This document shows positions 1 to 64,000 of a stretch of DNA of 64,000 nt, piece by piece. Under the pieces are notes generated by a model. It did not search any database and had not been told where the DNA came from. It saw nothing but the letters and a program-made list of their open reading frames with translations. Source of the stretch: Mesorhizobium sp. GTDB lineage: Bacteria > Pseudomonadota > Alphaproteobacteria > Rhizobiales > Rhizobiaceae. Both the position numbers and the translations under genes were made by a program. Numbering within the stretch: the stretch's first letter is position 1; the number at the start of each line of letters is the position of its first letter. The stretch is from the NCBI RefSeq assembly GCF_016793485.1, contig NZ_JAEULZ010000001.1:310001-374000 (forward strand). Reading direction: 5' to 3'.

Positions 1-1
1 C

Positions 2-613
2 CGCAACCGGCTTACCTTTCCACTTGCCGGCCTCGATGTCGGCGGCGGGTTTCCGGCCGAATATGGCAACGATCCGAACCGCAAGCAGGTCGAGATGCCC
101 TCGCTCGGCCAGATCATGTCGCGGCTGTCAGGCGATCTCAGGGAATACGGCTTCGACCAGATGCCGCTGGTCGCCGAGCCGGGCCGGGTGATCGTGGCGC
201 GCTGCCTGTCGCTCATCGTGCGCGTCCTGCTGCGCAAGGGCAGGCGGCTCTACATCAATGATGGCATCTGGGCGTCGTTGTCGGATTCATGGACGGGCAA
301 GATCACGCTGCCCGCCCGCTTCATCCCCGACCCGGCAATCCGCTCGCGCAACGGCAGCGAGAAGAACATCGTCCCGTTCAAGGTCTGCGGCGCGACCTGC
401 GATTCGGTCGATATCCTGTCGCGGCCGTTCTGGCTTCCGGAAACAGTCGATACCGGCGACTGGATCGAGATCGGCCATATCGGCGCTTATTCGCTGTCGC
501 TCAGGACCCGCTTCAACGGCTTCTATCCCGACACGTTTGTCGAGGTAACGACGCCGTTCGACGAAGGCGACGCCCCGCAGGGCTTTGCCAGCCTGGAGAC
601 AATGGCGGACTGA
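2..613 (+). CDS. PLP-dependent ornithine/diaminopimelate-type decarboxylase, 5' truncated by window edge
   Basis: Only the C-terminal ~203 residues are present; the reading frame is open from base 2. The first visible residues contain the glycine-rich LDVGGGFPAEY stretch that binds the PLP phosphate in fold-III decarboxylases. It is followed by EPGR and a late CGATCDSVD motif, whose Cys-x-x-x-(D/S) residues reach across the dimer to the partner's active site. The family (Pfam Orn_Arg_deC_N/Orn_DAP_Arg_deC) decarboxylates ornithine, lysine, arginine, diaminopimelate or carboxynorspermidine. The 'GATCDSVD' form and short C-terminus fit ornithine/lysine decarboxylases better than LysA, but the substrate cannot be fixed from this fragment. 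A polyamine-biosynthesis role is inferred. The gene ends 7 bp before the convergent gene at 620-2389. Confidence 0.85.
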   Translation, partial: RNRLTFPLAGLDVGGGFPAEYGNDPNRKQVEMPSLGQIMSRLSGDLREYGFDQMPLVAEPGRVIVARCLSLIVRVLLRKGRRLYINDGIWASLSDSWTGKITLPARFIPDPAIRSRNGSEKNIVPFKVCGATCDSVDILSRPFWLPETVDTGDWIEIGHIGAYSLSLRTRFNGFYPDTFVEVTTPFDEGDAPQGFASLETMAD

Positions 614-619
614 CGCTGC

Positions 620-2389
620 TCAGTCCAAAACAGGCTCGAGCCTGCCCTTGTAGGCGACGATCAGGCCGATCAGCGGCATCGATATTTCGACGTTGAAGCA
701 GAACTGCCCGTCTTCCTCCGCTTCGAAGGTCGACCCGCCGGGCAGGAGGAAGCGCGGCATCGGGATGCCGAGCACCGACCATCGTCGCGGAACGAGAAAG
801 AGGCGACCTTCCTCAATAACAAGGGCGAGTGCGAAGGTGGCGATCCCAAAACGCTCCATCAGCAGGTGTTCGCTCCTGCCGGTTCCAGCCCATTGCAGCG
901 ATGAGAAGGACTTGCCGTCGAAAGTGCGGGTCCAACGTTCGGCGTCGTTCTCCGGCGTGAATGCAACCGTCACCGGTACGCGTGCGGCCGCTTTTGGAAA
1001 TCCTACGAATGCCGCGGCGATTGCGGACAGAGGGCCGCGACCTCGCCGCACCTCCGCAAAGCCCTTCCATTGGCGGGAAGCTGTGCTGTCGTGCAATTCC
1101 TGCAGACGCGGCGGAAGTGCGGAGAAGGCCGTGCCAAGGACCTTGCGATAAAGCGGTGCGTCAGCTTCACGCTCCCGAAAGCCGGTAAAAATGGTCCGAC
1201 GCCGAAACAGGGCGTCGTAGTCAGCGAGTTCAAACGCGCGAACCGCCGACCGCGCACCCGGCGCGGGCCGTTCGCCCGCCAGCATTTTGCGGATGACCCC
1301 TTCGGCAGCCATGGAGGGAATGTACGGGCCGGCATCGCCCTCGGCCAGCATATGCCAGCTTCGCTCGACCTTCCGGCCATCCGCGATCCCCCGTGCACGA
1401 ACGAACATGCCGCCTCGATGCTCGCCGAAGCGCATGCGGTCCAGCACCCGGTGGAACAGCCCCGACAAAGGCTCCAATGACGGAAGCCCAAGCCTGTATC
1501 GGGCTGTTGCAAGCAAATTCAGGGCGCGGAGCAGGGTTTCGGGCACCGTGCCTGCCCCCATCCAGATGTCGGTCATGGCAGGATGTTCTGGCGGTATGAC
1601 CTGCAGGTCGGGCACATCGACCAGCGAGAAACGGGTGTTGCGCAGCGGCAAGCGCCCCGGCACGGCGACGGTGAAGCGCATGCTTTCGGCCAAGCCGATG
1701 CCTTGCGACGGATGGCCGTTCCGGCGCAGCTTGACCGGAGCGCCGGCGTAGCTGGTCACTGCACGCATCACGTTGAGGCCAATCCCGGCGCGAGGCGAGG
1801 GTGCGACGCCGCCCTCCGCCGACACTATATCCATGGTCTTCGCCATTTCGCGCAGGACTGCCGCCGTCAGTACCGGAAAGCTGCTGACCCCCGACAGGAC
1901 GAAGACGCCTGCGGCCATCGCCGCGGCATCGAACTGCGGCACGCCGGCCACGAAATCGGAGGCATCGGCAAAGTCGAGATAATCGATGCCGGCTTCGATG
2001 CAGGCCGTTATCACCCGATAGCGATCGGCCCCGTAATCCTGGAATGGCCCGGACGCATCCACGACCAGATCGGGTTTGTCGGCGCGCAAGCCCGCGGCGA
2101 TGTCGGCGCGGTCGAGGGCAAGCGGACGAACCGTTGCCGCGCCCGTGCAGTCGGCGCAGAAAGCCTCGGCGCGCACGCGGTCGCGGCCGCTTATGATAAG
2201 TTCGATATTCGAGAGGTCGGAAAGCAGTTTCGCCAGGCGTCCACCGAAGACTCCGTAGCCTCCGAGGATCAACACTTTCAGGTGTGAAATGCGCCTCTCG
2301 TTGTCAACTGCTTCGACCACATCCGCAAAACCTCGCCGTTTTGCGGAACCCGCCGTCACGAGGCATTCGCCTTGAGCCACTTCTTCCAC
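620..2389 (-). CDS. Saccharopine-dehydrogenase-like NAD(P)-binding protein fused to DUF4166
   Basis: The product is up to 589 aa. A Rossmann nucleotide-binding start, LKVLILGGYGVFGGRLA (residues ~37-53), opens a saccharopine dehydrogenase-like domain that runs to about residue 370. The C-terminal ~180 residues resemble DUF4166, with a tail of the form ...GGSTFEAEEDGQFCFNVEISMPLIGLIVAYKGRLEP. Proteins of this two-domain type are common in rhizobia and their substrate is unknown; the name does not imply lysine metabolism. The first ~11 codons overlap the end of the neighbouring GH25 gene, so the true start may be an internal GTG nearer the Rossmann motif (for example around base 2300). Same direction as the lysozyme gene upstream. 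Confidence 0.75.
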   Translation of the reverse strand: MEEVAQGECLVTAGSAKRRGFADVVEAVDNERRISHLKVLILGGYGVFGGRLAKLLSDLSNIELIISGRDRVRAEAFCADCTGAATVRPLALDRADIAAGLRADKPDLVVDASGPFQDYGADRYRVITACIEAGIDYLDFADASDFVAGVPQFDAAAMAAGVFVLSGVSSFPVLTAAVLREMAKTMDIVSAEGGVAPSPRAGIGLNVMRAVTSYAGAPVKLRRNGHPSQGIGLAESMRFTVAVPGRLPLRNTRFSLVDVPDLQVIPPEHPAMTDIWMGAGTVPETLLRALNLLATARYRLGLPSLEPLSGLFHRVLDRMRFGEHRGGMFVRARGIADGRKVERSWHMLAEGDAGPYIPSMAAEGVIRKMLAGERPAPGARSAVRAFELADYDALFRRRTIFTGFREREADAPLYRKVLGTAFSALPPRLQELHDSTASRQWKGFAEVRRGRGPLSAIAAAFVGFPKAAARVPVTVAFTPENDAERWTRTFDGKSFSSLQWAGTGRSEHLLMERFGIATFALALVIEEGRLFLVPRRWSVLGIPMPRFLLPGGSTFEAEEDGQFCFNVEISMPLIGLIVAYKGRLEPVLD

Positions 2390-3198
2390 GCAGCCATGTC
2401 GCCGTTGAAGACATTGATGTCGGCATTGCCGCGTATGCCCGGAATGACGCCCGTGCCCGTGTACTGCCAGAAGGTGAAGGGGTGATCGCCGTATTTTTCC
2501 GTCGGATGGCCGGCCACCGATCGCAGCCAGTAGGGATAGCCGCGGAACTTGGACAACTCATTGTCGTCGAAAAAGTCGATCGACGTGTAGATGATCGGCT
2601 TCTTGCCGTAATGTTTTTCGACGATGTCGAGAAAGATTTTCATCTCCTTTCGCACCGTCTCGGGGTCGGGGCGAAGCTTGCAGCTTGGCGACGCGTCGTT
2701 CCACTCCATGTCGAGCACCGGAGGGAGCGCCCCGCGTTCCTTTGGCACGTTCTGGATGAACCAGCGGGCCTGTTCGGCGGCCGACCGGCAGAAATAGAAG
2801 AAGTGGTAGGCCGAGCGTGGGATGCCGGCCGCTCTTGTCATGCGCCAGTGCTCGGCGAAATAGTCATCAATGCGGTCGGCGCCTTCGGTCGCCTTGATGA
2901 AGGCGAACGAGATACCGCTCGCCTTGGCCGTCGACCAGTCGATGGAGGTCTGGTATTTCGAGACGTCCGTGCCGTGCACGGCATACGTCCACGGTGTTTT
3001 GCCTTGCCATTCATGCGGGTCACTGTCGCCAAAGCGCGGATTGCTGACAGCGACCTGTCCAGACGGGACCGATGTGGGCGCTGCGGAAGGGGTCAACGAA
3101 TCCATAGCCGAACAGCCGGCCAGCGCAATAAGCGCGAGAACGGCGGCGCAGCGCCACATCGCGCAGCGTGCGAAACCTTCGAAATGCCCTTGCGACAT
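2356..3198 (-). CDS. GH25 family lysozyme, predicted lipoprotein
   Basis: 280 aa. An N-terminal signal peptide ends in the lipobox LAGC (Cys at ~residue 29), so the protein is probably lipid-anchored. A short Ser/Pro linker leads into a glycosyl hydrolase 25 domain: HGTDVSKYQTSIDW (first catalytic Asp region), FAFIKATEG, YHFF and the catalytic pair in VLDMEW (around residue 160), then the terminal WQYTGTGVIPGI...DINVFNG. GH25 enzymes cleave the MurNAc-beta-1,4-GlcNAc bond. With several other wall enzymes in the window, a role in envelope remodelling is likely. The 150 bp upstream (3199-3348) carries no gene and separates it from btaB. Confidence 0.9.
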   Translation of the reverse strand: MSQGHFEGFARCAMWRCAAVLALIALAGCSAMDSLTPSAAPTSVPSGQVAVSNPRFGDSDPHEWQGKTPWTYAVHGTDVSKYQTSIDWSTAKASGISFAFIKATEGADRIDDYFAEHWRMTRAAGIPRSAYHFFYFCRSAAEQARWFIQNVPKERGALPPVLDMEWNDASPSCKLRPDPETVRKEMKIFLDIVEKHYGKKPIIYTSIDFFDDNELSKFRGYPYWLRSVAGHPTEKYGDHPFTFWQYTGTGVIPGIRGNADINVFNGDMAAWKKWLKANAS

Positions 3199-3348
3199 CC
3201 GCCCCCGACCCGTCTGCGGAACAAAACGTTCCGACGCGCCTTCCGTGATCGGCCATCATGGTTGATTTTTCGTTGATGGCGCATCGGGAAGGCCGCAAAA
3301 TTGCCCAAGGCAATGTCGACAAATCGATGGCGGAAGGATGGCGGCGGC

Positions 3349-4005
3349 CTAGGCCTTCGTCAGCACCGAATGCACCGCGTAGCCGCGATAAAGCGAATCA
3401 AATCTTAGACTTTTGCCGGTGCGGCGCGATTCCGCTTCAAGCACTTCACGCAGTGAATCGCGTGGTGAAACGTGGAATTTCGCCAGCCATGCGCGCAGAG
3501 CGCCCTTGAACCAGCGGGGCAAGCGCTCCTGTCTTCCGAAGTCGACGACATGCAGCGAGCCGCCTTCGTTCAACGCCTCGAGCGCGGCCGCGACCGTGCG
3601 ACGCCATTCGGGGATCATCGACAGCGAATAGGAGATGAAAATCCGATCGAAGCCGGAGAGACCGAAAAGCTTTTCGGGATCGAAGGCCGATGCATCGCCG
3701 CGGGCGAGGCTGATGCGCGAGGACAGGTCGCGCTTGCCTATCGCCACAGCCGCCGTCTCCAGCATCTCCGCCGAAATATCGAGGCCGTGAAAACGGGCGT
3801 CCGGAAAGGCACGCGCCGCCTGGATCAGATTGCGTCCCGTTCCGCAGCCGAGTTCGAGGACAGATCCCCCCGGAGGAGCGTCCAGCCTGTCGATCAATCG
3901 GTCGCGGCCGAGCAGATAGTATTTGCGGGTCAGGTCGTAGAAATGGCGCTGGTGGCGATAGACGCCGTCCATCAGTTCGGCGTGGGAATGTTCGATGGCG
4001 CTCAT
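3349..4005 (-). CDS. btaB: BtaB, SAM-dependent N-methyltransferase of betaine-lipid synthesis
   Basis: 218 aa class I methyltransferase. Motif I is VLELGCGTGRNL (~residues 45-56), followed by FHGLDIS, and motif IV lies around DRIFISYSLSMIP. In rhizobia BtaB methylates diacylglyceryl-homoserine three times to give DGTS, a phosphorus-free membrane lipid. I place the start at the ATG at 4005, which shares one base with the btaA stop (TGATG), rather than at the longer upstream frame inside btaA; this implies translational coupling. The identification rests mainly on the btaA partner immediately upstream, because small methyltransferases are hard to assign alone. Confidence 0.88.
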   Translation of the reverse strand: MSAIEHSHAELMDGVYRHQRHFYDLTRKYYLLGRDRLIDRLDAPPGGSVLELGCGTGRNLIQAARAFPDARFHGLDISAEMLETAAVAIGKRDLSSRISLARGDASAFDPEKLFGLSGFDRIFISYSLSMIPEWRRTVAAALEALNEGGSLHVVDFGRQERLPRWFKGALRAWLAKFHVSPRDSLREVLEAESRRTGKSLRFDSLYRGYAVHSVLTKA

Positions 4006-5249
4006 CACGCGGCCTTTTCGTAGAGGTGGAAGCCGCCATAGATCGCCGAGCGGTCCCGTGCATGGAAGTTGCGCGAATCCTCCTCGGCATAGCGCCACTG
4101 CGCCAGCAGCGACTCCGAGATGCGGCCGGGCAGGACGCTGTCTTCTGCAGCGGTACGGAAGATGACGCGCGCGCCGGGTGCGGCCGTGCGCGTGACCTCT
4201 GTCCACAACGCATTGAGCTGATCGTCCGTCATCCAGTCCTGCGCGTCGAGCAGGATGTAACGGTCGACCGATGCGGCGGGCTTCTTCGCCAGCAATTCGG
4301 TGAAATTGATGTGATGGACAGCCACGCGGTCGGCGTTGGTCCTGATCTTATCGTAGTTCTGCTTGTCCAGATATGCGGGCAGGGTGCCTTCGCCCTGCGC
4401 CGGGTAGCGGCGCGCGAAGGCCTGCCAGGCGAAATAGTTGTCCTTCAAGGGAAAGTCGCAGGCGAGCTTTTCCAGCCGCGCCTTCAGCACGCTCGCCATC
4501 GTACCGTCGCCCGAGGTGATCAGCGAGTCATACTGCGCCGGCGGTATGCCGAGACCGAACAGCGAGGACTTGCGCGACAGGATCATCTTCATCAGCCGCT
4601 TCTCGAAGACCGGCGCCAGTTCTTCCTCGAAGAAGCGGCGCTGGCTCTCGATATCGTTTGCCTGAAGGATTCGCGACGGATCGACGCCGTACAGCTTCGC
4701 GGCGCGATGACCGGCCGTGATGAAGAGGCCCAACAGGCCGGTCTGGTAGAAATTGCGATTGAAAGTCTCGATGCGGCGGCGTCCGCGCAGGTTGCGCTTT
4801 TCCCAATAGCGCCTTGTGGCGGCGTCGAGCTTTGGCGCCAGGAAGCGATCGTAAGCGACGGAGTTTGTGCTGGTGCCGGCTTCGCCGAAGAAGCGGAAGA
4901 GGTCAGCCTGTGCCGGCAGATGTGTCACTGCCGCAAGCTTCAGCTTGTTGAGCGCAATATGCGCGGTGTTGAGGTCAACCGCGTCGATTTGCGCCGGCGA
5001 ACGCGTGAGATAGGCGAGGATGTTGCAGCCGCCGGACGCGATCGTGACGATGCGGTGGCCTTCCGCCAGTTCCATCGCCTCCATGTCGATATCCGGGTCT
5101 TCCCAGATCTGCGGGTAAACGAGGCCGGTGAAAAGCAGCGCGAAAAGCCGCTCCGAAAGTCCGGCGCGCGACAGCGCCCTGTTCTGGTAGACGGCCTTTC
5201 CGAGATGGCGGTTCCTGCGGAAGGGAAGCTCGCTCGAAACGTCGGTCAT
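4005..5249 (-). CDS. btaA: BtaA, S-adenosylmethionine:diacylglycerol 3-amino-3-carboxypropyl transferase
   Basis: 414 aa, DUF3419/BtaA family. Recognisable stretches are LVYPQIWEDPDIDMEAM (~45-60), the SAM-binding-like IVTIASGGCNILAYL (~69-83) with AVDLN, and the C-terminal half with LLDAQDWMTDDQLNALW and ARVIFRTAAE. BtaA moves the aminocarboxypropyl group of SAM onto diacylglycerol to make diacylglyceryl-homoserine, the first step of betaine lipid (DGTS) synthesis. The gene leads a two-gene operon with btaB. A textbook Pho box lies 50-67 bp upstream of the ATG, consistent with known PhoB-dependent lipid remodelling under phosphate limitation in rhizobia. Confidence 0.93.
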   Translation of the reverse strand: MTDVSSELPFRRNRHLGKAVYQNRALSRAGLSERLFALLFTGLVYPQIWEDPDIDMEAMELAEGHRIVTIASGGCNILAYLTRSPAQIDAVDLNTAHIALNKLKLAAVTHLPAQADLFRFFGEAGTSTNSVAYDRFLAPKLDAATRRYWEKRNLRGRRRIETFNRNFYQTGLLGLFITAGHRAAKLYGVDPSRILQANDIESQRRFFEEELAPVFEKRLMKMILSRKSSLFGLGIPPAQYDSLITSGDGTMASVLKARLEKLACDFPLKDNYFAWQAFARRYPAQGEGTLPAYLDKQNYDKIRTNADRVAVHHINFTELLAKKPAASVDRYILLDAQDWMTDDQLNALWTEVTRTAAPGARVIFRTAAEDSVLPGRISESLLAQWRYAEEDSRNFHARDRSAIYGGFHLYEKAA

Positions 5250-5298
5250 GGAGGCCCGAATCCCCGTTGCACGTTCCGCAAGCGGGTATCGCGGGCCG

Positions 5299-5316
5299 AT
5301 GACAGGTGGATGACAT
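5299..5316 (-). promoter_or_regulatory. Pho box upstream of btaA
   Basis: Read on the minus strand, 18 bp ATGTCATCCACCTGTCAT contains two TGTCAT half-sites repeated at 11-bp spacing, the classic PhoB-binding direct repeat. It sits 50-67 bp before the btaA ATG, the right place for a PhoB-activated promoter, and just downstream of the stop of the hydantoinase gene. PhoB control of btaAB is established in Sinorhizobium; binding here is inferred from sequence. Confidence 0.85.
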
Positions 5317-5337
5317 CGGCCCGGTTCTATTTTGCAG

Positions 5338-8300
5338 TCAGGCCCGCCCGAATCCCCCGGCCGTCGGCGTGGTGACGATCACCGCCTCGCCGGGTTGCAG
5401 TACGGTCTGGTCGCAAGCCTTCAGCGTCTCGACGCGGCCGTCCGCCCTGCGCACCTCGGTCTTGCCGGGCATGCCGTTGCCGCCGCCCGCGATCCCCTCC
5501 GGCGGGCGGTTGCGGTGCGACGAGAGGATCGCGCATTCCATCTTCTCGAGGAAGCGGATCGTGCGCTTGGTGCCGTCGCCGGCGCTCCACTTGCCCTTGC
5601 CGCCGGAACCCTCGCGGATGTGGAAGTCTTCCAGCAGCACCGGGAAGCGCAGTTCCAGCACCTCCGGGTCGGTCAGGCGCGAATTGGTCATGTGCGTGTG
5701 CACGCCCGATGTGCCGCCAAACCCGCGGCCGTCGTTCATCTGGCCGGCTGGCGAGCCCGAGCAGATCGTCTCGTAATACTGGTACGTCGCGTTGCCGTAG
5801 GTGAGGTTGTTCATCGTCCCCTGAGCGTTCGCCAGCGCGCCCATCGCGCCGAACATGGCGTTGGTCACGTGTTGCGACGTCTCGACATTGCCGGCGACGA
5901 CGGCGGCCGGATAGGACGGCCGCAGCATGCACCCTTCGGGAATGATGATGTTGATCGGCCGCAGGCATCCCGCGTTCATCGGGATGTTGTCCTCCACCAT
6001 GACACGGAAGGCATAGAGCACCGCCGCGCGCGCGACCGGCTCCGGCGCGTTGAAGTTGTTCTTCATCACTGGCGACGTGCCGGTAAAATCCACCGTCGCC
6101 TCGCGCTTCTTGCGATCGACAGTGATCTTCACCCGGATCGCCTGGCCGGTGTCGGTCGGATATTCGTATTCGGAGCTGTCGGGCAGGCGTTCCAGCACGC
6201 GGCGCACGCTCTCGGCAGCGTTGTCCTGCACATGGCCCATATAGGCTTCGACCACGTCCAGCCCGAAATGCGCGACCATCTTGCGCAGTTCGGCCACGCC
6301 CTTCTCGTTGGCGGCGATCTGTGCCTTCAGGTCCGCGATGTTCTGCGCCGGGTTGCGGCAGGGGTAGGGGTGGTCGGTCAGGATGCCGTGCAGTTCCTTC
6401 TCCAAGAAGGTACCGCGATCGACGATGCGGAAATTGTCGATCAGCACGCCTTCCTCGTCCACTGTCGTCGCCAGCGGCGTCATCGATCCCGGCGCGCTGC
6501 CGCCGACATCCGCATGGTGGCCGCGCGAGGCCGAATAGAAGAGGATTTCCTTGCCGGCGTCGTCGAACACCGGCGTCACGACCGTGATATCAGGCAGATG
6601 CGTGCCGCCATTGTAGGGCGCGTTCAGCGCGAACACGTCGCCCGGATGGATGTCGCCCTCGTTCAGGCGGATGATCGTCTCGACCGATCTGTCCATCGAT
6701 CCCAGGTGCACGGGCATGTGCGGCGCGTTGGCGACGAGCGCGCCGGTGCGGTCGAAGACCGCGCATGAGAAGTCGAGCCGCTCTTTGATGTTCACCGACG
6801 AGGCCGTGTTCTGCAGCGTCACGCCCATCTGCTCGGCGATCGACATGAACAGGTTGTTGAAGACTTCCAGCATCACCGGATCGGCTTCCGTGCCGAGCGC
6901 GGCCTGTCGCTGCTTCCTCTCCGTGCGCGAGAGCAGCACATGGTCCTTCGCGGTGATCTCGGCGCCCCAACCGGGCTCGACGACGATGGTCTGGTGGCTC
7001 TCGATCACCAGCGCCGGCCCGGCGATCTTCTGGCCCGGCTTCAGCGCCTCGCGGCGGAACACGGCAGCATCGTGCCATTCGCCAGCGCAGAACATCTTGC
7101 GCGTCTCGGCCGCCTTGGCGGTCTCGCCGGAAATCTCCCGGTCGGTCTCGTCGCGACCCGAGACGCGGCCGTCCTGGCCCTGGATTTCCACCGTCTCGAT
7201 CACCAGCTTCCGGTCCGGGTAGGTGAAGCCGAACTGCGCCTTGTGCGAGGTCTCGAACGCCTTGCGGGCGTCGGCTACGGAAAGGCCGGCATAGTTGATC
7301 GGCAGGGCCGTATCGGTGCCGTCGTAGCGAACATGAAGAATCGGCCGCCACGAGACCATGTCTTCCGGTACGCCCTGCGCACCGAGTTCGGCAAACACCG
7401 GCTCACGCAGCGCGTCGATCGCGTCGTCGATCTCGACTGATGTCTCGTCGGCCAGCAGCCGGATGAATCCTTGCTGGCGCGAGGCAAAGACGCCAGACAT
7501 GCCGATGCCGTAGGCCGACAGCAGGCCGGAGAAGGGGTGGATGAGCACCGACTGCATGCCGAGCGCATCGGCCACGAGGCACGCATGCTGGCCGCCTGCG
7601 CCGCCGAAGCAATTCAGCAGGTAGCCGGTCACGTCATAGCCGCGCTGCACCGAGATTTTCTTGATGGCGTTGGCCATGTTCTCGACGGCGATGGTGACGA
7701 AGCCCTCCGCCACCGCTTCAGCCGTGCGTCCGTCGCCGATCTCGCTCGCAAGTGCCGCGAACTTCCCGCGCACGGTCTCGGTGTCCAGCGGCTGGTCCTG
7801 TCCGGGACCAAAGATCGCCGGGAAGAAGTCGGGTTGCAGCTTGCCGAGCATCACATTCGCGTCGGTGACCGCCAGCGGCCCGCCGCGCCTGTAGCAGGCG
7901 GGGCCGGGGTTGGCGCCGGCTGAATCCGGGCCGACCCGAAAACGTCCGGCGTCGAAATGCAGGATCGAGCCGCCGCCAGCCGCGACCGTGTGGATGCGCA
8001 TCATCGGCGCGCGCACGCGCACGCCGGCCACCTCGGTGTCGAAGGCGCGCTCATATTCGCCATCATAGTGCGCGACGTCGGTCGACGTGCCGCCCATGTC
8101 GAAGCCGATCACCTGCTCGAAGCCGGCAAGCTTCGCCGTCTCAACCATGCCGACCACGCCGCCGGCCGGCCCCGACAGCAGCGCATCCTTGCCCTGGAAC
8201 ATGTCGGCCGCCGTCAGCCCGCCCGACGACATCATGAACATCAGGCGGGGCGCTTCCTTACCCTCCCCCTTGCGGGGAGGGTGGCCCGCAGAGCCGGGTG

Positions 8301-9111
8301 GGAGTGGTGAGGAATGCTCTGTGGCTACTGGATCGAGTGCGTCGCCGCGACCCCCACCCCGGCCGGCTTCGCCGTCCGACCCTCCCCGCAAGGGGGAGGG
8401 TGAAGCGCCTAACTCCCGGCTCACCTGGCTCACATAGCGGCGCAGAATGGGCGACAGGTAGGCATCCACAACCGTCGTATCACCGCGACCGACGAGCTTC
8501 ACCAGCGGCGACACCTCGTTGCTGACCGAAATCTGCGAGAAGCCCGCCTTGCGGCAGACCTTCGCGACCGCCTTCTCGTGATCGGGGAATTTCCAGGCAT
8601 GCATGAAGACGATCGCCACCGCGTCGATACCGTCCTTCTTCGCCTGTTCGATCGCAGGCTTGACCGCTTCGATGTCGAGCAGCTTCTCTACCGTGCCGTC
8701 GGCGCGTACGCGCTCCTCGACCTCGATCACCCGTTCATAAAGCTGTTCGGGCAGGATGATCTCCTTGGCGAAGATGTCGGGCCGCGCCTGATAGGCGATG
8801 CGCAACGCGTCGCGGAAACCCTTGGTGATCAGCAACAGCACGCGGTCGCCCTTGCGCTCCAGCAGCGCGTTGGTCGCCACCGTCGTGCCCATCTTGATCT
8901 CACCGACCGAACCGGCGGGAAAAGCCTCTCCGGACTTCAGCCCGAGCAGGTCGCGGATGCCCTGGATGGCTGCGTCGCGATAGGCCTCCGGGTTCTCGGA
9001 AAGCAGCTTGCGCGCATGCAGCCCGCCCTGCGGATCGCGTCCCACGATATCGGTGAAGGTGCCGCCGCGATCGATCCAGAAATCCCAGTTACCCAAGTTG
9101 CCGGTCGACAT
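5338..9111 (-). CDS. 5-oxoprolinase / N-methylhydantoinase (fused HyuA-HyuB)
   Basis: 1257 aa. The N-terminal HyuA half begins [13 protein letters not shown] (~residues 13-25), has [15 protein letters not shown], and contains [16 protein letters not shown] (~334-349), the ATP-binding signatures of the ASKHA-like fold. The HyuB half starts around residue 745 ([21 protein letters not shown]...). Single-chain A-B fusions of this length are typical of ATP-dependent 5-oxoprolinase, which opens 5-oxo-L-proline to glutamate; hydantoinase or acetophenone-carboxylase-like substrates cannot be excluded. Residues ~237-284 are not part of the family: they are encoded by a palindromic repeat (8260-8402) inserted in frame in the loop before [10 protein letters not shown]. 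Divergent from a winged-helix regulator 104 bp away. Confidence 0.9.
8260..8402 (-). repeat. Palindromic repeat element inserted in frame in the oxoprolinase gene (copy 1)
   Basis: About 143 bp with inverted terminal arms. The left arm starts with ACCCTCCCCCTTGCGGGGAG and the right arm carries the reverse complement of the same 23 bp. Each end is itself a CCCTCCCC/GGGGAGGG hairpin, and imperfect pairing extends inward (GAGCCGGGTGGG against AGCCGGCCGGGGTGGG). Translated with the host gene it gives [18 protein letters not shown], a variable core, then GHPPRKGEG. The same arms and the same two peptides occur in uvrD (53544-53706), while the cores differ. Boundaries are approximate because no target duplication is obvious. 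Confidence 0.9.
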
Positions 9112-9172
9112 CAGCGCTCTCCGAATGTCCCGTTTGATTTTCCCGAGAAGTGGCGTACAAAGCAGAACGACG

Positions 9173-9203
9173 ACATTTCGTCAACAATTTGTCGATAAAA
9201 TGT
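9173..9203. promoter_or_regulatory. Imperfect 31-bp palindrome, candidate operator of the divergent winged-helix regulator
   Basis: The left arm ACATTTCGTCAACAA and the reverse complement of the right arm, ACATTTTATCGACAA, agree at 12 of 15 positions. It lies in the 103-bp divergent gap, 11 bp before the regulator ATG and 61 bp before the oxoprolinase ATG, and is AT-rich against its surroundings. A dimeric MarR/PadR-type regulator bound here could control both genes. This is an inference from position and symmetry. Confidence 0.55.
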
Positions 9204-9214
9204 GATTGTAAGCC

Positions 9215-9736
9215 ATGGCCAAATCCGTTTCCCCGCTCGGCCCCGTTGTTTCCGCCGCCCATCTCGCCGATGGGCAGGTTCCCTCGTTGTCGGAAATCGA
9301 GTTCGCGCTGACCGTCCTGCACAACGCCTTCCAGCGCTGGACCGTCCGCTGCATGGCTGCTGCCGGCGTGCCGGGACTTGCTCCCGTGGACATCCTCGTC
9401 CTGCACGCCTCCAACCATCGCGACCGCGAGAAGACGCTCGCCGACATCTGCATGATGTTCAACATCGAGGACACGCATGTGGTCGCCTATGCGCTGAAGA
9501 AGCTGGAGGGGATGAAGCTGATTTCCACCGGCCGCCGCGGCAAGGAGAAGACCGTGAAGGTGACCAAGGCAGGCGCGGAAGCATGCCGTCGTTACCGCGA
9601 GGTTCGCGAAGGACTGCTGGCTCCGAGCGTCAAAGGCCTGTCCTTTGACGAGGAAGACATGAGCCATGTCGCCGCGTTGATGCGCTCTCTGTCCGGTCAG
9701 TACGACCAGGCCGCGCGGGCTGCCGCGAGTCTTTGA
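9215..9736 (+). CDS. Winged-helix DNA-binding protein (MarR-like), likely regulator of the oxoprolinase gene
   Basis: 173 aa. A helical N-terminus (SEIEFALTVLHNAFQRWTVRCMAAAG) is followed by a MarR-type winged helix: LAPVDILVLHASNHRDREKTLADICMMFNIEDTHVVAYALKKLEGMKLI (recognition helix region ~85-105), a wing with STGRRGKEKTVKVTKAGAEA, and a C-terminal dimerisation helix. It is transcribed divergently from the oxoprolinase, with a palindrome between them. The local-regulator role is an inference from this arrangement; the ligand is unknown. Confidence 0.85.
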   Translation: MAKSVSPLGPVVSAAHLADGQVPSLSEIEFALTVLHNAFQRWTVRCMAAAGVPGLAPVDILVLHASNHRDREKTLADICMMFNIEDTHVVAYALKKLEGMKLISTGRRGKEKTVKVTKAGAEACRRYREVREGLLAPSVKGLSFDEEDMSHVAALMRSLSGQYDQAARAAASL

Positions 9737-9867
9737 TAAAGTTCCGCGCGTGATCTGACGAATTGTTACTCCGGGCAACCGGATGTGACGAAACGCAATC
9801 ACATCTTTTTCATTTTCTCCTCCGAACGCCCGCCTCGACTGGGGGCGTCCCATGAAGGAGATATGTC

Positions 9868-10140
9868 ATGAAAAAGCTTGTTCTCGCTTCCGTGTCGGCC
9901 TTGGCTCTTTTTGGCGTGGCCGCGTGCAGCGACGCGACCGACGCCACTACCACCCAGAGCGTTCCGGAGACTACGGTTCAGCCAGCGCCTGTTCCTGCGG
10001 ATCCCGCCCCCGCGACACCTCCGGCTGTTGATGACTCGACCACACAGAGCATCACACCCGCGCCGGATGCTGGTGAAATGCCTGCTGTCGAACCTGCCCC
10101 GATGGAGCCCACTCCGGTTCAGCCGGCGCCGGCTGAATAA
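9868..10140 (+). CDS. Small proline-rich predicted lipoprotein
   Basis: 90 aa. A good Shine-Dalgarno (AAGGAGATAT) precedes MKKLVLASVSALALFGVAAC, a lipoprotein signal with the Cys at residue 20. The remaining ~70 residues are low-complexity Thr/Pro/Ala/Glu sequence with PAP and PTP repeats and no folded domain. Such proteins are probably anchored extended peptides of the periplasm. No function can be assigned. A strong terminator follows 20 bp after the stop. Confidence 0.8.
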   Translation: MKKLVLASVSALALFGVAACSDATDATTTQSVPETTVQPAPVPADPAPATPPAVDDSTTQSITPAPDAGEMPAVEPAPMEPTPVQPAPAE

Positions 10141-10160
10141 GCTCTGGACTGACAATCACA

Positions 10161-10192
10161 AAGCCGCCGGCCTCAGGCCGGTGGCTTTTCGT
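10161..10192 (+). terminator. Rho-independent terminator after the small lipoprotein
   Basis: AAGCCGCCGGCC - TCA - GGCCGGTGGCTTTT: a 12-bp, GC-rich stem with one G-T mismatch, a 3-nt loop, and a short T-run. It overlaps the 3' end of the convergent DMT transporter gene, so it may serve both directions. Confidence 0.8.
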
Positions 10193-11111
10193 TGTGGCGT
10201 GAACGGTCGCCCTGAGTTGGGCGAGCCCAACGTCCAACCGCGACCACCGCCACGACCGCGAAGGCGAAAAGAAGCGTCTCGCCGGTGATGGCTTCGCCGA
10301 GCAGCACTGCCGAGACGGCGATCGTCACGAATGTCTGCAGCAGTTGCACCTGGCTGACATGCGCGATCCCGCCCATCGCGAGACCGATATTCCAGGCAAA
10401 GAAGCCCAGCAGCATCGACCCCAGCCCCAGATAGAGAAATGCTGCGATCTCCGCGTGGCTGGCAGCGGCGAATTCAGGCCGCCAAGAAAGCCAGGTTCCG
10501 ACGATCGAAAACGGAGCCGAGATCACCAGCGCCCAGCAGATCACTTCCCAGCCTGGCATCTTCTTGGAAAGCTTGCCGGACACGACATAGCCGAGACTGG
10601 CGGCGAGACATGAAAGCAGCAGCCAGATGTCGCCTTGCGACAGTTGCATTCCTCCGTCGCGCAATGCAAACAGCACGACCAGCGCAGCGCCCACAACGCC
10701 GCATGCCCAGAAAAGCGGCGAGGGGCGTTCCCCGCCGATCAGCGCCGCGAACAGGCTGGTTGTCAGCGGCAGGATCCCCAATACGACGCCTCCATGCGCC
10801 GCCGGAACGGTCTGCATCGCAATCGATGACAGGATGGGGAAACCGAACACAAGCAACAGTCCGATCAGAGCGAGTGCACCGGCGTCCTGGCGTGGAAAGC
10901 GACGCTTCAGCACGAGCAGCAGGAGACCTGCCGCTGCCGCGGCCACTGTTGCACGCCCAAAGGTAATGAAGCCGGGATTGAACACACCCAGCGCAATACG
11001 TGTCGCCGGCAGCGTGCCGCCAAAGACAAGCACGCCAAGAAAGCCCAGCGCGAGTCCCGCCGTCTCGTGCCGGACTCCCGGCTTTCTCTCTATCTTCGCG
11101 CCATCAACCAT
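10173..11111 (-). CDS. DMT/EamA-family permease
   Basis: 312 aa from the ATG at 11111 (MVDGAKIERKPG...); the open frame continues upstream but that part lies over the divergent djlA gene. About ten hydrophobic segments are arranged as two EamA repeats, for example AGLALGFLGVLVFGGTLPATRIAL at the start and FVTIAVSAVLLGEAITGETLLFAFAVVAVVAVG near the end. PILSSIAMQTVPAAHGGVVLGILPLTTSL is the family's conserved mid-repeat. These are drug/metabolite exporters of the inner membrane; the substrate is unknown. Divergent from djlA with 126 bp between starts. Confidence 0.85.
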   Translation of the reverse strand: MVDGAKIERKPGVRHETAGLALGFLGVLVFGGTLPATRIALGVFNPGFITFGRATVAAAAAGLLLLVLKRRFPRQDAGALALIGLLLVFGFPILSSIAMQTVPAAHGGVVLGILPLTTSLFAALIGGERPSPLFWACGVVGAALVVLFALRDGGMQLSQGDIWLLLSCLAASLGYVVSGKLSKKMPGWEVICWALVISAPFSIVGTWLSWRPEFAAASHAEIAAFLYLGLGSMLLGFFAWNIGLAMGGIAHVSQVQLLQTFVTIAVSAVLLGEAITGETLLFAFAVVAVVAVGRWARPTQGDRSRHNEKPPA

Positions 11112-11237
11112 GGGCGCGATGGTTAGCGCCGAAGGCGCAATCGCGTCGCGCCAATTCGCTTGGGCCAGATCGCGCAGGCCGTGCCGTGCGGCAATCGCTC
11201 CCTCGCCAAATCGCGCGTTTCCCCTTAAGGAAACGCC

Positions 11238-11945
11238 ATGTCCATCTGGCAGTTCGTCAAGCGAGTGACGGTTTCCACCGCGTCCGGGATCGGCAGCGTG
11301 GTCGATGCGGTTCGCGCCATCTTCGGGGCCGATCCGGAGTTGCGCAGGCGCGTGGCCTTCTCGGTCGCGATGATCGCACTGTCGGCCAAGATGGCGAAGG
11401 CTGATGGCATCGTCACCCAGGACGAAATTCGCGCCTTCCAGCAGATATTCGAGATACCCGCCGCCGAACGCAATAACGTCGCGCGACTCTACGATCTCGC
11501 CAAACAGGATGTCGCCGGCTTCGAGTCCTATGCCGAGAAGATGGCCGGGTTGTGTGGTTCCGGCCACGCCAACTGCGCCATGCTCGAAGACATCCTCGAC
11601 GGCCTCTTCCATATCGCCAAGGCAGACGGCGTGCTGCACGATCGCGAGAACGCCTATCTTCATCGCGTCGCCGAAATCTTCCGTATCGACGAAAACCATT
11701 ATCAGAGCATCCTGGCGCGCCACGCCATTCTCGGCGAAGCGGACCCATGGCTGGTGCTTGGGGTGGAACGCGGCAGCCCCTTCGCGGAGGTCCGCAAGCG
11801 CTATCGCTCGCTTGTCGCCGCCAACCATCCCGACAAGCTCATCGCCCGCGGTCTGCCGGAGGAGTTCATCAAGATCGCCACGACGCGCATCGCTGCGATC
11901 AACGCAGCCTATGAAATGATCGAGCGCGGTCTGAAGGTGATATGA
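11238..11945 (+). CDS. djlA: DjlA-type co-chaperone (TerB-like domain + J domain)
   Basis: 235 aa. The N-terminal two thirds form a TerB/DjlA-like helical domain (AKMAKADGIVTQDEIRAF and a second, similar AKADGVLHDRENAYLHRVAEIF). The C-terminal ~65 residues are a J domain with the essential HPDK (NHPDKLIARGLP, ~residue 197). Unlike E. coli DjlA there is no clear N-terminal membrane helix. It would stimulate DnaK ATPase activity; clients are unknown. It overlaps the amidase gene downstream by 4 bp (ATGA). Confidence 0.88.
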   Translation: MSIWQFVKRVTVSTASGIGSVVDAVRAIFGADPELRRRVAFSVAMIALSAKMAKADGIVTQDEIRAFQQIFEIPAAERNNVARLYDLAKQDVAGFESYAEKMAGLCGSGHANCAMLEDILDGLFHIAKADGVLHDRENAYLHRVAEIFRIDENHYQSILARHAILGEADPWLVLGVERGSPFAEVRKRYRSLVAANHPDKLIARGLPEEFIKIATTRIAAINAAYEMIERGLKVI

Positions 11946-12706
11946 GCGGCTTTTCGCCAGACCAAGCGGGGGCCGAGGTGCGGGTGTCGCCCAACTTCGG
12001 GCCGCGCGTCGGTGTCGCGCGGCCGGACATGATCATTCTCCACTATACAGGCATGAAGACGGGCGAGGGCGCCGAGGCCTGGCTGTGCGCTCCGGAGTCG
12101 CAAGTCTCGTCCCACTACCTCGTGCACGAGGATGGCCGCATCGTGCAGATGGTGCGCGAAAGCGACCGCGCATGGCATGCCGGGAAAAGCTTTTGGGCCG
12201 GCGTCACCGACGTCAACTCCCACTCCATCGGCATCGAGATCGTCAATCCCGGCCACGAGTTCGGTTACCGGCCTTTCCCCGCCCGCCAGATCGCGTCCGT
12301 CATCGACCTTTGCCGTGGCATCACCGCCCGCCATCCCATCCCGCCTCAGCGCGTCCTGGCCCATTCCGACGTTGCTCCGGGCCGCAAGGTCGACCCGGGC
12401 GAGCGGTTTCCCTGGCGTCAGCTTGCAGACGCCGGCGTTGGTCATTTTGTCGCGCCGGCCCGCGCGGGCGGTAAACCCTTGTTGGCTCCAGGCAGCAGTG
12501 GAAGCGCGGTCGAGAAGCTCCAGTCGATGCTCTCCCTATACGGTTATGGGATCGAAATAACCGCGTTATTCGATCAACAGACCTCTACATTAGTGTCTGC
12601 TTTTCAACGACATTTTCGTCCGCGGCGTGTCGATGGGCTGGCCGACCGCTCTACGCTTGACACGCTGTCCCGGCTTCTGGAAGCGCTACCAGACATGTCC
12701 ACGTGA
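11942..12706 (+). CDS. N-acetylmuramoyl-L-alanine amidase (Amidase_2 + peptidoglycan-binding domain)
   Basis: 254 aa. The zinc amidase domain has HYTG (~residue 35), SSHYLVHEDGRIVQMV, WHAG, NSHSIGIEIVNPGH and HSDVAPGRKVDPGERFPW, matching the AmiD/AmpD catalytic fold. A PG_binding_1 domain follows (LAPGSSGSAVEKLQSMLSLYGYGIEI...VDGLADRSTLDTL). It cleaves the amide between MurNAc and L-Ala. No signal peptide is visible, so it may act in the cytosol on recycled muropeptides or leave by a non-classical route. The last ~50 codons are noticeably less GC-rich than the rest. Confidence 0.9.
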   Translation: MSGFSPDQAGAEVRVSPNFGPRVGVARPDMIILHYTGMKTGEGAEAWLCAPESQVSSHYLVHEDGRIVQMVRESDRAWHAGKSFWAGVTDVNSHSIGIEIVNPGHEFGYRPFPARQIASVIDLCRGITARHPIPPQRVLAHSDVAPGRKVDPGERFPWRQLADAGVGHFVAPARAGGKPLLAPGSSGSAVEKLQSMLSLYGYGIEITALFDQQTSTLVSAFQRHFRPRRVDGLADRSTLDTLSRLLEALPDMST

Positions 12707-12894
12707 GCTGGCAAAATCGTTCAAGTCTTTATTGCAAACTGTAACGCTTTGTTACTTGGCCGGCCTTTTTTGCCCCAAGGTTGATCGCCAATTCGCCGAT
12801 CGAGCTTGCCGGCGACTGGTATCCGCGGTCCCGGTGTAAATTCCAAAGCGTCGCGCGCTTCCCCCCCTTGCGCGGCCGGATAACAAAGGGACTC

Positions 12895-13542
12895 ATGAAA
12901 AATCTGACCGTTTTAGCGGCAGCGCTGGCTGCCGGGCTGACGACTTTTGCCGCCTATGCCCATGAGGAGGGGGTGTCCGTCGCGAATGTGCCGGGTGTTG
13001 GCGTCTGGACCAACGACAGTGGCAGCGCGGAAACGAACGTGGCCGCAACCACGCGTGGATTGACCGCGGAAGAGGTTTTCCACGCCATCAAGGCGGTTGA
13101 GGAGGAGAACAAGATCGCCGCCGCCACGCCCGAGGATCGTTACAAGCCTTTCATCGAAAAATACGCGCTGGAGAACGATGTGCCTCTCGAACTGGCGCAT
13201 GCCGTGATCACGGTTGAAAGCAACTACAAGGTCTATTCCCTCGGCAAGGCCGGCGAGGTCGGACTGATGCAGATCAAGCCGGCGACCGCCAGAATGATGG
13301 GCTACGAGGGTACGACAACCGGCCTCTTCGACCCGGAGACAAACATCAAGTTCGGCATGAAGTACCTCGGCAAGGCCCGTCAACTCGGCGGCGGCACGAC
13401 ATGCGGCACCATCCTCAAATACAATGCCGGCCATGCCGCCAAGCGGATGAATGCGACCTCCCGCGACTATTGCGCGAAGGTGAAAAGGCATCTCACGACG
13501 GCCGATGCTTCTTCGTCGCTTGGTCTCGATCGCGGCGCGTAA
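12895..13542 (+). CDS. Lytic transglycosylase (SLT domain), secreted
   Basis: 215 aa from MKNLTVLAAALAAGLTTFAAYAH, a clear signal peptide; the frame is open further upstream, but the signal peptide fixes the start. The SLT goose-lysozyme-like domain runs from ~residue 85: ENDVPLELAHAVITVESNYKVYSLGKAGEVGLMQIKPATA, with the catalytic Glu in VESNY and the GLMQI motif, then GMKYLGKARQLGG and LKYNAGHAAK. It cleaves glycan strands with formation of 1,6-anhydroMurNAc in the periplasm. The 188-bp gap before it (12707-12894) holds only a GTAAC-5-GTTAC mini-palindrome and no gene. Confidence 0.9.
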   Translation: MKNLTVLAAALAAGLTTFAAYAHEEGVSVANVPGVGVWTNDSGSAETNVAATTRGLTAEEVFHAIKAVEEENKIAAATPEDRYKPFIEKYALENDVPLELAHAVITVESNYKVYSLGKAGEVGLMQIKPATARMMGYEGTTTGLFDPETNIKFGMKYLGKARQLGGGTTCGTILKYNAGHAAKRMNATSRDYCAKVKRHLTTADASSSLGLDRGA

Positions 13543-13597
13543 ACTTTAACGTCGCGACCATATTGCCTTTCGGCCGGCGAACGCCTTTATACGGCCT

Positions 13598-13994
13598 GCC
13601 AGCCGGCCGGGCGGCCGCGCCCGCGAGAACCGAAAGGTTGCGGGTGAGGAAAGTCCGGGCTCCATGGAGACACGGTGCCGGCTAACGGCCGGCGGGGGCG
13701 ACCCCAGGGAAAGTGCCACAGAAAGCAAACCGCCTCGATTACTCGGGGTAAGGGTGAAAGGGTGGGGTAAGAGCCCACCGCGCGACCGGCAACGGAAGCG
13801 GCAGGGCAAACCCCACCGGGAGCAAAACCGAATAGGGGCGGTCGAGGGGCAACCCTCAGGGCTGTTTCCGGCCCACCGCCCGGGTAGGTTGCGTGAGGCC
13901 GTCGGCAACGACGGTCCAAGATGAATGGCCGCCACGTTCTCTGGTCCGCAAGGCCCGGAGGGCCATACAAAACCCGGCTTATAGGCCGGCTGGC
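13598..13994 (+). ncRNA. rnpB: RNase P RNA, bacterial class A
   Basis: The universal 5' core GAGGAAAGTCCGGGCTCC is present at ~13646, followed by ACAGAAA, the AGGGTGAAAGGGTG...GGTAAGAGCCCACCG block at ~13750-13780, and the 3' CAAAACCCGGCTTATAGGCC. The ends pair to form P1: GCCAGCCGGCC at 13598-13608 with GGCCGGCTGGC at 13984-13994. The RNA is the catalytic subunit that trims 5' leaders from tRNA precursors. An ATTTTTTCG run directly after P1 serves as the terminator. Ends are inferred from P1 pairing, good to a few bases. Confidence 0.96.
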
Positions 13995-14001
13995 ATTTTT
14001 T
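13983..14001 (+). terminator. rnpB 3' end, P1 strand plus T-run
   Basis: The 3' strand of rnpB helix P1 is followed immediately by ATTTTTT. The next gene is convergent (stop at 14086), and the remaining ~85 bp hold nothing recognisable. Confidence 0.6.
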
Positions 14002-14085
14002 CGAGTTCGACGAAAGCGGAGTCGTTTCAACCTGTTGTGGCGATGCCCTGCTCTTTTGATTCAAGAGCCAGAACCCGCCGTCGGC

Positions 14086-15195
14086 TCAGCTTCGGTCGAG
14101 CGCTTCTTCTAGCGCCCGCCACAGTTCTTCCACCGGTTCGCAGCCGACAGACAGGCGGACGAAGCCCGGCGCGACGGCGTCGCCCCAGCGGGCGCGCCGC
14201 TCGGCCGACGTGTGGACTCCGCCGAAGGATGTCGCCGGCTGGATCCGGTCACAGCCGTTGATGAAGGTCTCCGCGGCTTCTTCCGTCTCCAGCGTCAGGC
14301 CGATCAGGAATCCGAAGCGCTGCATCTGCACGCGAGCAAGGTTGTGCGAGGGGTCGTCGGGCAGGCCGGGAAACCGCAGCGCCTTCACCTTCGGATGCGC
14401 TTGCAGCCGCGCGGCGATCGTTTCCGCCGACGAGCACATGCGATCGAAGCGCAGTTCCAGCGTTTCCAGCCCGCGATGCACCAGCCACGCTTCGAACGGG
14501 CCGGGGATAGAGCCTGACAGTTTTCGCCAGTCCTTCACGACCGCGACGATCTTCTCGTCACGGCTGGCGACATGGCCAAACAGCGCGTCGGAGTGGCCGT
14601 TGGGGGCCTTGGTGTCGGCCGCCACGACGATGTCCGCGCCGAGATCGAGCGGCCTCTGGCCATAGGGCGTCATCGTCGTGTTGTCGGCGACCACTGTTGC
14701 GCCTGCCGCGTGCGCGGCCTTGCAGACCGCCGCGATGTCGCAGAGGTCGAGGCCAGGATTGGCGGGCGTCTCAAGGAAAACGAGGCGGTAGCCGCCGAAG
14801 CCGTCGTCGAGGAACGCGCTCGTCGGCCGCAGGTCGAACGTTACGCCCAAAGGCTTCAGGAAGCGCTCGGCCAGCACGCGCGTCGTGTAGTACCCGTCGG
14901 ATGGGAGAAGCACGCGGTCGCCGCTTTTCAACTGGCTGAAGAACACCGCCGAGATCGCCGCCATGCCAGACGGAAACGCCGCCGCCTGCGCGTCTTCCAG
15001 ATGCGACAGCATCTCTTCCACCGCGTCCCATGTCGGATTGTCGAAGCGGCCATATTGCGCGAACCCGGCCGGATTGCCGGGGAGGTTGAACATCGATGCC
15101 ATGGTCAATGGCAGCGCGACCGGATCTCCCTTGTTCAGTTTCCGCCGGCGCAGATGGGTAAGCTGGGCGGCGCGGGCGTTCGGGCTGTCGGTCAT
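14086..15195 (-). CDS. Cystathionine gamma-synthase/beta-lyase family PLP enzyme
   Basis: 369 aa from the ATG at 15195 (MTDSPNARAAQL); longer upstream frames lack support. It is a Cys/Met-metabolism PLP enzyme. YGRFDNPTWDAVEEMLSHLEDAQAAAFPSGMAAI is the N-terminal hallmark, VVADNTTMTPYGQRPLDLGADIV precedes the PLP lysine in DTKAPNGHSDALFG (~residue 195), and SFGGVHTSAE / VRLSVGCEPVEEL close the domain. Members interconvert cystathionine, homocysteine, cysteine and methionine; several rhizobial paralogues exist and the exact reaction cannot be settled by eye. Cystathionine beta-lyase or gamma-lyase activity is likeliest. Confidence 0.85.
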   Translation of the reverse strand: MTDSPNARAAQLTHLRRRKLNKGDPVALPLTMASMFNLPGNPAGFAQYGRFDNPTWDAVEEMLSHLEDAQAAAFPSGMAAISAVFFSQLKSGDRVLLPSDGYYTTRVLAERFLKPLGVTFDLRPTSAFLDDGFGGYRLVFLETPANPGLDLCDIAAVCKAAHAAGATVVADNTTMTPYGQRPLDLGADIVVAADTKAPNGHSDALFGHVASRDEKIVAVVKDWRKLSGSIPGPFEAWLVHRGLETLELRFDRMCSSAETIAARLQAHPKVKALRFPGLPDDPSHNLARVQMQRFGFLIGLTLETEEAAETFINGCDRIQPATSFGGVHTSAERRARWGDAVAPGFVRLSVGCEPVEELWRALEEALDRS

Positions 15196-15281
15196 GGTCG
15201 TTATTCCGGCTTTTGACGTGCCATCGCTATGCGCCGCGCCTGCGCGAACCGCAAGGTGGAGCAGGGCGTGCGCACACGCCA

Positions 15282-15296
15282 CTAACCGTTCGTTAG
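15282..15296. promoter_or_regulatory. Possible degenerate CtrA box upstream of the dcw cluster
   Basis: CTAACCGTTCGTTAG reads CTAA-N7-TTAG, a two-mismatch version of the CtrA consensus TTAA-N7-TTAA, with another TTAA at 15299. It lies ~300 bp before mraZ in the divergent region with the PLP enzyme. Its spacer CCGTTCG is nearly that of the perfect box at 57083 (CCGTTCA). Suggestive only. Confidence 0.35.
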
Positions 15297-15373
15297 GCTT
15301 AATGGAGCATAAAGCGGTGGATGCCCGGGATTGCGTCTTTGCAGGCCATTTCAGGGCGTGTGTATCTGCTGTT

Positions 15374-15408
15374 CCCGTTGACGCCCATATTGCCCCATGT
15401 TATCCCAT
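15374..15408. promoter_or_regulatory. Four-repeat MraZ-box array in the mraZ promoter region
   Basis: CCC triplets begin at 15374, 15384, 15394 and 15404, exactly 10 bp apart. On the minus strand this reads ATGGG repeated with one-turn spacing (the last copy ACGGG). Multiple (T)GGG repeats at 10-bp spacing upstream of mraZ are the known binding site of the MraZ ring, which represses or tunes the dcw cluster. A plausible sigma-70 promoter, TTGCCC (15390) - 16 bp - GATAAT (15412), overlaps the array. The rest of the 393-bp gap (15196-15588) holds no gene. Confidence 0.8.
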
Positions 15409-15588
15409 TCAGATAATCAAGTTCCTGTTCCGGTCGAAGGTCAATCGAGCGCCAAGCGTGCGGCTGTTGGGTCGCGCGACGTGCTTTCTCATGGTCCCGA
15501 GCGGCACAGGCTTTGCGGCAGGGGCCGCGCCTCGGAGGCGCGGGCGAGATGACCGGATGGTTTCTGACGGAAACGGCTGTAGCGCGTG

Positions 15589-16059
15589 ATGAACCGGTTT
15601 CTGTCCAGTGCGGTGAACAGGATCGACGCCAAGGGACGGGTGTCCGTGCCAGCGCGCTTCCGTTCGGTCGTACAGCAGAGGGGTTATTCGGAACTCTATG
15701 CCATCCGCCAACTGGATATACCTGCGCTGGACGTCGGCGGGCTCGACCTGCTCGATCGCTACGAGGCGCGGATGAGCCAGGAAGATCCCTTCATGCAGAC
15801 TGCGGACGACATGTCCTTCTTCGTGCATGGGGACGGCGCCTTCCTGAAGCTGGACCAGGATGGACGCATCACGGTGACCGATTTCATACGCGAGCATACG
15901 GGCGTCACGACCGACGTGGCCTTCGTCGGGCGCGGCAATTTTTTCCAGATATGGGAGCCCTCGAAGCTTGCCGCCTATGGCGCGCAGGCGAGGGCGCGGC
16001 TTTTGCAGCTTCGGCAGGGGATGAAGGCTGGAGGGGAGACCGGGGAGCAACCGGAATGA
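15589..16059 (+). CDS. mraZ: MraZ, transcriptional regulator of the dcw cluster
   Basis: 156 aa from ATG (a GTG three bases earlier at 15586 is an alternative). Two SpoVT/AbrB-like MraZ domains are visible: [16 protein letters not shown] (~10-25) and [20 protein letters not shown] (~88-107), each holding the conserved DxxGR core, plus [16 protein letters not shown]. MraZ forms a ring that binds direct repeats upstream of its own gene; four such repeats are found 180-215 bp upstream here. First gene of the dcw cluster; its stop overlaps the rsmH start by 4 bp. Confidence 0.95.
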
Positions 16060-17087
16060 TGGCGGGCAACAGCGGGGGCGACCCTGCGGTTGGCGGACCG
16101 GCTCGCCACATTCCGGTTATCCTCGCCGAAGTTGTCGAGGCGCTGCAGCCCGCGCAGGGCAAGACGATCATCGACGGCACGTTCGGTGCTGGTGGCTACA
16201 CCAAGGCCCTGCTCGACGCAGGCGCGTCGGTCGTCGCGATCGACCGCGATCCTGATGCCATCGAGGCCGGTCGCGCGCTCGAAAAGGAGATGGTCGGCCG
16301 CCTCCGGCTTGTCCATGGCCCGTTCTCCGAACTCGACGCTGCGGTCGACCAGGCCGACGGCGTCGTGCTCGACATCGGCGTATCCTCGATGCAGTTGGAT
16401 GAAGCCGAACGCGGCTTTTCGTTCCGCTTCGACGGTCCGCTTGACATGCGCATGGCGCAGTCGGGCTCGAGTGCTGCCGACATCGTCAACCGTTTCAAGG
16501 CGAACGATCTCGCCCGCATCTTTGGCCTTCTCGGCGAGGAGCGTCATGCCGGCCGCATCGCGCGCATGATCGAAAAGCGCCGCGACAGCCGTCCGTTCGA
16601 GCGTACGCTCGACCTTGCCGACGCCATCGAGACGCATGTCGGGCGCAAGCCCGGCGACCGTATCCATCCCGCTACCCGCGTCTTCCAGGCGCTGCGCATC
16701 TTCGTCAACGACGAGCTCGGCGAACTGGCCAACGCACTGTTCGCCGCGGAACGCGTGCTGTCGCCCGGCGGCCGCCTTGCGGTCGTCACCTTCCATTCTC
16801 TGGAAGACCGGATCGTCAAGCGTTTCATCGCCGACCGTTCCGCAAATCCTTCCGGTTCGCGCCATCTGCCTCAGACGCAGTTCCGGCCGGCAACCTTCGA
16901 CAAGGCTGGCGGCGCAATCGACCCCAGTGAGGAAGAGATCGAACGCAATACGCGCGCCCGCTCGGCGAGGTTACGGATTGCAATCCGCACCGACGCCCCG
17001 CCTCGGGCGCCGGACCTGTCGCTTTTCGGGCTTCCGAGGCTTCCCGAAATTCGCCTGCCTGAAATTCGTTCGACGGCTGAGAGGTAG
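16056..17087 (+). CDS. rsmH: RsmH (MraW), 16S rRNA m4C1402 N4-methyltransferase
   Basis: 343 aa. The start at 16056 (MMAGNSGG) overlaps the mraZ stop as ATGA; a longer open frame inside mraZ is a shadow. Family signatures are [13 protein letters not shown], the SAM site [50 protein letters not shown] and [16 protein letters not shown]. It methylates C1402 of 16S rRNA in the ribosomal P site. Its place between mraZ and ftsL is universal in dcw clusters. Confidence 0.97.
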
Positions 17088-17092
17088 CTGCA

Positions 17093-17482
17093 GTGTTTCG
17101 CACCACCGATATAGTTCTTATCGCCGCCATGGTTGCGGCCGCTGCCTTCACCTACAAGACAAAGCACGAGGCGGAGAACCGTCAGGAGGTCCTGAGCAGG
17201 ATCGAGCAACAGATTCGCTTCGAGGAGGACACGATGGACCTGCTCAAAGCAGACTGGAGCCTTCTCACTCAGCCGGCGCGTTTGCAGAAGCTGTCCGAGA
17301 CTTACCAGGCGGAACTCGGCTTGGTGCCGCTCGAAGCGCGCCAGATCGTCGAGCTTGGCGAGTTGCCTGCCAAGCCGCTCAACATCGAGGATCTGTCGAG
17401 CCAGAATCTCGGCGGCATGGCGGATAGCAACGCTATCTCGCCTGGACAGGACAAGATCGTCGCCGGAGGTGTCGTGCAATGA
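17093..17482 (+). CDS. ftsL: FtsL, cell-division protein
   Basis: 129 aa from a GTG start, 5 bp after the rsmH stop. A short cytoplasmic start (MFRTTD) precedes one membrane helix (IVLIAAMVAAAAFTY, ~7-21). A periplasmic heptad-rich coiled coil follows (KHEAENRQEVLSRIEQQIRFEEDTMDLLKADWSLLTQPARLQKLSE). In alphaproteobacteria FtsL joins FtsB and FtsQ to activate FtsWI. Sequence conservation is low; position between rsmH and ftsI plus this topology make the call firm. 4-bp overlap with ftsI. Confidence 0.92.
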   Translation: MFRTTDIVLIAAMVAAAAFTYKTKHEAENRQEVLSRIEQQIRFEEDTMDLLKADWSLLTQPARLQKLSETYQAELGLVPLEARQIVELGELPAKPLNIEDLSSQNLGGMADSNAISPGQDKIVAGGVVQ

Positions 17483-19188
17483 TTTCGCTGTTGCGTAGAC
17501 GCCGCGAACCCGCGGGTGTGGACAGGTCGATCGTCGTCGAGGGGTCGCGCAAAGTGACCGGCGGCAAGCAGAAGAATCGCGTCGTCATGACGATGGCCGT
17601 CTTCTTTGCCATTTATGGTGCCATCGCAGGGCGCCTAGTCTATCTGGCCAATCTGGACCCGCAAAGCAGCGGGCCTCCGGAAAGCCGTGTCACCGCCTCG
17701 CGACCTGATATCGTCGACCGCAATGGTGAGGTGTTGGCGACGGACATCAAGACGGCTTCGCTGTTCGCCGAACCGCGCCGTATTGTCGATGCGGACGAGG
17801 TGATCGAGAAGATTTCTACGGTGCTGCCCGACATCGATGTCGAGCAAACCTACAAAAAGCTGAAGAGCGGCGCAGGCTTCGTCTGGCTTAAGCGACAGCT
17901 TACGCCGCGCCAACAGGCGGAAATCTTCCAACTCGGCCTGCCCGGCATTGGGTTCCGCACGGAGAAGCGCCGGTTCTATCCCGCCGGCGCGACGACCTCC
18001 TACATTGTCGGTCTGACAAACATCGACAACCAGGGCATTTCCGGTCTTGAGAAATATATTGACGACCAAGGCCTCGCCGACCTGCAGGCGTCAGGGCTTG
18101 CCGTCGCCAAGGACCTGCAGCCCGTCAAGCTGTCGGTCGACCTGCGCGTGCAGCACATCGTATACGACGAGATCGTGAACGGGCTGGAAAAATACCGTGC
18201 TCTCGCCGCAGGCGCAGTCGTGCTTGACGTGCGGACCGGCGAGGTGGTGGCGATGGCATCCGCGCCTGACTTCGACCCCAACAATCCCTACAATGCGAAG
18301 GACAAGGACAGGCTGAACCGCATGTCGGCCGGCCTCTACGAGATGGGCTCGACAATCAAGAGCTTTACCACTGCGATGGCGCTTGATTCCGGTAAGGTAA
18401 ATCTCGAGAGCAAGTTTGACGCTTCGCGCCCGATCGTCATCGGAGGCAGGACGATTCGCGACTTCCGTGGCAAGGGCCGCGTGCTGACGGTGCCGGAGGT
18501 TTTCATGTTCTCCTCAAACATCGGCTCGGCCAAGGAAGCAGAAGTCGTCGGAGTCGAAGGCCATCGTGAGTTCCTGCGCCGGTTGGGTCTCCTGACGCGC
18601 ATGCAAACCGAGCTCCCGGAGGTCGCCCGGCCGACCGAGCCAAAGGTCTGGAAGAAGGTTCACTCCATTACGGCGGCGTTCGGCCACGGCTTCTCTACCA
18701 CGCCGCTCCAGACAGCGGTGGGTGTCGCCGCCCTGATGAATGGCGGCTACCTGATGAGCCCGACCTTCCTGCCGCGCACGAAGGAACAGGCGATGGCGTC
18801 GAGCACCAAGGTCGTGCAGGATTCCACGGTGGACGCGATGCGCTATCTTTATCGCATCAATGCCGAAAAGGGAGGCGGCAAACGCGGCGCGGTTCCCGGT
18901 TTTCGCGTCGGCGGTAAAACCGGAACCGCCGAAAAGGTCGTCAACGGCCGATATTCCAGCGAAAAGAATTTCAACGCGTTCGTTGCGGTGTTTCCGATGG
19001 ACGATCCCCAGTATTTGGTGCTGACGATTATTGACGAGCCCAAGGGTGAAAACTCGGAACGCTCCCTTACGGCAGGCCTCAGTGCCGCGCCAATCTCTGC
19101 CAATATCGTGCGTCGTGCTGGCGTCCTGCTTGGCGTGAAGCCGGAATTCGGTCATGAAAGCGCCGCTACGGTCGCTTCATATCAGTGA
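17479..19188 (+). CDS. ftsI: FtsI (PBP3), septal peptidoglycan transpeptidase
   Basis: 569 aa. A single N-terminal membrane helix (VVMTMAVFFAIYGAIAGRLVYLA, ~35-57) leads to a PBP dimerisation domain (SRPDIVDRNGEVLATDIKTASLFAEP) and the transpeptidase. The active serine is in the SxxK motif STIKS (~residue 291), SSNIGSA supplies the second motif, and KTGTAEKV (~479) the third. It cross-links septal peptidoglycan as the partner of FtsW. 61 bp separate its stop from murE, the longest gap in this part of the cluster. Confidence 0.97.
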   Translation: MISLLRRRREPAGVDRSIVVEGSRKVTGGKQKNRVVMTMAVFFAIYGAIAGRLVYLANLDPQSSGPPESRVTASRPDIVDRNGEVLATDIKTASLFAEPRRIVDADEVIEKISTVLPDIDVEQTYKKLKSGAGFVWLKRQLTPRQQAEIFQLGLPGIGFRTEKRRFYPAGATTSYIVGLTNIDNQGISGLEKYIDDQGLADLQASGLAVAKDLQPVKLSVDLRVQHIVYDEIVNGLEKYRALAAGAVVLDVRTGEVVAMASAPDFDPNNPYNAKDKDRLNRMSAGLYEMGSTIKSFTTAMALDSGKVNLESKFDASRPIVIGGRTIRDFRGKGRVLTVPEVFMFSSNIGSAKEAEVVGVEGHREFLRRLGLLTRMQTELPEVARPTEPKVWKKVHSITAAFGHGFSTTPLQTAVGVAALMNGGYLMSPTFLPRTKEQAMASSTKVVQDSTVDAMRYLYRINAEKGGGKRGAVPGFRVGGKTGTAEKVVNGRYSSEKNFNAFVAVFPMDDPQYLVLTIIDEPKGENSERSLTAGLSAAPISANIVRRAGVLLGVKPEFGHESAATVASYQ

Positions 19189-19249
19189 TTCTGGGGCCGC
19201 CGCGAAAAAGGTAGCCTGTTTTGAGACTTTTGATCGGACATAGTTCTAG

Positions 19250-20701
19250 ATGACGCTAGACGACCTCGCCGGCCTTATCAGTGCCGAAGGCGGCGCAACC
19301 GCTGCCGAGGTTACCGGAGTGACCTCGGACTCGCGCAAGGTCGGGCCGGGCGTCGTTTTCGTCGCGGTGGCGGGCAGCAAGGCGGATGGTGCGTCCTATG
19401 CCGCCGACGCGGCCGCGCGTGGCGCCGCGGCGATCGTCGCCGGCAAGGGCGCGCAGATCGCGGCAAGCGCCACGCCTGTATTGTTCGTCGACGATCCGCG
19501 CCTCGCGCTTGCAAAGCTTGCCGCGAAAATCTTCCCGCGCCAGCCCGAAACCATGGTGGCGGTCACCGGCACGAGCGGCAAGACCTCGGTCGCTTCCTTC
19601 ACGCGCCAGATTTGGGAACGGACGGGGCAGGCGGCCGCGAGCATCGGCACCACCGGCGTCGTTGCGCCCGGCCGCAACGAATATGGCTCGCTTACCACGC
19701 CCGATCCAGTCGCCCTGCACATGCTGCTGGACGAACTCGCGAACGCAGGCGTCACGCATGCGGCGATGGAGGCGTCCAGCCACGGCCTCGATCAGCGCCG
19801 CCTCGACGGCGTCAGGCTCTCGGCCGGCGGCTTCACCAATCTCGGCCGAGACCACATGGACTATCATCCGACGGTCGAGGAATATCACCGCGCCAAGCTC
19901 CGGCTGTTCGATACGCTGCTGCCGAAAGGCGCTCCATCAGTCATCTTTGCCGACGACCGCTGGTCGCAGCCGACGATCGATGCGGCGAAAGCCGCCGGCA
20001 ACAAGGTGCTGACTGTTGGCCGGCACGGCGACTTCCTCACGCTGAAGCGCGTCGAGCACGAGCGCTACCGCCAACGTGCCGAAATTGTCGCCGGCGGTAC
20101 GCTCTACGAGATCGACCTGCCGCTCGCTGGAGACTTCCAGATATTCAACGCGCTGGTGGCCGCCGGCCTCGCCGTCGCCACCGGCACGCCGGTCGGCAAG
20201 GCGTTGATGGCGCTGGAGCATCTCAAGGGCGCGCCCGGCCGCCTCGACCTTGTCGGCACGACGCCTTCCGGCGCTCCGGCCTATGTCGACTATGCCCACA
20301 AGCCCGACGCGCTGGAAAATGTCCTGGCCTCCGTGCGTCCCTTTACCACTGGCCGCGTCGTCGTGGTTTTCGGCTGCGGCGGCGACCGGGATCGCGGCAA
20401 GCGCCCGATCATGGGCGAGATCGCGACGCGACTTGCCGACATTGTCATCGTCACCGACGACAATCCGCGCTCCGAAGAGCCCGCTGAAATCCGCAGGGCC
20501 ATCCTCTCCGCCGCCCGCGGCGCCATCGAGATCGGCGACCGCCGGCAGGCGATCCAGCAGGGCGTCGCCGCACTCAAGGCCGGCGACACCCTCATCGTTG
20601 CCGGCAAGGGTCACGAGGAAGGACAGACAGTCGGCGATGTCACGCTGCCGTTCTCGGACCACGAGGAAGTCCGCAAGGCTCTGAAGGAATACGCGACATG
20701 A
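19250..20701 (+). CDS. murE: MurE, UDP-MurNAc-L-Ala-D-Glu:meso-diaminopimelate ligase
   Basis: 483 aa. The Mur ligase P-loop is [13 protein letters not shown] (~105-117), the central domain has [13 protein letters not shown], and the C-terminal domain carries DNPRSEEP (~405), the tetrapeptide-type DNPR signature of ligases that add meso-diaminopimelate rather than lysine. [20 protein letters not shown] also matches the family. It adds the third residue of the stem peptide in the cytoplasm. ATGA overlap with murF. Confidence 0.97.
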
Positions 20702-22128
20702 GCGCGCTCTGGCTGGCCGATGAACTTATCAAGGCCACGGGCGGGCGCCCGCTGGGGACCATGCCGCAGTCGGTGCTGGGCATTTCCATCGACACGCGCA
20801 GTCTCATTCCGGGCGACGCCTTCTTCGCCATCAAGGGCGAAGCGATGGACGGCCATGATTTCGCGACCGCCGCCGTCAAGGCTGGCGCCAGCCTGCTCGT
20901 TGTCGCGGAAGGCAAGTTGCCGGCGCTCGGCCGTCTTACCGCGCCGATGATCGTCGTGCCGGACGTGCTCGCCGCGCTGGAAAAGGCAGGCCAGGCGGCG
21001 CGTGCGCGGTCGCGGGCGAAGATCATCGCGGTTACCGGTTCGGCCGGCAAGACCAGCACGAAGGAAGCGCTGCGCCACGCGCTTTCCGCCGTCGGCAAGG
21101 TGCATGCTTCGGCTGCGTCCTTCAACAACCACTGGGGCGTGCCGCTGACGCTGGCGCGCATGCATGGCGACTGCGACTACGCCGTCTTCGAAATCGGCAT
21201 GAACCACGAGAACGAGATACGCCCGCTGGTCAAGATGGTCCGGCCGCATGTCGCCATCGTCACGATCATTGCCGCCGCCCATCTCGGCCATTTCCAGTCG
21301 CTGGACGATATCGCCCGGGCCAAGGCGGAGATTTTCGAGGGCGTCGAGCCCGGCGGGGCTGCGCTGCTCAACCGCGACGACGAGCGCTTCGATCTCCTTG
21401 CAAAAATCGCGCGCGAGCTCGCCGTGAGGGTGACCGGGTTCGGCGAAAGCGAGGCGGCCGAGTACCGGCTGACCAACCTGTCGCTGCATCCCGACCATTC
21501 GCTGATTTCAGCATCAATCGCGGGCAGGGAGGTCATCGCCCGCATCGGCGCGCCCGGCCGACATGTCGTGCAGAACGCGCTCGCCGTGCTCGGCGCCGCC
21601 GATCTCGCCGGCGCGGATGTCGAGAAGGTCGCCGAAGCGCTTTCCACGCTTTCGGCCGAGGCGGGGCGCGGCAAGCGCCACGTGCTGAGGCATCCCGAGG
21701 GTCCGATCACCCTGATCGACGAGAGCTACAACGCCAACCCGGCCTCCATGAAGGCCGCCATTTCACTGCTCGACGCCACGCCGGTCACGGGCGGGGGGCG
21801 TCGCATCGCAGTGCTCGGCGACATGCTGGAACTCGGCGCGCATTCGCAGGCGCTGCATTCCGGGCTCGCCGATCTTATCGCCGGCACCCGCACCGACCTC
21901 ATCCTGCTTGCCGGGCCGGAGATGAAATCGCTTGCCGAGGCTCTTCCCGAAGGCCTGCCTTTCGAGTATCGCAGCGGCGCCGATGACCTGAAACCCGTTC
22001 TGATCGACACCATCCGGCCGGGAGACGTGGTCATGATCAAGTCGTCGAAGGGGATCGGCTTCTCAAAGCTCGTCGATGCGCTTATCCGCCAGTTTCCGGG
22101 CGACGCCGGAAATGCCAAGCCGTCCTGA
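20698..22128 (+). CDS. murF: MurF, UDP-MurNAc-tripeptide:D-Ala-D-Ala ligase
   Basis: 476 aa. An N-terminal MurF fold ([28 protein letters not shown]) precedes the ATP loop [14 protein letters not shown] (~112-125). [14 protein letters not shown] and [14 protein letters not shown] are MurF hallmarks, and [17 protein letters not shown] lies in the C-terminal domain. It attaches the D-Ala-D-Ala dipeptide made by Ddl (29739-30665) to complete UDP-MurNAc-pentapeptide. 20 bp before mraY. Confidence 0.97.
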
Positions 22129-22148
22129 TACGTCCGGGGGACACAAGC

Positions 22149-23231
22149 ATGCTCACCCTTCTCGTTGCCTTCGCCGATGATGTCTCGGCGTTCAACGTCT
22201 TCCGCTACATCACCTTCCGGACTGGCGGCGCACTCATCACCTCTGCGCTGATCGTCTTCATCTTCGGGCCGGCAATCATCTCGTCCCTGCGCGTTCGTCA
22301 GGGAAAGGGCCAGCCGATCCGCGCCGACGGCCCGCAGACGCACTTCAAGAAGGCTGGCACCCCCACTATGGGTGGCCTCATGATCCTGACCGGCATCCTG
22401 GGGTCGAGCCTGCTCTGGGCCAATATCTACAGCATCTACGTCTGGGTGGTGCTGCTTGTGGCGATCGGCTTCGGGGCGATTGGCTTCTACGATGACTACC
22501 TCAAGGTCACCAAGCAATCGCATCTCGGCTTTTCCGGCAAGGCGCGCCTTGCCGTCGAGTTCCTGATCGCGGCCATTGCCGCCTATGTCATCATGAACGA
22601 GGGACAGGCGCCGTTCTCGTCGTCGCTTACCTTCCCGTTCATCAAGGATTTCATCATCAATCTCGGTTGGTTCTTTATCCCGTTCTCATGCTTCGTCATC
22701 GTTGGAGCGGGCAATGCTGTTAACCTGACCGATGGACTTGACGGGCTGGCCATCGTCCCGATCATGATCGCCGCCGCCTCCTTCGGCGTCATCGCCTACC
22801 TCAGTGGTAACGCAGTCTTCGCCGAGTATCTGCAGATCCATTTCGTGCCCGGCACCGGCGAACTGGCCGTCATCCTGGGCGCGGTCATCGGCGCCGGCCT
22901 TGGCTTCCTGTGGTTCAACGCGCCGCCGGCCGCCATCTTCATGGGCGACACGGGGTCTCTGGCCCTCGGTGGGCTCATCGGTGCGATCGCGGTCGCCACC
23001 AAGCACGAGATCGTGCTCGCCATCATTGGCGGCCTTTTCGTCATGGAGGCGCTGTCGGTCATCATCCAGGTTGGCTTCTTCAAGATGACGGGAAAGCGTG
23101 TCTTCCTGATGGCCCCCATCCACCACCATTTCGAGAAGCTCGGCTGGACCGAGAGCCAGGTCGTGATCCGCTTCTGGGTCATCGCCGTCATCCTGGCGCT
23201 CATCGGCTTGTCGAGCCTCAAGCTGAGGTAA
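22149..23231 (+). CDS. mraY: MraY, phospho-MurNAc-pentapeptide transferase
   Basis: 360 aa, about ten membrane helices. Catalytic and binding motifs are [20 protein letters not shown] (the Asp pair, ~115-123), [25 protein letters not shown] and [15 protein letters not shown]. It transfers phospho-MurNAc-pentapeptide to undecaprenyl phosphate, making lipid I at the inner membrane, the first lipid-linked step. Standard position between murF and murD. Confidence 0.98.
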
Positions 23232-23237
23232 CCTCCC

Positions 23238-24641
23238 ATGATCCCGGCCCGATCCTTCGCAGGCAAGCGTGTCGCCCTTTTTGGCCTCGGAGGATCCGGT
23301 ACCGCCACCGCGCTCGCCCTGAAGGCGGGCGGCGCGGACGTCCTTGCCTGGGACGACAATCCCGACAGCGTGGCGAAAGCGGCGGCCGACGGTATTGCGA
23401 CCGGCGATCTGCGAGCGGCCGATTGGGCGAGCTTCGCCTCTTTCGTCCTGTCTCCAGGTGTGCCGCTCACGCATCCCAAGCCGCATTGGTCGGTCGAACT
23501 GGCCCGTGGTGCGGGCGTCGAGATCATCGGCGATGTCGAGCTCTTCTGTCGTGAACGGGCGCTTCAGGCGCCGAACGCACCTTTCATCGCGATCACCGGC
23601 ACCAACGGCAAGTCCACCACCACTGCGCTTACGGCCCATATCCTGAAGGCTGCCGGCCGCGACGCGCAGATGGGCGGCAACATCGGCCGTGCGGTGATGA
23701 CTCTCGATCCGATCACGCCGGACCGCTTTTATGTCGTGGAATGTTCGTCCTACCAGGTCGACCTCGCCCCCTCGATTAACCCCACCGCCGGCATTCTGCT
23801 CAACCTGACGCCCGACCATCTCGACCGCCATGGCACCATGCAGCGCTATGCCTCGATCAAGGAGCGGCTGGTTGCCGGTAGCGAAACGGCCATCGTCGGC
23901 GTCGACGACAGCTATTGCGTGCAGATCGCCGACCGGCTCGAGCGCGCCGGCCATCATGTCATTCGCATCTCCAAACGATTGCAGATTACCGACGGCTATT
24001 TCGCCGACGGCGCCGACCTGATGGAGGCCGAGCACGGTCGCTACAGCCGCGTCGCCTTTCTCGAAGGTATCGGCTCGCTGCGCGGCCAGCATAATGCGCA
24101 GAACGCGCTTGCCGCAGTCGCTGCCTGCCTGAAGGTCGGCCTCGATCTCGGCGAGATCCAGTCCGGCTTGGAAAGCTTTCCCGGGCTTGCGCACCGCATG
24201 GAGCAGGTGGGCAAGAAGGATAATGTCCTGTTCGTCAACGATTCCAAGGCGACCAACGCCGATGCTGCCGCGCCCGCGCTGTCGTCGTTTCCTCGCATCT
24301 ACTGGATTGCCGGCGGTCTGCCCAAGGAAGGCGGCATCGAATCGTTGCGCGGTTATTTTCCGCGCGTCGCCAAGGCCTATCTCATTGGCGAGGCAGCGCC
24401 GGCCTTCTCGGTGACGCTGGGCGAAGCGGTGCCCTATGAAATTTCCGGCACGCTCGCGGCAGCCGTCGAACACGCGGCCGCCGACGCGGCCGCCGATCCT
24501 GCCAGCGACGTTGTTGTCCTTTTGTCCCCAGCCTGTGCCAGTTTCGATCAATTCAAGAACTTCGAAGTGCGCGGCGAGGCGTTCAAGCAAGCTGTCGGTA
24601 AGATTGAGGGCGTAAGGTCAATCGGAGGTAAACCGGAATGA
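23238..24641 (+). CDS. murD: MurD, UDP-MurNAc-L-Ala:D-glutamate ligase
   Basis: 467 aa. An N-terminal Rossmann-like domain ([17 protein letters not shown]) is followed by the P-loop [18 protein letters not shown] (~118-135), [28 protein letters not shown] and [15 protein letters not shown], then [21 protein letters not shown], the usual MurD finish. It adds D-Glu as the second stem residue. The late loop [20 protein letters not shown] is unusually Ala-rich but sits in a variable region. Confidence 0.97.
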
Positions 24642-24688
24642 TTCGATTTACCGGGAAAGATGCAACGCCAAGCTAGGATGATGCTCCG

Positions 24689-25843
24689 ATGAAGAGCCGT
24701 CTGGACACAAGCCCCGTCGCCACCTGGTGGTGGACGGTCGATCGCTGGTTTCTTGCCGCATTCCTGTCCCTGATGGGACTTGGCATAGTCCTGTCTTTCG
24801 CCGCCAGCCCGGCGGTCGCCGAGCGCATCGGACTTTCCAGCTTCCACTTCGCGACGCGTCAGATCGTCTTCATGATCCCAGCCGTGATCGCGCTTCTTGC
24901 CGTATCCTTCATGAATGCGCGCCAGATTCGTCGGTTCTCGCTGGTGATGCTCTGCCTGACGCTGGTGATGATGGTGGCGGTCCTGTTCTTCGGCATAGAA
25001 GTCAAGGGCGCGCGTCGCTGGCTGTCGGTGGCAGGCGTTTCCATCCAGCCTTCGGAATTCCTGAAGCCGGCGTTCGTGGTCATCAGCGCCTGGTTCTTCG
25101 CTGAACATCGGCGCCAGCCCGACATTCCGGGCAATCTCTTCGCCACACTGCTGCTTGCCGTCGTCATCGCCCTGCTGATCGCGCAACCCGACATCGGCCA
25201 GACCATTCTCATCCTTGGGACGTGGGGCGTCATGTTCTTCATGGCCGGGATGCCCTGGCTTTGGATCGTCCTGATTGGCGGCGTGGGCGTGGCAGGCGCG
25301 ATCGGCGTCTACACCGTGTTTCCGCACGTCGCCGGCCGCATCGACCGCTTCCTGACGGGCGAGGGCGACACCTTCCAGGTCGACATGGGTCGCGAGGCAG
25401 TCGTCAACGGCGGTTGGTTCGGCGTCGGTCCTGGCGAGGGCACGATCAAGCGGATGATCCCGGACAGCCATGCCGACTTTGTGTTCTCTGTCGCCGGTGA
25501 GGAGTTCGGCATCATCCTTTGCCTGCTCATTATGTCGATCTTCGCATTCATCGTGCTGCGCGGACTGATGACGGCGCTGAAAGAGGAAGACGATTTCACC
25601 CGCTTTGCGGTCTCCGGTCTCGTTGTCGTGTTTGGCTTCCAGTCGGTCATCAACATGGGCGTGAACCTTCAGCTCATGCCGGCCAAGGGCATGACCTTGC
25701 CCTTCATTTCCTATGGCGGCTCGTCGCTGATCGCCATCGCCATCTCCATGGGCATGGTGCTGGCGCTGACACGCCGCAAGCCGGAAAAGCGCAAGACCGC
25801 CGCCTTAGAGCGCGCGCCCGGCAACATGATCCCGGCGGAGTAG
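24689..25843 (+). CDS. ftsW: FtsW, septal peptidoglycan glycosyltransferase (SEDS family)
   Basis: 384 aa with about ten membrane helices. SEDS landmarks are [40 protein letters not shown], the Asp/Glu periplasmic loop [33 protein letters not shown], and the end [21 protein letters not shown]. FtsW polymerises lipid II at the septum with FtsI. It starts 47 bp after murD and its stop is one base from the murG ATG. Confidence 0.97.
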
Positions 25844-25844
25844 G

Positions 25845-26960
25845 ATGCCGAAAGGGACGATCCTACTGGCAGCGGGCGGAACGGGCGGCCATCTCTTTCC
25901 GGCCGAAGCGCTGGCGCACGAACTGATCGAGCGCGGCTGGAAGGTGCATCTCGCCACCGACGACCGCGCCGAGCGCTTCGCCGGCCATTTCCCGGCAAGC
26001 GAAATCCATCCCATCGCGTCGGCCACGTTCGGCTCCAAAAATCCGATTGCGCTGACGAAATCCTTCCTCACGATCTGGCGCGGCGTTCGCCAGTCCTCGC
26101 AACTCATCCACCGGATCAAGCCCTCAGTCGTCATCGGCTTCGGCGGTTATCCGACGCTGCCGCCGCTCTATGCCGCGACCCGTCGCGGCGTGCCGACCAT
26201 GGTGCACGAACAGAATGCCGTCATGGGCCGTGCCAACAAGGCGCTTGCCGCAAGGGTCACGGCCATCGCGGGCGGCTTCCTGCCGGAAGGCAAGGGGCAA
26301 TATGCAGCCAAGACGGTCATAACAGGCAATCCCGTGCGTCCAGCCGTGCTGCAGGCTGCGGGCACGCCTTACGAGCCCGCTCGCCCCGGCGAGCCGTTCC
26401 GGTTGCTGGTCTTTGGCGGCAGCCAGGGCGCACAGTTCTTCTCCGAAGCCATACCTGCGGCTATCGCGGCGCTGCCCCGCGAGTTGCGAACGAAGCTCCT
26501 CGTGACCCAGCAGGCCCGCGCCGACGATGTCGGCCGCGTCAAGGCTGCCTATGCCGAACTCGGCATGGTGCCGGAGGTGCTGCCCTTCTTCAACGACATG
26601 GCCGCGCGCATCGCCGCCGCCAGCCTCGTCATCTCGCGCTCCGGCGCGTCCACCGTCTCGGAGATCGCCGTCATTGGCCGTCCGGCTTTCCTTGTGCCGT
26701 ACCCATATGCGCTTGACCATGACCAGGCGGCCAATGCGGCTGCGCTTGCCGCTGCTGGTGGGGCGGAGGTTCACCCTCAGTCGACTCTTTCGACCGAGCG
26801 GCTCGCTTCCCTCATCGGTGACGCCATTTCGCAGCCGGAACGGCTTGAATCCATGGCCGCTGCGGCCAAATCGGCGGGGAAACCGGACGCCGCGCGGTTG
26901 CTCGCGGACGTTGCAGAGGCTATTGCCTCGGGCAAGTCCGTGGAGGAACTCAGATCATGA
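25845..26960 (+). CDS. murG: MurG, lipid II-forming GlcNAc transferase
   Basis: 371 aa GT-B glycosyltransferase. G-loops are [18 protein letters not shown] (~6-23) and [16 protein letters not shown]; the acceptor side has [14 protein letters not shown] and [11 protein letters not shown]; the donor-binding site has [35 protein letters not shown]. It adds GlcNAc to lipid I on the cytoplasmic face of the membrane. Overlaps murC by 4 bp. Confidence 0.97.
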
Positions 26961-28384
26961 AGATGCCCCAGAGCATCGGGCTGGTGCATTTCATCGGCAT
27001 CGGCGGCATTGGCATGAGCGGCATCGCGGAGGTGCTGCACAATCTCGGCTATCGCGTGCAGGGCTCCGACCAGGCCGAGAGCGCCAACATCCAGCGCCTG
27101 CGCGAAAAAGGTATCGAGTGCTTCGTCGGCCACGCGGCCGAAAACCTTGGGGCAGCGGAAGTCGTGGTCGTCTCGACCGCGATCAAGAAGTCCAATCCCG
27201 AGCTGAAGGCGGCGCGCGAAAAGCTGCTGCCCATCGTGCGCCGAGCCGAAATGCTGGCCGAGCTGATGCGCTTCCGCAATGCGATTGCCATCGGCGGCAC
27301 GCATGGCAAGACCACGACCACCTCGATGATCGCGACACTGCTCGAGGCCGGCGGCCTCGACCCGACCGTTGTCAACGGCGGCATCATCAATGCCTACGGC
27401 ACCAATGCGCGCATGGGCGCGGGCGAGTGGATGGTGGTCGAGGCCGACGAGAGCGACGGCACCTTCCTCAAGCTTCCCGCCGACATCGCCGTCGTCACCA
27501 ACATCGATCCCGAGCATCTCGATCACTACGGCACGTTCGACAAGGTGCGCGAGGCGTTCCGCCAGTTCGTCGAGAACGTCCCGTTCTACGGCTTCGGCGT
27601 CATGTGCACCGACCACCCGGAGGTGCAGGCTCTCGTCGCTCATATCGACGACCGCCGCGTCATCACCTACGGCGCCAATGCGCAGGCCGACGTTCGCTTC
27701 ACCAACCATCGCATGGAAGGCGCGACCTCGCGCTTCGACGTCTTCATCCGCAATCGCAAGACCGGCGAGGACACGCTTATCGCCGATCTCTCGCTGCCGA
27801 TGCCGGGTCGGCACAACGTCTCCAATGCGACCGCCGCGATTGCGGTGGCGCATGAGCTCGGCATCTCGCCCGACGCAATCAAGCGCGGCCTGTCCTCGTT
27901 CGGCGGCGTGAAACGTCGCTTCACCCATACCGGCTCTTGGAAGGGCGTCGATATCTTCGACGACTACGGCCACCATCCCGTCGAGATAAAGGCCGTGCTC
28001 AAGGCCGCGCGGGACGCATCCTCGGGCCGCGTCATCGCGATTGCCCAGCCGCATCGCTACACGCGCCTGCGCGATCTGTTCGATGAATTTTCGGCCTGCT
28101 TCAACGACGCCAACGTCGTCGCCATCGCCCCGGTCTATGCTGCCGGCGAAGATCCGATCGACGGCGTGAATTCCGAAAAGCTCGTCCACCGCATCCGTTC
28201 CGGCGGCCATCGCGACGCGCGCTACATCACTGACCCTTCCGCCATCGAGCCGATGATCCGCGAGATCGCCAAGCCCGGCGACTTCGTGGTTTTCCTCGGC
28301 GCTGGCAACATCACCCAGTGGGCCTATGCGCTGCCGAAGGAACTTGCGGCCGGCGACGAGGCTTCCGGTGGGGCTGCTGCATGA
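26957..28384 (+). CDS. murC: MurC, UDP-MurNAc:L-alanine ligase
   Basis: 475 aa. It opens with the MurC-type Rossmann motif [27 protein letters not shown], has the P-loop [19 protein letters not shown] (~112-130), [26 protein letters not shown], and the C-terminal [18 protein letters not shown] plus [15 protein letters not shown]. It adds L-Ala, the first stem-peptide residue. The stop overlaps the murB start as ATGA. Confidence 0.98.
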
Positions 28385-29346
28385 TCCGGGGCGAAGCGCT
28401 TCTCGCCCGCCTCGGTGACCGGCTGAAAGACATTCGCGGCCGCATCACGCCCAATGCCGAGATGGACAAGATCACCTGGTTCCAGGCCGGCGGCCCGGCC
28501 GAGGCGCTCTATCAGCCTGCCGACGAGCAGGACCTCGCTGCCTTCCTCAAGGCCGTGCCCGAGGACATTCCGCTGACCGTCGTCGGCATCGGCTCCAACC
28601 TGCTGGTGCGCGAGGGCGGCATTCCCGGTTTCGTCATCCGGCTGTCCGCGAAGGGTTTCGGCGAGGCAAAGGTGATTTCGCCCGTTCGCATCAGCGCGGG
28701 CGCCGCCATCCCCGACAAGCGTGTCGCAGCACTTGCGCTGGACGCCGGCATCGGCGGCTTTCATTTCTACCATGGCATTCCCGGCGGCATCGGTGGCGCG
28801 TTGCGCATGAACGCCGGCGCCAACGGCGTCGAGACGCGCGAGCGTGTCGTCGAAGTGCGCGCGCTCGACCGAAAGGGCAACGTCCACACGCTGTCCAACG
28901 CCGAGATGGGCTACGCCTACCGTCACTCGTCAGCGTCTTCCGGCCTCATCTTCGTGTCGGCCGTCTTCGAGGGCTATCCGGAGGAGAAGGACAAGATCAA
29001 GGCGGAGATGGACGCCGTGCAGCATCATCGCGAGACGGTGCAGCCGATCCGCGAGAAGACGGGAGGCTCGACCTTCAAGAATCCCGAGGGCACGTCCGCC
29101 TGGAAGGAGATCGACAAGGCCGGCTGCCGTGGCCTCATGATCGGCGGAGCGCAGATGTCGCCCATGCACTGCAACTTCATGATCAACACCGGAAACGCGA
29201 CCGGCTACGATCTCGAATATCTCGGCGAGACGGTTCGCGCCCGCGTGCTGGAGACCTCCGGAATCCGGCTCCAGTGGGAGATCAAGCGCATCGGCCTTTT
29301 CAGGCAGGGGCGCGAGGTGCAGGAGTTTCTGGGGCTCCTTCTCTGA
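28381..29346 (+). CDS. murB: MurB, UDP-N-acetylenolpyruvoylglucosamine reductase
   Basis: 321 aa from ATG 28381, which overlaps the murC stop; a longer frame back to 28318 is not needed. The FAD domain holds [21 protein letters not shown] and [21 protein letters not shown]; the substrate side holds [27 protein letters not shown] and [11 protein letters not shown]. This is the type I MurB pattern. It reduces enolpyruvyl-UDP-GlcNAc to UDP-MurNAc using NADPH. The co-directional run stops here: 392 bp of non-coding DNA precede ddl. Confidence 0.97.
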
Positions 29347-29738
29347 CCTTCTGAATCAACGCCTTCACAGGATGATTCATCGCCCACGTCCAACTGCCTG
29401 ATCCTGAATCGTATTCTCCGATTTCGCGCGTTCCCTTTCGCGCTTTTTGTTGCTCCGGGCTGTTTGCTCTTCATGATTTGGACAGGCCCTTAGGGCCTGT
29501 CCAAATCTATGTCGCCTCTTCGATCGCTCGGCGAGGTGAGTCAAAAAAGCCATAGCCGAATCAAGAAATTGCGCCTCTGGCAATTCCCCGCTTGCGCCTG
29601 AGTCAACTCTCTGATTCTTTCGGTTAACAGCGTTTCCTGATTTGAGTCGGCCGCGTCGTTTCGTCCGGGCAGTTTCGCCGGAGGACTCGGACTCTGCCTG
29701 AAATGCGGGAGCGCGCTGCGAGGGGATTTGCAGGGCGA
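29347..29738. promoter_or_regulatory. murB-ddl intergenic region: cluster of ten GANTC (CcrM) sites
   Basis: This 392-bp gap holds no gene. GANTC pentamers start at 29353, 29374, 29406, 29538, 29558, 29600, 29613, 29644, 29684 and 29690: ten in ~342 bp, where about one would be expected at this base composition. GANTC is the target of the cell-cycle methyltransferase CcrM of alphaproteobacteria, whose methylation state controls division genes in Caulobacter. A control region for the ddl-ftsQ-ftsA-ftsZ segment is inferred. A perfect 15-bp hairpin (29475-29507) sits inside. Confidence 0.7.
29475..29507. terminator. Perfect 15-bp inverted repeat (possible terminator or structural element)
   Basis: GATTTGGACAGGCCC - TTA - GGGCCTGTCCAAATC: a 15-bp stem without mismatch and a 3-base loop, 129 bp after murB. 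There is no T-run on either side, so factor-independent termination is doubtful. Alternatives are an mRNA 3'-end stabiliser for the murB transcript, a protein-binding palindrome, or a repeat-family member. Confidence 0.5.
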
Positions 29739-30665
29739 ATGAAGTCGAAACACGTTGCGGTGTTGATGGGGGGATTTTCGTCGGAGCGGCCGGTGTCGTT
29801 GTCGTCGGGAAAGTCCTGTGCCGACGCCCTTGAGGCGGAAGGCTACCACGTCACCCGCATCGACGTGGATCGCAATGTCGGCTCGGTCCTAGCCGACCTG
29901 AAGCCGGACGTGGCCTTTAATGCCTTGCATGGCCCCTTCGGCGAGGATGGAACCATCCAGGGCATCCTCGAATATCTCGGCATTCCCTACACGCATTCCG
30001 GCGTCCTTGCGTCGGCGCTGGCCATGAACAAGATGCAGGCCAAGAAGATCGCAAAGGCGGCCGGTGTTCCCGTTGCGGAATCGAAGATCGTCAACCGTTT
30101 CAAGGTGGTCGACAAGCATCCGATGCCTGCGCCCTATGTGGTGAAGCCGGTGGCGGAGGGGTCGAGCTTTGGCGTCGTCATCGTCAAGGAGGATCGGTCG
30201 CATCCGCCGCAGATCATCTCGTCCGCCGAATGGCGTTACGGCGACGAAGTCATGGTCGAGCGCTACGTGCATGGCCGCGAATTGACCTGCGCCGTGATGG
30301 GCGATGTGGCGCTGGGCGTCTGTGAGATCGTTCCGACCGGCCACGCCTTCTACGATTACGACTCCAAATACGTGCCTGGCGGATCAAAACACGAGATACC
30401 GGCTAAAATTTCACTAAATATTTACCAAAAGATTCAGACACTGGCGCTCAAGGCGCATCAAGCAATCGGCTGCCGGGGTGTATCCCGTTCTGACTTTCGT
30501 TACGACGACCGCCATTCGGAAAATGGCGAGATCATCTGGCTCGAAGTCAACACCCAGCCCGGCATGACTCCGACGTCGCTCGTGCCCGAAATTGCCGCGC
30601 AAGCGGGGCATTCGTTTGGCGAATTGTTGAGTTGGATGGTGGAGGACGCTTCGTGTCTGCGTTGA
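29739..30665 (+). CDS. ddl: D-alanine--D-alanine ligase
   Basis: 308 aa from [21 protein letters not shown] (ATG 29739); the frame is open 12 codons upstream, but this start matches the family. ATP-grasp features are [59 protein letters not shown] and [24 protein letters not shown]. It makes the D-Ala-D-Ala used by MurF. Around 30401-30435 the gene switches to a run of AT-rich codons, unlike its surroundings, which may hide a promoter for ftsQAZ as known within E. coli ddlB. The stop overlaps the candidate ATG of ftsQ. Confidence 0.96.
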
Positions 30666-31591
30666 TGTCCGATAACGGCGGGGAAGCCGGCGTGGCGCGG
30701 CCCGCGATGTTCGGCCTGTCCCTTTCGGTTGGGCGTTTCGTGCTGCCGCGTGTCTTGCGCAGGCCGGTGCGTTTCATTGGCCGGTTCTGTGAAGGCGAAT
30801 ATCAGCTGCCGCGCTATTTCGGTGTCGCGGCCTGCGCGGTCTTCCTGTCTGCAAGTTCGATCTATGGCGCCTGGCTGGGCGGCCAAATTCCCGCGGCCGC
30901 CCAGGCGGTCACTGCGCGGCTTGGTTTCGCGGTCGATCAGGTTCGCGTATCCGGCAATCGCCAGACCTCGGAAATCGATATCCTCGAGCAGCTCGACCTG
31001 AGTGGCTGGACCTCCCTGGTCGGCTTCGATGCCGAGGTTGCGCGTGCGCGCATCGAGTCGCTTCCCTGGGTCAAGGTCGCGTCGGTCCGCAAGGTTTATC
31101 CGGACGAGCTTGAGGTCAGGATCGAAGAGCGCGAGCCTTTTGCGATCTGGCAGCATGGTAGTCAGTTGGCGATCATCGAGCGAGATGGTCGCGTGGTCAC
31201 GCCGTTCGACGTGAACCGCCATTTTGTGCTGCCGCTGGTTATCGGCTCCGGCGCCGAGAAGGGCGCGGACTTCGTCGAGAAGGTCAAGCGCTATCCTGAA
31301 CTCGCCGCGCGCGTGAAAGGGTTCATTCGTGTCGCCGAGCGTCGCTGGGATCTCCGTCTTGAGAACGGCATAACCATCCGCCTGCCGGAAAATGGCGAGG
31401 ATGCGGCGATTGCTGAGGTGGTTCGTTTGGATCGAGAAAACGGGTTACTGTCGCGTGACATAGCGGTCGTGGATTTGCGTCTTGAGGATCGTCTGGTGGT
31501 GCGGCTGACGCCCGAGGCCATGGAGCGCCGCACGGCACTTCTGGCCGAGGAGGCGAAGGCCGCCAAGAAGAAGCCGGGGGAAAGCATATGA
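30653..31591 (+). CDS. ftsQ: FtsQ, cell-division protein
   Basis: 312 aa. I choose the GTG at 30653 because GGAGG lies 7 bp before it; the ATG at 30665, overlapping the ddl stop, is the alternative and changes only four residues. A cytoplasmic N-terminus, one membrane helix ([22 protein letters not shown]), a POTRA domain ([25 protein letters not shown]) and the FtsQ beta domain ([29 protein letters not shown]) are visible. FtsQ links early and late division proteins through FtsB/FtsL. Overlaps ftsA by 4 bp. Confidence 0.94.
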
Positions 31592-32895
31592 GCTGGCTCG
31601 GTGGACAAAAGGTTTCTTCGCAGCGTTCGGGCATTCTCACCGTGCTCGATGTGGGATCCAGCAAGGTCTGTTGCATCATTGCGAAGCTCAGCCCTCGCGA
31701 GGCAAGTCCGGTTCTGCGCGGCCGTACCCATGAGATCAGGGTCATCGGTATCGGCCACCAGAAGTCGCACGGGGTCAAGTCGGGCGTGGTGGTTGATCTC
31801 AATCGCGCCGAGCATGCCATCCGGCTCGCTGTGGACGCTGCCGAGCGCATGGCGGGCCTGACCGTTGACTCGCTTATCGTCAATCTGACCGCGGGGCGTC
31901 TCAAGAGCGCGACTTATTCGGCCACCATTAATCTCGGCGGTCATGAAGTCGAGGCTGGCGATATCCGGCGCGTGCTCGCCGCCGGCGCCAAGCAGGCGCT
32001 GAAGGCGGAGCGGGAAGTAGTGCATTCGCTGCCCGTCGGCTTCTCGCTTGACGGCGAGCGCGGCGTGCGCGATCCGCGTGGCATGCTGGGCGATGCCCTC
32101 GGCGTCGACATGCATGTCCTCACCGGCGATGCGGCTCCGCTGCGCAATCTCGAACTCGCCATCAACCGCACGCATCTTTCCGTCGAGCGCATGGTGGCGA
32201 CGCCCTATGCAAGCGGTCTTTCGGCCTTGGTCGACGACGAGCTTGAGATGGGCGCCGCCTGCATCGACATGGGCGGCGGCACGACGACGATCTCGGTTTT
32301 CTCCAACGGCAAGTTCGTCTACGGCGACGCGCTGCCCGTCGGCGGCAGCCATGTGACGATGGACATGGCCAAAGGGCTTTCCGCCCGGCTCGACCATGCA
32401 GAGCGATTGAAGGTCATGCACGGCTCGGCGCTTCCCGGCAGCGTCGACGACCGCGAGACAATCACCATTCAGCCGATGGGTAATGACGACGGCGAGGTGC
32501 CGTTGCAGGTGCCGCGCTCTGTCATGACGCGCATCATTCGCGCTCGTGTGGAGGAGACGCTGGAGATCATCCGTGACCGGCTTGGCAAGTCCGGTTATGG
32601 CAGCGCCGTCGGCAAGCGTGTGGTGCTGACGGGCGGCGCTTCCCAGTTGCAGGGGCTGCCCGAGGCGGCACGCAGAATTCTTGGTCGCAACGTGCGTATC
32701 GGCAGGCCGCTCGGCGTTGCCGGCCTGCCCGAGGCGGCCAAGGGACCGGCCTTCGCTGCTGCGGTTGGCCTGATGATCTATCCGCAGGTGGCGGGCTTCG
32801 AGAGTCGCGAAGGGAAAGTCGCGTCGAGGCTGCATATGACCGGCACCGGTGGACGGTTCAATCGCATGAGTCAGTGGATCAGAGACAGTTTTTAA
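31588..32895 (+). CDS. ftsA: FtsA, actin-like membrane tether of FtsZ
   Basis: 435 aa actin-fold protein. Phosphate-1 loop [18 protein letters not shown] (~17-34), SHTS-type 1C domain ([22 protein letters not shown] region), phosphate-2 [22 protein letters not shown], and adenosine motif [17 protein letters not shown]. The C-terminus ends in [13 protein letters not shown], an amphipathic membrane-targeting helix typical of FtsA. It anchors and organises FtsZ filaments at midcell. 68 bp before ftsZ. Confidence 0.97.
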
Positions 32896-32963
32896 TCAGG
32901 GGCAAACCCCATAAGGGCCGTGACGGCGACACGGCGGGAAAGGCAAAGGACGAGGACCAGCAC

Positions 32964-34637
32964 ATGACCATCAATCTTCAGAAGCCCGACATCACTGAAT
33001 TGAAGCCCCGCATCACCGTGTTCGGCGTCGGCGGTGGCGGTGGAAATGCCGTCAACAACATGATCACGGCCGGGCTTCGCGGCGTCGAGTTCGTGGTTGC
33101 GAACACCGATGCGCAGGCGCTGACCATGTCGAAGGCCGAGCGGCTTATCCAGCTTGGCGCGCATGTCACCGAAGGCCTTGGTGCGGGCTCGCAGCCGGAA
33201 GTCGGCCGCGCCGCTGCCGAGGAGTGCATCGACGAGATCATCGATCACCTCTCCAACACGCATATGTGCTTTGTCACCGCCGGCATGGGCGGCGGCACCG
33301 GCACCGGTGCTGCCCCGGTCGTGGCCCGCGCAGCGCGCGAGAAGGGCATCCTCACGGTTGGTGTCGTCACCAAGCCGTTCCACTTCGAGGGCCAGCGGCG
33401 CATGCGCACCGCCGACCTGGGTATCGAAGAGCTGCAGAAGTGCGTCGATACGCTGATCGTCATCCCGAACCAGAACCTCTTCCGGCTCGCCAACGACAAG
33501 ACCACCTTCGCCGACGCCTTCGCGATGGCCGACCAGGTGCTCTACTCGGGCGTTGCCTGCATCACCGACCTGATGGTCAAGGAAGGCCTCATCAATCTCG
33601 ACTTCGCCGACGTCCGCTCGGTCATGCGCGAGATGGGCAAGGCCATGATGGGCACCGGCGAGGCTTCGGGCGAGGGCCGTGCGATGGCCGCTGCCGAGGC
33701 GGCGATCGCCAACCCGCTGCTCGACGAGACCTCGATGAAGGGCGCCAAGGGCCTGCTCATCTCCATCACCGGCGGCCGTGACCTCACCCTGTTCGAGGTG
33801 GACGAGGCGGCGACCCGCATCCGCGAGGAAGTCGACCAGGACGCCAACATCATCCTGGGCGCAACCTTCGACGAAGAACTCGAAGGCGTTATCCGCGTGT
33901 CCGTCGTGGCCACCGGCATCGACAAGTCGGCCGAGCAGATCGCTGCCGCGCCGATCCAGATCCGTCAGGCTCCGGCCAAGCCGACCGCACAGCCACAGCA
34001 GCCTCGGCCAGTTGCGGCGCCGGTCACGGAGATGCGCACCATGGCGCAGGCCGTCCAGATGGAGGCCCCTGTAGCCGCCGATCCGGTCGCCGACGCCATC
34101 CGCCAGGCTGAGATCAATGCCGCCGTCATGGCTGCCCGCCAGGCGCAGCGGCCGGCCGAAGACTTCCAGCCGGCAAGCCGCATCTTCCAGCAGCCACAGC
34201 CTGCTCCTGTCCAGCAGCCTCGCCCTGTCGCGGCCGCACCGGCTCCGGAAATGAGGCAGGCTGCTCCGCAGCCGATGCAAGCTCCCCGCATGCCGAAGGT
34301 AGAGGACTTCCCGCCGGTCGTTAAGGCGACGGTGGCGGCGCGCGAAGCTCCTGTGGATCACGAGAACAATGGTCCGATGGGCCTGCTGAAGCGGCTTACC
34401 AACGGCCTGACTCGCCGCGAGGAGGAGCCCGCGCGTCTGCAGCCGGCAGCCCCGCGCGAGCCCAAGCTGCGCCAGCCGGCTCCGGAAACCCGTCGCATCG
34501 CGTCGCAGGATCCGCAGCTCTACGCGCCGCGTCGCGGCCAGCTCGATGAACACGGCCGCCTGTCGCCTCAGCCGCGTAGCGTCCAGGAGGATGATCACTT
34601 GGAGATTCCGGCCTTCCTTCGGCGGCAAGCCAACTAA
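32964..34637 (+). CDS. ftsZ: FtsZ, tubulin-like division GTPase (long-linker rhizobial form)
   Basis: 557 aa from ATG 32964. The GTPase core runs to ~residue 320: [18 protein letters not shown], tubulin signature [13 protein letters not shown] (~107-119), and the T7 loop [11 protein letters not shown] (~210) that completes the neighbour's GTPase site. It is followed by a ~230-residue Gln/Pro/Ala-rich disordered linker, far longer than in E. coli but usual for rhizobial FtsZ1. The conserved C-terminal peptide [13 protein letters not shown] binds FtsA and other partners. A 7-bp hairpin overlaps the stop codon; no T-run follows. Confidence 0.98.
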
Positions 34638-34925
34638 GCCCCTACAGGGGCTTCGATACGGTCGGCGGACGGAAATATCTCCGCCCGTCGACTTTGAAAA
34701 GATGTGTAAATTCAGTTGCTTGTGATTCGCATAGGGTGTGTTTGCAGTAACATAGAGTAAGAAAGCGTGATTTGTTGTCGACCCGCCCGCGGACTATCTT
34801 GCGACCATCAAAAAGGTCGACGCGCGGCCGGATTCGGGGATGAGATCCAGCCAGCCGCGTCAGCCAGGGGGCGCAAGTCCGCAACTGTCCGTTCAGTTGC
34901 CGGCCGAACGTCCGGATCGACGGGC

Positions 34926-35876
34926 ATGGGGATCAAGTTGCACGACTACCAGACCACAATCAAATCGCGCGCGGTTCTCCATGGCTTCGGCGTCCATAGC
35001 GGCAAGCCGGTTTCCATAAGCTTCCTCCCCGCCGATCCCGATACCGGCATCGTTTTCCACCATATGAATGCCGCCGGCGACGTGCGCGAGATCCGTGCTG
35101 TCGTTTCCGAGGTTGGCCGCACGGACCTTTGCACCGCGCTCGGCGACCCGGCCGGCCATAATGTCGGCACGGTCGAGCACGTCATGGCCGCGCTCTTCGG
35201 CCTCGGCATCGACAATCTGGTCATTGAGGTCGACGGCGACGAAATGCCGATCCTCGACGGAAGCGCGGCTGGCTTCGTCGACGCGATCGACCAGGCGGGC
35301 ATCGAAATGCTCGACGTCAAGCGTCGCTATATCCGTGTTCTAAAGCCCGTGCGTATCGACAGCGGCGCCTCTTTCGCGGAGTTCCTTCCGCACGAGGGCA
35401 CCCGTTTCGAGGTCGAAATCGATTTCGAGAGCCCGGCCATCGGCCGCCAGTCCTTCGCTGCGGACGTCGATGCCGAAACCTTCCGCCGCGAGATTTCGCG
35501 CGCCCGCACCTTCGGCTTCATGAAGGATGTGGAACGCCTTTGGGCTGCGGGCCACGCGCTCGGCTCCTCGCTGGAGAATTCGGTTGTCATCGGCGACGAC
35601 AGCCGTGTCATCAACGTCGAAGGGCTGCGCTACAAGAACGAGTTCGTGCGCCACAAGATGCTCGACGCGATGGGCGACCTGGCGCTTGCCGGCGCACGTT
35701 TTATCGGCTGCTACCGCTCCTATCGCGGCGGTCACAGGCTCAACGCGGCCGCGCTGCGCCATCTCCTGTCCGACCGTTCGGCCTTCGAGATCGTCGAGAC
35801 GAGCCGCCGCGAGCGCGGCCGTTCGGCCGAAATGGTGGCGGTCAGCGCGGCGGTTTATGCTCCCTGGGTTCTCTGA
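34926..35876 (+). CDS. lpxC: LpxC, UDP-3-O-acyl-GlcNAc deacetylase
   Basis: 316 aa from ATG 34926. It opens MGIKLHDYQTTIKSRAVLHGFGVHSGKPV. Zinc ligands are in HNVGTVEHVMAAL (His ~84) and HKMLDAMGDLALAG (His and Asp, ~240-246); the general-base loop is MPILDGSAAGFVDAI, and the C-terminal His is in YRGGHRLN. It catalyses the committed step of lipid A synthesis. The 288-bp gap after ftsZ carries no gene, and lpxC likely has its own promoter there. Confidence 0.97.
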   Translation: MGIKLHDYQTTIKSRAVLHGFGVHSGKPVSISFLPADPDTGIVFHHMNAAGDVREIRAVVSEVGRTDLCTALGDPAGHNVGTVEHVMAALFGLGIDNLVIEVDGDEMPILDGSAAGFVDAIDQAGIEMLDVKRRYIRVLKPVRIDSGASFAEFLPHEGTRFEVEIDFESPAIGRQSFAADVDAETFRREISRARTFGFMKDVERLWAAGHALGSSLENSVVIGDDSRVINVEGLRYKNEFVRHKMLDAMGDLALAGARFIGCYRSYRGGHRLNAAALRHLLSDRSAFEIVETSRRERGRSAEMVAVSAAVYAPWVL

Positions 35877-36135
35877 TCCCGTATCGCGAGGTCCAGCGGC
35901 TGTGACTTTTCTGCCGCGCTCAGGCTTAAAAGTCGTGGTTTACGAATTCCTGCCGCGCCAGTGATTTGTTAGCGAAATCCGTGCCATAAAATTGCGCCAT
36001 TGCTGGGCAATGGCATTGTCGCTGAAAAGCGTTTATGATCACACGTGCGCGCTTGTCCGAGCCGGTCGATGCCCTTTGTGGGAGAGGGTTCCGGTGGTGG
36101 AAGTGGCGACGCGCCGGGAAGGGCTCTGTTCGGTT

Positions 36136-37020
36136 ATGTATTTTGTGAAGAAGGCTCACGCGGCTGGCCAGGCTAGTATTGGACGGAAGGTGATTTCCGT
36201 CGCCGTTATCGCCGCGATGCCGGTGTTCGCCGCGGGCTGCATGTCCAAGAACGACGACATCAACCTCGCCACCTATGTCGAGCAGACCGACCCAGCCGAC
36301 CAGCTGTACAATCAGGCGCTGGCCAACCTGAATTCCGGCAACCTCAAGGAAGCCAGCCGCAAGTTCGATTCGCTTGATCGCCAGCACCCCTATTCGGAAT
36401 ACGCCCGCAAGTCGCTCGTGATGAGCGCCTTCACCAACTACCGCCAAGGCGCCTACCAGGAGGCGATCAACGCTGGACAGCGCTACGTCCAGCTCTATCC
36501 CTCTTCGGAAGACGCCGCTTACGCGCAGTACATCGTCGGCCTTTCCTACTTCCGCCAGATCCGCTCGGTCACGCAGGACCAGAAGGAATCGCGCCAGGCC
36601 ATCGAGGCGATGGAAGAGGTCGTGCAGCGCTGGCCCGATTCGGAATATGTCGAGGACGCCAAGAGCAAGATCCGATTCGCCCGCGACCAGCTCGCCGGCA
36701 AGGAGATGCAGGTCGGGCGCTACTATCTGGAGCGCCGCGAATATATCGCCGCCGCCAAGCGGTTCCGTTTCGTGGTCGAGAACTATTCCAACACCCGCCA
36801 CGTCGAGGAAGCGCTCGCGCGCCTGACGGAAGTCTACTACGCCATGGGCCTCACCTCCGAGGCGCAGACGGCTGCGGCCGTGCTCGGCCAGAACTATCCT
36901 GACAGCCAGTGGTATAAGGATTCCTACAAGCTGCTTCAGTCGGGCGGGCTGCAGCCGAGCGAGAATTCGGGTTCCTGGATTTCGAAGGCCGGCAGTCTTT
37001 TCGGCGGCAGCGGAGCCTGA
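36136..37020 (+). CDS. bamD: BamD (ComL), outer-membrane assembly lipoprotein
   Basis: 294 aa from ATG 36136; the frame is open 48 codons further up, but only this start places a signal peptide at the N-terminus ([20 protein letters not shown], Cys ~35). Tetratricopeptide repeats follow: [40 protein letters not shown], then [26 protein letters not shown] and [22 protein letters not shown]. It is an essential partner of BamA in inserting outer-membrane beta-barrels. The 259-bp gap from lpxC shows no gene. Confidence 0.95.
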
Positions 37021-37108
37021 CGCCGCCAGCGACACCTTGCACCGACGGCCAGCGTGATGCATGTCTCCCGGACTTAACTGGTTTCGGGAAGCCCGGGAAA
37101 ACGCCTGA

Positions 37109-38776
37109 ATGCTCGCGCGCCTGTCGATCCGAGATATCGTCCTGATCGAGCGGCTGGATATCGACTTCGCGCCCGGCCTCTCAGTGCTGACCGGCGAGAC
37201 CGGCGCAGGAAAGTCCATTCTTCTCGATGCGCTCTCACTGGCGCTTGGCGCGCGCGGCGACGCCTCGCTGGTGCGCCAGGGTGCCGCGCAGGGGCAGGTC
37301 ACCGCCGTGTTCGACGTGCCGCGTAATCATCCCGCGCGCGCCATCCTCATCGAAAATGCGCTCGATGACGACGGCGACATCATCCTGCGCCGCGTCCAGA
37401 CTTCCGACGGCCGCACCCGCGTCTTCGTCAACGACCAGCCGTCCAGCGTCACGCTGATGCGCGACATCGGCCGCGCGCTGGTCGAATTGCACGGCCAGCA
37501 TGACGAGCGCGCGCTTGTCGATCCCGCCGCCCATCGCGACCTGCTCGACGCTTTCGGCGGCCATGTCGGTGAAGCCGACAACTGCGCGGGCGCCTGGCGC
37601 TTGTGGCGCGACTGCGAGCAACAGCTTGGCCTCCACCGCGCGCGCGTCGAGGCGGCTGCGCGAGAGGCCGACTATCTGCGCGCCTCGGTCGCCGAGCTGT
37701 CGCGCCTCGATCCGCAACCCGGCGAGGAAAGCGAGCTTGCCGAAACACGGACTTTCATGATGCGGGCTGAAAAGGTCGCCTCGGAAATCCAGGACGCGCA
37801 GGACGTGCTGTCCGGTCAGAACTCGCCGCTGCCGCAACTTGCCAGCCTGCTGCGCCGCCTGCAGCGAAAGTCGGGCGAAGCGCCTGGCTTGCTGGACGAG
37901 GTGGTGAAATCGCTGGACGAGGCGCTGATCCATCTCGACGCCGCCCAGTCGGCCACCGATGCCGCGCTGCGGGCGACCGAGTTCGATGCCCAGAAGCTGG
38001 AGCGCGCGGAGGAACGGCTTTTTGCGCTGCGCGCCGCTGCGCGCAAATTCTCCGTCACCGTGGACGACCTCGCCAAGGCTCGCGACACCATGGTCGCCGA
38101 TCTCGCCGACCTCGACGCCGGCGAGGAGAAGCTTGCAGCGCTTGAGAAGCAGGCTGGCGCAGCGCGCGAGGCGTACGACCGCGCCGCCAAGCGCCTGACC
38201 GAGTTGCGCATCGCTGCCGCTCTTGCGCTCAGGAAGGCCGTCATGGCGGAACTTCCGGCGCTGAAGCTTGATCGCGCCGAGTTCCTTGTCGAGATATCCA
38301 CCGAACCCGACAACCGGACCGAATCCGGCGTCGACCAGGTCGAGTTCTGGGTGCGCACCAATCCGGGCACACGCGCCGGTCCTATGATGAAGGTGGCCTC
38401 CGGCGGCGAGTTGTCGCGCTTCCTGCTGGCCCTGAAAGTCGCGCTGGCCGACCGCGGCTCCGCGCCGACGCTCGTCTTCGACGAGATCGACACGGGCGTC
38501 GGCGGTGCGGTCGCCGACGCGATCGGCCAGCGCCTCGCGCGGCTCTCCGCACGCGTCCAGGTGCTGTCGGTCACGCATGCCCCGCAGGTCGCCGCCCGTG
38601 CCGCGACGCATTTCCTGATCTCCAAGTCCGGCAAGAAAAGCGTCTCGACCAGCATCGCCGCGATCGACGCGGCCGGCCGTCAGGAAGAACTCGCCCGCAT
38701 GCTCGCTGGCGCCACCATCACCGACGAGGCCCGCGCCGCCGCCGCCCGGCTGCTTGGCGAAAGCGCTGGGGCTTAG
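37109..38776 (+). CDS. recN: RecN, SMC-like DNA repair protein
   Basis: 555 aa. MLARLSIRDIVLIERLDIDF begins an SMC-type head; Walker A is TGETGAGKSILLDALSLALGAR (~28-48). Two coiled-coil arms flank a shortened hinge (~160-360). VASGGELSRFLLALKVAL is the ABC signature and LVFDEIDTGVGGAVADAIGQRLARL Walker B/D-loop. RecN acts in double-strand break repair and is usually LexA-controlled, but I see no clear SOS box upstream. A bamD-recN-ligA order is common in rhizobia. Confidence 0.96.
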   Translation: MLARLSIRDIVLIERLDIDFAPGLSVLTGETGAGKSILLDALSLALGARGDASLVRQGAAQGQVTAVFDVPRNHPARAILIENALDDDGDIILRRVQTSDGRTRVFVNDQPSSVTLMRDIGRALVELHGQHDERALVDPAAHRDLLDAFGGHVGEADNCAGAWRLWRDCEQQLGLHRARVEAAAREADYLRASVAELSRLDPQPGEESELAETRTFMMRAEKVASEIQDAQDVLSGQNSPLPQLASLLRRLQRKSGEAPGLLDEVVKSLDEALIHLDAAQSATDAALRATEFDAQKLERAEERLFALRAAARKFSVTVDDLAKARDTMVADLADLDAGEEKLAALEKQAGAAREAYDRAAKRLTELRIAAALALRKAVMAELPALKLDRAEFLVEISTEPDNRTESGVDQVEFWVRTNPGTRAGPMMKVASGGELSRFLLALKVALADRGSAPTLVFDEIDTGVGGAVADAIGQRLARLSARVQVLSVTHAPQVAARAATHFLISKSGKKSVSTSIAAIDAAGRQEELARMLAGATITDEARAAAARLLGESAGA

Positions 38777-38786
38777 GGCACCTCTC

Positions 38787-38809
38787 CCTTCTCCCCTTGC
38801 GGGAGAAGG
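38787..38809 (+). terminator. 9-bp hairpin after recN, part of a dispersed repeat
   Basis: CCTTCTCCC - CTTGC - GGGAGAAGG: a perfect 9-bp stem 11 bp after the recN stop, with no T-run. It heads a typical rhizobial dispersed repeat that continues through TAGGCGCGTAGCGCCGAGA to ~38845. It may act as an mRNA 3'-end structure. Confidence 0.5.
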
Positions 38810-38865
38810 TGGCTAGGCGCGTAGCGCCGAGACGGATTAGGGGTTGCGTGCGCTCCCATTTCGGG

Positions 38866-38938
38866 CGTCATTCCGGGGCCGCGCCAGCGGAACCCGGAAG
38901 CCAGTCCGCCGACCTCACCGGCAATGCGCGGAATGACG
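38866..38938. repeat. Short palindromic element with CGTCATTCCG ends
   Basis: The 10-bp inverted ends CGTCATTCCG (38866-38875) and CGGAATGACG (38929-38938) bound a 73-bp element rich in GC. Its shape is that of short alphaproteobacterial intergenic repeats. It is the second of three different repeat elements packed into the 649-bp recN-ligA gap, which holds no gene. Confidence 0.6.
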
Positions 38939-38975
38939 GGGATTGGGTTTCATGTGGATACACTTCCCACCCAAC

Positions 38976-39290
38976 CCATTGATTTTCCACAGTTCGCCAA
39001 AAAGTTCCGTCGATTCTATTCACACCAATCCAGCTTGCGCGAAAATCCTCCAGCAGCTTGCTTGTGGGAACGGGTGTGCACAACCACCACTCAGGCAAGT
39101 GTGACGCTGGAGATGCCGCCCGCTGGGTTGCGCGGGACATCACCGGTCGTCCGTCTCCCTGCGCGCTCGCGGCTTCCAGACTATCGGAAGCAGATGGACC
39201 GGGGCGGATGGATGAGAAAACGTCGGCGGCGCATGGCAGCGCGTCCAATACAAAACTAGAAGACGCCGCTGCCATGCGCCGTTTCCCACC
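38976..39290 (+). repeat. ~310-bp dispersed repeat, copy A
   Basis: It aligns over its whole length with the reverse complement of 49455-49771. Strongly shared blocks include AATCCTCC, TGTGGGAACGGGTGTG, GGCAAGTGTG, GCGGGAC, TGCGCTCGCGG-like and GGCGGCGCATGGCAGCGCGT, then AGAAGACG and GCTGCCATGCGCCG. The end near 39229-39283 can fold into a long hairpin, with CGGCGCATGGCAGCG pairing to CGCTGCCATGCGCCG. Short open frames cross both copies (the translated WERVCT and RRRRMAAR are shared) but show no codon-level conservation beyond the DNA identity. No transposase is present. Confidence 0.8.
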
Positions 39291-39374
39291 TGAACAATGG
39301 CCAGACTGCGAAAGCAGGGCGTGGCGACGAGAAGGCATGGCTACATGGCAGCAGGCCGTGCCGAGGGACCTTGA

Positions 39375-41594
<2,220 letters not shown>

Positions 41595-41612
41595 GGTCAG
41601 CCGATGGTTCGT

Positions 41613-42461
41613 TCAGCCTCGCTTGGCGAATCCGATCGCCGTTTCGAAAGCTCGTTCAGGCGGCAGAACCAGCCGTTCACCGACACTCGCAAGGTCCTTG
41701 CCCGCGAGGCCATCGAGCGATGTGCAGTCGACGGTGAAACCGCCGAGATGCGGGCCGTCGTTGGGATGCAGCGGCGCGACGCCGAACGCCTGCCGAAAGC
41801 TGTCCGCGTCCGCCAGGACGATCCTGCCCCTTGGCGTGTCGAACACGTACCGCCCCGGCGCTTGCGCGACGCCGTCTGCGCCGATGAAGATTCGCATGTG
41901 GTCGATCATTCCGAGCGCCCCTTCGCCGGTGATCCAGACGTCGCGTATGGCGTGCGCTCTGTTCGCGTGAGTGAGGAACTGCGGCTGCGCAAAGTACTCC
42001 GGCGCGTGATGTTGGCAGGCGAAGTGTCCCAACCAAGGCGCGGCAGGCGTGGACGTATAGGCCAGCGAAAAGCCGATACGCTTCTCCTCGCCATCAGGAA
42101 AGGTTGCCATCCGCGAGAAGTCGAACGGCGCATATGTCTGCAATCCGGCCGCGCGCCAGGTTTCGATCTCGGCCGCCGCATCGCCCGTACCAAGTACAAG
42201 CATGGAAAAGCCTTCGTGGCGAGCGAGATAGTCGCGGTTGAACGCGGAAAAGGAAAACTGGCCTTGGGCAGGCTCGATCACGTCTTGCGGCTTTGTCACC
42301 GACAGAAGTTCGAGATAGCTGCCATGCAACTGGATCGCCGTGTTGCCAGTTCCGAACGGATGTTGTGCGCGGGGCGCAAGCGTGAAGCCGAGCCACGCAT
42401 AAAGATCGCGCATGGCGTCAAGGTCGTGTCCGGCGAGGACGAGATGGTCGATGCCTTTCAT
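41613..42461 (-). CDS. Glyoxalase-like (VOC superfamily) protein
   Basis: 282 aa from ATG 42461 (MKGIDHLVLAGHDLDAMRDLYAWLGFTL). It matches the Glyoxalase_3-type domain: paired beta-alpha-beta modules, GNTAIQLHGSYLELLSV and FSLAYTSTP...PWLGHFACQHHAPEYF. The family has few characterised members and its substrate is unknown. It is convergent with ligA, 18 bp between stops, and divergent from azlC. Confidence 0.8.
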   Translation of the reverse strand: MKGIDHLVLAGHDLDAMRDLYAWLGFTLAPRAQHPFGTGNTAIQLHGSYLELLSVTKPQDVIEPAQGQFSFSAFNRDYLARHEGFSMLVLGTGDAAAEIETWRAAGLQTYAPFDFSRMATFPDGEEKRIGFSLAYTSTPAAPWLGHFACQHHAPEYFAQPQFLTHANRAHAIRDVWITGEGALGMIDHMRIFIGADGVAQAPGRYVFDTPRGRIVLADADSFRQAFGVAPLHPNDGPHLGGFTVDCTSLDGLAGKDLASVGERLVLPPERAFETAIGFAKRG

Positions 42462-42602
42462 CGGAACTCCCGCAGGGATGTGTCGGCCGCTAAATGCACG
42501 GCGCGCCATTCCATCACAAGCATCGATCGCTGGCTCAAGCGAATTCGGCTGACAGGTCAGGATTGCTGACCTATATGTCGTGCCGCAATCGGAAGCTCCG
42601 AA

Positions 42603-43340
42603 ATGTCAGTTGAAGCAACGCCTGAAAGAACAACGCCGGCTACGACCGGAAGCGAGTTCCTTGCGGGCGCGAAGCTTGGGTTTCCCGTGGTGGTCGCTTC
42701 AGCGCCCTTCGCCTTCCTCTTTGGCGCGCTGGCGGCGAAAAATGGCATCTCCGTCGCCGAAGCCACCCTGATGAGCGCTACCATCTTCGGCGGCGCCAGC
42801 CAGATGGTCGGCATCGAGCTGTTCGGCCAGAAGATCGCGCCGTGGCTGGTGGTCCTGTCGATCTTCGCCGTCAACTTCCGCCATGTGCTCTACTCCGCTT
42901 CCATCGGGCGCACGCTTTCGCATTGGACATTTTTGCATCAGGCGATCGGCTATTTCTTCCTGACTGATCCTCAGTTCGCGGAAGTCGAACGCAAGGCCGA
43001 AAAGGGCCTCCCGGTGACCTTCGCGTGGTATGCCGGCATGGGCGTCACGATCTACGTGCCTTGGGTGATCGAAAGCGGATTGGGCGCCTATTTCGGCAAT
43101 CTCATCCCGGATCCACATTCGATCGGCATGGATTTCCTGCTGCCGATCTATTTCTTCGGGCTGGTGATGAGCTTCCGCACCCGCGCGAACTGGCTGCCCG
43201 TCGTGATCGTCAGCGGGATTGCCTCGATCATCGCCTACAAGACGGTCGGTTCCCCCTGGCATGTGTCGATCGGCGCGGCGGCCGGTATCGCGCTGGCGAC
43301 CATGCTTCCGATCCGCAATGGACAGGTGTCTCGGCCATGA
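42603..43340 (+). CDS. azlC: AzlC-family branched-chain amino acid exporter, large subunit
   Basis: 245 aa, multi-spanning. LGFPVVVASAPFAFLFGALAAKNGISVAEATLMSATIFGGASQMVGIELFG and FAVNFRHVLYSASIG are AzlC signatures. With the small AzlD subunit it exports branched-chain amino acids (BrnFE type). The stop overlaps azlD by 4 bp. Substrate is inferred from family. Confidence 0.88.
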   Translation: MSVEATPERTTPATTGSEFLAGAKLGFPVVVASAPFAFLFGALAAKNGISVAEATLMSATIFGGASQMVGIELFGQKIAPWLVVLSIFAVNFRHVLYSASIGRTLSHWTFLHQAIGYFFLTDPQFAEVERKAEKGLPVTFAWYAGMGVTIYVPWVIESGLGAYFGNLIPDPHSIGMDFLLPIYFFGLVMSFRTRANWLPVVIVSGIASIIAYKTVGSPWHVSIGAAAGIALATMLPIRNGQVSRP

Positions 43341-43633
43341 GCACGACGGCCTGGATCATCCTGTGGGGCGCGGTTGCGACCTATCTCACCCGCATCGGCG
43401 GGCACCTGGTGCTCTCCCGCTTTGAGCGCGTCCACCCGCGTGTCGAGGCTGCGCTGAACGCCGTGCCGGCGGCGGTCCTGACGACCCTTGTCGCACCAGC
43501 GGCGCTGACCGCGGGTCCTGTCGAACTGGTGGCGCTGGCCGTCGCCGGACTGATGTCGCTGCGCTTCGGCATGCTGCAGCTTTTTCTGGTGTCCGCCGCC
43601 GTGCTGATCGTCGGACGCCAGATCTTCGGCTAA
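43337..43633 (+). CDS. azlD: AzlD-family exporter, small subunit
   Basis: 98 aa from ATG 43337, overlapping the azlC stop. Three to four hydrophobic helices; ATYLTRIGGHLVLSRFERVHPRVEAALNAVPAAVLTTLVAPAAL matches AzlD. Always paired with AzlC. Only 3 bp separate its stop from that of the convergent aminopeptidase gene. Confidence 0.88.
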   Translation: MSTTAWIILWGAVATYLTRIGGHLVLSRFERVHPRVEAALNAVPAAVLTTLVAPAALTAGPVELVALAVAGLMSLRFGMLQLFLVSAAVLIVGRQIFG

Positions 43634-43636
43634 GCC

Positions 43637-45481
43637 TCAGTCCTTGTCGTCGTGCGGCAGCGGAGCCGTTGCGTTTTCGAGCCAGGCAAGCACCTCGCCA
43701 TCGACCATCGGCCCGATCTCTGACAATACGCGGGCGTGGTACTCGTCCAGCCAGTGCAGTTCGTCGCGCGTCAGCAGGCTCGTCCTCAGCATCCGCTTGT
43801 CGAAAGGCGCCAACGTCAGCGTCTCGAAGCCATGCATGGCGATGTCGCCGTCCGGCAGGTTTTCGGTGGGCGTCACGAGGATCAGGTTTTCCAGCCTGAT
43901 ACCGTAGCTCCCGGGCTTGTAGTAACCGGGCTCGTTCGACAGGATCATGCCCTCCAGCAGCTTCTCGACGCCCGTCTTCGCGATCCTCTGCGGCCCTTCG
44001 TGAACCGACAAATAGGAGCCGACGCCGTGGCCAGTTCCATGGGCGTAGTCCAGCCCGGCCTTCCACAGCGCAAGCCGCGCAACCGCGTCGATGTCCGCGC
44101 CTCGGGTCCCCGAGGGAAAGCGCAAGAGAGAGATGTTGATCAGGCCCTTGAGGACGAGCGTATAACGCGTCCGCATTTCTTGCGTCGGTTGGCCGATCGG
44201 CACTGTGCGGGTGATGTCGGTCGTACCGTCCTGATACTGGCCGCCTGAATCAAGCAGGAACAGTTCGCCGGCCTTCAACGGACGGTTGGTCGCGGTCGAC
44301 ACCCGGTAATGCATGATCGCGCCGTTTGGTCCGGCACCCGCGATCGTCGCGAAGGACACCTCACGCAATGGCATCTGGGTTTCGTCGCCGGTCACGCGGC
44401 GCATTTCCTCGAGCTTTGTCACCACGCTAATCTCATCCAGCGTGTCCGGCTGCTGCCGGTCGAGCCAGCAGAGCAGTTTGGCCACGGCAGCGCCGTCGCG
44501 GCGGTGCGCTGCCCTGGCGCCGGCGATCTCGGCGCTGTTCTTCGTGGCGCGGGGAATGCGGGCGGGGTCGGCGGCTTTGATGACGGTTCCGCCATCCTCG
44601 GCGATCAGCACGCGCAGCCGTTCTGCCGCTAGAACAGGGTCGAGCGCGATCTTCGCGTCATTCTTCGCCAGCGCCGCGATTTCGCTTTCCAGCGCGGACG
44701 GTGCCCGCAGGTCCGCGAGCTGCGTGAGATAGGCTTCCGTCCGGATCGGCAGCTTGCGCTTGTCCATGAACAGCAGGTGCGGTCCTTCCGCAGCGAGTAC
44801 GGCGAAGCCGAGCGCCAGCGGCGTGTGCGGCACGTCGGAGCCGCGTATATTGAAGGCCCAGGCAATGGAGGAGGGGTCTGTCAGCACCGCATGGGTTGCT
44901 CCCTCCTTGCTGATTGCGGCCGCAAGCCGAACCAGCTTGTCCTTGGCCAGTTCGCCTGCGAACTCAATGGGGTGGATTTCGACCGGCTGCAGCGGCGGCT
45001 TGGGCTGATCCGGCCAGATTGCGTCGATCGGATTGCTTGAGAGGGGAACAAGCTCGACGCCTACCTTTTCGGCGGCTTCGCTCAGCGCCCTGACTTCGCC
45101 GATCGTGTGCAGCCAGGGATCGTAGGCAAGCCGGGTTCCGGCGCGCAGATTTTCCTTCAGCCATTTGGCCGGCGGATTGTCGATCAGGCTTTCGAAGACG
45201 AAGATTTCCGGGTCGGTCTGGTCGCGAACCTGCAGCGTGTAGCGACCATCAACGAAGATTACGGCCCGGTTTGCAAGCACGATGGCGACGCCGGCGGAAC
45301 CGGAAAAGCCGGTCAGCCATTTCAGGCGCTCGGAATGGGCGGGAACATACTCGCCCTGGTATTCGTCGGCGCGCGGCACGATGAAGCCGTCGAGCCCCTT
45401 TTCGGCCAGCCATTGGCGCAGGCGCGATACACGTTCCCTGCCGTTGGATGGGTCGCTTACCTCGTCGAAATCCTGGAACAT
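43637..45481 (-). CDS. Xaa-Pro aminopeptidase (aminopeptidase P, three-domain type)
   Basis: 614 aa from ATG 45481 (MFQDFDEVSDPSNGRERVSRLRQWL). Two creatinase-like N-terminal domains precede the pita-bread catalytic domain. Its dinuclear metal ligands are visible: LLDSGGQYQDGTTDITRT (two Asp), HGTGHGVGSYLSVHEGP (His), SNEPGYY (Glu) and GIRLENLILV (Glu). The ~600-residue length matches eukaryotic-type APP1 rather than short E. coli PepP. It removes N-terminal residues preceding proline in the cytosol. Confidence 0.92.
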   Translation of the reverse strand: MFQDFDEVSDPSNGRERVSRLRQWLAEKGLDGFIVPRADEYQGEYVPAHSERLKWLTGFSGSAGVAIVLANRAVIFVDGRYTLQVRDQTDPEIFVFESLIDNPPAKWLKENLRAGTRLAYDPWLHTIGEVRALSEAAEKVGVELVPLSSNPIDAIWPDQPKPPLQPVEIHPIEFAGELAKDKLVRLAAAISKEGATHAVLTDPSSIAWAFNIRGSDVPHTPLALGFAVLAAEGPHLLFMDKRKLPIRTEAYLTQLADLRAPSALESEIAALAKNDAKIALDPVLAAERLRVLIAEDGGTVIKAADPARIPRATKNSAEIAGARAAHRRDGAAVAKLLCWLDRQQPDTLDEISVVTKLEEMRRVTGDETQMPLREVSFATIAGAGPNGAIMHYRVSTATNRPLKAGELFLLDSGGQYQDGTTDITRTVPIGQPTQEMRTRYTLVLKGLINISLLRFPSGTRGADIDAVARLALWKAGLDYAHGTGHGVGSYLSVHEGPQRIAKTGVEKLLEGMILSNEPGYYKPGSYGIRLENLILVTPTENLPDGDIAMHGFETLTLAPFDKRMLRTSLLTRDELHWLDEYHARVLSEIGPMVDGEVLAWLENATAPLPHDDKD

Positions 45482-45580
45482 GAAGACCCGCTTTTCGCGT
45501 GGGAGACAGACCCCGAATCTATCGCTGCGGACGGCGGGTTGCAACGCGGGCAGGTTATACCAGCCAGCCGTTCTGCGCGT

Positions 45581-46453
45581 TTAGCTTTTCAGGTGGATTG
45601 TGACCCAGCCTTCGCGCCAGAGCGTCCGGACGTGTCTCAGTTGCTGGCCGACATAGGCGGCGAGGACCGCGTTTCGCTGACGCTCCAGAATCCCGGACAG
45701 GATCAGCGATCCGCCGAAGCTGACGGAACGGGCCATGTCCGGGGCCATGCGCATGAGCGGCCGCGCCAGGATGTTCGCGACGATGAGATCGAACGGGGCA
45801 CGCCGGGCAAAGATCGGGTCGTGGAAACCTGCCGCCGTCCTAGTCTCGATGTATCTCGAAACCTTGTTCAGTTTTGCGTTTTCACTCGCGACTTTCGTCG
45901 CCACCGGGTCGATGTCGGTCGCCAGGACCGGGATGTGCGCGAGCTTGGCCAGCGCGATCGCCAGCACCGCGCTGCCGGTCCCGAGGTCGAGCGCATTTCG
46001 CGGCCGCTCGCGGCGTGCGATCGACTCGATCATTTCCAGGCAACCGGCGGTCGTTCCGTGATGACCGGTGCCAAACGCCAATCCCGCTTCGATCTCGATC
46101 GCCAAGTCGCCAGGCTTGCGTCGTGCCCGGTCGTGCGATCCGTGGACAAGGAAACGGCCGGCGCGCACCGGCTGCAGGCCCTCAAGCGACTTTGCCACCC
46201 AGTCTATGTCGGGAAGCGTTTCCCGCTCGATCGGAGTTGCGATACCGATGTCGTCCAGGATGGCGCGCAGCCGTTGCTCTGCCGCATCCACCTCGCCATC
46301 GGCATAAAGCGAGATTTCCTTTATGCCGTTCGCCTCGTCGAGGTCGAACAGCGAAAGAGGCAGGCCGTCTTCCTCGAACGCGGCTTCCATAACAGGAAAC
46401 AGCCGGTCGGCGCCGGCTGCGTCCGTGGCTATGTGGAGGCGCGTCTGCGGCAT
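45581..46453 (-). CDS. prmA: PrmA, ribosomal protein L11 methyltransferase
   Basis: 290 aa. The N-terminal L11-recognition domain is followed by a class I methyltransferase: GLAFGTGHHGTTAGCLEMIE, motif I NALDLGTGSAVLAIALAKL, ATDIDPVA, and the post-motif DLIVANILARPLMRMAP characteristic of PrmA. It trimethylates L11. Its start shares one base with the stop of the upstream sco gene, so the two are co-transcribed. Confidence 0.93.
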   Translation of the reverse strand: MPQTRLHIATDAAGADRLFPVMEAAFEEDGLPLSLFDLDEANGIKEISLYADGEVDAAEQRLRAILDDIGIATPIERETLPDIDWVAKSLEGLQPVRAGRFLVHGSHDRARRKPGDLAIEIEAGLAFGTGHHGTTAGCLEMIESIARRERPRNALDLGTGSAVLAIALAKLAHIPVLATDIDPVATKVASENAKLNKVSRYIETRTAAGFHDPIFARRAPFDLIVANILARPLMRMAPDMARSVSFGGSLILSGILERQRNAVLAAYVGQQLRHVRTLWREGWVTIHLKS

Positions 46454-47031
46454 CAGCCCTTGGCCGCCAGTCGCTTCAGCTTCGCCAGCGCGGTTTCCGA
46501 ATTTTCCTCGTAGGCGATCGTTCCGAAGAAGTCGCCCGAACCGTCCAGCAACAGGACCGAAGCGGTGTGATCCATCGTATAATCGCCGCCCTCAAGATCG
46601 ACCTTTCGCGAGAAGATGCCGAACGACTTCGCCATCGCGAGGACCTTGTCGGGCTCTCCCGTGATGCCCGTGATGCGGTCAGACACGTTGCCGAGATAGC
46701 GATCCATGATCTCGGCGGTGTCGCGCTCGGGATCGACGGTCACGAAATAGGCGCGAATGTCCTTCCCTTCGTCGCCGAGTTGCTTCAGCCATCCATCCAT
46801 TTCAAAAAGCGTGGTCGGGCAGACTTCCGGGCAACTCGTGAAGCCGAAGAAAACTGCACTTGGCTGGCCCCGGAAAGCGGCTTCCGTGATCGGCTGGGCT
46901 TTCTGGTCGATCAGAGTAAACGGTGCGCCATAGGCGGTCGTCGCGAAGCGCATCTGGTACCACTGGAAGGCAATCACGCCCATGACCGCGGCCATGAGCA
47001 CCAGAATGCCGGAAATGACGAAACGCATCAT
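46453..47031 (-). CDS. Sco1/SenC/PrrC-family copper chaperone
   Basis: 192 aa. An N-terminal membrane anchor (FVISGILVLMAAVMGVIAFQW) leads to a thioredoxin-fold domain with the copper site FTSCPEVCPTTL (Cys ~66 and ~70) and the His ligand in YTMDHTASVLLLD (~153). It delivers or reduces copper for the CuA centre of cytochrome c oxidase in the periplasm. In this window it stands with prmA, not with cox genes. Confidence 0.93.
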   Translation of the reverse strand: MMRFVISGILVLMAAVMGVIAFQWYQMRFATTAYGAPFTLIDQKAQPITEAAFRGQPSAVFFGFTSCPEVCPTTLFEMDGWLKQLGDEGKDIRAYFVTVDPERDTAEIMDRYLGNVSDRITGITGEPDKVLAMAKSFGIFSRKVDLEGGDYTMDHTASVLLLDGSGDFFGTIAYEENSETALAKLKRLAAKG

Positions 47032-47059
47032 GGAGTATCCCGGTGGATTGTTGGCTGAA

Positions 47060-47221
47060 TCAGAAGCACCAGGCCAGGCCGGCCTCGATGCTTGTCATGA
47101 AAATGGCGGCTCCCTTGTCGATCCAGGAGGCGAAGGCCACCCCGGACGCACCGGCAAGCAAGGCTACGCCGAGCGCAATCTTCGCGACATTTGCGACTGG
47201 CAGGTGCGAGAACTGCTTCAT
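47060..47221 (-). CDS. Small predicted membrane protein (53 aa) upstream of sco
   Basis: Translated from the ATG at 47221: MKQFSHLPVANVAKIALGVA... through a hydrophobic stretch (IALGVALLAGASGVAFASWI), ending ...AGLAWCF. It lies 28 bp upstream of the sco gene on the same strand, suggesting one transcript. The ribosome site is weak. I do not recognise a family. It is below normal gene-calling length and could be missed or spurious; the sensible hydrophobic profile and position are the only support. Confidence 0.45.
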   Translation of the reverse strand: MKQFSHLPVANVAKIALGVALLAGASGVAFASWIDKGAAIFMTSIEAGLAWCF

Positions 47222-47333
47222 TCATTAGATATAACGTGGTGCACCGGCACAAAAAAGAGCCATGATGCCGCGCTTGGCTTGTGCGATGCCTGTCGAGAAC
47301 CCAATTCAACGCAAGACAAGTCGGGAGACTGCA

Positions 47334-47816
47334 ATGCGCAAACTTCTTTTCGGCGTCATTGCCGCGTTGACGGTAGCCTCTCCGGTGGCCGCGCAGCAGG
47401 TTGGAGAAGTCGGCGTCGATTGGCTCGGCAACGACATCGTCGTCGAAGCGATCAAGGACCCCGAGGTCGAGGGCGTGACCTGTCATGTCTCCTATTTCGA
47501 CCGTGGCGTGATTGATCGTCTCCAGAAGGGCAACTGGTTCGAGAATCCTTCCGATACGGCGATTTCGTGCCAGCAGACCGGCCCGATCAAGATCGGCGAC
47601 ATTGCGCTCGGCGAAGGTGGCGAGGAGATCTTCAAGCAGGGCATCAGCCTGATCTGGAAAGAGCAGGTGGTGAATCGCATCTACGACAAGGCCAACGACA
47701 CCCTGATCTATCTTGCGCATTCGCGGCAGGTGCAGGACGGCTCGGCAAAGATGTCGATGACGACTGTGCCGCTGTTCAACCAGACCGTCGTCTGGGAGAA
47801 GGGCAAGCCGCAGTAG
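47334..47816 (+). CDS. creA: CreA family protein, periplasmic
   Basis: 160 aa from ATG 47334, preceded by GGGAG. The signal peptide MRKLLFGVIAALTVASPVAAQ precedes the CreA domain: VGVDWLGNDIVVEAIKDPEVEGVTCHVSYFDRGVIDRLQKGNWFENPSDTAISCQQTGPI and LIYLAHSRQVQDGSAKMSMTTVPL. Two conserved cysteines could form a disulfide. Function is unknown across the family. Confidence 0.92.
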   Translation: MRKLLFGVIAALTVASPVAAQQVGEVGVDWLGNDIVVEAIKDPEVEGVTCHVSYFDRGVIDRLQKGNWFENPSDTAISCQQTGPIKIGDIALGEGGEEIFKQGISLIWKEQVVNRIYDKANDTLIYLAHSRQVQDGSAKMSMTTVPLFNQTVVWEKGKPQ

Positions 47817-47858
47817 CGTACGCTTGCTGCCGCGCCGCTGTCGGCGTAGAGCCGGAGC

Positions 47859-48494
47859 ATGGACAGACCTGACGACCTGCGCTTCAAGGATTCGGAGCCG
47901 CGTATCCACCCGACCGCAGAGCTGAAATCCTGCAGGCTCGGGCGCTATGCTGCAATTGGCGAGCGCGTGGTTTTGCGCGAGGTCTCCGTCGGAGACTTTT
48001 CGTATTTCGAGCGCAACGCAGAGGCCATCTATACCGAGATCGGCAAGTTCTGTTCCATCGCGGCAAACACGCGCATCAACGCGCTCGAACATCCGATCGA
48101 GCGCATCACGCAGCATAAGGTCTCGTACAGGCCGAACGAGTATTTCCGCTGGCTGGGCGTCGATGCCGACTTCAGGGCGCGGCGGCAGGCCAAGAAAGTT
48201 TGCATCGGCAACGACGTATGGATCGGCCACGGCGCCGTCATCCTGCCGGGCATTTCGATCGGCAATGGCGCGGTTGTCGGTGCGAACGCGGTCGTGACGA
48301 AAGACATCGATGCCTATGAAATCGTGGCCGGCACGCCGGCGCGCGCGCTGCGCCGGCGCTTTCCCGTGGAAATCTCCGACCGCGTGGAGGCGACGGCCTG
48401 GTGGGATTGGCCGATTGCAAAACTTGCCGACGCCATCCCTGATATGCAGAGCCTGTCGATCGAGGCGTTCCTGGAGCGATGGTCCGGGCGCTGA
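47859..48494 (+). CDS. Hexapeptide-repeat acyltransferase (LbetaH), phosphonate-cluster type
   Basis: 211 aa. A left-handed beta-helix is visible in KVCIGNDVWIGHGAVILPGISIGNGAVVGANAVVTKDIDAYEIVAGTPARALRRRFP, with an earlier coil HPTAELKSCRLGRYAAIGERVVLREVSVGDFSYFERNAEAIYTEIGKFCSIAANTRIN. The overall pattern, including WWDWPIAKLADAIPD near the end, resembles the hexapeptide transferases found in phosphonate (phn) clusters, but no phn gene is in this window. It probably transfers an acetyl group from acetyl-CoA; the acceptor is unknown. Confidence 0.8.
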   Translation: MDRPDDLRFKDSEPRIHPTAELKSCRLGRYAAIGERVVLREVSVGDFSYFERNAEAIYTEIGKFCSIAANTRINALEHPIERITQHKVSYRPNEYFRWLGVDADFRARRQAKKVCIGNDVWIGHGAVILPGISIGNGAVVGANAVVTKDIDAYEIVAGTPARALRRRFPVEISDRVEATAWWDWPIAKLADAIPDMQSLSIEAFLERWSGR

Positions 48495-48499
48495 CAAGC

Positions 48500-49357
48500 C
48501 TATCGTTTCATATAGTCCGCGAACGCTCCGCCGTAGTCGGGATGCCAGCGCGACAGGGCAGGGCGGTTTTCGATGATGTCGCCCACGGCCCATGCCATGC
48601 GCTTTTCGTCGGTGCGCCGCTCCGTCTCGTTGTCCGGACAGAGGATGTAGAAGTCGCCACGCTTGAGGGAGTCGAGCATGAACTCGACGACCTGCTCGCC
48701 CGTCCATGCGCCGGGAGCCTTGGTTCCGACGCCGCCGCTCATGCCGGTGAACGTGAAGCCGGGAATGAGGAGGTGCGCCGAGATATTGCCTCCGGGCTCG
48801 TTGCGCAGCGCGTGTGCCAGACCTTCGGTGTAAGTCTTCAGCGCCGACTTGGAGACGTTGTAGGCGAGGTTGCCGGGCGGCGTGGTGATGCCCTGCTTGG
48901 AGCCGGTGTTGACGATTATGGCCGGCTTGCCCTGCGCCAGCATTCTTTCGCTGAACGCCTGAACGCCATGCACAACGCCCCAGAAGTTGATGTCGATCAG
49001 CCGCTTCCAGGCCTCGAGATTTTCCCACGGCTTGCCGGGATTGTTGCCGACGCCGGCATTGTTCATCAGGAACGACACCGCGCCGAATTTTGCGAAGGCT
49101 TTGTCGGCTAGCGTAGCGAGATCGGCGGGATTGGCGACATTGCACGCGACGGAGAGCACCGTGTCAGCGCCTTCCGCGGCGTCGGCAACCGCAGAAGCCG
49201 CCGCATCGAGCGCCGGACCCTTGAGGTCCGCGATAACGACGTTCATGCCCGCGCGCGCCAGCCGTTTTGCGGCTGCCAGCCCAATGCCGCTCGCGCCGCC
49301 GGTGATGACCGCGGTGTTGCCGGCTGCAAGCGCTGGAATGTCGATCGGTTCGTTCAT
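48500..49357 (-). CDS. Short-chain dehydrogenase/reductase
   Basis: 285 aa classical SDR. TAVITGGASGIGLAAAKRL (~16-34) binds the cofactor, NNAGVG follows the fourth strand, and the catalytic Ser/Tyr/Lys lie in NTGSKQGITTPPGNLAYNVSKSALK (Tyr ~165). An Asp after strand 2 (VVIADLKG) favours NAD(H). It is convergent with the acyltransferase, 5 bp between stops. Substrate unknown. Confidence 0.88.
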   Translation of the reverse strand: MNEPIDIPALAAGNTAVITGGASGIGLAAAKRLARAGMNVVIADLKGPALDAAASAVADAAEGADTVLSVACNVANPADLATLADKAFAKFGAVSFLMNNAGVGNNPGKPWENLEAWKRLIDINFWGVVHGVQAFSERMLAQGKPAIIVNTGSKQGITTPPGNLAYNVSKSALKTYTEGLAHALRNEPGGNISAHLLIPGFTFTGMSGGVGTKAPGAWTGEQVVEFMLDSLKRGDFYILCPDNETERRTDEKRMAWAVGDIIENRPALSRWHPDYGGAFADYMKR

Positions 49358-49454
49358 GTCATCTCCTTACTTTTGCGATCGGAGCATAGTGTCTCGACCG
49401 ATCGTGCAGAAGTGCCGACGTGCGAAATCCTGCCCGCGCCTCGTTTTTTGAAGC

Positions 49455-49771
49455 CGGGGTGTGGGAAGCGGCGCATGGCAGCGACGTCTTCTAAGTAAAG
49501 CAATCGACGCGCTGCCATGCGCCGCCGGCGTTTATCGGCCTGCCGGCGCCCGGCCCATCGGACCCCGGTCGTCTGGAGTCCGCGAGCGCACGAGGCGACA
49601 GACGGTCGGACGTCCCGCCCAGTCCAGCGGAAGCATCCGGCGCCACACTTGCCCGGGATGCTGGCTGTACACACCCGTTCCCACACGCAAGTTGCCGGAG
49701 GATTATATTGGAGGTGGAAGGGGTGTGGATAAAACAGGCGAATTTTTTCTTCGTGCCAATGAAATCAATGG
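49455..49771 (-). repeat. ~310-bp dispersed repeat, copy B (inverted relative to copy A)
   Basis: The reverse complement aligns with 38976-39290. The hairpin-forming end here is at 49463-49525, with CGGCGCATGGCAGCG... and ...GCTGCCATGCGCCG. Identity is highest in TGTGGGAACGGGTGTG (49670-49685 reversed) and around the hairpin. It fills most of the 500-bp gap 49358-49859 between the SDR and the small helical gene, whose expression signals must lie at or just beyond its edge. Confidence 0.8.
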
Positions 49772-49886
49772 CTTGATAAAATAGTCACGTCACTTTCCCA
49801 TCTAATTTTGGCGCTTGCGGCCTTTTGATGTAGAGCTTCGCCAAGAGATGCCTGGGCTCATGCATGGGCAGCCGAAGGAGCGTGAG

Positions 49887-50171
49887 GTGGCGACGGACTG
49901 GCTGAAAATCCTCGATGACGAAATCCAGTCAGGCAACAAGATGCTCAAGGTCGTGCCCAAGGTGCTGAATGATCCCGACATCAGCCTGGATCAGGTCAAG
50001 GCCTTGTTCCTGGAGCTCGAGCGGCAGGCGCAGTTCATCGAGAAACTGAAAGCCGCGCTCGAAGCAATGGGCCACGATTTTCCCGTCGTCGACAAGGCGA
50101 CGGCGCTGGAAGCCCGCTATGCCGACCTCGCGGCGACCGCGGCCGAAAAACTCAAGGAGTTGCGCCAGTAG
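49887..50171 (+). CDS. Small helical protein of unknown function
   Basis: 94 aa from the GTG at 49887, chosen because AAGGAG lies 6 bp before it; ATG codons at 49860 and 49848 are in-frame alternatives. Nearly all alpha-helical and charged: DWLKILDDEIQSGNKMLKVVPKVLNDPDISLDQVKALFLELERQAQFIEKLKAALEAMG..., ending LAATAAEKLKELRQ. No signal peptide or known domain. A codon-biased, evenly GC3-rich frame supports a real gene. Preceded closely by repeat copy B. Confidence 0.65.
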   Translation: MATDWLKILDDEIQSGNKMLKVVPKVLNDPDISLDQVKALFLELERQAQFIEKLKAALEAMGHDFPVVDKATALEARYADLAATAAEKLKELRQ

Positions 50172-50211
50172 AAGCGCCGCGACAAACCTCGATCCCAAAG
50201 CGCGTGGAAAA

Positions 50212-51570
50212 TCAGGTGTCGCGACCGTTTGATGCGAGCTGGACCTTCGGCATCTTCGAAAGGCTGGGCACCACGATGATGTGGGTGACCTTGCCTTTCT
50301 TGAAGGCTTTCAGGAAGCGGTCGTAATCCTTGAAGGCGACGCAGCCATGGGACTCGGCGCGTCCACCCCGAAGAAGATAGGAGTGCGCGAGAATGCCGTC
50401 TCGGCCGTGCATCGTTTCCTTGCCGATCGGCGTCATGCGAACCGCCTCGACGCCATGGAAGCGCTTCTCACGCATCGACAGCTTGTAGGTATTGGGCGGT
50501 GTCGGTCCGTTCATCTTGACTTGAACGAATTTCGGATTGTCCGCCATCTTGCCGATGCCGGAATGGGCTTCGAGCTTGGTGCCGTCGGGCATGTGCACCA
50601 CGGCTGCGGAGATGTCGTAGATCGCTACGCCGTTGCCCGCCTTGGGCGTGTTGAACAGCTTCTTGAATGCGCCCGCCGCAGGCTTGTCGGGCCGGGCATA
50701 GGCCAGCGCCTGTTGAGGCTCGTCACGTTCGGAGTCGCGCGGCTTGCGCTTTGGAGCGGCGGGCTCCTCAGCATCCTGCTTCGGTTTTCCGGCATTTTTG
50801 GCCGTGCTCTTGGCAGGCTTTGCGGATGGCTTGGCCGGAGGCGCTTCCGCATTGTCGGACATGTCGTCGATTGCAATGCCGATGTCGGCGTCGGCTGGAT
50901 CGAGGTCCAGCGAGGCCAGCGCAAGCTGAAGTGGTTCGGTCGGCGCGGCCTCCGTCGAAGCATAGGCTAGCTCACCGTTCAACCCGATATGCCCAACGGC
51001 AAGGGTGGACAACGGATCGGCGCTGGTGGCGTCGTCCTGCTTGAATGTATAAGCCTGCTCCACACCAAGAAAACGTTCGGCACTCGCCATGGCGGGCGGG
51101 TCTGCCTCTACTGAGGTCCCCTGTTCAAGCGCGGCTATCTCCATGCCCGCTGCCGCGAACGCCGCGTGGAGCTTTGCGGGCGATAGCTTCGCTTCAAGGA
51201 CCACGTTTGCGAAGGGGTCTTGCACTGTCTTCGCAGCATCAAGGTCCCGCGGGTCCAGCATCGTCCGGGATACATGCTCCTGCCGCCGCGAGTAGTCGAC
51301 GGCGGCCAGCATGCTGGTTTTGCCCGTCGATGCGGGCCTTTCGACCTTGAACTCTGGCTGCTGGACCAGGCTGGCCTGCTCGAAGCCGCCGGAGCGCGAG
51401 ATGGCGCCTGCCGCGTGCAGGCTTGCGATGGTCGTGGCCGAAAAGCCGATCGCCGCCAGTCCCAGGCATGGGACGGCGACCCAACGCAGTGTGTTCAACA
51501 GGACGGTCCGGAGGCGGCCGGAACCGATTTGCGGATGGTCGTCCCCCATCCCCTCACGCAGATACGCCAT
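50212..51570 (-). CDS. DUF2778 (Tlde1-like L,D-transpeptidase fold) protein with long N-terminal region
   Basis: 452 aa from ATG 51570 (a TTG at 51588 and an ATG at 51549 also possible). A membrane anchor (WVAVPCLGLAAIGFSATTIASL) is followed by ~270 residues of low-complexity periplasmic sequence, including a Lys/Pro/Ala block (PAKPSAKPAKSTAKNAGKPK). The C-terminal ~140 residues form a DUF2778 domain: GVAIYDISAAVVHMPDGTKLEAHSGIGKM...NGPTPPNTYKLSMRE, with HSYLLRGGRAESHGCVAFKDY containing the catalytic-type His/Cys (Cys ~410). Related domains include type VI secretion toxins of the Tlde1 family. A housekeeping wall enzyme is more likely here, since no immunity or T6SS gene is nearby. Confidence 0.75.
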   Translation of the reverse strand: MAYLREGMGDDHPQIGSGRLRTVLLNTLRWVAVPCLGLAAIGFSATTIASLHAAGAISRSGGFEQASLVQQPEFKVERPASTGKTSMLAAVDYSRRQEHVSRTMLDPRDLDAAKTVQDPFANVVLEAKLSPAKLHAAFAAAGMEIAALEQGTSVEADPPAMASAERFLGVEQAYTFKQDDATSADPLSTLAVGHIGLNGELAYASTEAAPTEPLQLALASLDLDPADADIGIAIDDMSDNAEAPPAKPSAKPAKSTAKNAGKPKQDAEEPAAPKRKPRDSERDEPQQALAYARPDKPAAGAFKKLFNTPKAGNGVAIYDISAAVVHMPDGTKLEAHSGIGKMADNPKFVQVKMNGPTPPNTYKLSMREKRFHGVEAVRMTPIGKETMHGRDGILAHSYLLRGGRAESHGCVAFKDYDRFLKAFKKGKVTHIIVVPSLSKMPKVQLASNGRDT

Positions 51571-51851
51571 GCAACCCGTCTCTCTCAACGCATACCGGGC
51601 GCGGCCTGACGGACCACACCATCAACACGGAACGGCGCAGCCGAAACGGCCGACGCCGGCTCACTGCCGACAGCGTGAATTGTGGACAAAGATGGTTAAC
51701 CAACCCTTTGTCGTGTCCCCGATAGTACGGGCGACGCCCGTGAAATGTCGTGTTCGCGACGGATCGCGACCCCTAACCCCGGATGAGTGGTGTCAACCAA
51801 TCAAGGATTTTTTGCGACGCAATCATGGCGGGCTGGCGATGGGAACGAAAG

Positions 51852-54575
51852 TCACGCCGCCTGGACGAACCCGTCCAGCACCTTCTTCTGGCCGGCCTTG
51901 TCGAAATTCACGGTCAGCTTGTTGCCTTCGACCGCAGCGACGTTGCCGTTGCCGAACTTCTGGTGGAACACGCGGTCGCCGATCTTGAAGGGGGAGGGCG
52001 TGTCCGAAACAGACTTGGCGACCAGCTCGCCGTCGATGGTGCGCGCTTTCACGGAGGTGCGGCCGGCGCCGTAGCCGCTGTCTGTCTCGCCATAGCCGAT
52101 GCGCTCGACCTGATGGCCGGAGCGCGTGCCCCAGTTGCGATCCGTCGCTTCCGTGCGGTTGGCCTGAGCGCGGGCCCAGCCGGGGGTGGCGTAGGTGTTC
52201 GAGAAAGAGCCGCTGCCACTGCCGATATTGTCGAAACGCGATGCACCGTATGGGTTTTGCCGACCGCCACCGCGACCCGAGGCGAAACCACCGCCGCCAT
52301 AGGGATTGCCGTAGCCGCCATAGGTGTTGCCGGCTTCGGCCACTTCGACATGCGCTTCGGGCAGTTCGTCAAGGAAGCGTGAGGCTATGGTGGACTGCCA
52401 GAGGCCGTGGATGCGCCGGTTCGACACGAACCAGATGTGCAGGTGCTTCTTGGCGCGCGTCAGGCCGACATAGGCGAGACGGCGTTCCTCCTCCAGGCCG
52501 GAGCGGCCGCCTTCGTCGAGCGCTCGCTGGTGCGGGAACAGGCCCTCTTCCCAGCCGGGCAGGAAGACCGTGTCGAATTCCAGCCCCTTGGCCGAATGCA
52601 GCGTCATGATGTTGACGGCGTCGAGCTCGGCGTTCTGCTCGGCGTCCATGACCAGCGCGACGTGTTCGAGGAACGAGCGCATCGACTCGTACTCCTCCAT
52701 CGAGCGGATGAGTTCCTTGAGGTTTTCGAGCCGTCCGGGCGCTTCCGCCGAACGGTCGTTCTTCCACATGTCGGTGTAGCCGGACTCCTCGAGAATGGTC
52801 TCGGCGAGTTCGGTGTGCGGCTTGCTTTCGAGGGCGGCCTGCCAGCGGGCAAAGTTCGCTGCGACCTCGCGCAACGCCGCGCGGGGCTTCGGCTTCAGCT
52901 CGTCGCTTTCGGCAAGGATGCCGGCTGCGGCCAGCATGGGGACGCCAAGCCCGCGCGCGGTGTCGTGGATCTGGCGGATGGTCGCTTCGCCAAGACCACG
53001 CTTCGGGACGTTGACGATGCGCTCGAAGGCTAGATCGTCCGCGCCCTGTGCCACGACCCGGAAAAAGGCCATTGCGTCGCGGATTTCCTGCCGCTCGTAG
53101 AAGCGGGGGCCGCCGATGACGCGGTAATTCAGCCCGATCTCGATGAACCGGTCTTCGAAGGAGCGCGTCTGGAACGATGCGCGCACGAGGATGGCCATGT
53201 CGTTCAGGTTGTGGCCGCGTCGCTGCGCCTGTTCGATCTCCTCGCCGACGGCTCGCGCCTCCTCGTCGGAGTCCCATGCTGCGTGCACCATGACCTTGGC
53301 GTCTTCAGGCTCGTCGCGGTCGGTGAAAAGCGTCTTGCCGAAGCGACCTTCATTGTGGGCAATGAGATGCGAGGCCGCGCCAAGAATATGCGCCGTGGAG
53401 CGGTAGTTGCGTTCCAGCCGGATGATGGTCGCGCCCGGAAAATCCTTGTCGAAGCGCAGGATGTTGTCGACCTCGGCGCCGCGCCAGCCGTAGATCGACT
53501 GGTCGTCATCGCCGACGCAGCAGATGTTGACGGTCGAGGCGTTACCCTCCCCTTTGCGGGGAGGGTGGCCCGTAGGGCCGGGTGTGGGTGGCGACCCATG
53601 CGCCGTGCCGTCTGAACTTGCTGTGACGCCCTGAGCCGTCGATGAATCGGGACGACCCCCACCCCGCCCGGCTTCGCCGTCCGACCCTCCCCGCAAGGGG
53701 GAGGGTGAGCTCGGCCTCTGCGCGAGCAGTCGCAGCCAGAGATATTGCGCCGTGTTGGTGTCCTGGTACTCGTCGACGAGGATGTAGCGGAACTTCTTGT
53801 GGTATTCCTTCAACACATCCGGGTTTTCCCGGAAGATCCTGATCGGGTGGCACAAAAGGTCGCCGAAGTCGCAGGCGTTCAGGGTCTTCAGCCGTTCCTG
53901 ATAGGCACGGAAGAGTTCGCGGCCCTTGCCGTTGGCGAAGCTGCGCGCATCGCCTTCGGGGATTTGCTCCGGCCCAAGCCCCTTGTTTTTCCAACCGTCG
54001 ATCATCATGGCGAACTGGCGTGGCGGCCAGCGCTTGTCGTCGAGGTTCTCCGCCTGGATGAGCTGGCGGACGAGCCGGATGACGTCGTCGGTGTCGAGGA
54101 TGGTGAAGTCGCTTTTCAGCCCGGCAAGTTCGGCATGCCGGCGCAGGAGCTTCACGCCAATCGAGTGGAAGGTGCCGAGCCACGGCATGCCTTCGACGTT
54201 CTCTTCGCCGATCAGCATGCCGATGCGATGCTTCATCTCGCGGGCGGCCTTGTTGGTGAAGGTGACGGCGAGGATCTGCGATGGGTAGGCACGGCCGGTG
54301 GCCAGAATGTGGGCGATGCGGGTAGTGAGCACGCGCGTCTTGCCTGTGCCGGCGCCTGCAAGGACCAAGACCGGTCCCTCCGTCGTCTCGACAGCAAGCC
54401 GCTGTTCGGGGTTCAGGCCATTCAGGTAAGCCAGAGGCTCGGGACGCCCATGCCTGGCGGCCATGGCGCGCGCGGCAAGCCCCGACGGCTGTCGCGCATG
54501 CGGGACATGCGCGGCCTCGCGGCGAGGCTTCGGCTCCTCGTCGAAAAAGGGCATGTCGTCGGGAAAGTCCACCAT
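51852..54575 (-). CDS. uvrD: UvrD/PcrA-type superfamily 1 DNA helicase
   Basis: 907 aa. Motifs in order: Q motif LNPEQRLAVE, Walker A VLAGAGTGKTRVL (~70-82), LAVTFTNKAAREMK, GTFHSIG, motif II ILVDEYQDTN (~269-278), motif III CCVGDDDQSIYGWRGA (~349-364), motif IV LERNYRS, and MTLHSAKGLEFDTVFLPGWEEGLFPH. A Gly/Tyr-rich linker (~785-815) leads to a Tudor-like end (FKIGDRVFHQKFGNGNVAAVEGNKLTVNFD). It unwinds DNA in excision and mismatch repair. Residues ~290-344, between motifs II and III, are encoded by an inserted palindromic repeat (53544-53706) absent from family relatives such as E. coli UvrD. Confidence 0.95.
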   Translation of the reverse strand: MVDFPDDMPFFDEEPKPRREAAHVPHARQPSGLAARAMAARHGRPEPLAYLNGLNPEQRLAVETTEGPVLVLAGAGTGKTRVLTTRIAHILATGRAYPSQILAVTFTNKAAREMKHRIGMLIGEENVEGMPWLGTFHSIGVKLLRRHAELAGLKSDFTILDTDDVIRLVRQLIQAENLDDKRWPPRQFAMMIDGWKNKGLGPEQIPEGDARSFANGKGRELFRAYQERLKTLNACDFGDLLCHPIRIFRENPDVLKEYHKKFRYILVDEYQDTNTAQYLWLRLLAQRPSSPSPLRGGSDGEAGRGGGRPDSSTAQGVTASSDGTAHGSPPTPGPTGHPPRKGEGNASTVNICCVGDDDQSIYGWRGAEVDNILRFDKDFPGATIIRLERNYRSTAHILGAASHLIAHNEGRFGKTLFTDRDEPEDAKVMVHAAWDSDEEARAVGEEIEQAQRRGHNLNDMAILVRASFQTRSFEDRFIEIGLNYRVIGGPRFYERQEIRDAMAFFRVVAQGADDLAFERIVNVPKRGLGEATIRQIHDTARGLGVPMLAAAGILAESDELKPKPRAALREVAANFARWQAALESKPHTELAETILEESGYTDMWKNDRSAEAPGRLENLKELIRSMEEYESMRSFLEHVALVMDAEQNAELDAVNIMTLHSAKGLEFDTVFLPGWEEGLFPHQRALDEGGRSGLEEERRLAYVGLTRAKKHLHIWFVSNRRIHGLWQSTIASRFLDELPEAHVEVAEAGNTYGGYGNPYGGGGFASGRGGGRQNPYGASRFDNIGSGSGSFSNTYATPGWARAQANRTEATDRNWGTRSGHQVERIGYGETDSGYGAGRTSVKARTIDGELVAKSVSDTPSPFKIGDRVFHQKFGNGNVAAVEGNKLTVNFDKAGQKKVLDGFVQAA
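53544..53706 (-). repeat. Palindromic repeat element inserted in frame in uvrD (copy 2)
   Basis: About 163 bp with the same inverted arms as 8260-8402: one end begins ACCCTCCCCTTTGCGGGGAG, the other is its near reverse complement CCCTCCCCGCAAGGGGGAGG. The right arms (GCCCGGCTTCGCCGTCCGAC) match copy 1 almost base for base, whereas the central ~60 bp are unrelated. The translation is again [18 protein letters not shown] ... GHPPRKGEG. The insertion falls in the short surface loop between helicase motifs II and III, where length change is tolerable. Confidence 0.9.
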
Positions 54576-54852
54576 TTGTTCCGAATGTAGTGATTCGGGA
54601 CGGAAAGGCCAGAAGTGTTCAGGCTACCGCCCTGCCGTTGTGCTGGCAGGCCGCTGAAAGCGAGTCCCGCGAGCTTGACCCTGACGACAGGATCGGCTTC
54701 CCTGCAGTCAGGCTCAGGGGCGGCCTGCAGTCCGCGCCGAAAGGTATGGCGAACGCCCCGATCGACCCTTCAATCCGGTCTTCAACCCGGCGAAGGCATT
54801 CAGCAATGCGGACACTGATGCGCCATTTCGCCGGAAGAGAGGAACCGGATCA

Positions 54853-55398
54853 ATGAAAACCGCACAGGACGCCAAGGCGATGGCCAAGTCCATTCGCCAG
54901 TCGCTCGCAGAAAAGCAGATTTCCGTCAGCCACAGCGAGGCGCTGGAGATCGTCGCCCGCCAGTTCGGCCATGACAATTGGAACATCATGTCGGCTGGCT
55001 TGGACAAGGAGACTGCCGGCGGGGCCGAACCGATCGCTTTTACGCAGCCCGTGCCCATTGTGCGCATTTTCGACGAAGCTCGCGCAATGGAGTTCTATCG
55101 CGACTTCCTCGGCTTCGTCGTCGACTGGCAACATCGCTTCCATCCAGGTGCGCCTCTCTACTGCCAGGTCTCGCTCGGCGGCATGCGGCTGCATCTTTCG
55201 GAACATTCCGGGGATGCGAGCCCCGGCTGCACGTCCGTCGTCTACATGAAGGGCGTCGAGGCCTGGCAGAAATCGCTTGTCGCCAAGAACTACAAGTACA
55301 ATCGACCGGGACTTGAGCGGCAGGATTGGGGCCTGGAATGCGAGGTCATAGACCCGTTCGGCAACCGGATCCGTTTCATGGAGCAGGGCGGAGCGTAA
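54853..55398 (+). CDS. Glyoxalase/bleomycin-resistance-like protein with N-terminal helical region
   Basis: 181 aa. The first ~50 residues (AQDAKAMAKSIRQSLAEKQISVSHSEALEIVARQFGHDNWNIMSA) are a glyoxalase-related helical domain. The rest is a VOC fold: PVPIVRIFDEARAMEFYRDFLGFVVDW, GAPLYCQVSLGGMRLHLSEHSGD and ECEVIDPFGNRIRFME. Drug-binding or metal-dependent lyase roles are known in the family; none can be assigned. The 277-bp gap before it (54576-54852), shared with the divergent uvrD, has no other gene. A strong terminator follows. Confidence 0.85.
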   Translation: MKTAQDAKAMAKSIRQSLAEKQISVSHSEALEIVARQFGHDNWNIMSAGLDKETAGGAEPIAFTQPVPIVRIFDEARAMEFYRDFLGFVVDWQHRFHPGAPLYCQVSLGGMRLHLSEHSGDASPGCTSVVYMKGVEAWQKSLVAKNYKYNRPGLERQDWGLECEVIDPFGNRIRFMEQGGA

Positions 55399-55401
55399 AA
55401 G

Positions 55402-55428
55402 AAAAACGCGCCTGACGGCGCGTTTTTT
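55402..55428. terminator. Bidirectional rho-independent terminator
   Basis: AACGCGCC - TGAC - GGCGCGTT with A-run upstream and T-run downstream (AAAAAC...GTTTTTT). It lies between the convergent glyoxalase-like (+) and OmpA-like (-) genes and can terminate both. Confidence 0.93.
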
Positions 55429-55447
55429 GTCTGCAAAAAGCGGACGA

Positions 55448-55987
55448 TCATTCCTCTCGCTGCAAACGCAGGTTCGTGACAACGCGGCGGTTCTGCACCT
55501 TGCAGGCCCGCTCGGAGCAGGAGCGTACCTCGCGATCCTTGCCGTAGCCCTTGGCCCAAAGCCGCCCAGGGGCTACGCCTCCAGCCACCATGTAGTTCAT
55601 GACGGCGTCCGCGCGTTGCTGCGAAATCTGCTGGTTGTTTCCCGGGTCGTCCGCGAAGCCTTGGAGCTTGGCGAACCATTTCGGATATTTCTGCAGGAAC
55701 GCAACCTGGTTGTCGATGGTCGCCTTGGCCGTGTCGTCCAGAGCCGCGGACCCTTGCGCGAAATAGATGCGCCGTCCGGCGGTCATTATGAAATCCTGCT
55801 CCGAGCCGGGCTGGATATTCTCGAATCCCGCGGCGGGATCGTCGGTATAGCCGCCGGACTGGTCTGCCAGAGTATCGGAAGGGTTCGACGGCGCGAGCCC
55901 GCCAGTATCCGTCGTAGAACACGCGCTGGCAAACGCCAAAAGGCCGGCGAACACGCCGGCCTGTGCAATTTTCATGATAGTTTTCAT
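55448..55987 (-). CDS. OmpA-family peptidoglycan-associated lipoprotein (Pal-like)
   Basis: 179 aa from ATG 55987 (MKTIMKIAQAGVFAGLLAFASAC, lipobox FASAC, Cys ~23). The OmpA-C-like domain includes RRIYFAQGSAALDDTAKATIDNQVAFLQKYPKWFAKLQGFADDPGNNQQISQQRADAVMNYMVAGGVAPGRLWAKGYG, which is the Pal pattern with FADD in place of the more usual HTD. It tethers the outer membrane to peptidoglycan. The true tol-pal gene is normally beside tolB, absent here, so this is probably a paralogue. Confidence 0.85.
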   Translation of the reverse strand: MKTIMKIAQAGVFAGLLAFASACSTTDTGGLAPSNPSDTLADQSGGYTDDPAAGFENIQPGSEQDFIMTAGRRIYFAQGSAALDDTAKATIDNQVAFLQKYPKWFAKLQGFADDPGNNQQISQQRADAVMNYMVAGGVAPGRLWAKGYGKDREVRSCSERACKVQNRRVVTNLRLQREE

Positions 55988-55998
55988 CGCGAGATGGC

Positions 55999-56676
55999 TC
56001 ATCCGTTCTGTGCGGCGTCAGCCGGAGGCGCCCGGTCTGCGATATGAGGTAGAACCTGCACGGCAGTGCCCAGCGGACAACGCTGGTAGAGATCGATGAC
56101 ATGTTCCGGGAACATGCGGATGCAGCCCGAGGAAACGTTCCGCCCGATGCTGCCCGGCTCCAGCGTTCCGTGAAGCCGATAACCGGTGTCGCCGCCGTCA
56201 TACAGGTAGAGGGCACGCGCACTGAGAGGATTGTCGGGCGCACCACCTGCGATCGACTCGGGCAGATTGGGTTGACGCTTGCGCATTTCGGGTGGCGGCG
56301 TCCATTTCGGCCACAAAGCCTTTCGGTCGATGTTGGCTCGGCCGAACCATTGGAAACCCTCACGGCCGACGCCGACGCCATAACGGATGGCGGTACCGTT
56401 CTCCATGATCAAATAGAGGAAATGGTTGCGGGTATCGACGACAACAGTACCAGCCGGCTCGGCCGACTTGTACTTCACCATTTGCTTCTGCCATCGCTTG
56501 TCGATAACGGCAAAGTTGGTCGTCTTGAACGTGACGCCGTTGTCGACCGCGGTTCCGGAGAACCAGGATGTCTTCTTGCCCGTCGTCGCGCTCTGGGCCA
56601 ACGCGGGAAGTGTGCCAGTCGCCCCTGCGACGACCGCTGCGGCGCCAAAGATTAGTTCACGGCGATTGAACTGCAT
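55999..56676 (-). CDS. L,D-transpeptidase (YkuD domain)
   Basis: 225 aa from ATG 56676 (MQFNRRELIFGAAAVVAGATGTLPALAQ), a signal peptide with a twin-Arg look (NRREL) that might use Tat. The YkuD domain carries TVVVDTRNHFLYLIMENGTAIRYGVGVGREGFQWFG and the active-site GYRLHGTLEPGSIGRNVSSGCIRMFPEHVIDL (Cys ~184). It forms 3-3 cross-links or attaches proteins to peptidoglycan, and peptidoglycan of Hyphomicrobiales is rich in such links. Co-directional with the Pal-like gene 11 bp downstream, so likely one operon. Confidence 0.93.
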   Translation of the reverse strand: MQFNRRELIFGAAAVVAGATGTLPALAQSATTGKKTSWFSGTAVDNGVTFKTTNFAVIDKRWQKQMVKYKSAEPAGTVVVDTRNHFLYLIMENGTAIRYGVGVGREGFQWFGRANIDRKALWPKWTPPPEMRKRQPNLPESIAGGAPDNPLSARALYLYDGGDTGYRLHGTLEPGSIGRNVSSGCIRMFPEHVIDLYQRCPLGTAVQVLPHIADRAPPADAAQNG

Positions 56677-56779
56677 GGGACCCTCCACGGTAGGTCTATG
56701 CCACTCTATTAGTAGGTCGTGGTTAAGCATACAATAATGATGCTTTTCCGGCAACTTGGCCGAAGTACCGACGGACGCG

Positions 56780-57058
56780 TCAACAGGGGACGCCGCGACG
56801 GGAGCGGGCCTGCTTGATGATCGCGCGCCAGCGGATCATTTCCATGGGAATAGGCTGGCGATCGTCCGCGATCCGGTAGATCTCATTGTTCAGGTTCTTC
56901 AGCGCGCGCCAGAAATCGTAGTCGCTGATGCGCTGATCGTCAGCCAATCGATGCGCAACCGCGCCGATATCCTGTTTCATCAAGCCCCGCTTCGGCCCGG
57001 GTCGTTCCCGGGCGCACAATGCCGAGGCGATTTCCGACGAGTCGAGCTTCGTTAGCAA
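56780..57058 (-). CDS. Conserved-looking small protein of unknown function
   Basis: Up to 92 aa from a TTG at 57058; an internal ATG at 56980 (MKQDIGAVAHRLADDQRI) gives 66 aa and is equally plausible. The C-terminal part (SDYDFWRALKNLNNEIYRIADDRQPIPMEMIRWRAIIKQARSRRG) is helical with conserved-looking aromatic and charged positions. No domain recognised. A perfect CtrA-type box lies 25-39 bp upstream of the TTG start, suggesting cell-cycle control if the gene is real. Confidence 0.5.
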   Translation of the reverse strand: MLTKLDSSEIASALCARERPGPKRGLMKQDIGAVAHRLADDQRISDYDFWRALKNLNNEIYRIADDRQPIPMEMIRWRAIIKQARSRRGVPC

Positions 57059-57082
57059 TCGCGGAGAAGTGTCATCCGCGTA

Positions 57083-57097
57083 TTAACCGTTCATTAA
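57083..57097. promoter_or_regulatory. Perfect CtrA box (TTAA-N7-TTAA)
   Basis: TTAACCGTTCATTAA matches the alphaproteobacterial CtrA consensus exactly, with a third TTAA at 57100 in an AT-rich patch. It lies between the thioesterase stop (57153, minus strand) and the small minus-strand gene ending at 56780, so the latter is the likely target. CtrA binding is inferred from consensus. Confidence 0.6.
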
Positions 57098-57152
57098 AGT
57101 TAATTTTTCCGGCGACTGTTGCCGGTCCGCTATAGGGCAGGGCAGACGACAG

Positions 57153-57638
57153 TCAGGTTTTCCGCTTGATGCCGATGGAGCGCCCGGCTCTTTCCGGCCG
57201 TGGCAGGGCGGCGTGCGCGGCTTGCATGGCTTCCATGTTGGCGAGGATGTCTGGCGGGAAAGGCGCGACCTTCGGCCCGGCCATGTCGACATGCAAGGTC
57301 AGGCTTTCAGAGGTGGCGGCAAGCCAGCCGTCTTCGTGGCGAATCTCCTGATAGGCATGAAAGCGCTTCTCGTCGTGGTCCAGCAGTTGGAACGTCACGG
57401 TGACCTTGTCGCCCAGATGCAACTCCCTGACGTAGCAGACGTGGACCTCGGCCGTGTAGGTCGTCAGGCGTCGCTCCCTGGCGTAGGCCGCCCCAAGGCC
57501 GACCAGTTCTGATGCATCGTCGCCGCCGCGATCGAAGATCACGTTGTAATACGCCATGTTGAGGTGGCCGTTGTAGTCGATCCAGTCTTTTTCGACTTCG
57601 ATGACGCGGGAGACGAAGGGCGAGGCTGTTTCGGCCAT
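57153..57638 (-). CDS. Hot-dog thioesterase family protein
   Basis: 161 aa from ATG 57638, preceded by AAGGAAAT; the open frame extends 14 codons further. The 4-hydroxybenzoyl-CoA-thioesterase-like core is RVIEVEKDWIDYNGHLNMAYYNVIFDRGGDDASELVGLG (Asp/Asn-Gly-His-x-N motif), then TYTAEVHVCYVRELHLGDKVTVTFQLLDHDEKRFHAYQEIRHEDGWLAATSESLTLHVD. It hydrolyses an acyl-CoA; close relatives lie beside carnitine genes in other rhizobia, but none is present here. Divergent from the flavoprotein gene. Confidence 0.88.
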   Translation of the reverse strand: MAETASPFVSRVIEVEKDWIDYNGHLNMAYYNVIFDRGGDDASELVGLGAAYARERRLTTYTAEVHVCYVRELHLGDKVTVTFQLLDHDEKRFHAYQEIRHEDGWLAATSESLTLHVDMAGPKVAPFPPDILANMEAMQAAHAALPRPERAGRSIGIKRKT

Positions 57639-57735
57639 TTCTATTTCCTTGAGGCGCTGGACAAGAGGCGCGGGTGACACTACCCGTCCGTAACCTCACG
57701 ACAAGTGCTGCGCTGTCCGAAAAGCGGAGGAATCA

Positions 57736-59157
57736 GTGGCTCTGAGCGACCTGAACATCGTCGAACGCAACGACACCGGCATTGCCGCGGTGCTGGGCAT
57801 CCTGAAACAGCGTTTCGGCGAACGGTTCCAGACCGGGCAGGCGATCCGCGAGCAGCACGCGCACACAACCACCTACATACCGACACAGGCTCCCGACGGC
57901 GTGGCATTCCCCGACAATGCGGCGGAGGTGCAGGAGATCGTTCGCGCCTGCGCGGAATATCGCGTCCCTTTGATCGCCTTCGGCGCCGGAACCTCGCTGG
58001 AGGGCGCCGTCAATGCGCCGGGCGGCGGCATTTCGGTCGACACGTCGAGGATGAACCGGATCGTCGAGGTGAACCCGCAGGACCTCGACTGTACCGTCGA
58101 GCCGGGTGTAACCAGACATCAGCTCAACGACTATCTTCGCGACACGGGACTGTTCTTTCCGATTGATCCCGGAGCGAACGCGACGCTCGGCGGCATGGCC
58201 TCGACGCGGGCATCCGGAACGAATGCCGTGCGCTACGGAACCATGCGCGATAATGTCCTGTCGCTGGAAGCTGTCGTGGCGAATGGCAACCTCATCACCA
58301 CCGGCAAGCGAGCGCGAAAGAGTTCGGCCGGTTATGATTTGACCAGGCTGTTCGTGGGAGCCGAGGGAACGCTTGGGATCATTACCTCGCTGACGCTGAA
58401 GCTCGCGGGCATTCCGCAGGCGATTTCCGGCGGTGTGTGCCCGTTCCCGACCCTCGAACAGGCCAGCGAGGCCGTGATCTCGACCATCCAGATGGGCATA
58501 CCGGTGGCGCGCATCGAACTGGTGAACGCGCTGCAGATGCGCGCGTTCAAGAACTACTCGAAGCTCGATTATCCCGAAAGCCCGTGTCTGTTTGTCGAGT
58601 TTCATGGCAGTGACGCCAGCGTTGCCGAGCAGGCCGAGTCCTTCGGCGATATCGCAGCCGAATTTGGCGGCGGACCATTCATCTGGACGAGTGTCGCCGA
58701 GGAGCGCGCCAAGCTGTGGAAGGCGCGTCACGACGCCTACTGGGCGACGCTGACCCTGCGTCCGGGCGCCCGCGGACTATCGACCGACGTCTGCGTGCCG
58801 ATATCCCGGCTTGCCGAGTGCATTGCGGAAACCGAAGGCGATATCGCCGAACTGGGGCTGATCGCGCCGATCGTCGGGCATGCGGGGGACGGCAATTTCC
58901 ACACCATGATCCTGATGGATACGAACGATCCGAAGGAGATCGAACTGGCCGAGGAATTCTGTGCGCGCCTAAATGCGCGCGCCCAGCGGATGGATGGCAC
59001 CTGCACGGGCGAGCACGGCATAGGGCAGGGCAAGATCGGTTTCATCGAGGGCGAACTGGGATCCGAAGGGGTCGATGTGATGCGATCGATCAAGGCCGCG
59101 CTCGATCCGGACAACATTTTCAATCCGGGCAAGATCTGGCCGCGCCGCCTGCCCTGA
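57736..59157 (+). CDS. FAD-binding oxidoreductase, D-lactate dehydrogenase (cytochrome)/GlcD type
   Basis: 473 aa from GTG 57736. A PCMH FAD domain (~45-225) contains VPLIAFGAGTSLEGAVNAPGGGISVDTSRMNRIVEV, GLFFPIDPGANATLGGMASTRASGTNAVRYGTMRDNVLSLEAVVANG and GYDLTRLFVGAEGTLGIITSLTLKL. The C-terminal FAD-oxidase domain has GHAGDGNFHTMI (metal-site His residues) and GTCTGEHGIGQGKIGFIEGELG. It oxidises a D-2-hydroxy acid, most likely D-lactate, passing electrons to the respiratory chain. Standing alone rather than with glcEF argues for Dld rather than glycolate oxidase. Confidence 0.88.
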   Translation: MALSDLNIVERNDTGIAAVLGILKQRFGERFQTGQAIREQHAHTTTYIPTQAPDGVAFPDNAAEVQEIVRACAEYRVPLIAFGAGTSLEGAVNAPGGGISVDTSRMNRIVEVNPQDLDCTVEPGVTRHQLNDYLRDTGLFFPIDPGANATLGGMASTRASGTNAVRYGTMRDNVLSLEAVVANGNLITTGKRARKSSAGYDLTRLFVGAEGTLGIITSLTLKLAGIPQAISGGVCPFPTLEQASEAVISTIQMGIPVARIELVNALQMRAFKNYSKLDYPESPCLFVEFHGSDASVAEQAESFGDIAAEFGGGPFIWTSVAEERAKLWKARHDAYWATLTLRPGARGLSTDVCVPISRLAECIAETEGDIAELGLIAPIVGHAGDGNFHTMILMDTNDPKEIELAEEFCARLNARAQRMDGTCTGEHGIGQGKIGFIEGELGSEGVDVMRSIKAALDPDNIFNPGKIWPRRLP

Positions 59158-59236
59158 AACTCTTTTAAAATCGCCACTTTATCGACACGCTGTAACGGTT
59201 AAACTGGCGTCGGTTTCAGGCAAATCCTTCGGACCT

Positions 59237-62200
59237 ATGCTGGCACGATTGTTCGTGATCTTCGGGGGGCTTTTCGTGCTGGCGCTCACCGCGGCGCTGG
59301 TAGGTCCTTACTTTGTCGACTGGTCTACCTATCGCGCCGATTTCGAGCGAGAGGCGAGTGCGATCCTTGGCCGGAAGGTGATCGTTCACGGCGAGGCCAA
59401 GGCGAGACTCCTGCCGTTCCCGTCCGTGACCTTCTCAGACGTGGAGGTTGGCGGCGGAAGCGGCGGCGAGCCGGCAATGACCGCCGAAACCTTCTCCATG
59501 GACGCGGAACTTGCGCCGCTGCTCAGCGGCGAGTTCCGGATTTTCGACATGCGGCTGGTGCGGCCGAAGGCGGTCATCGAGGTTGCCAAGGACGGCGCTA
59601 TCGATTGGGCGGTCAGGCCTTCCACGCCTTTTGACGCAAGCCAGATTTCGATCGAGAAACTGACCATCACCGAAGGGCAAGTCAGCATTCGACATGCCGC
59701 GAGCGGCAGGCTTCACCGTTTGACCGAAATCAACACGGAGTTGTCCGCCAAGTCGCTGGCCGGCCCCTGGCGTATGGCCGGATCGATGCGTGCTGACGGA
59801 TTGCGCTCCGACGTTGTCGTAAATGCCGGCCGCGTGAACAACGGCGCGATGCGGATGCGTGTTCAGGTCGAGCCTGACGTCTATCAGGTGTCGCTGGAAT
59901 TCGACGGAGACGTGCGGTTCGAGGAAGGCGCTTCGGCGCGATACGCCGGTGACTTCAAGCTGGCTTCGCGCAATGTCGCCGAACCGGAAGCAGCGTCCGC
60001 GACACCGGTGTCGCCCGAGGGGCCGGGTTTCCGGGTCAAGGGCAAATTCGACCTGGATAGTGAACAGCTTGCCTTCGAGGCTTTCCGCTTCGAGACCGGG
60101 CCGCTCGCCAACCCCTATTCGGCGGACGGCAGGGGCGTGATCGAATTCGGCGCGCAACCGCGCTTTGCAGTCACGCTCGACGGCTCGCAGGTGCGTTTCG
60201 ACGAAGCGCTCGGCAACAATGCCGCTGCCGGGAGCCTGTCGCTGGCGCAGCGCCTGGCAGCGCTTCACGAGACGCTTCTCGACCTGCCCAAGCCGTCGAT
60301 ACCGGGGACCCTCGAGGTCAACCTGCCGGCGGTCGTCGCCGGCGACACGACCATCCGCGATGTCCGGCTCTCCGCTGAACCGGCAAGCGACGGCTGGGCT
60401 CTCAAGACCCTGACCGCGACATTGCCTGGCCGCACGACTCTGGAGGCAAACGGACTGCTGAGGACCGAAGGCGAATTCGGCTTCAAGGGCTCCATGCTGC
60501 TCGCCATCGGCCAGCCGTCCGGCTTTGCGGCCTGGGTCGCGCGCGACGTCGACGAGCCCATCCGTCGACTGCCGTCGGCCGGGTTCCAGGCCAATGTGGA
60601 TGTCACCCAGCAACGGCAATCGTTCACCGATCTCGAACTCGCGCTTGGCAGCGTGGTTTTCCGTGGCGAGGCGGCGCGCAACCAGCCTGCGAATGCAAGG
60701 CCGTCCACGGTGTTGAAGCTTGAAGGCGGTGCGCTCGATTTCGACGGCCTTACCGCTTTCGCCTCGCTGTTTGTCAGCGATGTCGGCGTCAACCGCTTTT
60801 CCGAGGGTGACCTCGACCTTCAGGTCAAGGCAGGTCCTGTCAACGCGACAGGTCTTACGGCGCAATCGGTCGATGCGGCCGTGAGGCTGCGTGACGGCCT
60901 GCTGGAGATTGATCGACTGTCAATCGTCGACCTGGCCGGGGCCACTGTGAGCGCAACCGGAACGATACGCGATTTTCCAGCCAACCCCTCGGGAAACATC
61001 GATGCTTCTCTGGTCGCTGTCGATCTGTCGCCGCTGATTGCCGCGGCGGCCGAGCGTTTTCCCGGCAATTTTGCGGTCCAGGCCCTGCAGGCGAGGGCTG
61101 TCGCGTATCGAGGACTGTTCGAGGACGCCAGGTTGGACCTTGTGGCAACCGCGGCCGCAAACGGAGACGGTAGCAGCGGCGCGGCGATCAGCGCACAAGG
61201 TAGCCTTGGGGGGACGGCGTTGTCGGCCACCCTGTCGGCCAAGGGTCGTTCGGAGCAGATCGCAGATGCGGATCTCTCGATAACCGTTTCGGGCCGCAAT
61301 GACGATGCCACGGAATTGCTCGCGCTTTACGGACTCCCGGTGCTCCCGCTGGGCGTGATCGGTCCGGGCGAGACGGAGTTTTCGCTGAAAGGCAGGCTGT
61401 CGGGCGACGTGGCGACGTCGGTCGATATGCGCGCAGACGATTTTACGGCTGGCTTTGTCGGGACATCGAGGCTTGCCGGCGGTGGGGCTGCGTTGAAGGG
61501 TGCGGCGCGGGTCAACGCAGCCGACATCGAGCCGTGGCTGATGACGGTTGGAGCAACCCTGCCTGCGATGGGAGCGGGAACGGCGATCGAATTGGAGGCT
61601 AACGCCGTTTACGGGAACGGCGTACTCGTTCTCGATGCACTGAGCGGAACCGTGAACCAGAGTTCCGTCGCCGGCGCGATCAATGTGGCCGAACGCAAAG
61701 GACGGCCGGTGTTTTCGGGGCAACTCACCCTCGATGAACTGAACCTTGAACCGTTCGCGGCGATGGTGCTCGGCGAAGCCGCACTGGAAAGCGGCGGCGA
61801 AGACTGGTCCTCCGTGCCGTTTGCACCAAAAGTCACGGCGCCCTTCGAGGTCGATCTCGGCGTAACGGCGGGAACGCTCACGGCAGGTCCGGGCCTGACT
61901 GCTTATGACGCAAACCTGACACTAAAGCTGGCCGACGAGGCGCTCCATGTGACGGATTTGACGGCCAAGCTTTTCGGCGGCGACCTTTCCGGCCTTTTCG
62001 AAATGAAGAACAATGACGGCACCGGACTTCTTTCCGTCCAGACGCGCCTCGTCGGCGCTGACATACCGACGATCCTCGGCGATGGCGCCGGCCTCGTTGG
62101 GACCGCCGACATTTCAACCGCTATATCGGCGACTGGCAAGTCTGTCGGCGGATTGGTGTCGACGCTGTCGGGATCGGGGACCGCCGCGTTCCGGAATCTG

Positions 62201-63316
62201 GTGATCGACGGGGTCAATACCGCAGCGTTTCCGGGACTGATCGAGAGGGCGGATCAGTTCGGCAAGGATATCGATGTCGCGCGTACGGCAAGTTTTGCGC
62301 CGGCGCTCGTCTCCTCGGGAACGTTTGCAGCCGATCCGGGCGACGTGGCGTTCACCCTGGCTGCGGGCGTCTTGCGTGCTCCGCCGCTCGAACTGAAAAA
62401 TGCCGCCGCGAAAATCAGCGTCAATCTTCAATCGGATTTCAACTCCGGTGACGTGAATGCCAGCGGCGACATAGTCTATGACCCCGGCGTCGAGGCGCTC
62501 GTCGGTTCGGAGCCGGTTGTGCGCTTCACGCTGAAAGGCCCGCTCGGTGCGACCACGAGCAGCTTCGACAGCGAACCGCTCGCCCAGTTCCTGACGCAAC
62601 GCGCGCTGGAGATAGAGCAGGCGCGGGTCGAGGGCATGCAGTCTGCCCTGCTGGAGAAGCAGAGGCTGCGGCGAGAGGTGCGTTATTATGCGGCCTTGCA
62701 GGACGAGCACGACAAGGTCGTCGAGGAATGGCGTCGGCAGCAAGAAGAGTTGCGCCGCACGGAGGAGGAGGCGCGCCTGAAGGCTGAGGCCGAGGAACAG
62801 GCCCGCCAGGCAGAGATCGAGAAAGCGCGGCTGCTGGCAGAGGAGCAAGAGCGCAAGGACGCCGAGGAGCGAGCGCGTCTGGCTGCCGAGGAGGCGGCGA
62901 GGCAGGCAGCCGAAGCGGCGCGCCTCGAGGCGGAAGCAGCGGCGAAAGCCGAGGCCGAGGAGAAAGCGCGCCTTGAAGAGGCGGCGCGGATACAGCGTGA
63001 AGCCGAGGAGAAGGCGCGGCTCGAAGCCGAAGCCGCGGCTCAGGAGGCGGAACGCGCCGCTCGTGCGGAGGCCGAAACGCGCGCACGGATCGAGGCGGAC
63101 GAGCAGGCCCGGCAGGGAACCCAGGAGCAGGACGCCGCGCGTCGGGCCGCCGAGGAAAGCCGCGCTGCCGAGGCGCAAAAGGCTCGCGAGGCGCAGAACG
63201 ACGCCCTGGCGATTGAGGAAGCGCCGCCGCGTCCGCCCACCGATGTCGGCAGGCCTGCGCAACGTCAGACGCCGCCAAAGCAAGACGGATTTCTGGAGAT
63301 GTTGTTCGGGCCGTAG
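59237..63316 (+). CDS. AsmA-family protein with long charged C-terminal coiled coil
   Basis: 1359 aa. An N-terminal membrane helix (LFVIFGGLFVLALTAALVGPYFV) anchors an AsmA domain (DFEREASAILGRKVIVHGEAKARLLPFPSVTFSDVEV), followed by long beta-rich repeats and an AsmA_2-type C-terminal part (LFGGDLSGLFEMKNNDGTGLLSVQTRLVGADI...GLVSTLSGSGTAAFRNLVIDGVN). Such proteins span the periplasm and are implicated in phospholipid transport to the outer membrane. From ~1125 to ~1325 comes an Ala/Glu/Arg-rich, QEELRRTEEEARLKAEAEEQ-like coiled coil of ~200 residues, unusual for the family and TolA-like in composition. The protein ends GFLEMLFGP. Confidence 0.88.
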   Translation: MLARLFVIFGGLFVLALTAALVGPYFVDWSTYRADFEREASAILGRKVIVHGEAKARLLPFPSVTFSDVEVGGGSGGEPAMTAETFSMDAELAPLLSGEFRIFDMRLVRPKAVIEVAKDGAIDWAVRPSTPFDASQISIEKLTITEGQVSIRHAASGRLHRLTEINTELSAKSLAGPWRMAGSMRADGLRSDVVVNAGRVNNGAMRMRVQVEPDVYQVSLEFDGDVRFEEGASARYAGDFKLASRNVAEPEAASATPVSPEGPGFRVKGKFDLDSEQLAFEAFRFETGPLANPYSADGRGVIEFGAQPRFAVTLDGSQVRFDEALGNNAAAGSLSLAQRLAALHETLLDLPKPSIPGTLEVNLPAVVAGDTTIRDVRLSAEPASDGWALKTLTATLPGRTTLEANGLLRTEGEFGFKGSMLLAIGQPSGFAAWVARDVDEPIRRLPSAGFQANVDVTQQRQSFTDLELALGSVVFRGEAARNQPANARPSTVLKLEGGALDFDGLTAFASLFVSDVGVNRFSEGDLDLQVKAGPVNATGLTAQSVDAAVRLRDGLLEIDRLSIVDLAGATVSATGTIRDFPANPSGNIDASLVAVDLSPLIAAAAERFPGNFAVQALQARAVAYRGLFEDARLDLVATAAANGDGSSGAAISAQGSLGGTALSATLSAKGRSEQIADADLSITVSGRNDDATELLALYGLPVLPLGVIGPGETEFSLKGRLSGDVATSVDMRADDFTAGFVGTSRLAGGGAALKGAARVNAADIEPWLMTVGATLPAMGAGTAIELEANAVYGNGVLVLDALSGTVNQSSVAGAINVAERKGRPVFSGQLTLDELNLEPFAAMVLGEAALESGGEDWSSVPFAPKVTAPFEVDLGVTAGTLTAGPGLTAYDANLTLKLADEALHVTDLTAKLFGGDLSGLFEMKNNDGTGLLSVQTRLVGADIPTILGDGAGLVGTADISTAISATGKSVGGLVSTLSGSGTAAFRNLVIDGVNTAAFPGLIERADQFGKDIDVARTASFAPALVSSGTFAADPGDVAFTLAAGVLRAPPLELKNAAAKISVNLQSDFNSGDVNASGDIVYDPGVEALVGSEPVVRFTLKGPLGATTSSFDSEPLAQFLTQRALEIEQARVEGMQSALLEKQRLRREVRYYAALQDEHDKVVEEWRRQQEELRRTEEEARLKAEAEEQARQAEIEKARLLAEEQERKDAEERARLAAEEAARQAAEAARLEAEAAAKAEAEEKARLEEAARIQREAEEKARLEAEAAAQEAERAARAEAETRARIEADEQARQGTQEQDAARRAAEESRAAEAQKAREAQNDALAIEEAPPRPPTDVGRPAQRQTPPKQDGFLEMLFGP

Positions 63317-63325
63317 CGACGAGGG

Positions 63326-63598
63326 TCAGACGGTCGGCGGAGAGTTGCCGTTGGCCTTGTCCCTTCCCGACGAAACGGCGTTCGCGCTTCGCTTCGCCTC
63401 TTTCAGCACGAATACCCGGAGAGCGGAGGACAGGTTTGCGTCACGCGGCCGCTCTTCGTCGACGGCCGCGATGAGTGCCGCGAGTGTCAGGCCTCGCTCG
63501 TCTGCGATGTTACGCAACTCGTCCAGGAAAGGCTGTTCGATCGAGAAACTGGTGCGGTGCCCCCTGATGGCGACCGAGTGCTTTCTGACCACGTTCAC
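63326..63598 (-). CDS. Ribbon-helix-helix domain protein
   Basis: 90 aa from GTG 63598. MNVVRKHSVAIRGHRTSFSIEQPFLDELRNIADERGLTLAALIAAVDEERPRDANLSSALRVFVLKEAKR matches the RHH_4 domain: a beta-strand (HRTSFSIE) and two helices that pair in a dimer to contact DNA. It overlaps the DUF4169 gene by 4 bp (GTGA). Targets are unknown, and no antitoxin partner is beside it. Confidence 0.88.
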   Translation of the reverse strand: MNVVRKHSVAIRGHRTSFSIEQPFLDELRNIADERGLTLAALIAAVDEERPRDANLSSALRVFVLKEAKRSANAVSSGRDKANGNSPPTV

Positions 63599-63789
63599 GG
63601 CTTGTCGCGGTCGTTCCGCTCGAGCCGATGCGCCTCGATGAAAGCTTCGGCCTTCTTCGTCAGGGCCTGTTCACGTTGCCGTTCCGCCTTCGGCATACCG
63701 TGAAGCGCACGGTTCTGTGCCGCTGCTGCCTCCTTGTCCTCACGCTCCTTGCGCTTGCGGACGAGGCGGAGGTTGACGACGTTCGTCAC
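63595..63789 (-). CDS. DUF4169 family protein
   Basis: 64 aa from GTG 63789 (translated MTNVVNLRLVRKRKEREDKEAAAAQNRALHG...). Almost entirely charged and helical, Lys/Arg/Glu-rich; matches DUF4169, small proteins found beside the RHH protein in rhizobia. The longer Arg-rich open frame upstream is a shadow of the preceding gene. Function unknown. It starts 10 bp after the stop of the preceding gene. Confidence 0.82.
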   Translation of the reverse strand: MTNVVNLRLVRKRKEREDKEAAAAQNRALHGMPKAERQREQALTKKAEAFIEAHRLERNDRDKP

Positions 63790-63799
63790 GGTTGGCTGA

Positions 63800-64000
63800 T
63801 TACTTCTTGCGAAACGCGTCGAGAGACACGACGTCAGCGCTCTTGGCAGCTGACGCTTCACGCTCGGCAACCTCTTCCGAGGCCGGCTGCGCAGGCTTCT
63901 TCTTCGCCTCGGACTTCTTGCCCGCCGAGGGCGCCTTCGCGACATCCGCGGGAGGCTTGATGGCCTCGACTTCCGCGTCGACCGCGGGCTCTGTCTTGAC
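63800..64000 (-). CDS. sspB: C-terminus of probable SspB-family ClpXP adaptor (truncated by window edge)
   Basis: Only the last 66 residues are present: a Lys/Ala/Pro-rich disordered tail (KAPSAGKKSEAKKKPAQPASEE) ending EVAEREASAAKSADVVSLDAFRKK. Rhizobial SspB proteins end with a similar acidic/basic linker and a VVSLD-x-FRKK tail, and are followed by the DUF4169 and RHH genes, the order seen here. SspB delivers tagged substrates to ClpXP. The folded domain lies outside the window, so the call rests on tail and synteny. Confidence 0.55.
   Translation of the reverse strand, partial: VKTEPAVDAEVEAIKPPADVAKAPSAGKKSEAKKKPAQPASEEVAEREASAAKSADVVSLDAFRKK

Follow-up and report, generated by a model that had tools for sequence, protein, structure and literature searches.

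A REP-dimer-like repeat carried in frame in the motif II-III loop of a Mesorhizobium UvrD helicase, a loop that holds repeats of several kinds across Hyphomicrobiales

A single loop of the UvrD helicase, the stretch joining motifs II and III, has been filled repeatedly in Hyphomicrobiales by palindromic repeats of different kinds, and in Mesorhizobium sp. it holds, in frame, an element of which many copies are dispersed through the genome. We consider it probable that this element is a REP dimer with two hairpins in each half and no tag, non-autonomous and REPIN-like (for REPINs see PMC3116915), and that it is kept by selection where the protein tolerates its landing. In-frame REPs are known; the scale of filling at one UvrD loop is the point of real interest.

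Results

In the window (the whole 64,000-nucleotide stretch analysed, positions 310,001 to 374,000 of contig NZ_JAEULZ010000001.1), the open reading frame list and profile matches place an insert-bearing uvrD/pcrA-type DNA helicase gene on the minus strand at 51852..54575. Its 907-aa product scores above the curated cut-offs of both Pfam UvrD-helicase and UvrD_C, and it matches TIGR01073 with E 2.1e-228, yet below that model's curated cut-off; the closest named UvrDs among the matches listed are those of Mesorhizobium (best segment, up to 82%). The REP-dimer element, 163 bp on the minus strand (53544..53706) and delimited by BLAST, reading frames and an inverted-repeat test, separates motif II (DEYQDTN) from motif III (GDDDQSIYGWRG), and its in-frame peptide ends in GHPPRKGEG. 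An initial annotation, made from the letters of the window, had already placed an insert of 163 bp in this loop, with coordinates that proved exact and with which the open reading frame and profiles agree; its description of the gene as essential is questionable, uvrD of E. coli being dispensable. The motif II-III stretch measures 80 aa in the window's UvrD versus 24 aa in the congener G002 (L045), a difference of 56 extra codons. Aligned to 3lfu, the DNA helicase II of E. coli, the query has its residues 285 and 348 opposite chain residues 237 and 240, so that the insert replaces about two residues.

The structure of the loop was predicted, as the annotation had proposed, with AlphaFold2 (42 rows). 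Insert residues 291-346 have pLDDT below 50 and are modelled with no secondary structure, flanked by a helix (275-285) and a strand (351-355), and we think that the insert peptide of UvrD is probably disordered. The model is middling overall (mean pLDDT 68.4, pTM 0.42, with core residues 359-373 and 390-420 low too), so that its support for disorder of the insert is weak.

The element consists of two half-elements facing each other around a core. The first (53544..53589, plus strand, E 9.6e-8 with R1, our covariance model of the half-element) comprises a hairpin ACCCTCCCCTTTGCGGGGAGGGT, a second hairpin GGCCCGTAGGGCC and a tail GGGTGTGGGT; the other, inverted (53655..53706, minus strand, R1 E 4.6e-10), comprises the hairpin, a second hairpin CGGACGGCGAAGCCGGGCG and a tail GGGTGGGGGT. 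The ends form inverted repeats with a local alignment score of 47, a value reached by none of 2000 letter shuffles. In general a half-element is laid out as a conserved hairpin of 9 bp (ACCCTCCCC...GGGGAGGGT), a second one that varies in sequence but stays paired, and the G-rich GGGTGGGGGT tail; the 5-nt loop and 9-bp stem of the first hairpin fall within the range given for CGTC REPs (stem 8-9 bp, loop 4-5 nt). Over 25 half-elements the proposed structure pairs 90.5% of cells, a share that falls to 46-56% when partners are shifted by 1-3 columns. The second hairpin shows covariation: shuffling yields a mean of 15.1 cells with both partners changed, and the observed number is 44, matched in 0 of 500 shuffles; in the 25 half-elements such both-side changes occur at 7 of the 7 pairs of this helix. 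The predicted RNA fold of the uvrD copy is much stronger than those of its shuffles (z -5.0); at gathering thresholds over the window, Rfam gave RNase P as its sole match.

The annotation had also pointed to a similar copy elsewhere in the window, and it was right about most of the details. This sister REP-dimer, 142 bp and in frame (8260..8401, minus strand; BLAST, frames and comparison with relatives), sits in a hydantoinase/oxoprolinase gene of 1257 aa (5338..9111, minus strand; open reading frame list and profile matches). As had been claimed, its arms match those of the uvrD copy, collinearly and with 74% identity, and the cores are unrelated: that of the uvrD copy (53590..53654, assigned to no strand) does not align with its counterpart over more than 5 bases. 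Translation yields identical flanking peptides, which bears out the claim of one reading frame in both genes; the peptide GHPPRKGEG has the 9 residues first reported, and the other shared run has 19 residues, not 18. The agreement in orientation carries little information, since the element is an inverted repeat.

The two copies are not a mere pair but members of a repeat dispersed genome-wide, as both BLAST and R1 show. Used as a BLAST query against its own genome, the element gave 77 matches at E<=10. R1 was scored on 150 of the 3907 first-look candidates and its counts are therefore lower bounds: at least 41 half-elements at at least 29 sites at E<=1e-3, with both halves at at least 12 sites, and at least 65 matches at at least 46 sites at E<=0.1. 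We inspected 42 of these 46 sites (all except C22, C43, C52 and C49:348786) by listing frames open through the element, a procedure to which copies that broke a gene are invisible. The element lies in frame in eight recognised genes, namely those for UvrD, oxoprolinase, CobN, HrpB, UvrB, a CoA ligase, XdhC and a Suv3-like helicase, all of which belong to the 29 found at E<=1e-3; in the CoA ligase (L122) the N-terminal copy may precede the gene's actual start. A palindrome of a second family (ISPxxGEx) is also present in three of the products, CobN, the CoA ligase and the Suv3-like protein. Beyond the eight recognised genes, six more translated open reading frames run through the element, and a 468-aa open frame occurs at L139 among the other sites.

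Three congeners and one further relative served for comparison at seven junctions (five of the window's family, two of family B) that lie in six of these genes, a usable row being missing for some relative-gene pairs and the CoA-ligase family-A site and the Suv3-like gene standing outside the comparison. Judged by the patterns of our frame table, the congener G002 has a palindrome at none of the seven. At five of them (oxoprolinase, both CobN sites, HrpB and UvrB) at least one relative carries its own palindromic insert in the same position, partly of the same family in another frame or form; at the oxoprolinase site three relatives have other palindromic inserts and one has none. The XdhC junction holds a palindrome in 0 of 4 relatives, and the relatives vary in the linker of the CoA ligase, none with a palindrome by those patterns. 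Presence in frame in conserved genes, with the insert absent in relatives, is the pattern of RPE-like coding palindromes. No target-site duplication was readable by eye in the flanks of the inspected copies, and the congeners are too diverged for empty sites to be read at base level.

The annotation supposed that the element carries one stop-free frame, and here it was mistaken: the uvrD copy is open in all three sense frames (and in none of the three antisense), each strand of the oxoprolinase copy has two open frames out of three, and the UvrB copy is open in all six. A single open frame as the cause of uneven frame use is ruled out by these several stop-free frames. The use of frames is nonetheless uneven, as a census limited to listed open-frame copies bears out. 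In the eight genes the right halves are read in one phase without exception (xPPRKGEG and variants), the hairpin's other phases being stop-free as well; the left halves are less uniform, with phase 0 in three genes and phase 1 in HrpB. Agreement of eight out of eight would arise by chance with a probability of 3 x (1/3)^8, or about 5e-4, if phases were equal and independent, a figure to be read in the light of a pattern noticed post hoc and of uvrD and oxoprolinase copies that are close sisters. The rule for family A is not strict, because among 24 matches in the genome's own and related genes 10 of 14 R halves are in that phase and 5 of 10 F halves in phase 0. Family B was assigned to one phase in 12 of 14 cases by script, and a thirteenth, judged by eye, just seems shifted owing to the start of the match; the third palindrome set (C), with 11 matches, shows phase 0 seven times, phase 2 three times and phase 1 once. 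Orientations in the frame table follow an approximate rule based on the loop and are uncertain where that loop is symmetric. Overall, frames are used more unevenly than openness demands, a hint of selection acting on peptide or mRNA and a point against simple tolerance of the insert.

To view the loop more widely we assembled 110 UvrD loci, 30 from a genome search (the window's included) and the best 80 of 588 from named genomes; the latter are best-scoring rather than random, and at least four loops occur in both sets. The motif II-III stretch was found in 109 of these loci (all save L204). It is short (20-26 aa) in 49, and in the remainder it reaches up to 110 aa, with palindromes of several kinds, labelled by us from motifs and by eye. 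The window's family is present in L031 (the window's own insert), L175 and L146, and hairpins of the ATCTCCCCC type in L046, L212 and L043; nine rows, labelled C, contain CTCTCCCCG-like palindromes, and six, labelled V, contain VIPG-type inserts, two of them with Br-REP1-like arms. L187, L190, L197 and L206 carry CGTC REPs with the published tag, an A-T-first stem and a CCA tail. By these labels five repeat kinds each occur in at least three UvrD rows, scattered over the tree described below.

Removal of four repeated rows and of two without a recognised Walker A left 103 proteins, mostly from Hyphomicrobiales, which were compared with the congener G002 as reference; insertions of at least 8 aa are present in the loop of 50 and absent from all 585 core residues outside it across the 103 (the core test was first run on 78 proteins and redone on 103). 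Repeats of three of the other kinds are dispersed in their own genomes. For label C a first query gave 45 matches in G033 and matches in 5 of 9 genomes searched, and a second query found the repeat dispersed in 7 of 7, though with 1 match in G077 and 6 in G076; label-V repeats were found in 6 of 6 genomes with a query that was partly guessed, hence approximately, and CGTC REPs are dispersed in 4 of 4 host genomes.

On a FastTree tree of UvrDs without their loops, the ten labels need 35 changes, each a gain or a loss. Labels V (6 rows), E (4), A (3) and B (3) show as much scatter as their shuffled counterparts, a comparison with little power because the label groups are small (3 to 9 rows); the minimum numbers of changes forced by starred branches are 4 for V, 4 for E, 3 for A, 2 for B and 6 for C. 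Length itself is clustered, long versus short loops needing 15 changes against a shuffled mean of 34.3. Rhizobium rows are mostly short, as are all three named Agrobacterium rows, and longer loops appear in the records of Rhizobium alarense (L202) and R. paknamense (L156).

Discussion

The initial annotation proposed a candidate new class of coding-compatible mobile palindrome. Much of that description stands (the element is in frame, sits in a loop, is unevenly read and looks mobile), and the newness does not, for this is a repeat of the REP-dimer type, and in-frame REPs were published in 2013. The relevant parts of that paper report REPs in frame in genes, many of them for replication and repair and including UvrD/Rep helicase and UvrABC genes; REPs are otherwise mostly intergenic there, and loops or linkers are suggested as the sites of those in frame (Di Nocera et al. 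2013, PMC3733652). GTAG and CGTC REPs, as described in those parts, resemble our element in consisting of palindromic units and dimers, some in frame in repair genes, and differ in that the window's element has neither tag at its stem and has a second, covarying hairpin. A scan for the CGTC/TGTC/CCTC tag, A-T first pairs and a CCA tail gave no tagged stem in the window's insert, and the same scan (stems 8-13 bp, at most one mismatch) gave no GTAG tag by a stem; four other UvrD inserts carry the full CGTC pattern and nine more rows are looser hits without an A-T-first stem.

Other relatives of the element are more distant. In-frame palindromes in conserved genes have been described in Rickettsia, Wolbachia and enterobacteria, and the portions of these accounts that concern us recount RPE and ERIC in-frame fusions and a tested gmk insert (PMC2229807, PMC10969869), as well as one RPE-bearing enzyme whose translation and activity were tested (as told in PMC2229807). 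The RPE and Wolbachia palindromes are alike in measuring about 100-150 bp and lying in frame in conserved alphaproteobacterial genes; they belong to another host order, and the likeness is one of description, not of RPE sequence. The arms ATCTCGAG/CTCGAGAT of two VIPG-type inserts (L185, L195) resemble, by eye, the consensus of Br-REP1, a Bradyrhizobium repeat which, with Br-REP2, is described in the pertinent part of its source as lying in intergenic regions and 3'-UTRs, with no mention there of in-gene copies (PMC5082802). Different REPs at about the same recB site are recorded for two Xanthomonas, with different sites in other genes, in the same parts of the 2013 paper (PMC3733652); here, one UvrD loop recurs across an order. 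Limited searches of the open-access literature, supplementary tables excluded, found no report in print of recurrent filling of the UvrD motif II-III loop.

How might such a distribution arise? We suppose that REP-dimer repeats would spread through the genome by means of an enzyme and that most landings within genes would destroy the protein and be lost. A landing that keeps the frame would add a peptide rich in proline, glycine and charged residues, probably disordered, because the arms are G+C-rich and stop-poor in every frame, and it could survive where the site of landing is a loop or linker able to bear added peptide. The motif II-III loop is probably the most tolerant such place in UvrD, and it would for that reason be filled repeatedly, order-wide, by whichever palindromic family is active in each lineage. 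Mobility is something we infer, because no transposase was found and no target duplication was seen by eye; the insert would be translated as part of UvrD and may well be neutral to it.

The insert could instead be old, inherited vertically and later overwritten by gene conversion between repeats. Twenty-eight of the 56 long-loop rows ("other_long", from 11 aa up) have no assigned repeat kind and include related loops in Mesorhizobium-like genera, so that decay of old inserts may explain some of them. Against vertical inheritance, labels are scattered on the tree and near-sister UvrDs carry different kinds (L188, label V, versus L206, a CGTC REP; L183 versus L190; both forks starred); the window's own genus is mixed, with one short loop, one holding this element and two of another kind. 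We regard vertical inheritance as rather unlikely. Repeats might also prefer a DNA site that happens to be in uvrD, and the single, very narrow site in the gene is what such targeting would produce; but unrelated kinds of repeat share that site, flank lengths suggest by eye that the point within the loop varies, and the other in-gene sites have no obvious common flank, also by eye, and we find the idea quite improbable. Assembly error or a pseudogene is more improbable still: repeats do break assemblies, and some contigs start or end near this one, but the uvrD copy lies far inside a contig of 671,791 bases, its frame of 907 aa is unbroken, and inserts at the same loop are seen in many other assemblies.

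Selection might act on what the insert does, loop insertions altering UvrD activity (giving, for example, a mutator state) and their gain or turnover being favoured. REP-tagged genes often serve replication or repair, and mutators have been speculated upon, in the part of Di Nocera et al. 2013 that bears on this point (PMC3733652); UvrD, UvrB, HrpB and the Suv3-like helicase are among our eight genes, and all 20 rows under one 99-starred fork (Bradyrhizobium, Rhodopseudomonas, Nitrobacter and neighbours) are long. The oxoprolinase, CobN, CoA ligase and XdhC genes have no part in repair, however, and several unrelated kinds of repeat and peptide occupy the same loop, and we think functional tuning unlikely. 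Equally speculative, and to our minds doubtful to the same degree, is the thought that the loop serves as an evolutionary port, taking up the active repeat in a preferred frame, with turnover between sister species tuning the helicase and perhaps the mutation rate. Tolerance of the landing remains the reading that we prefer. In-frame repeats have been known mostly as scattered cases, and one loop sampled often amounts to a natural insertion experiment; its recurrence makes the neutrality of inserts testable, offers a way to mark where repeats were recently active and suggests how mobile repeats can be taken up by a genome while its important machinery keeps working. It also calls for caution, since in these bacteria a disordered stretch of a repair enzyme can stem from repeat DNA instead of being an evolved domain.

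A REPIN consists of two REPs, inverted, around a spacer, and REPINs go with a RAYT gene. The window's element has the same build, two inverted palindromic units around a spacer and dispersed in many copies. It differs from REPINs in that no RAYT was found: the Y1/RAYT transposase profile (PF01797) had 0 matches in the window's genome, a draft of 52 contigs, and in three congeners, with matches in 9 of 61 genomes overall and positive controls in 5 of 14 named genomes. CGTC REPs are likewise described, in the part consulted, as having no dedicated transposase (PMC3733652). The half-element itself is widespread, 18 of the 21 genomes chosen having R1 matches at E<=1e-3 when 150 candidates per genome are scored, with at least 33 in G003, at least 2 in G001, 0 in G002 and at least 145 in G078. 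Copy number and a filled loop are not matched one to one: G019 and G030 have long UvrD loops of other kinds and no R1 match among 150 candidates scored, and G031 has at least 22 R1 matches, yet a UvrD loop of 24 aa.

In two UvrD loci (L175 and L191), the loop between helicase motifs II and III seems to hold palindromic peptides of different kinds; the inserts there appear stacked, as if later repeats had landed within earlier ones. Seven other UvrD loops (L032–L034, L036, L038, L143, and L144) are long and carry no labelled palindrome; several of these end in SEN-like residues. Perhaps these unlabelled loops represent an old, decayed insert common to Mesorhizobium-like genera. In one metagenome locus (L177:1001-3556), a stop codon lies within the UvrD match.

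In the window's own genome, palindromes of two families occur together in genes other than uvrD. The CobN (L109), CoA ligase (L122), and Suv3-like (L126) genes each contain a palindrome of the window's family, the one inserted in uvrD, together with a second, in-frame palindrome that is ISPxxGEx-like. A palindrome resembling this second family (family B) is read as APPSGLPAISPTRGEI by a 468-aa open frame (L139) that passes through positions 156252–156296 of contig C21, and it lies near the start of that frame.

Repeat matches with equal scores stand at the edges of several contigs of this draft genome: at 82–139, close to the start, in C22, C43, and C52, and near the ends in C32 and C34. The repeats are probably points at which the draft assembly breaks, and copies may therefore have been missed or collapsed.

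Within the window itself, a weak match to the half-element covariance model R1 (38786–38845, + strand, E 0.054) is intergenic, situated between an ORF ending at 38776 and the next ORF, starting at 39426; from reading them, we take these to be recN-like and ligA-like, respectively. The window also contains a bacterial class A RNase P RNA gene (13599–13997, + strand; Rfam RF00010, 310.5 bits).
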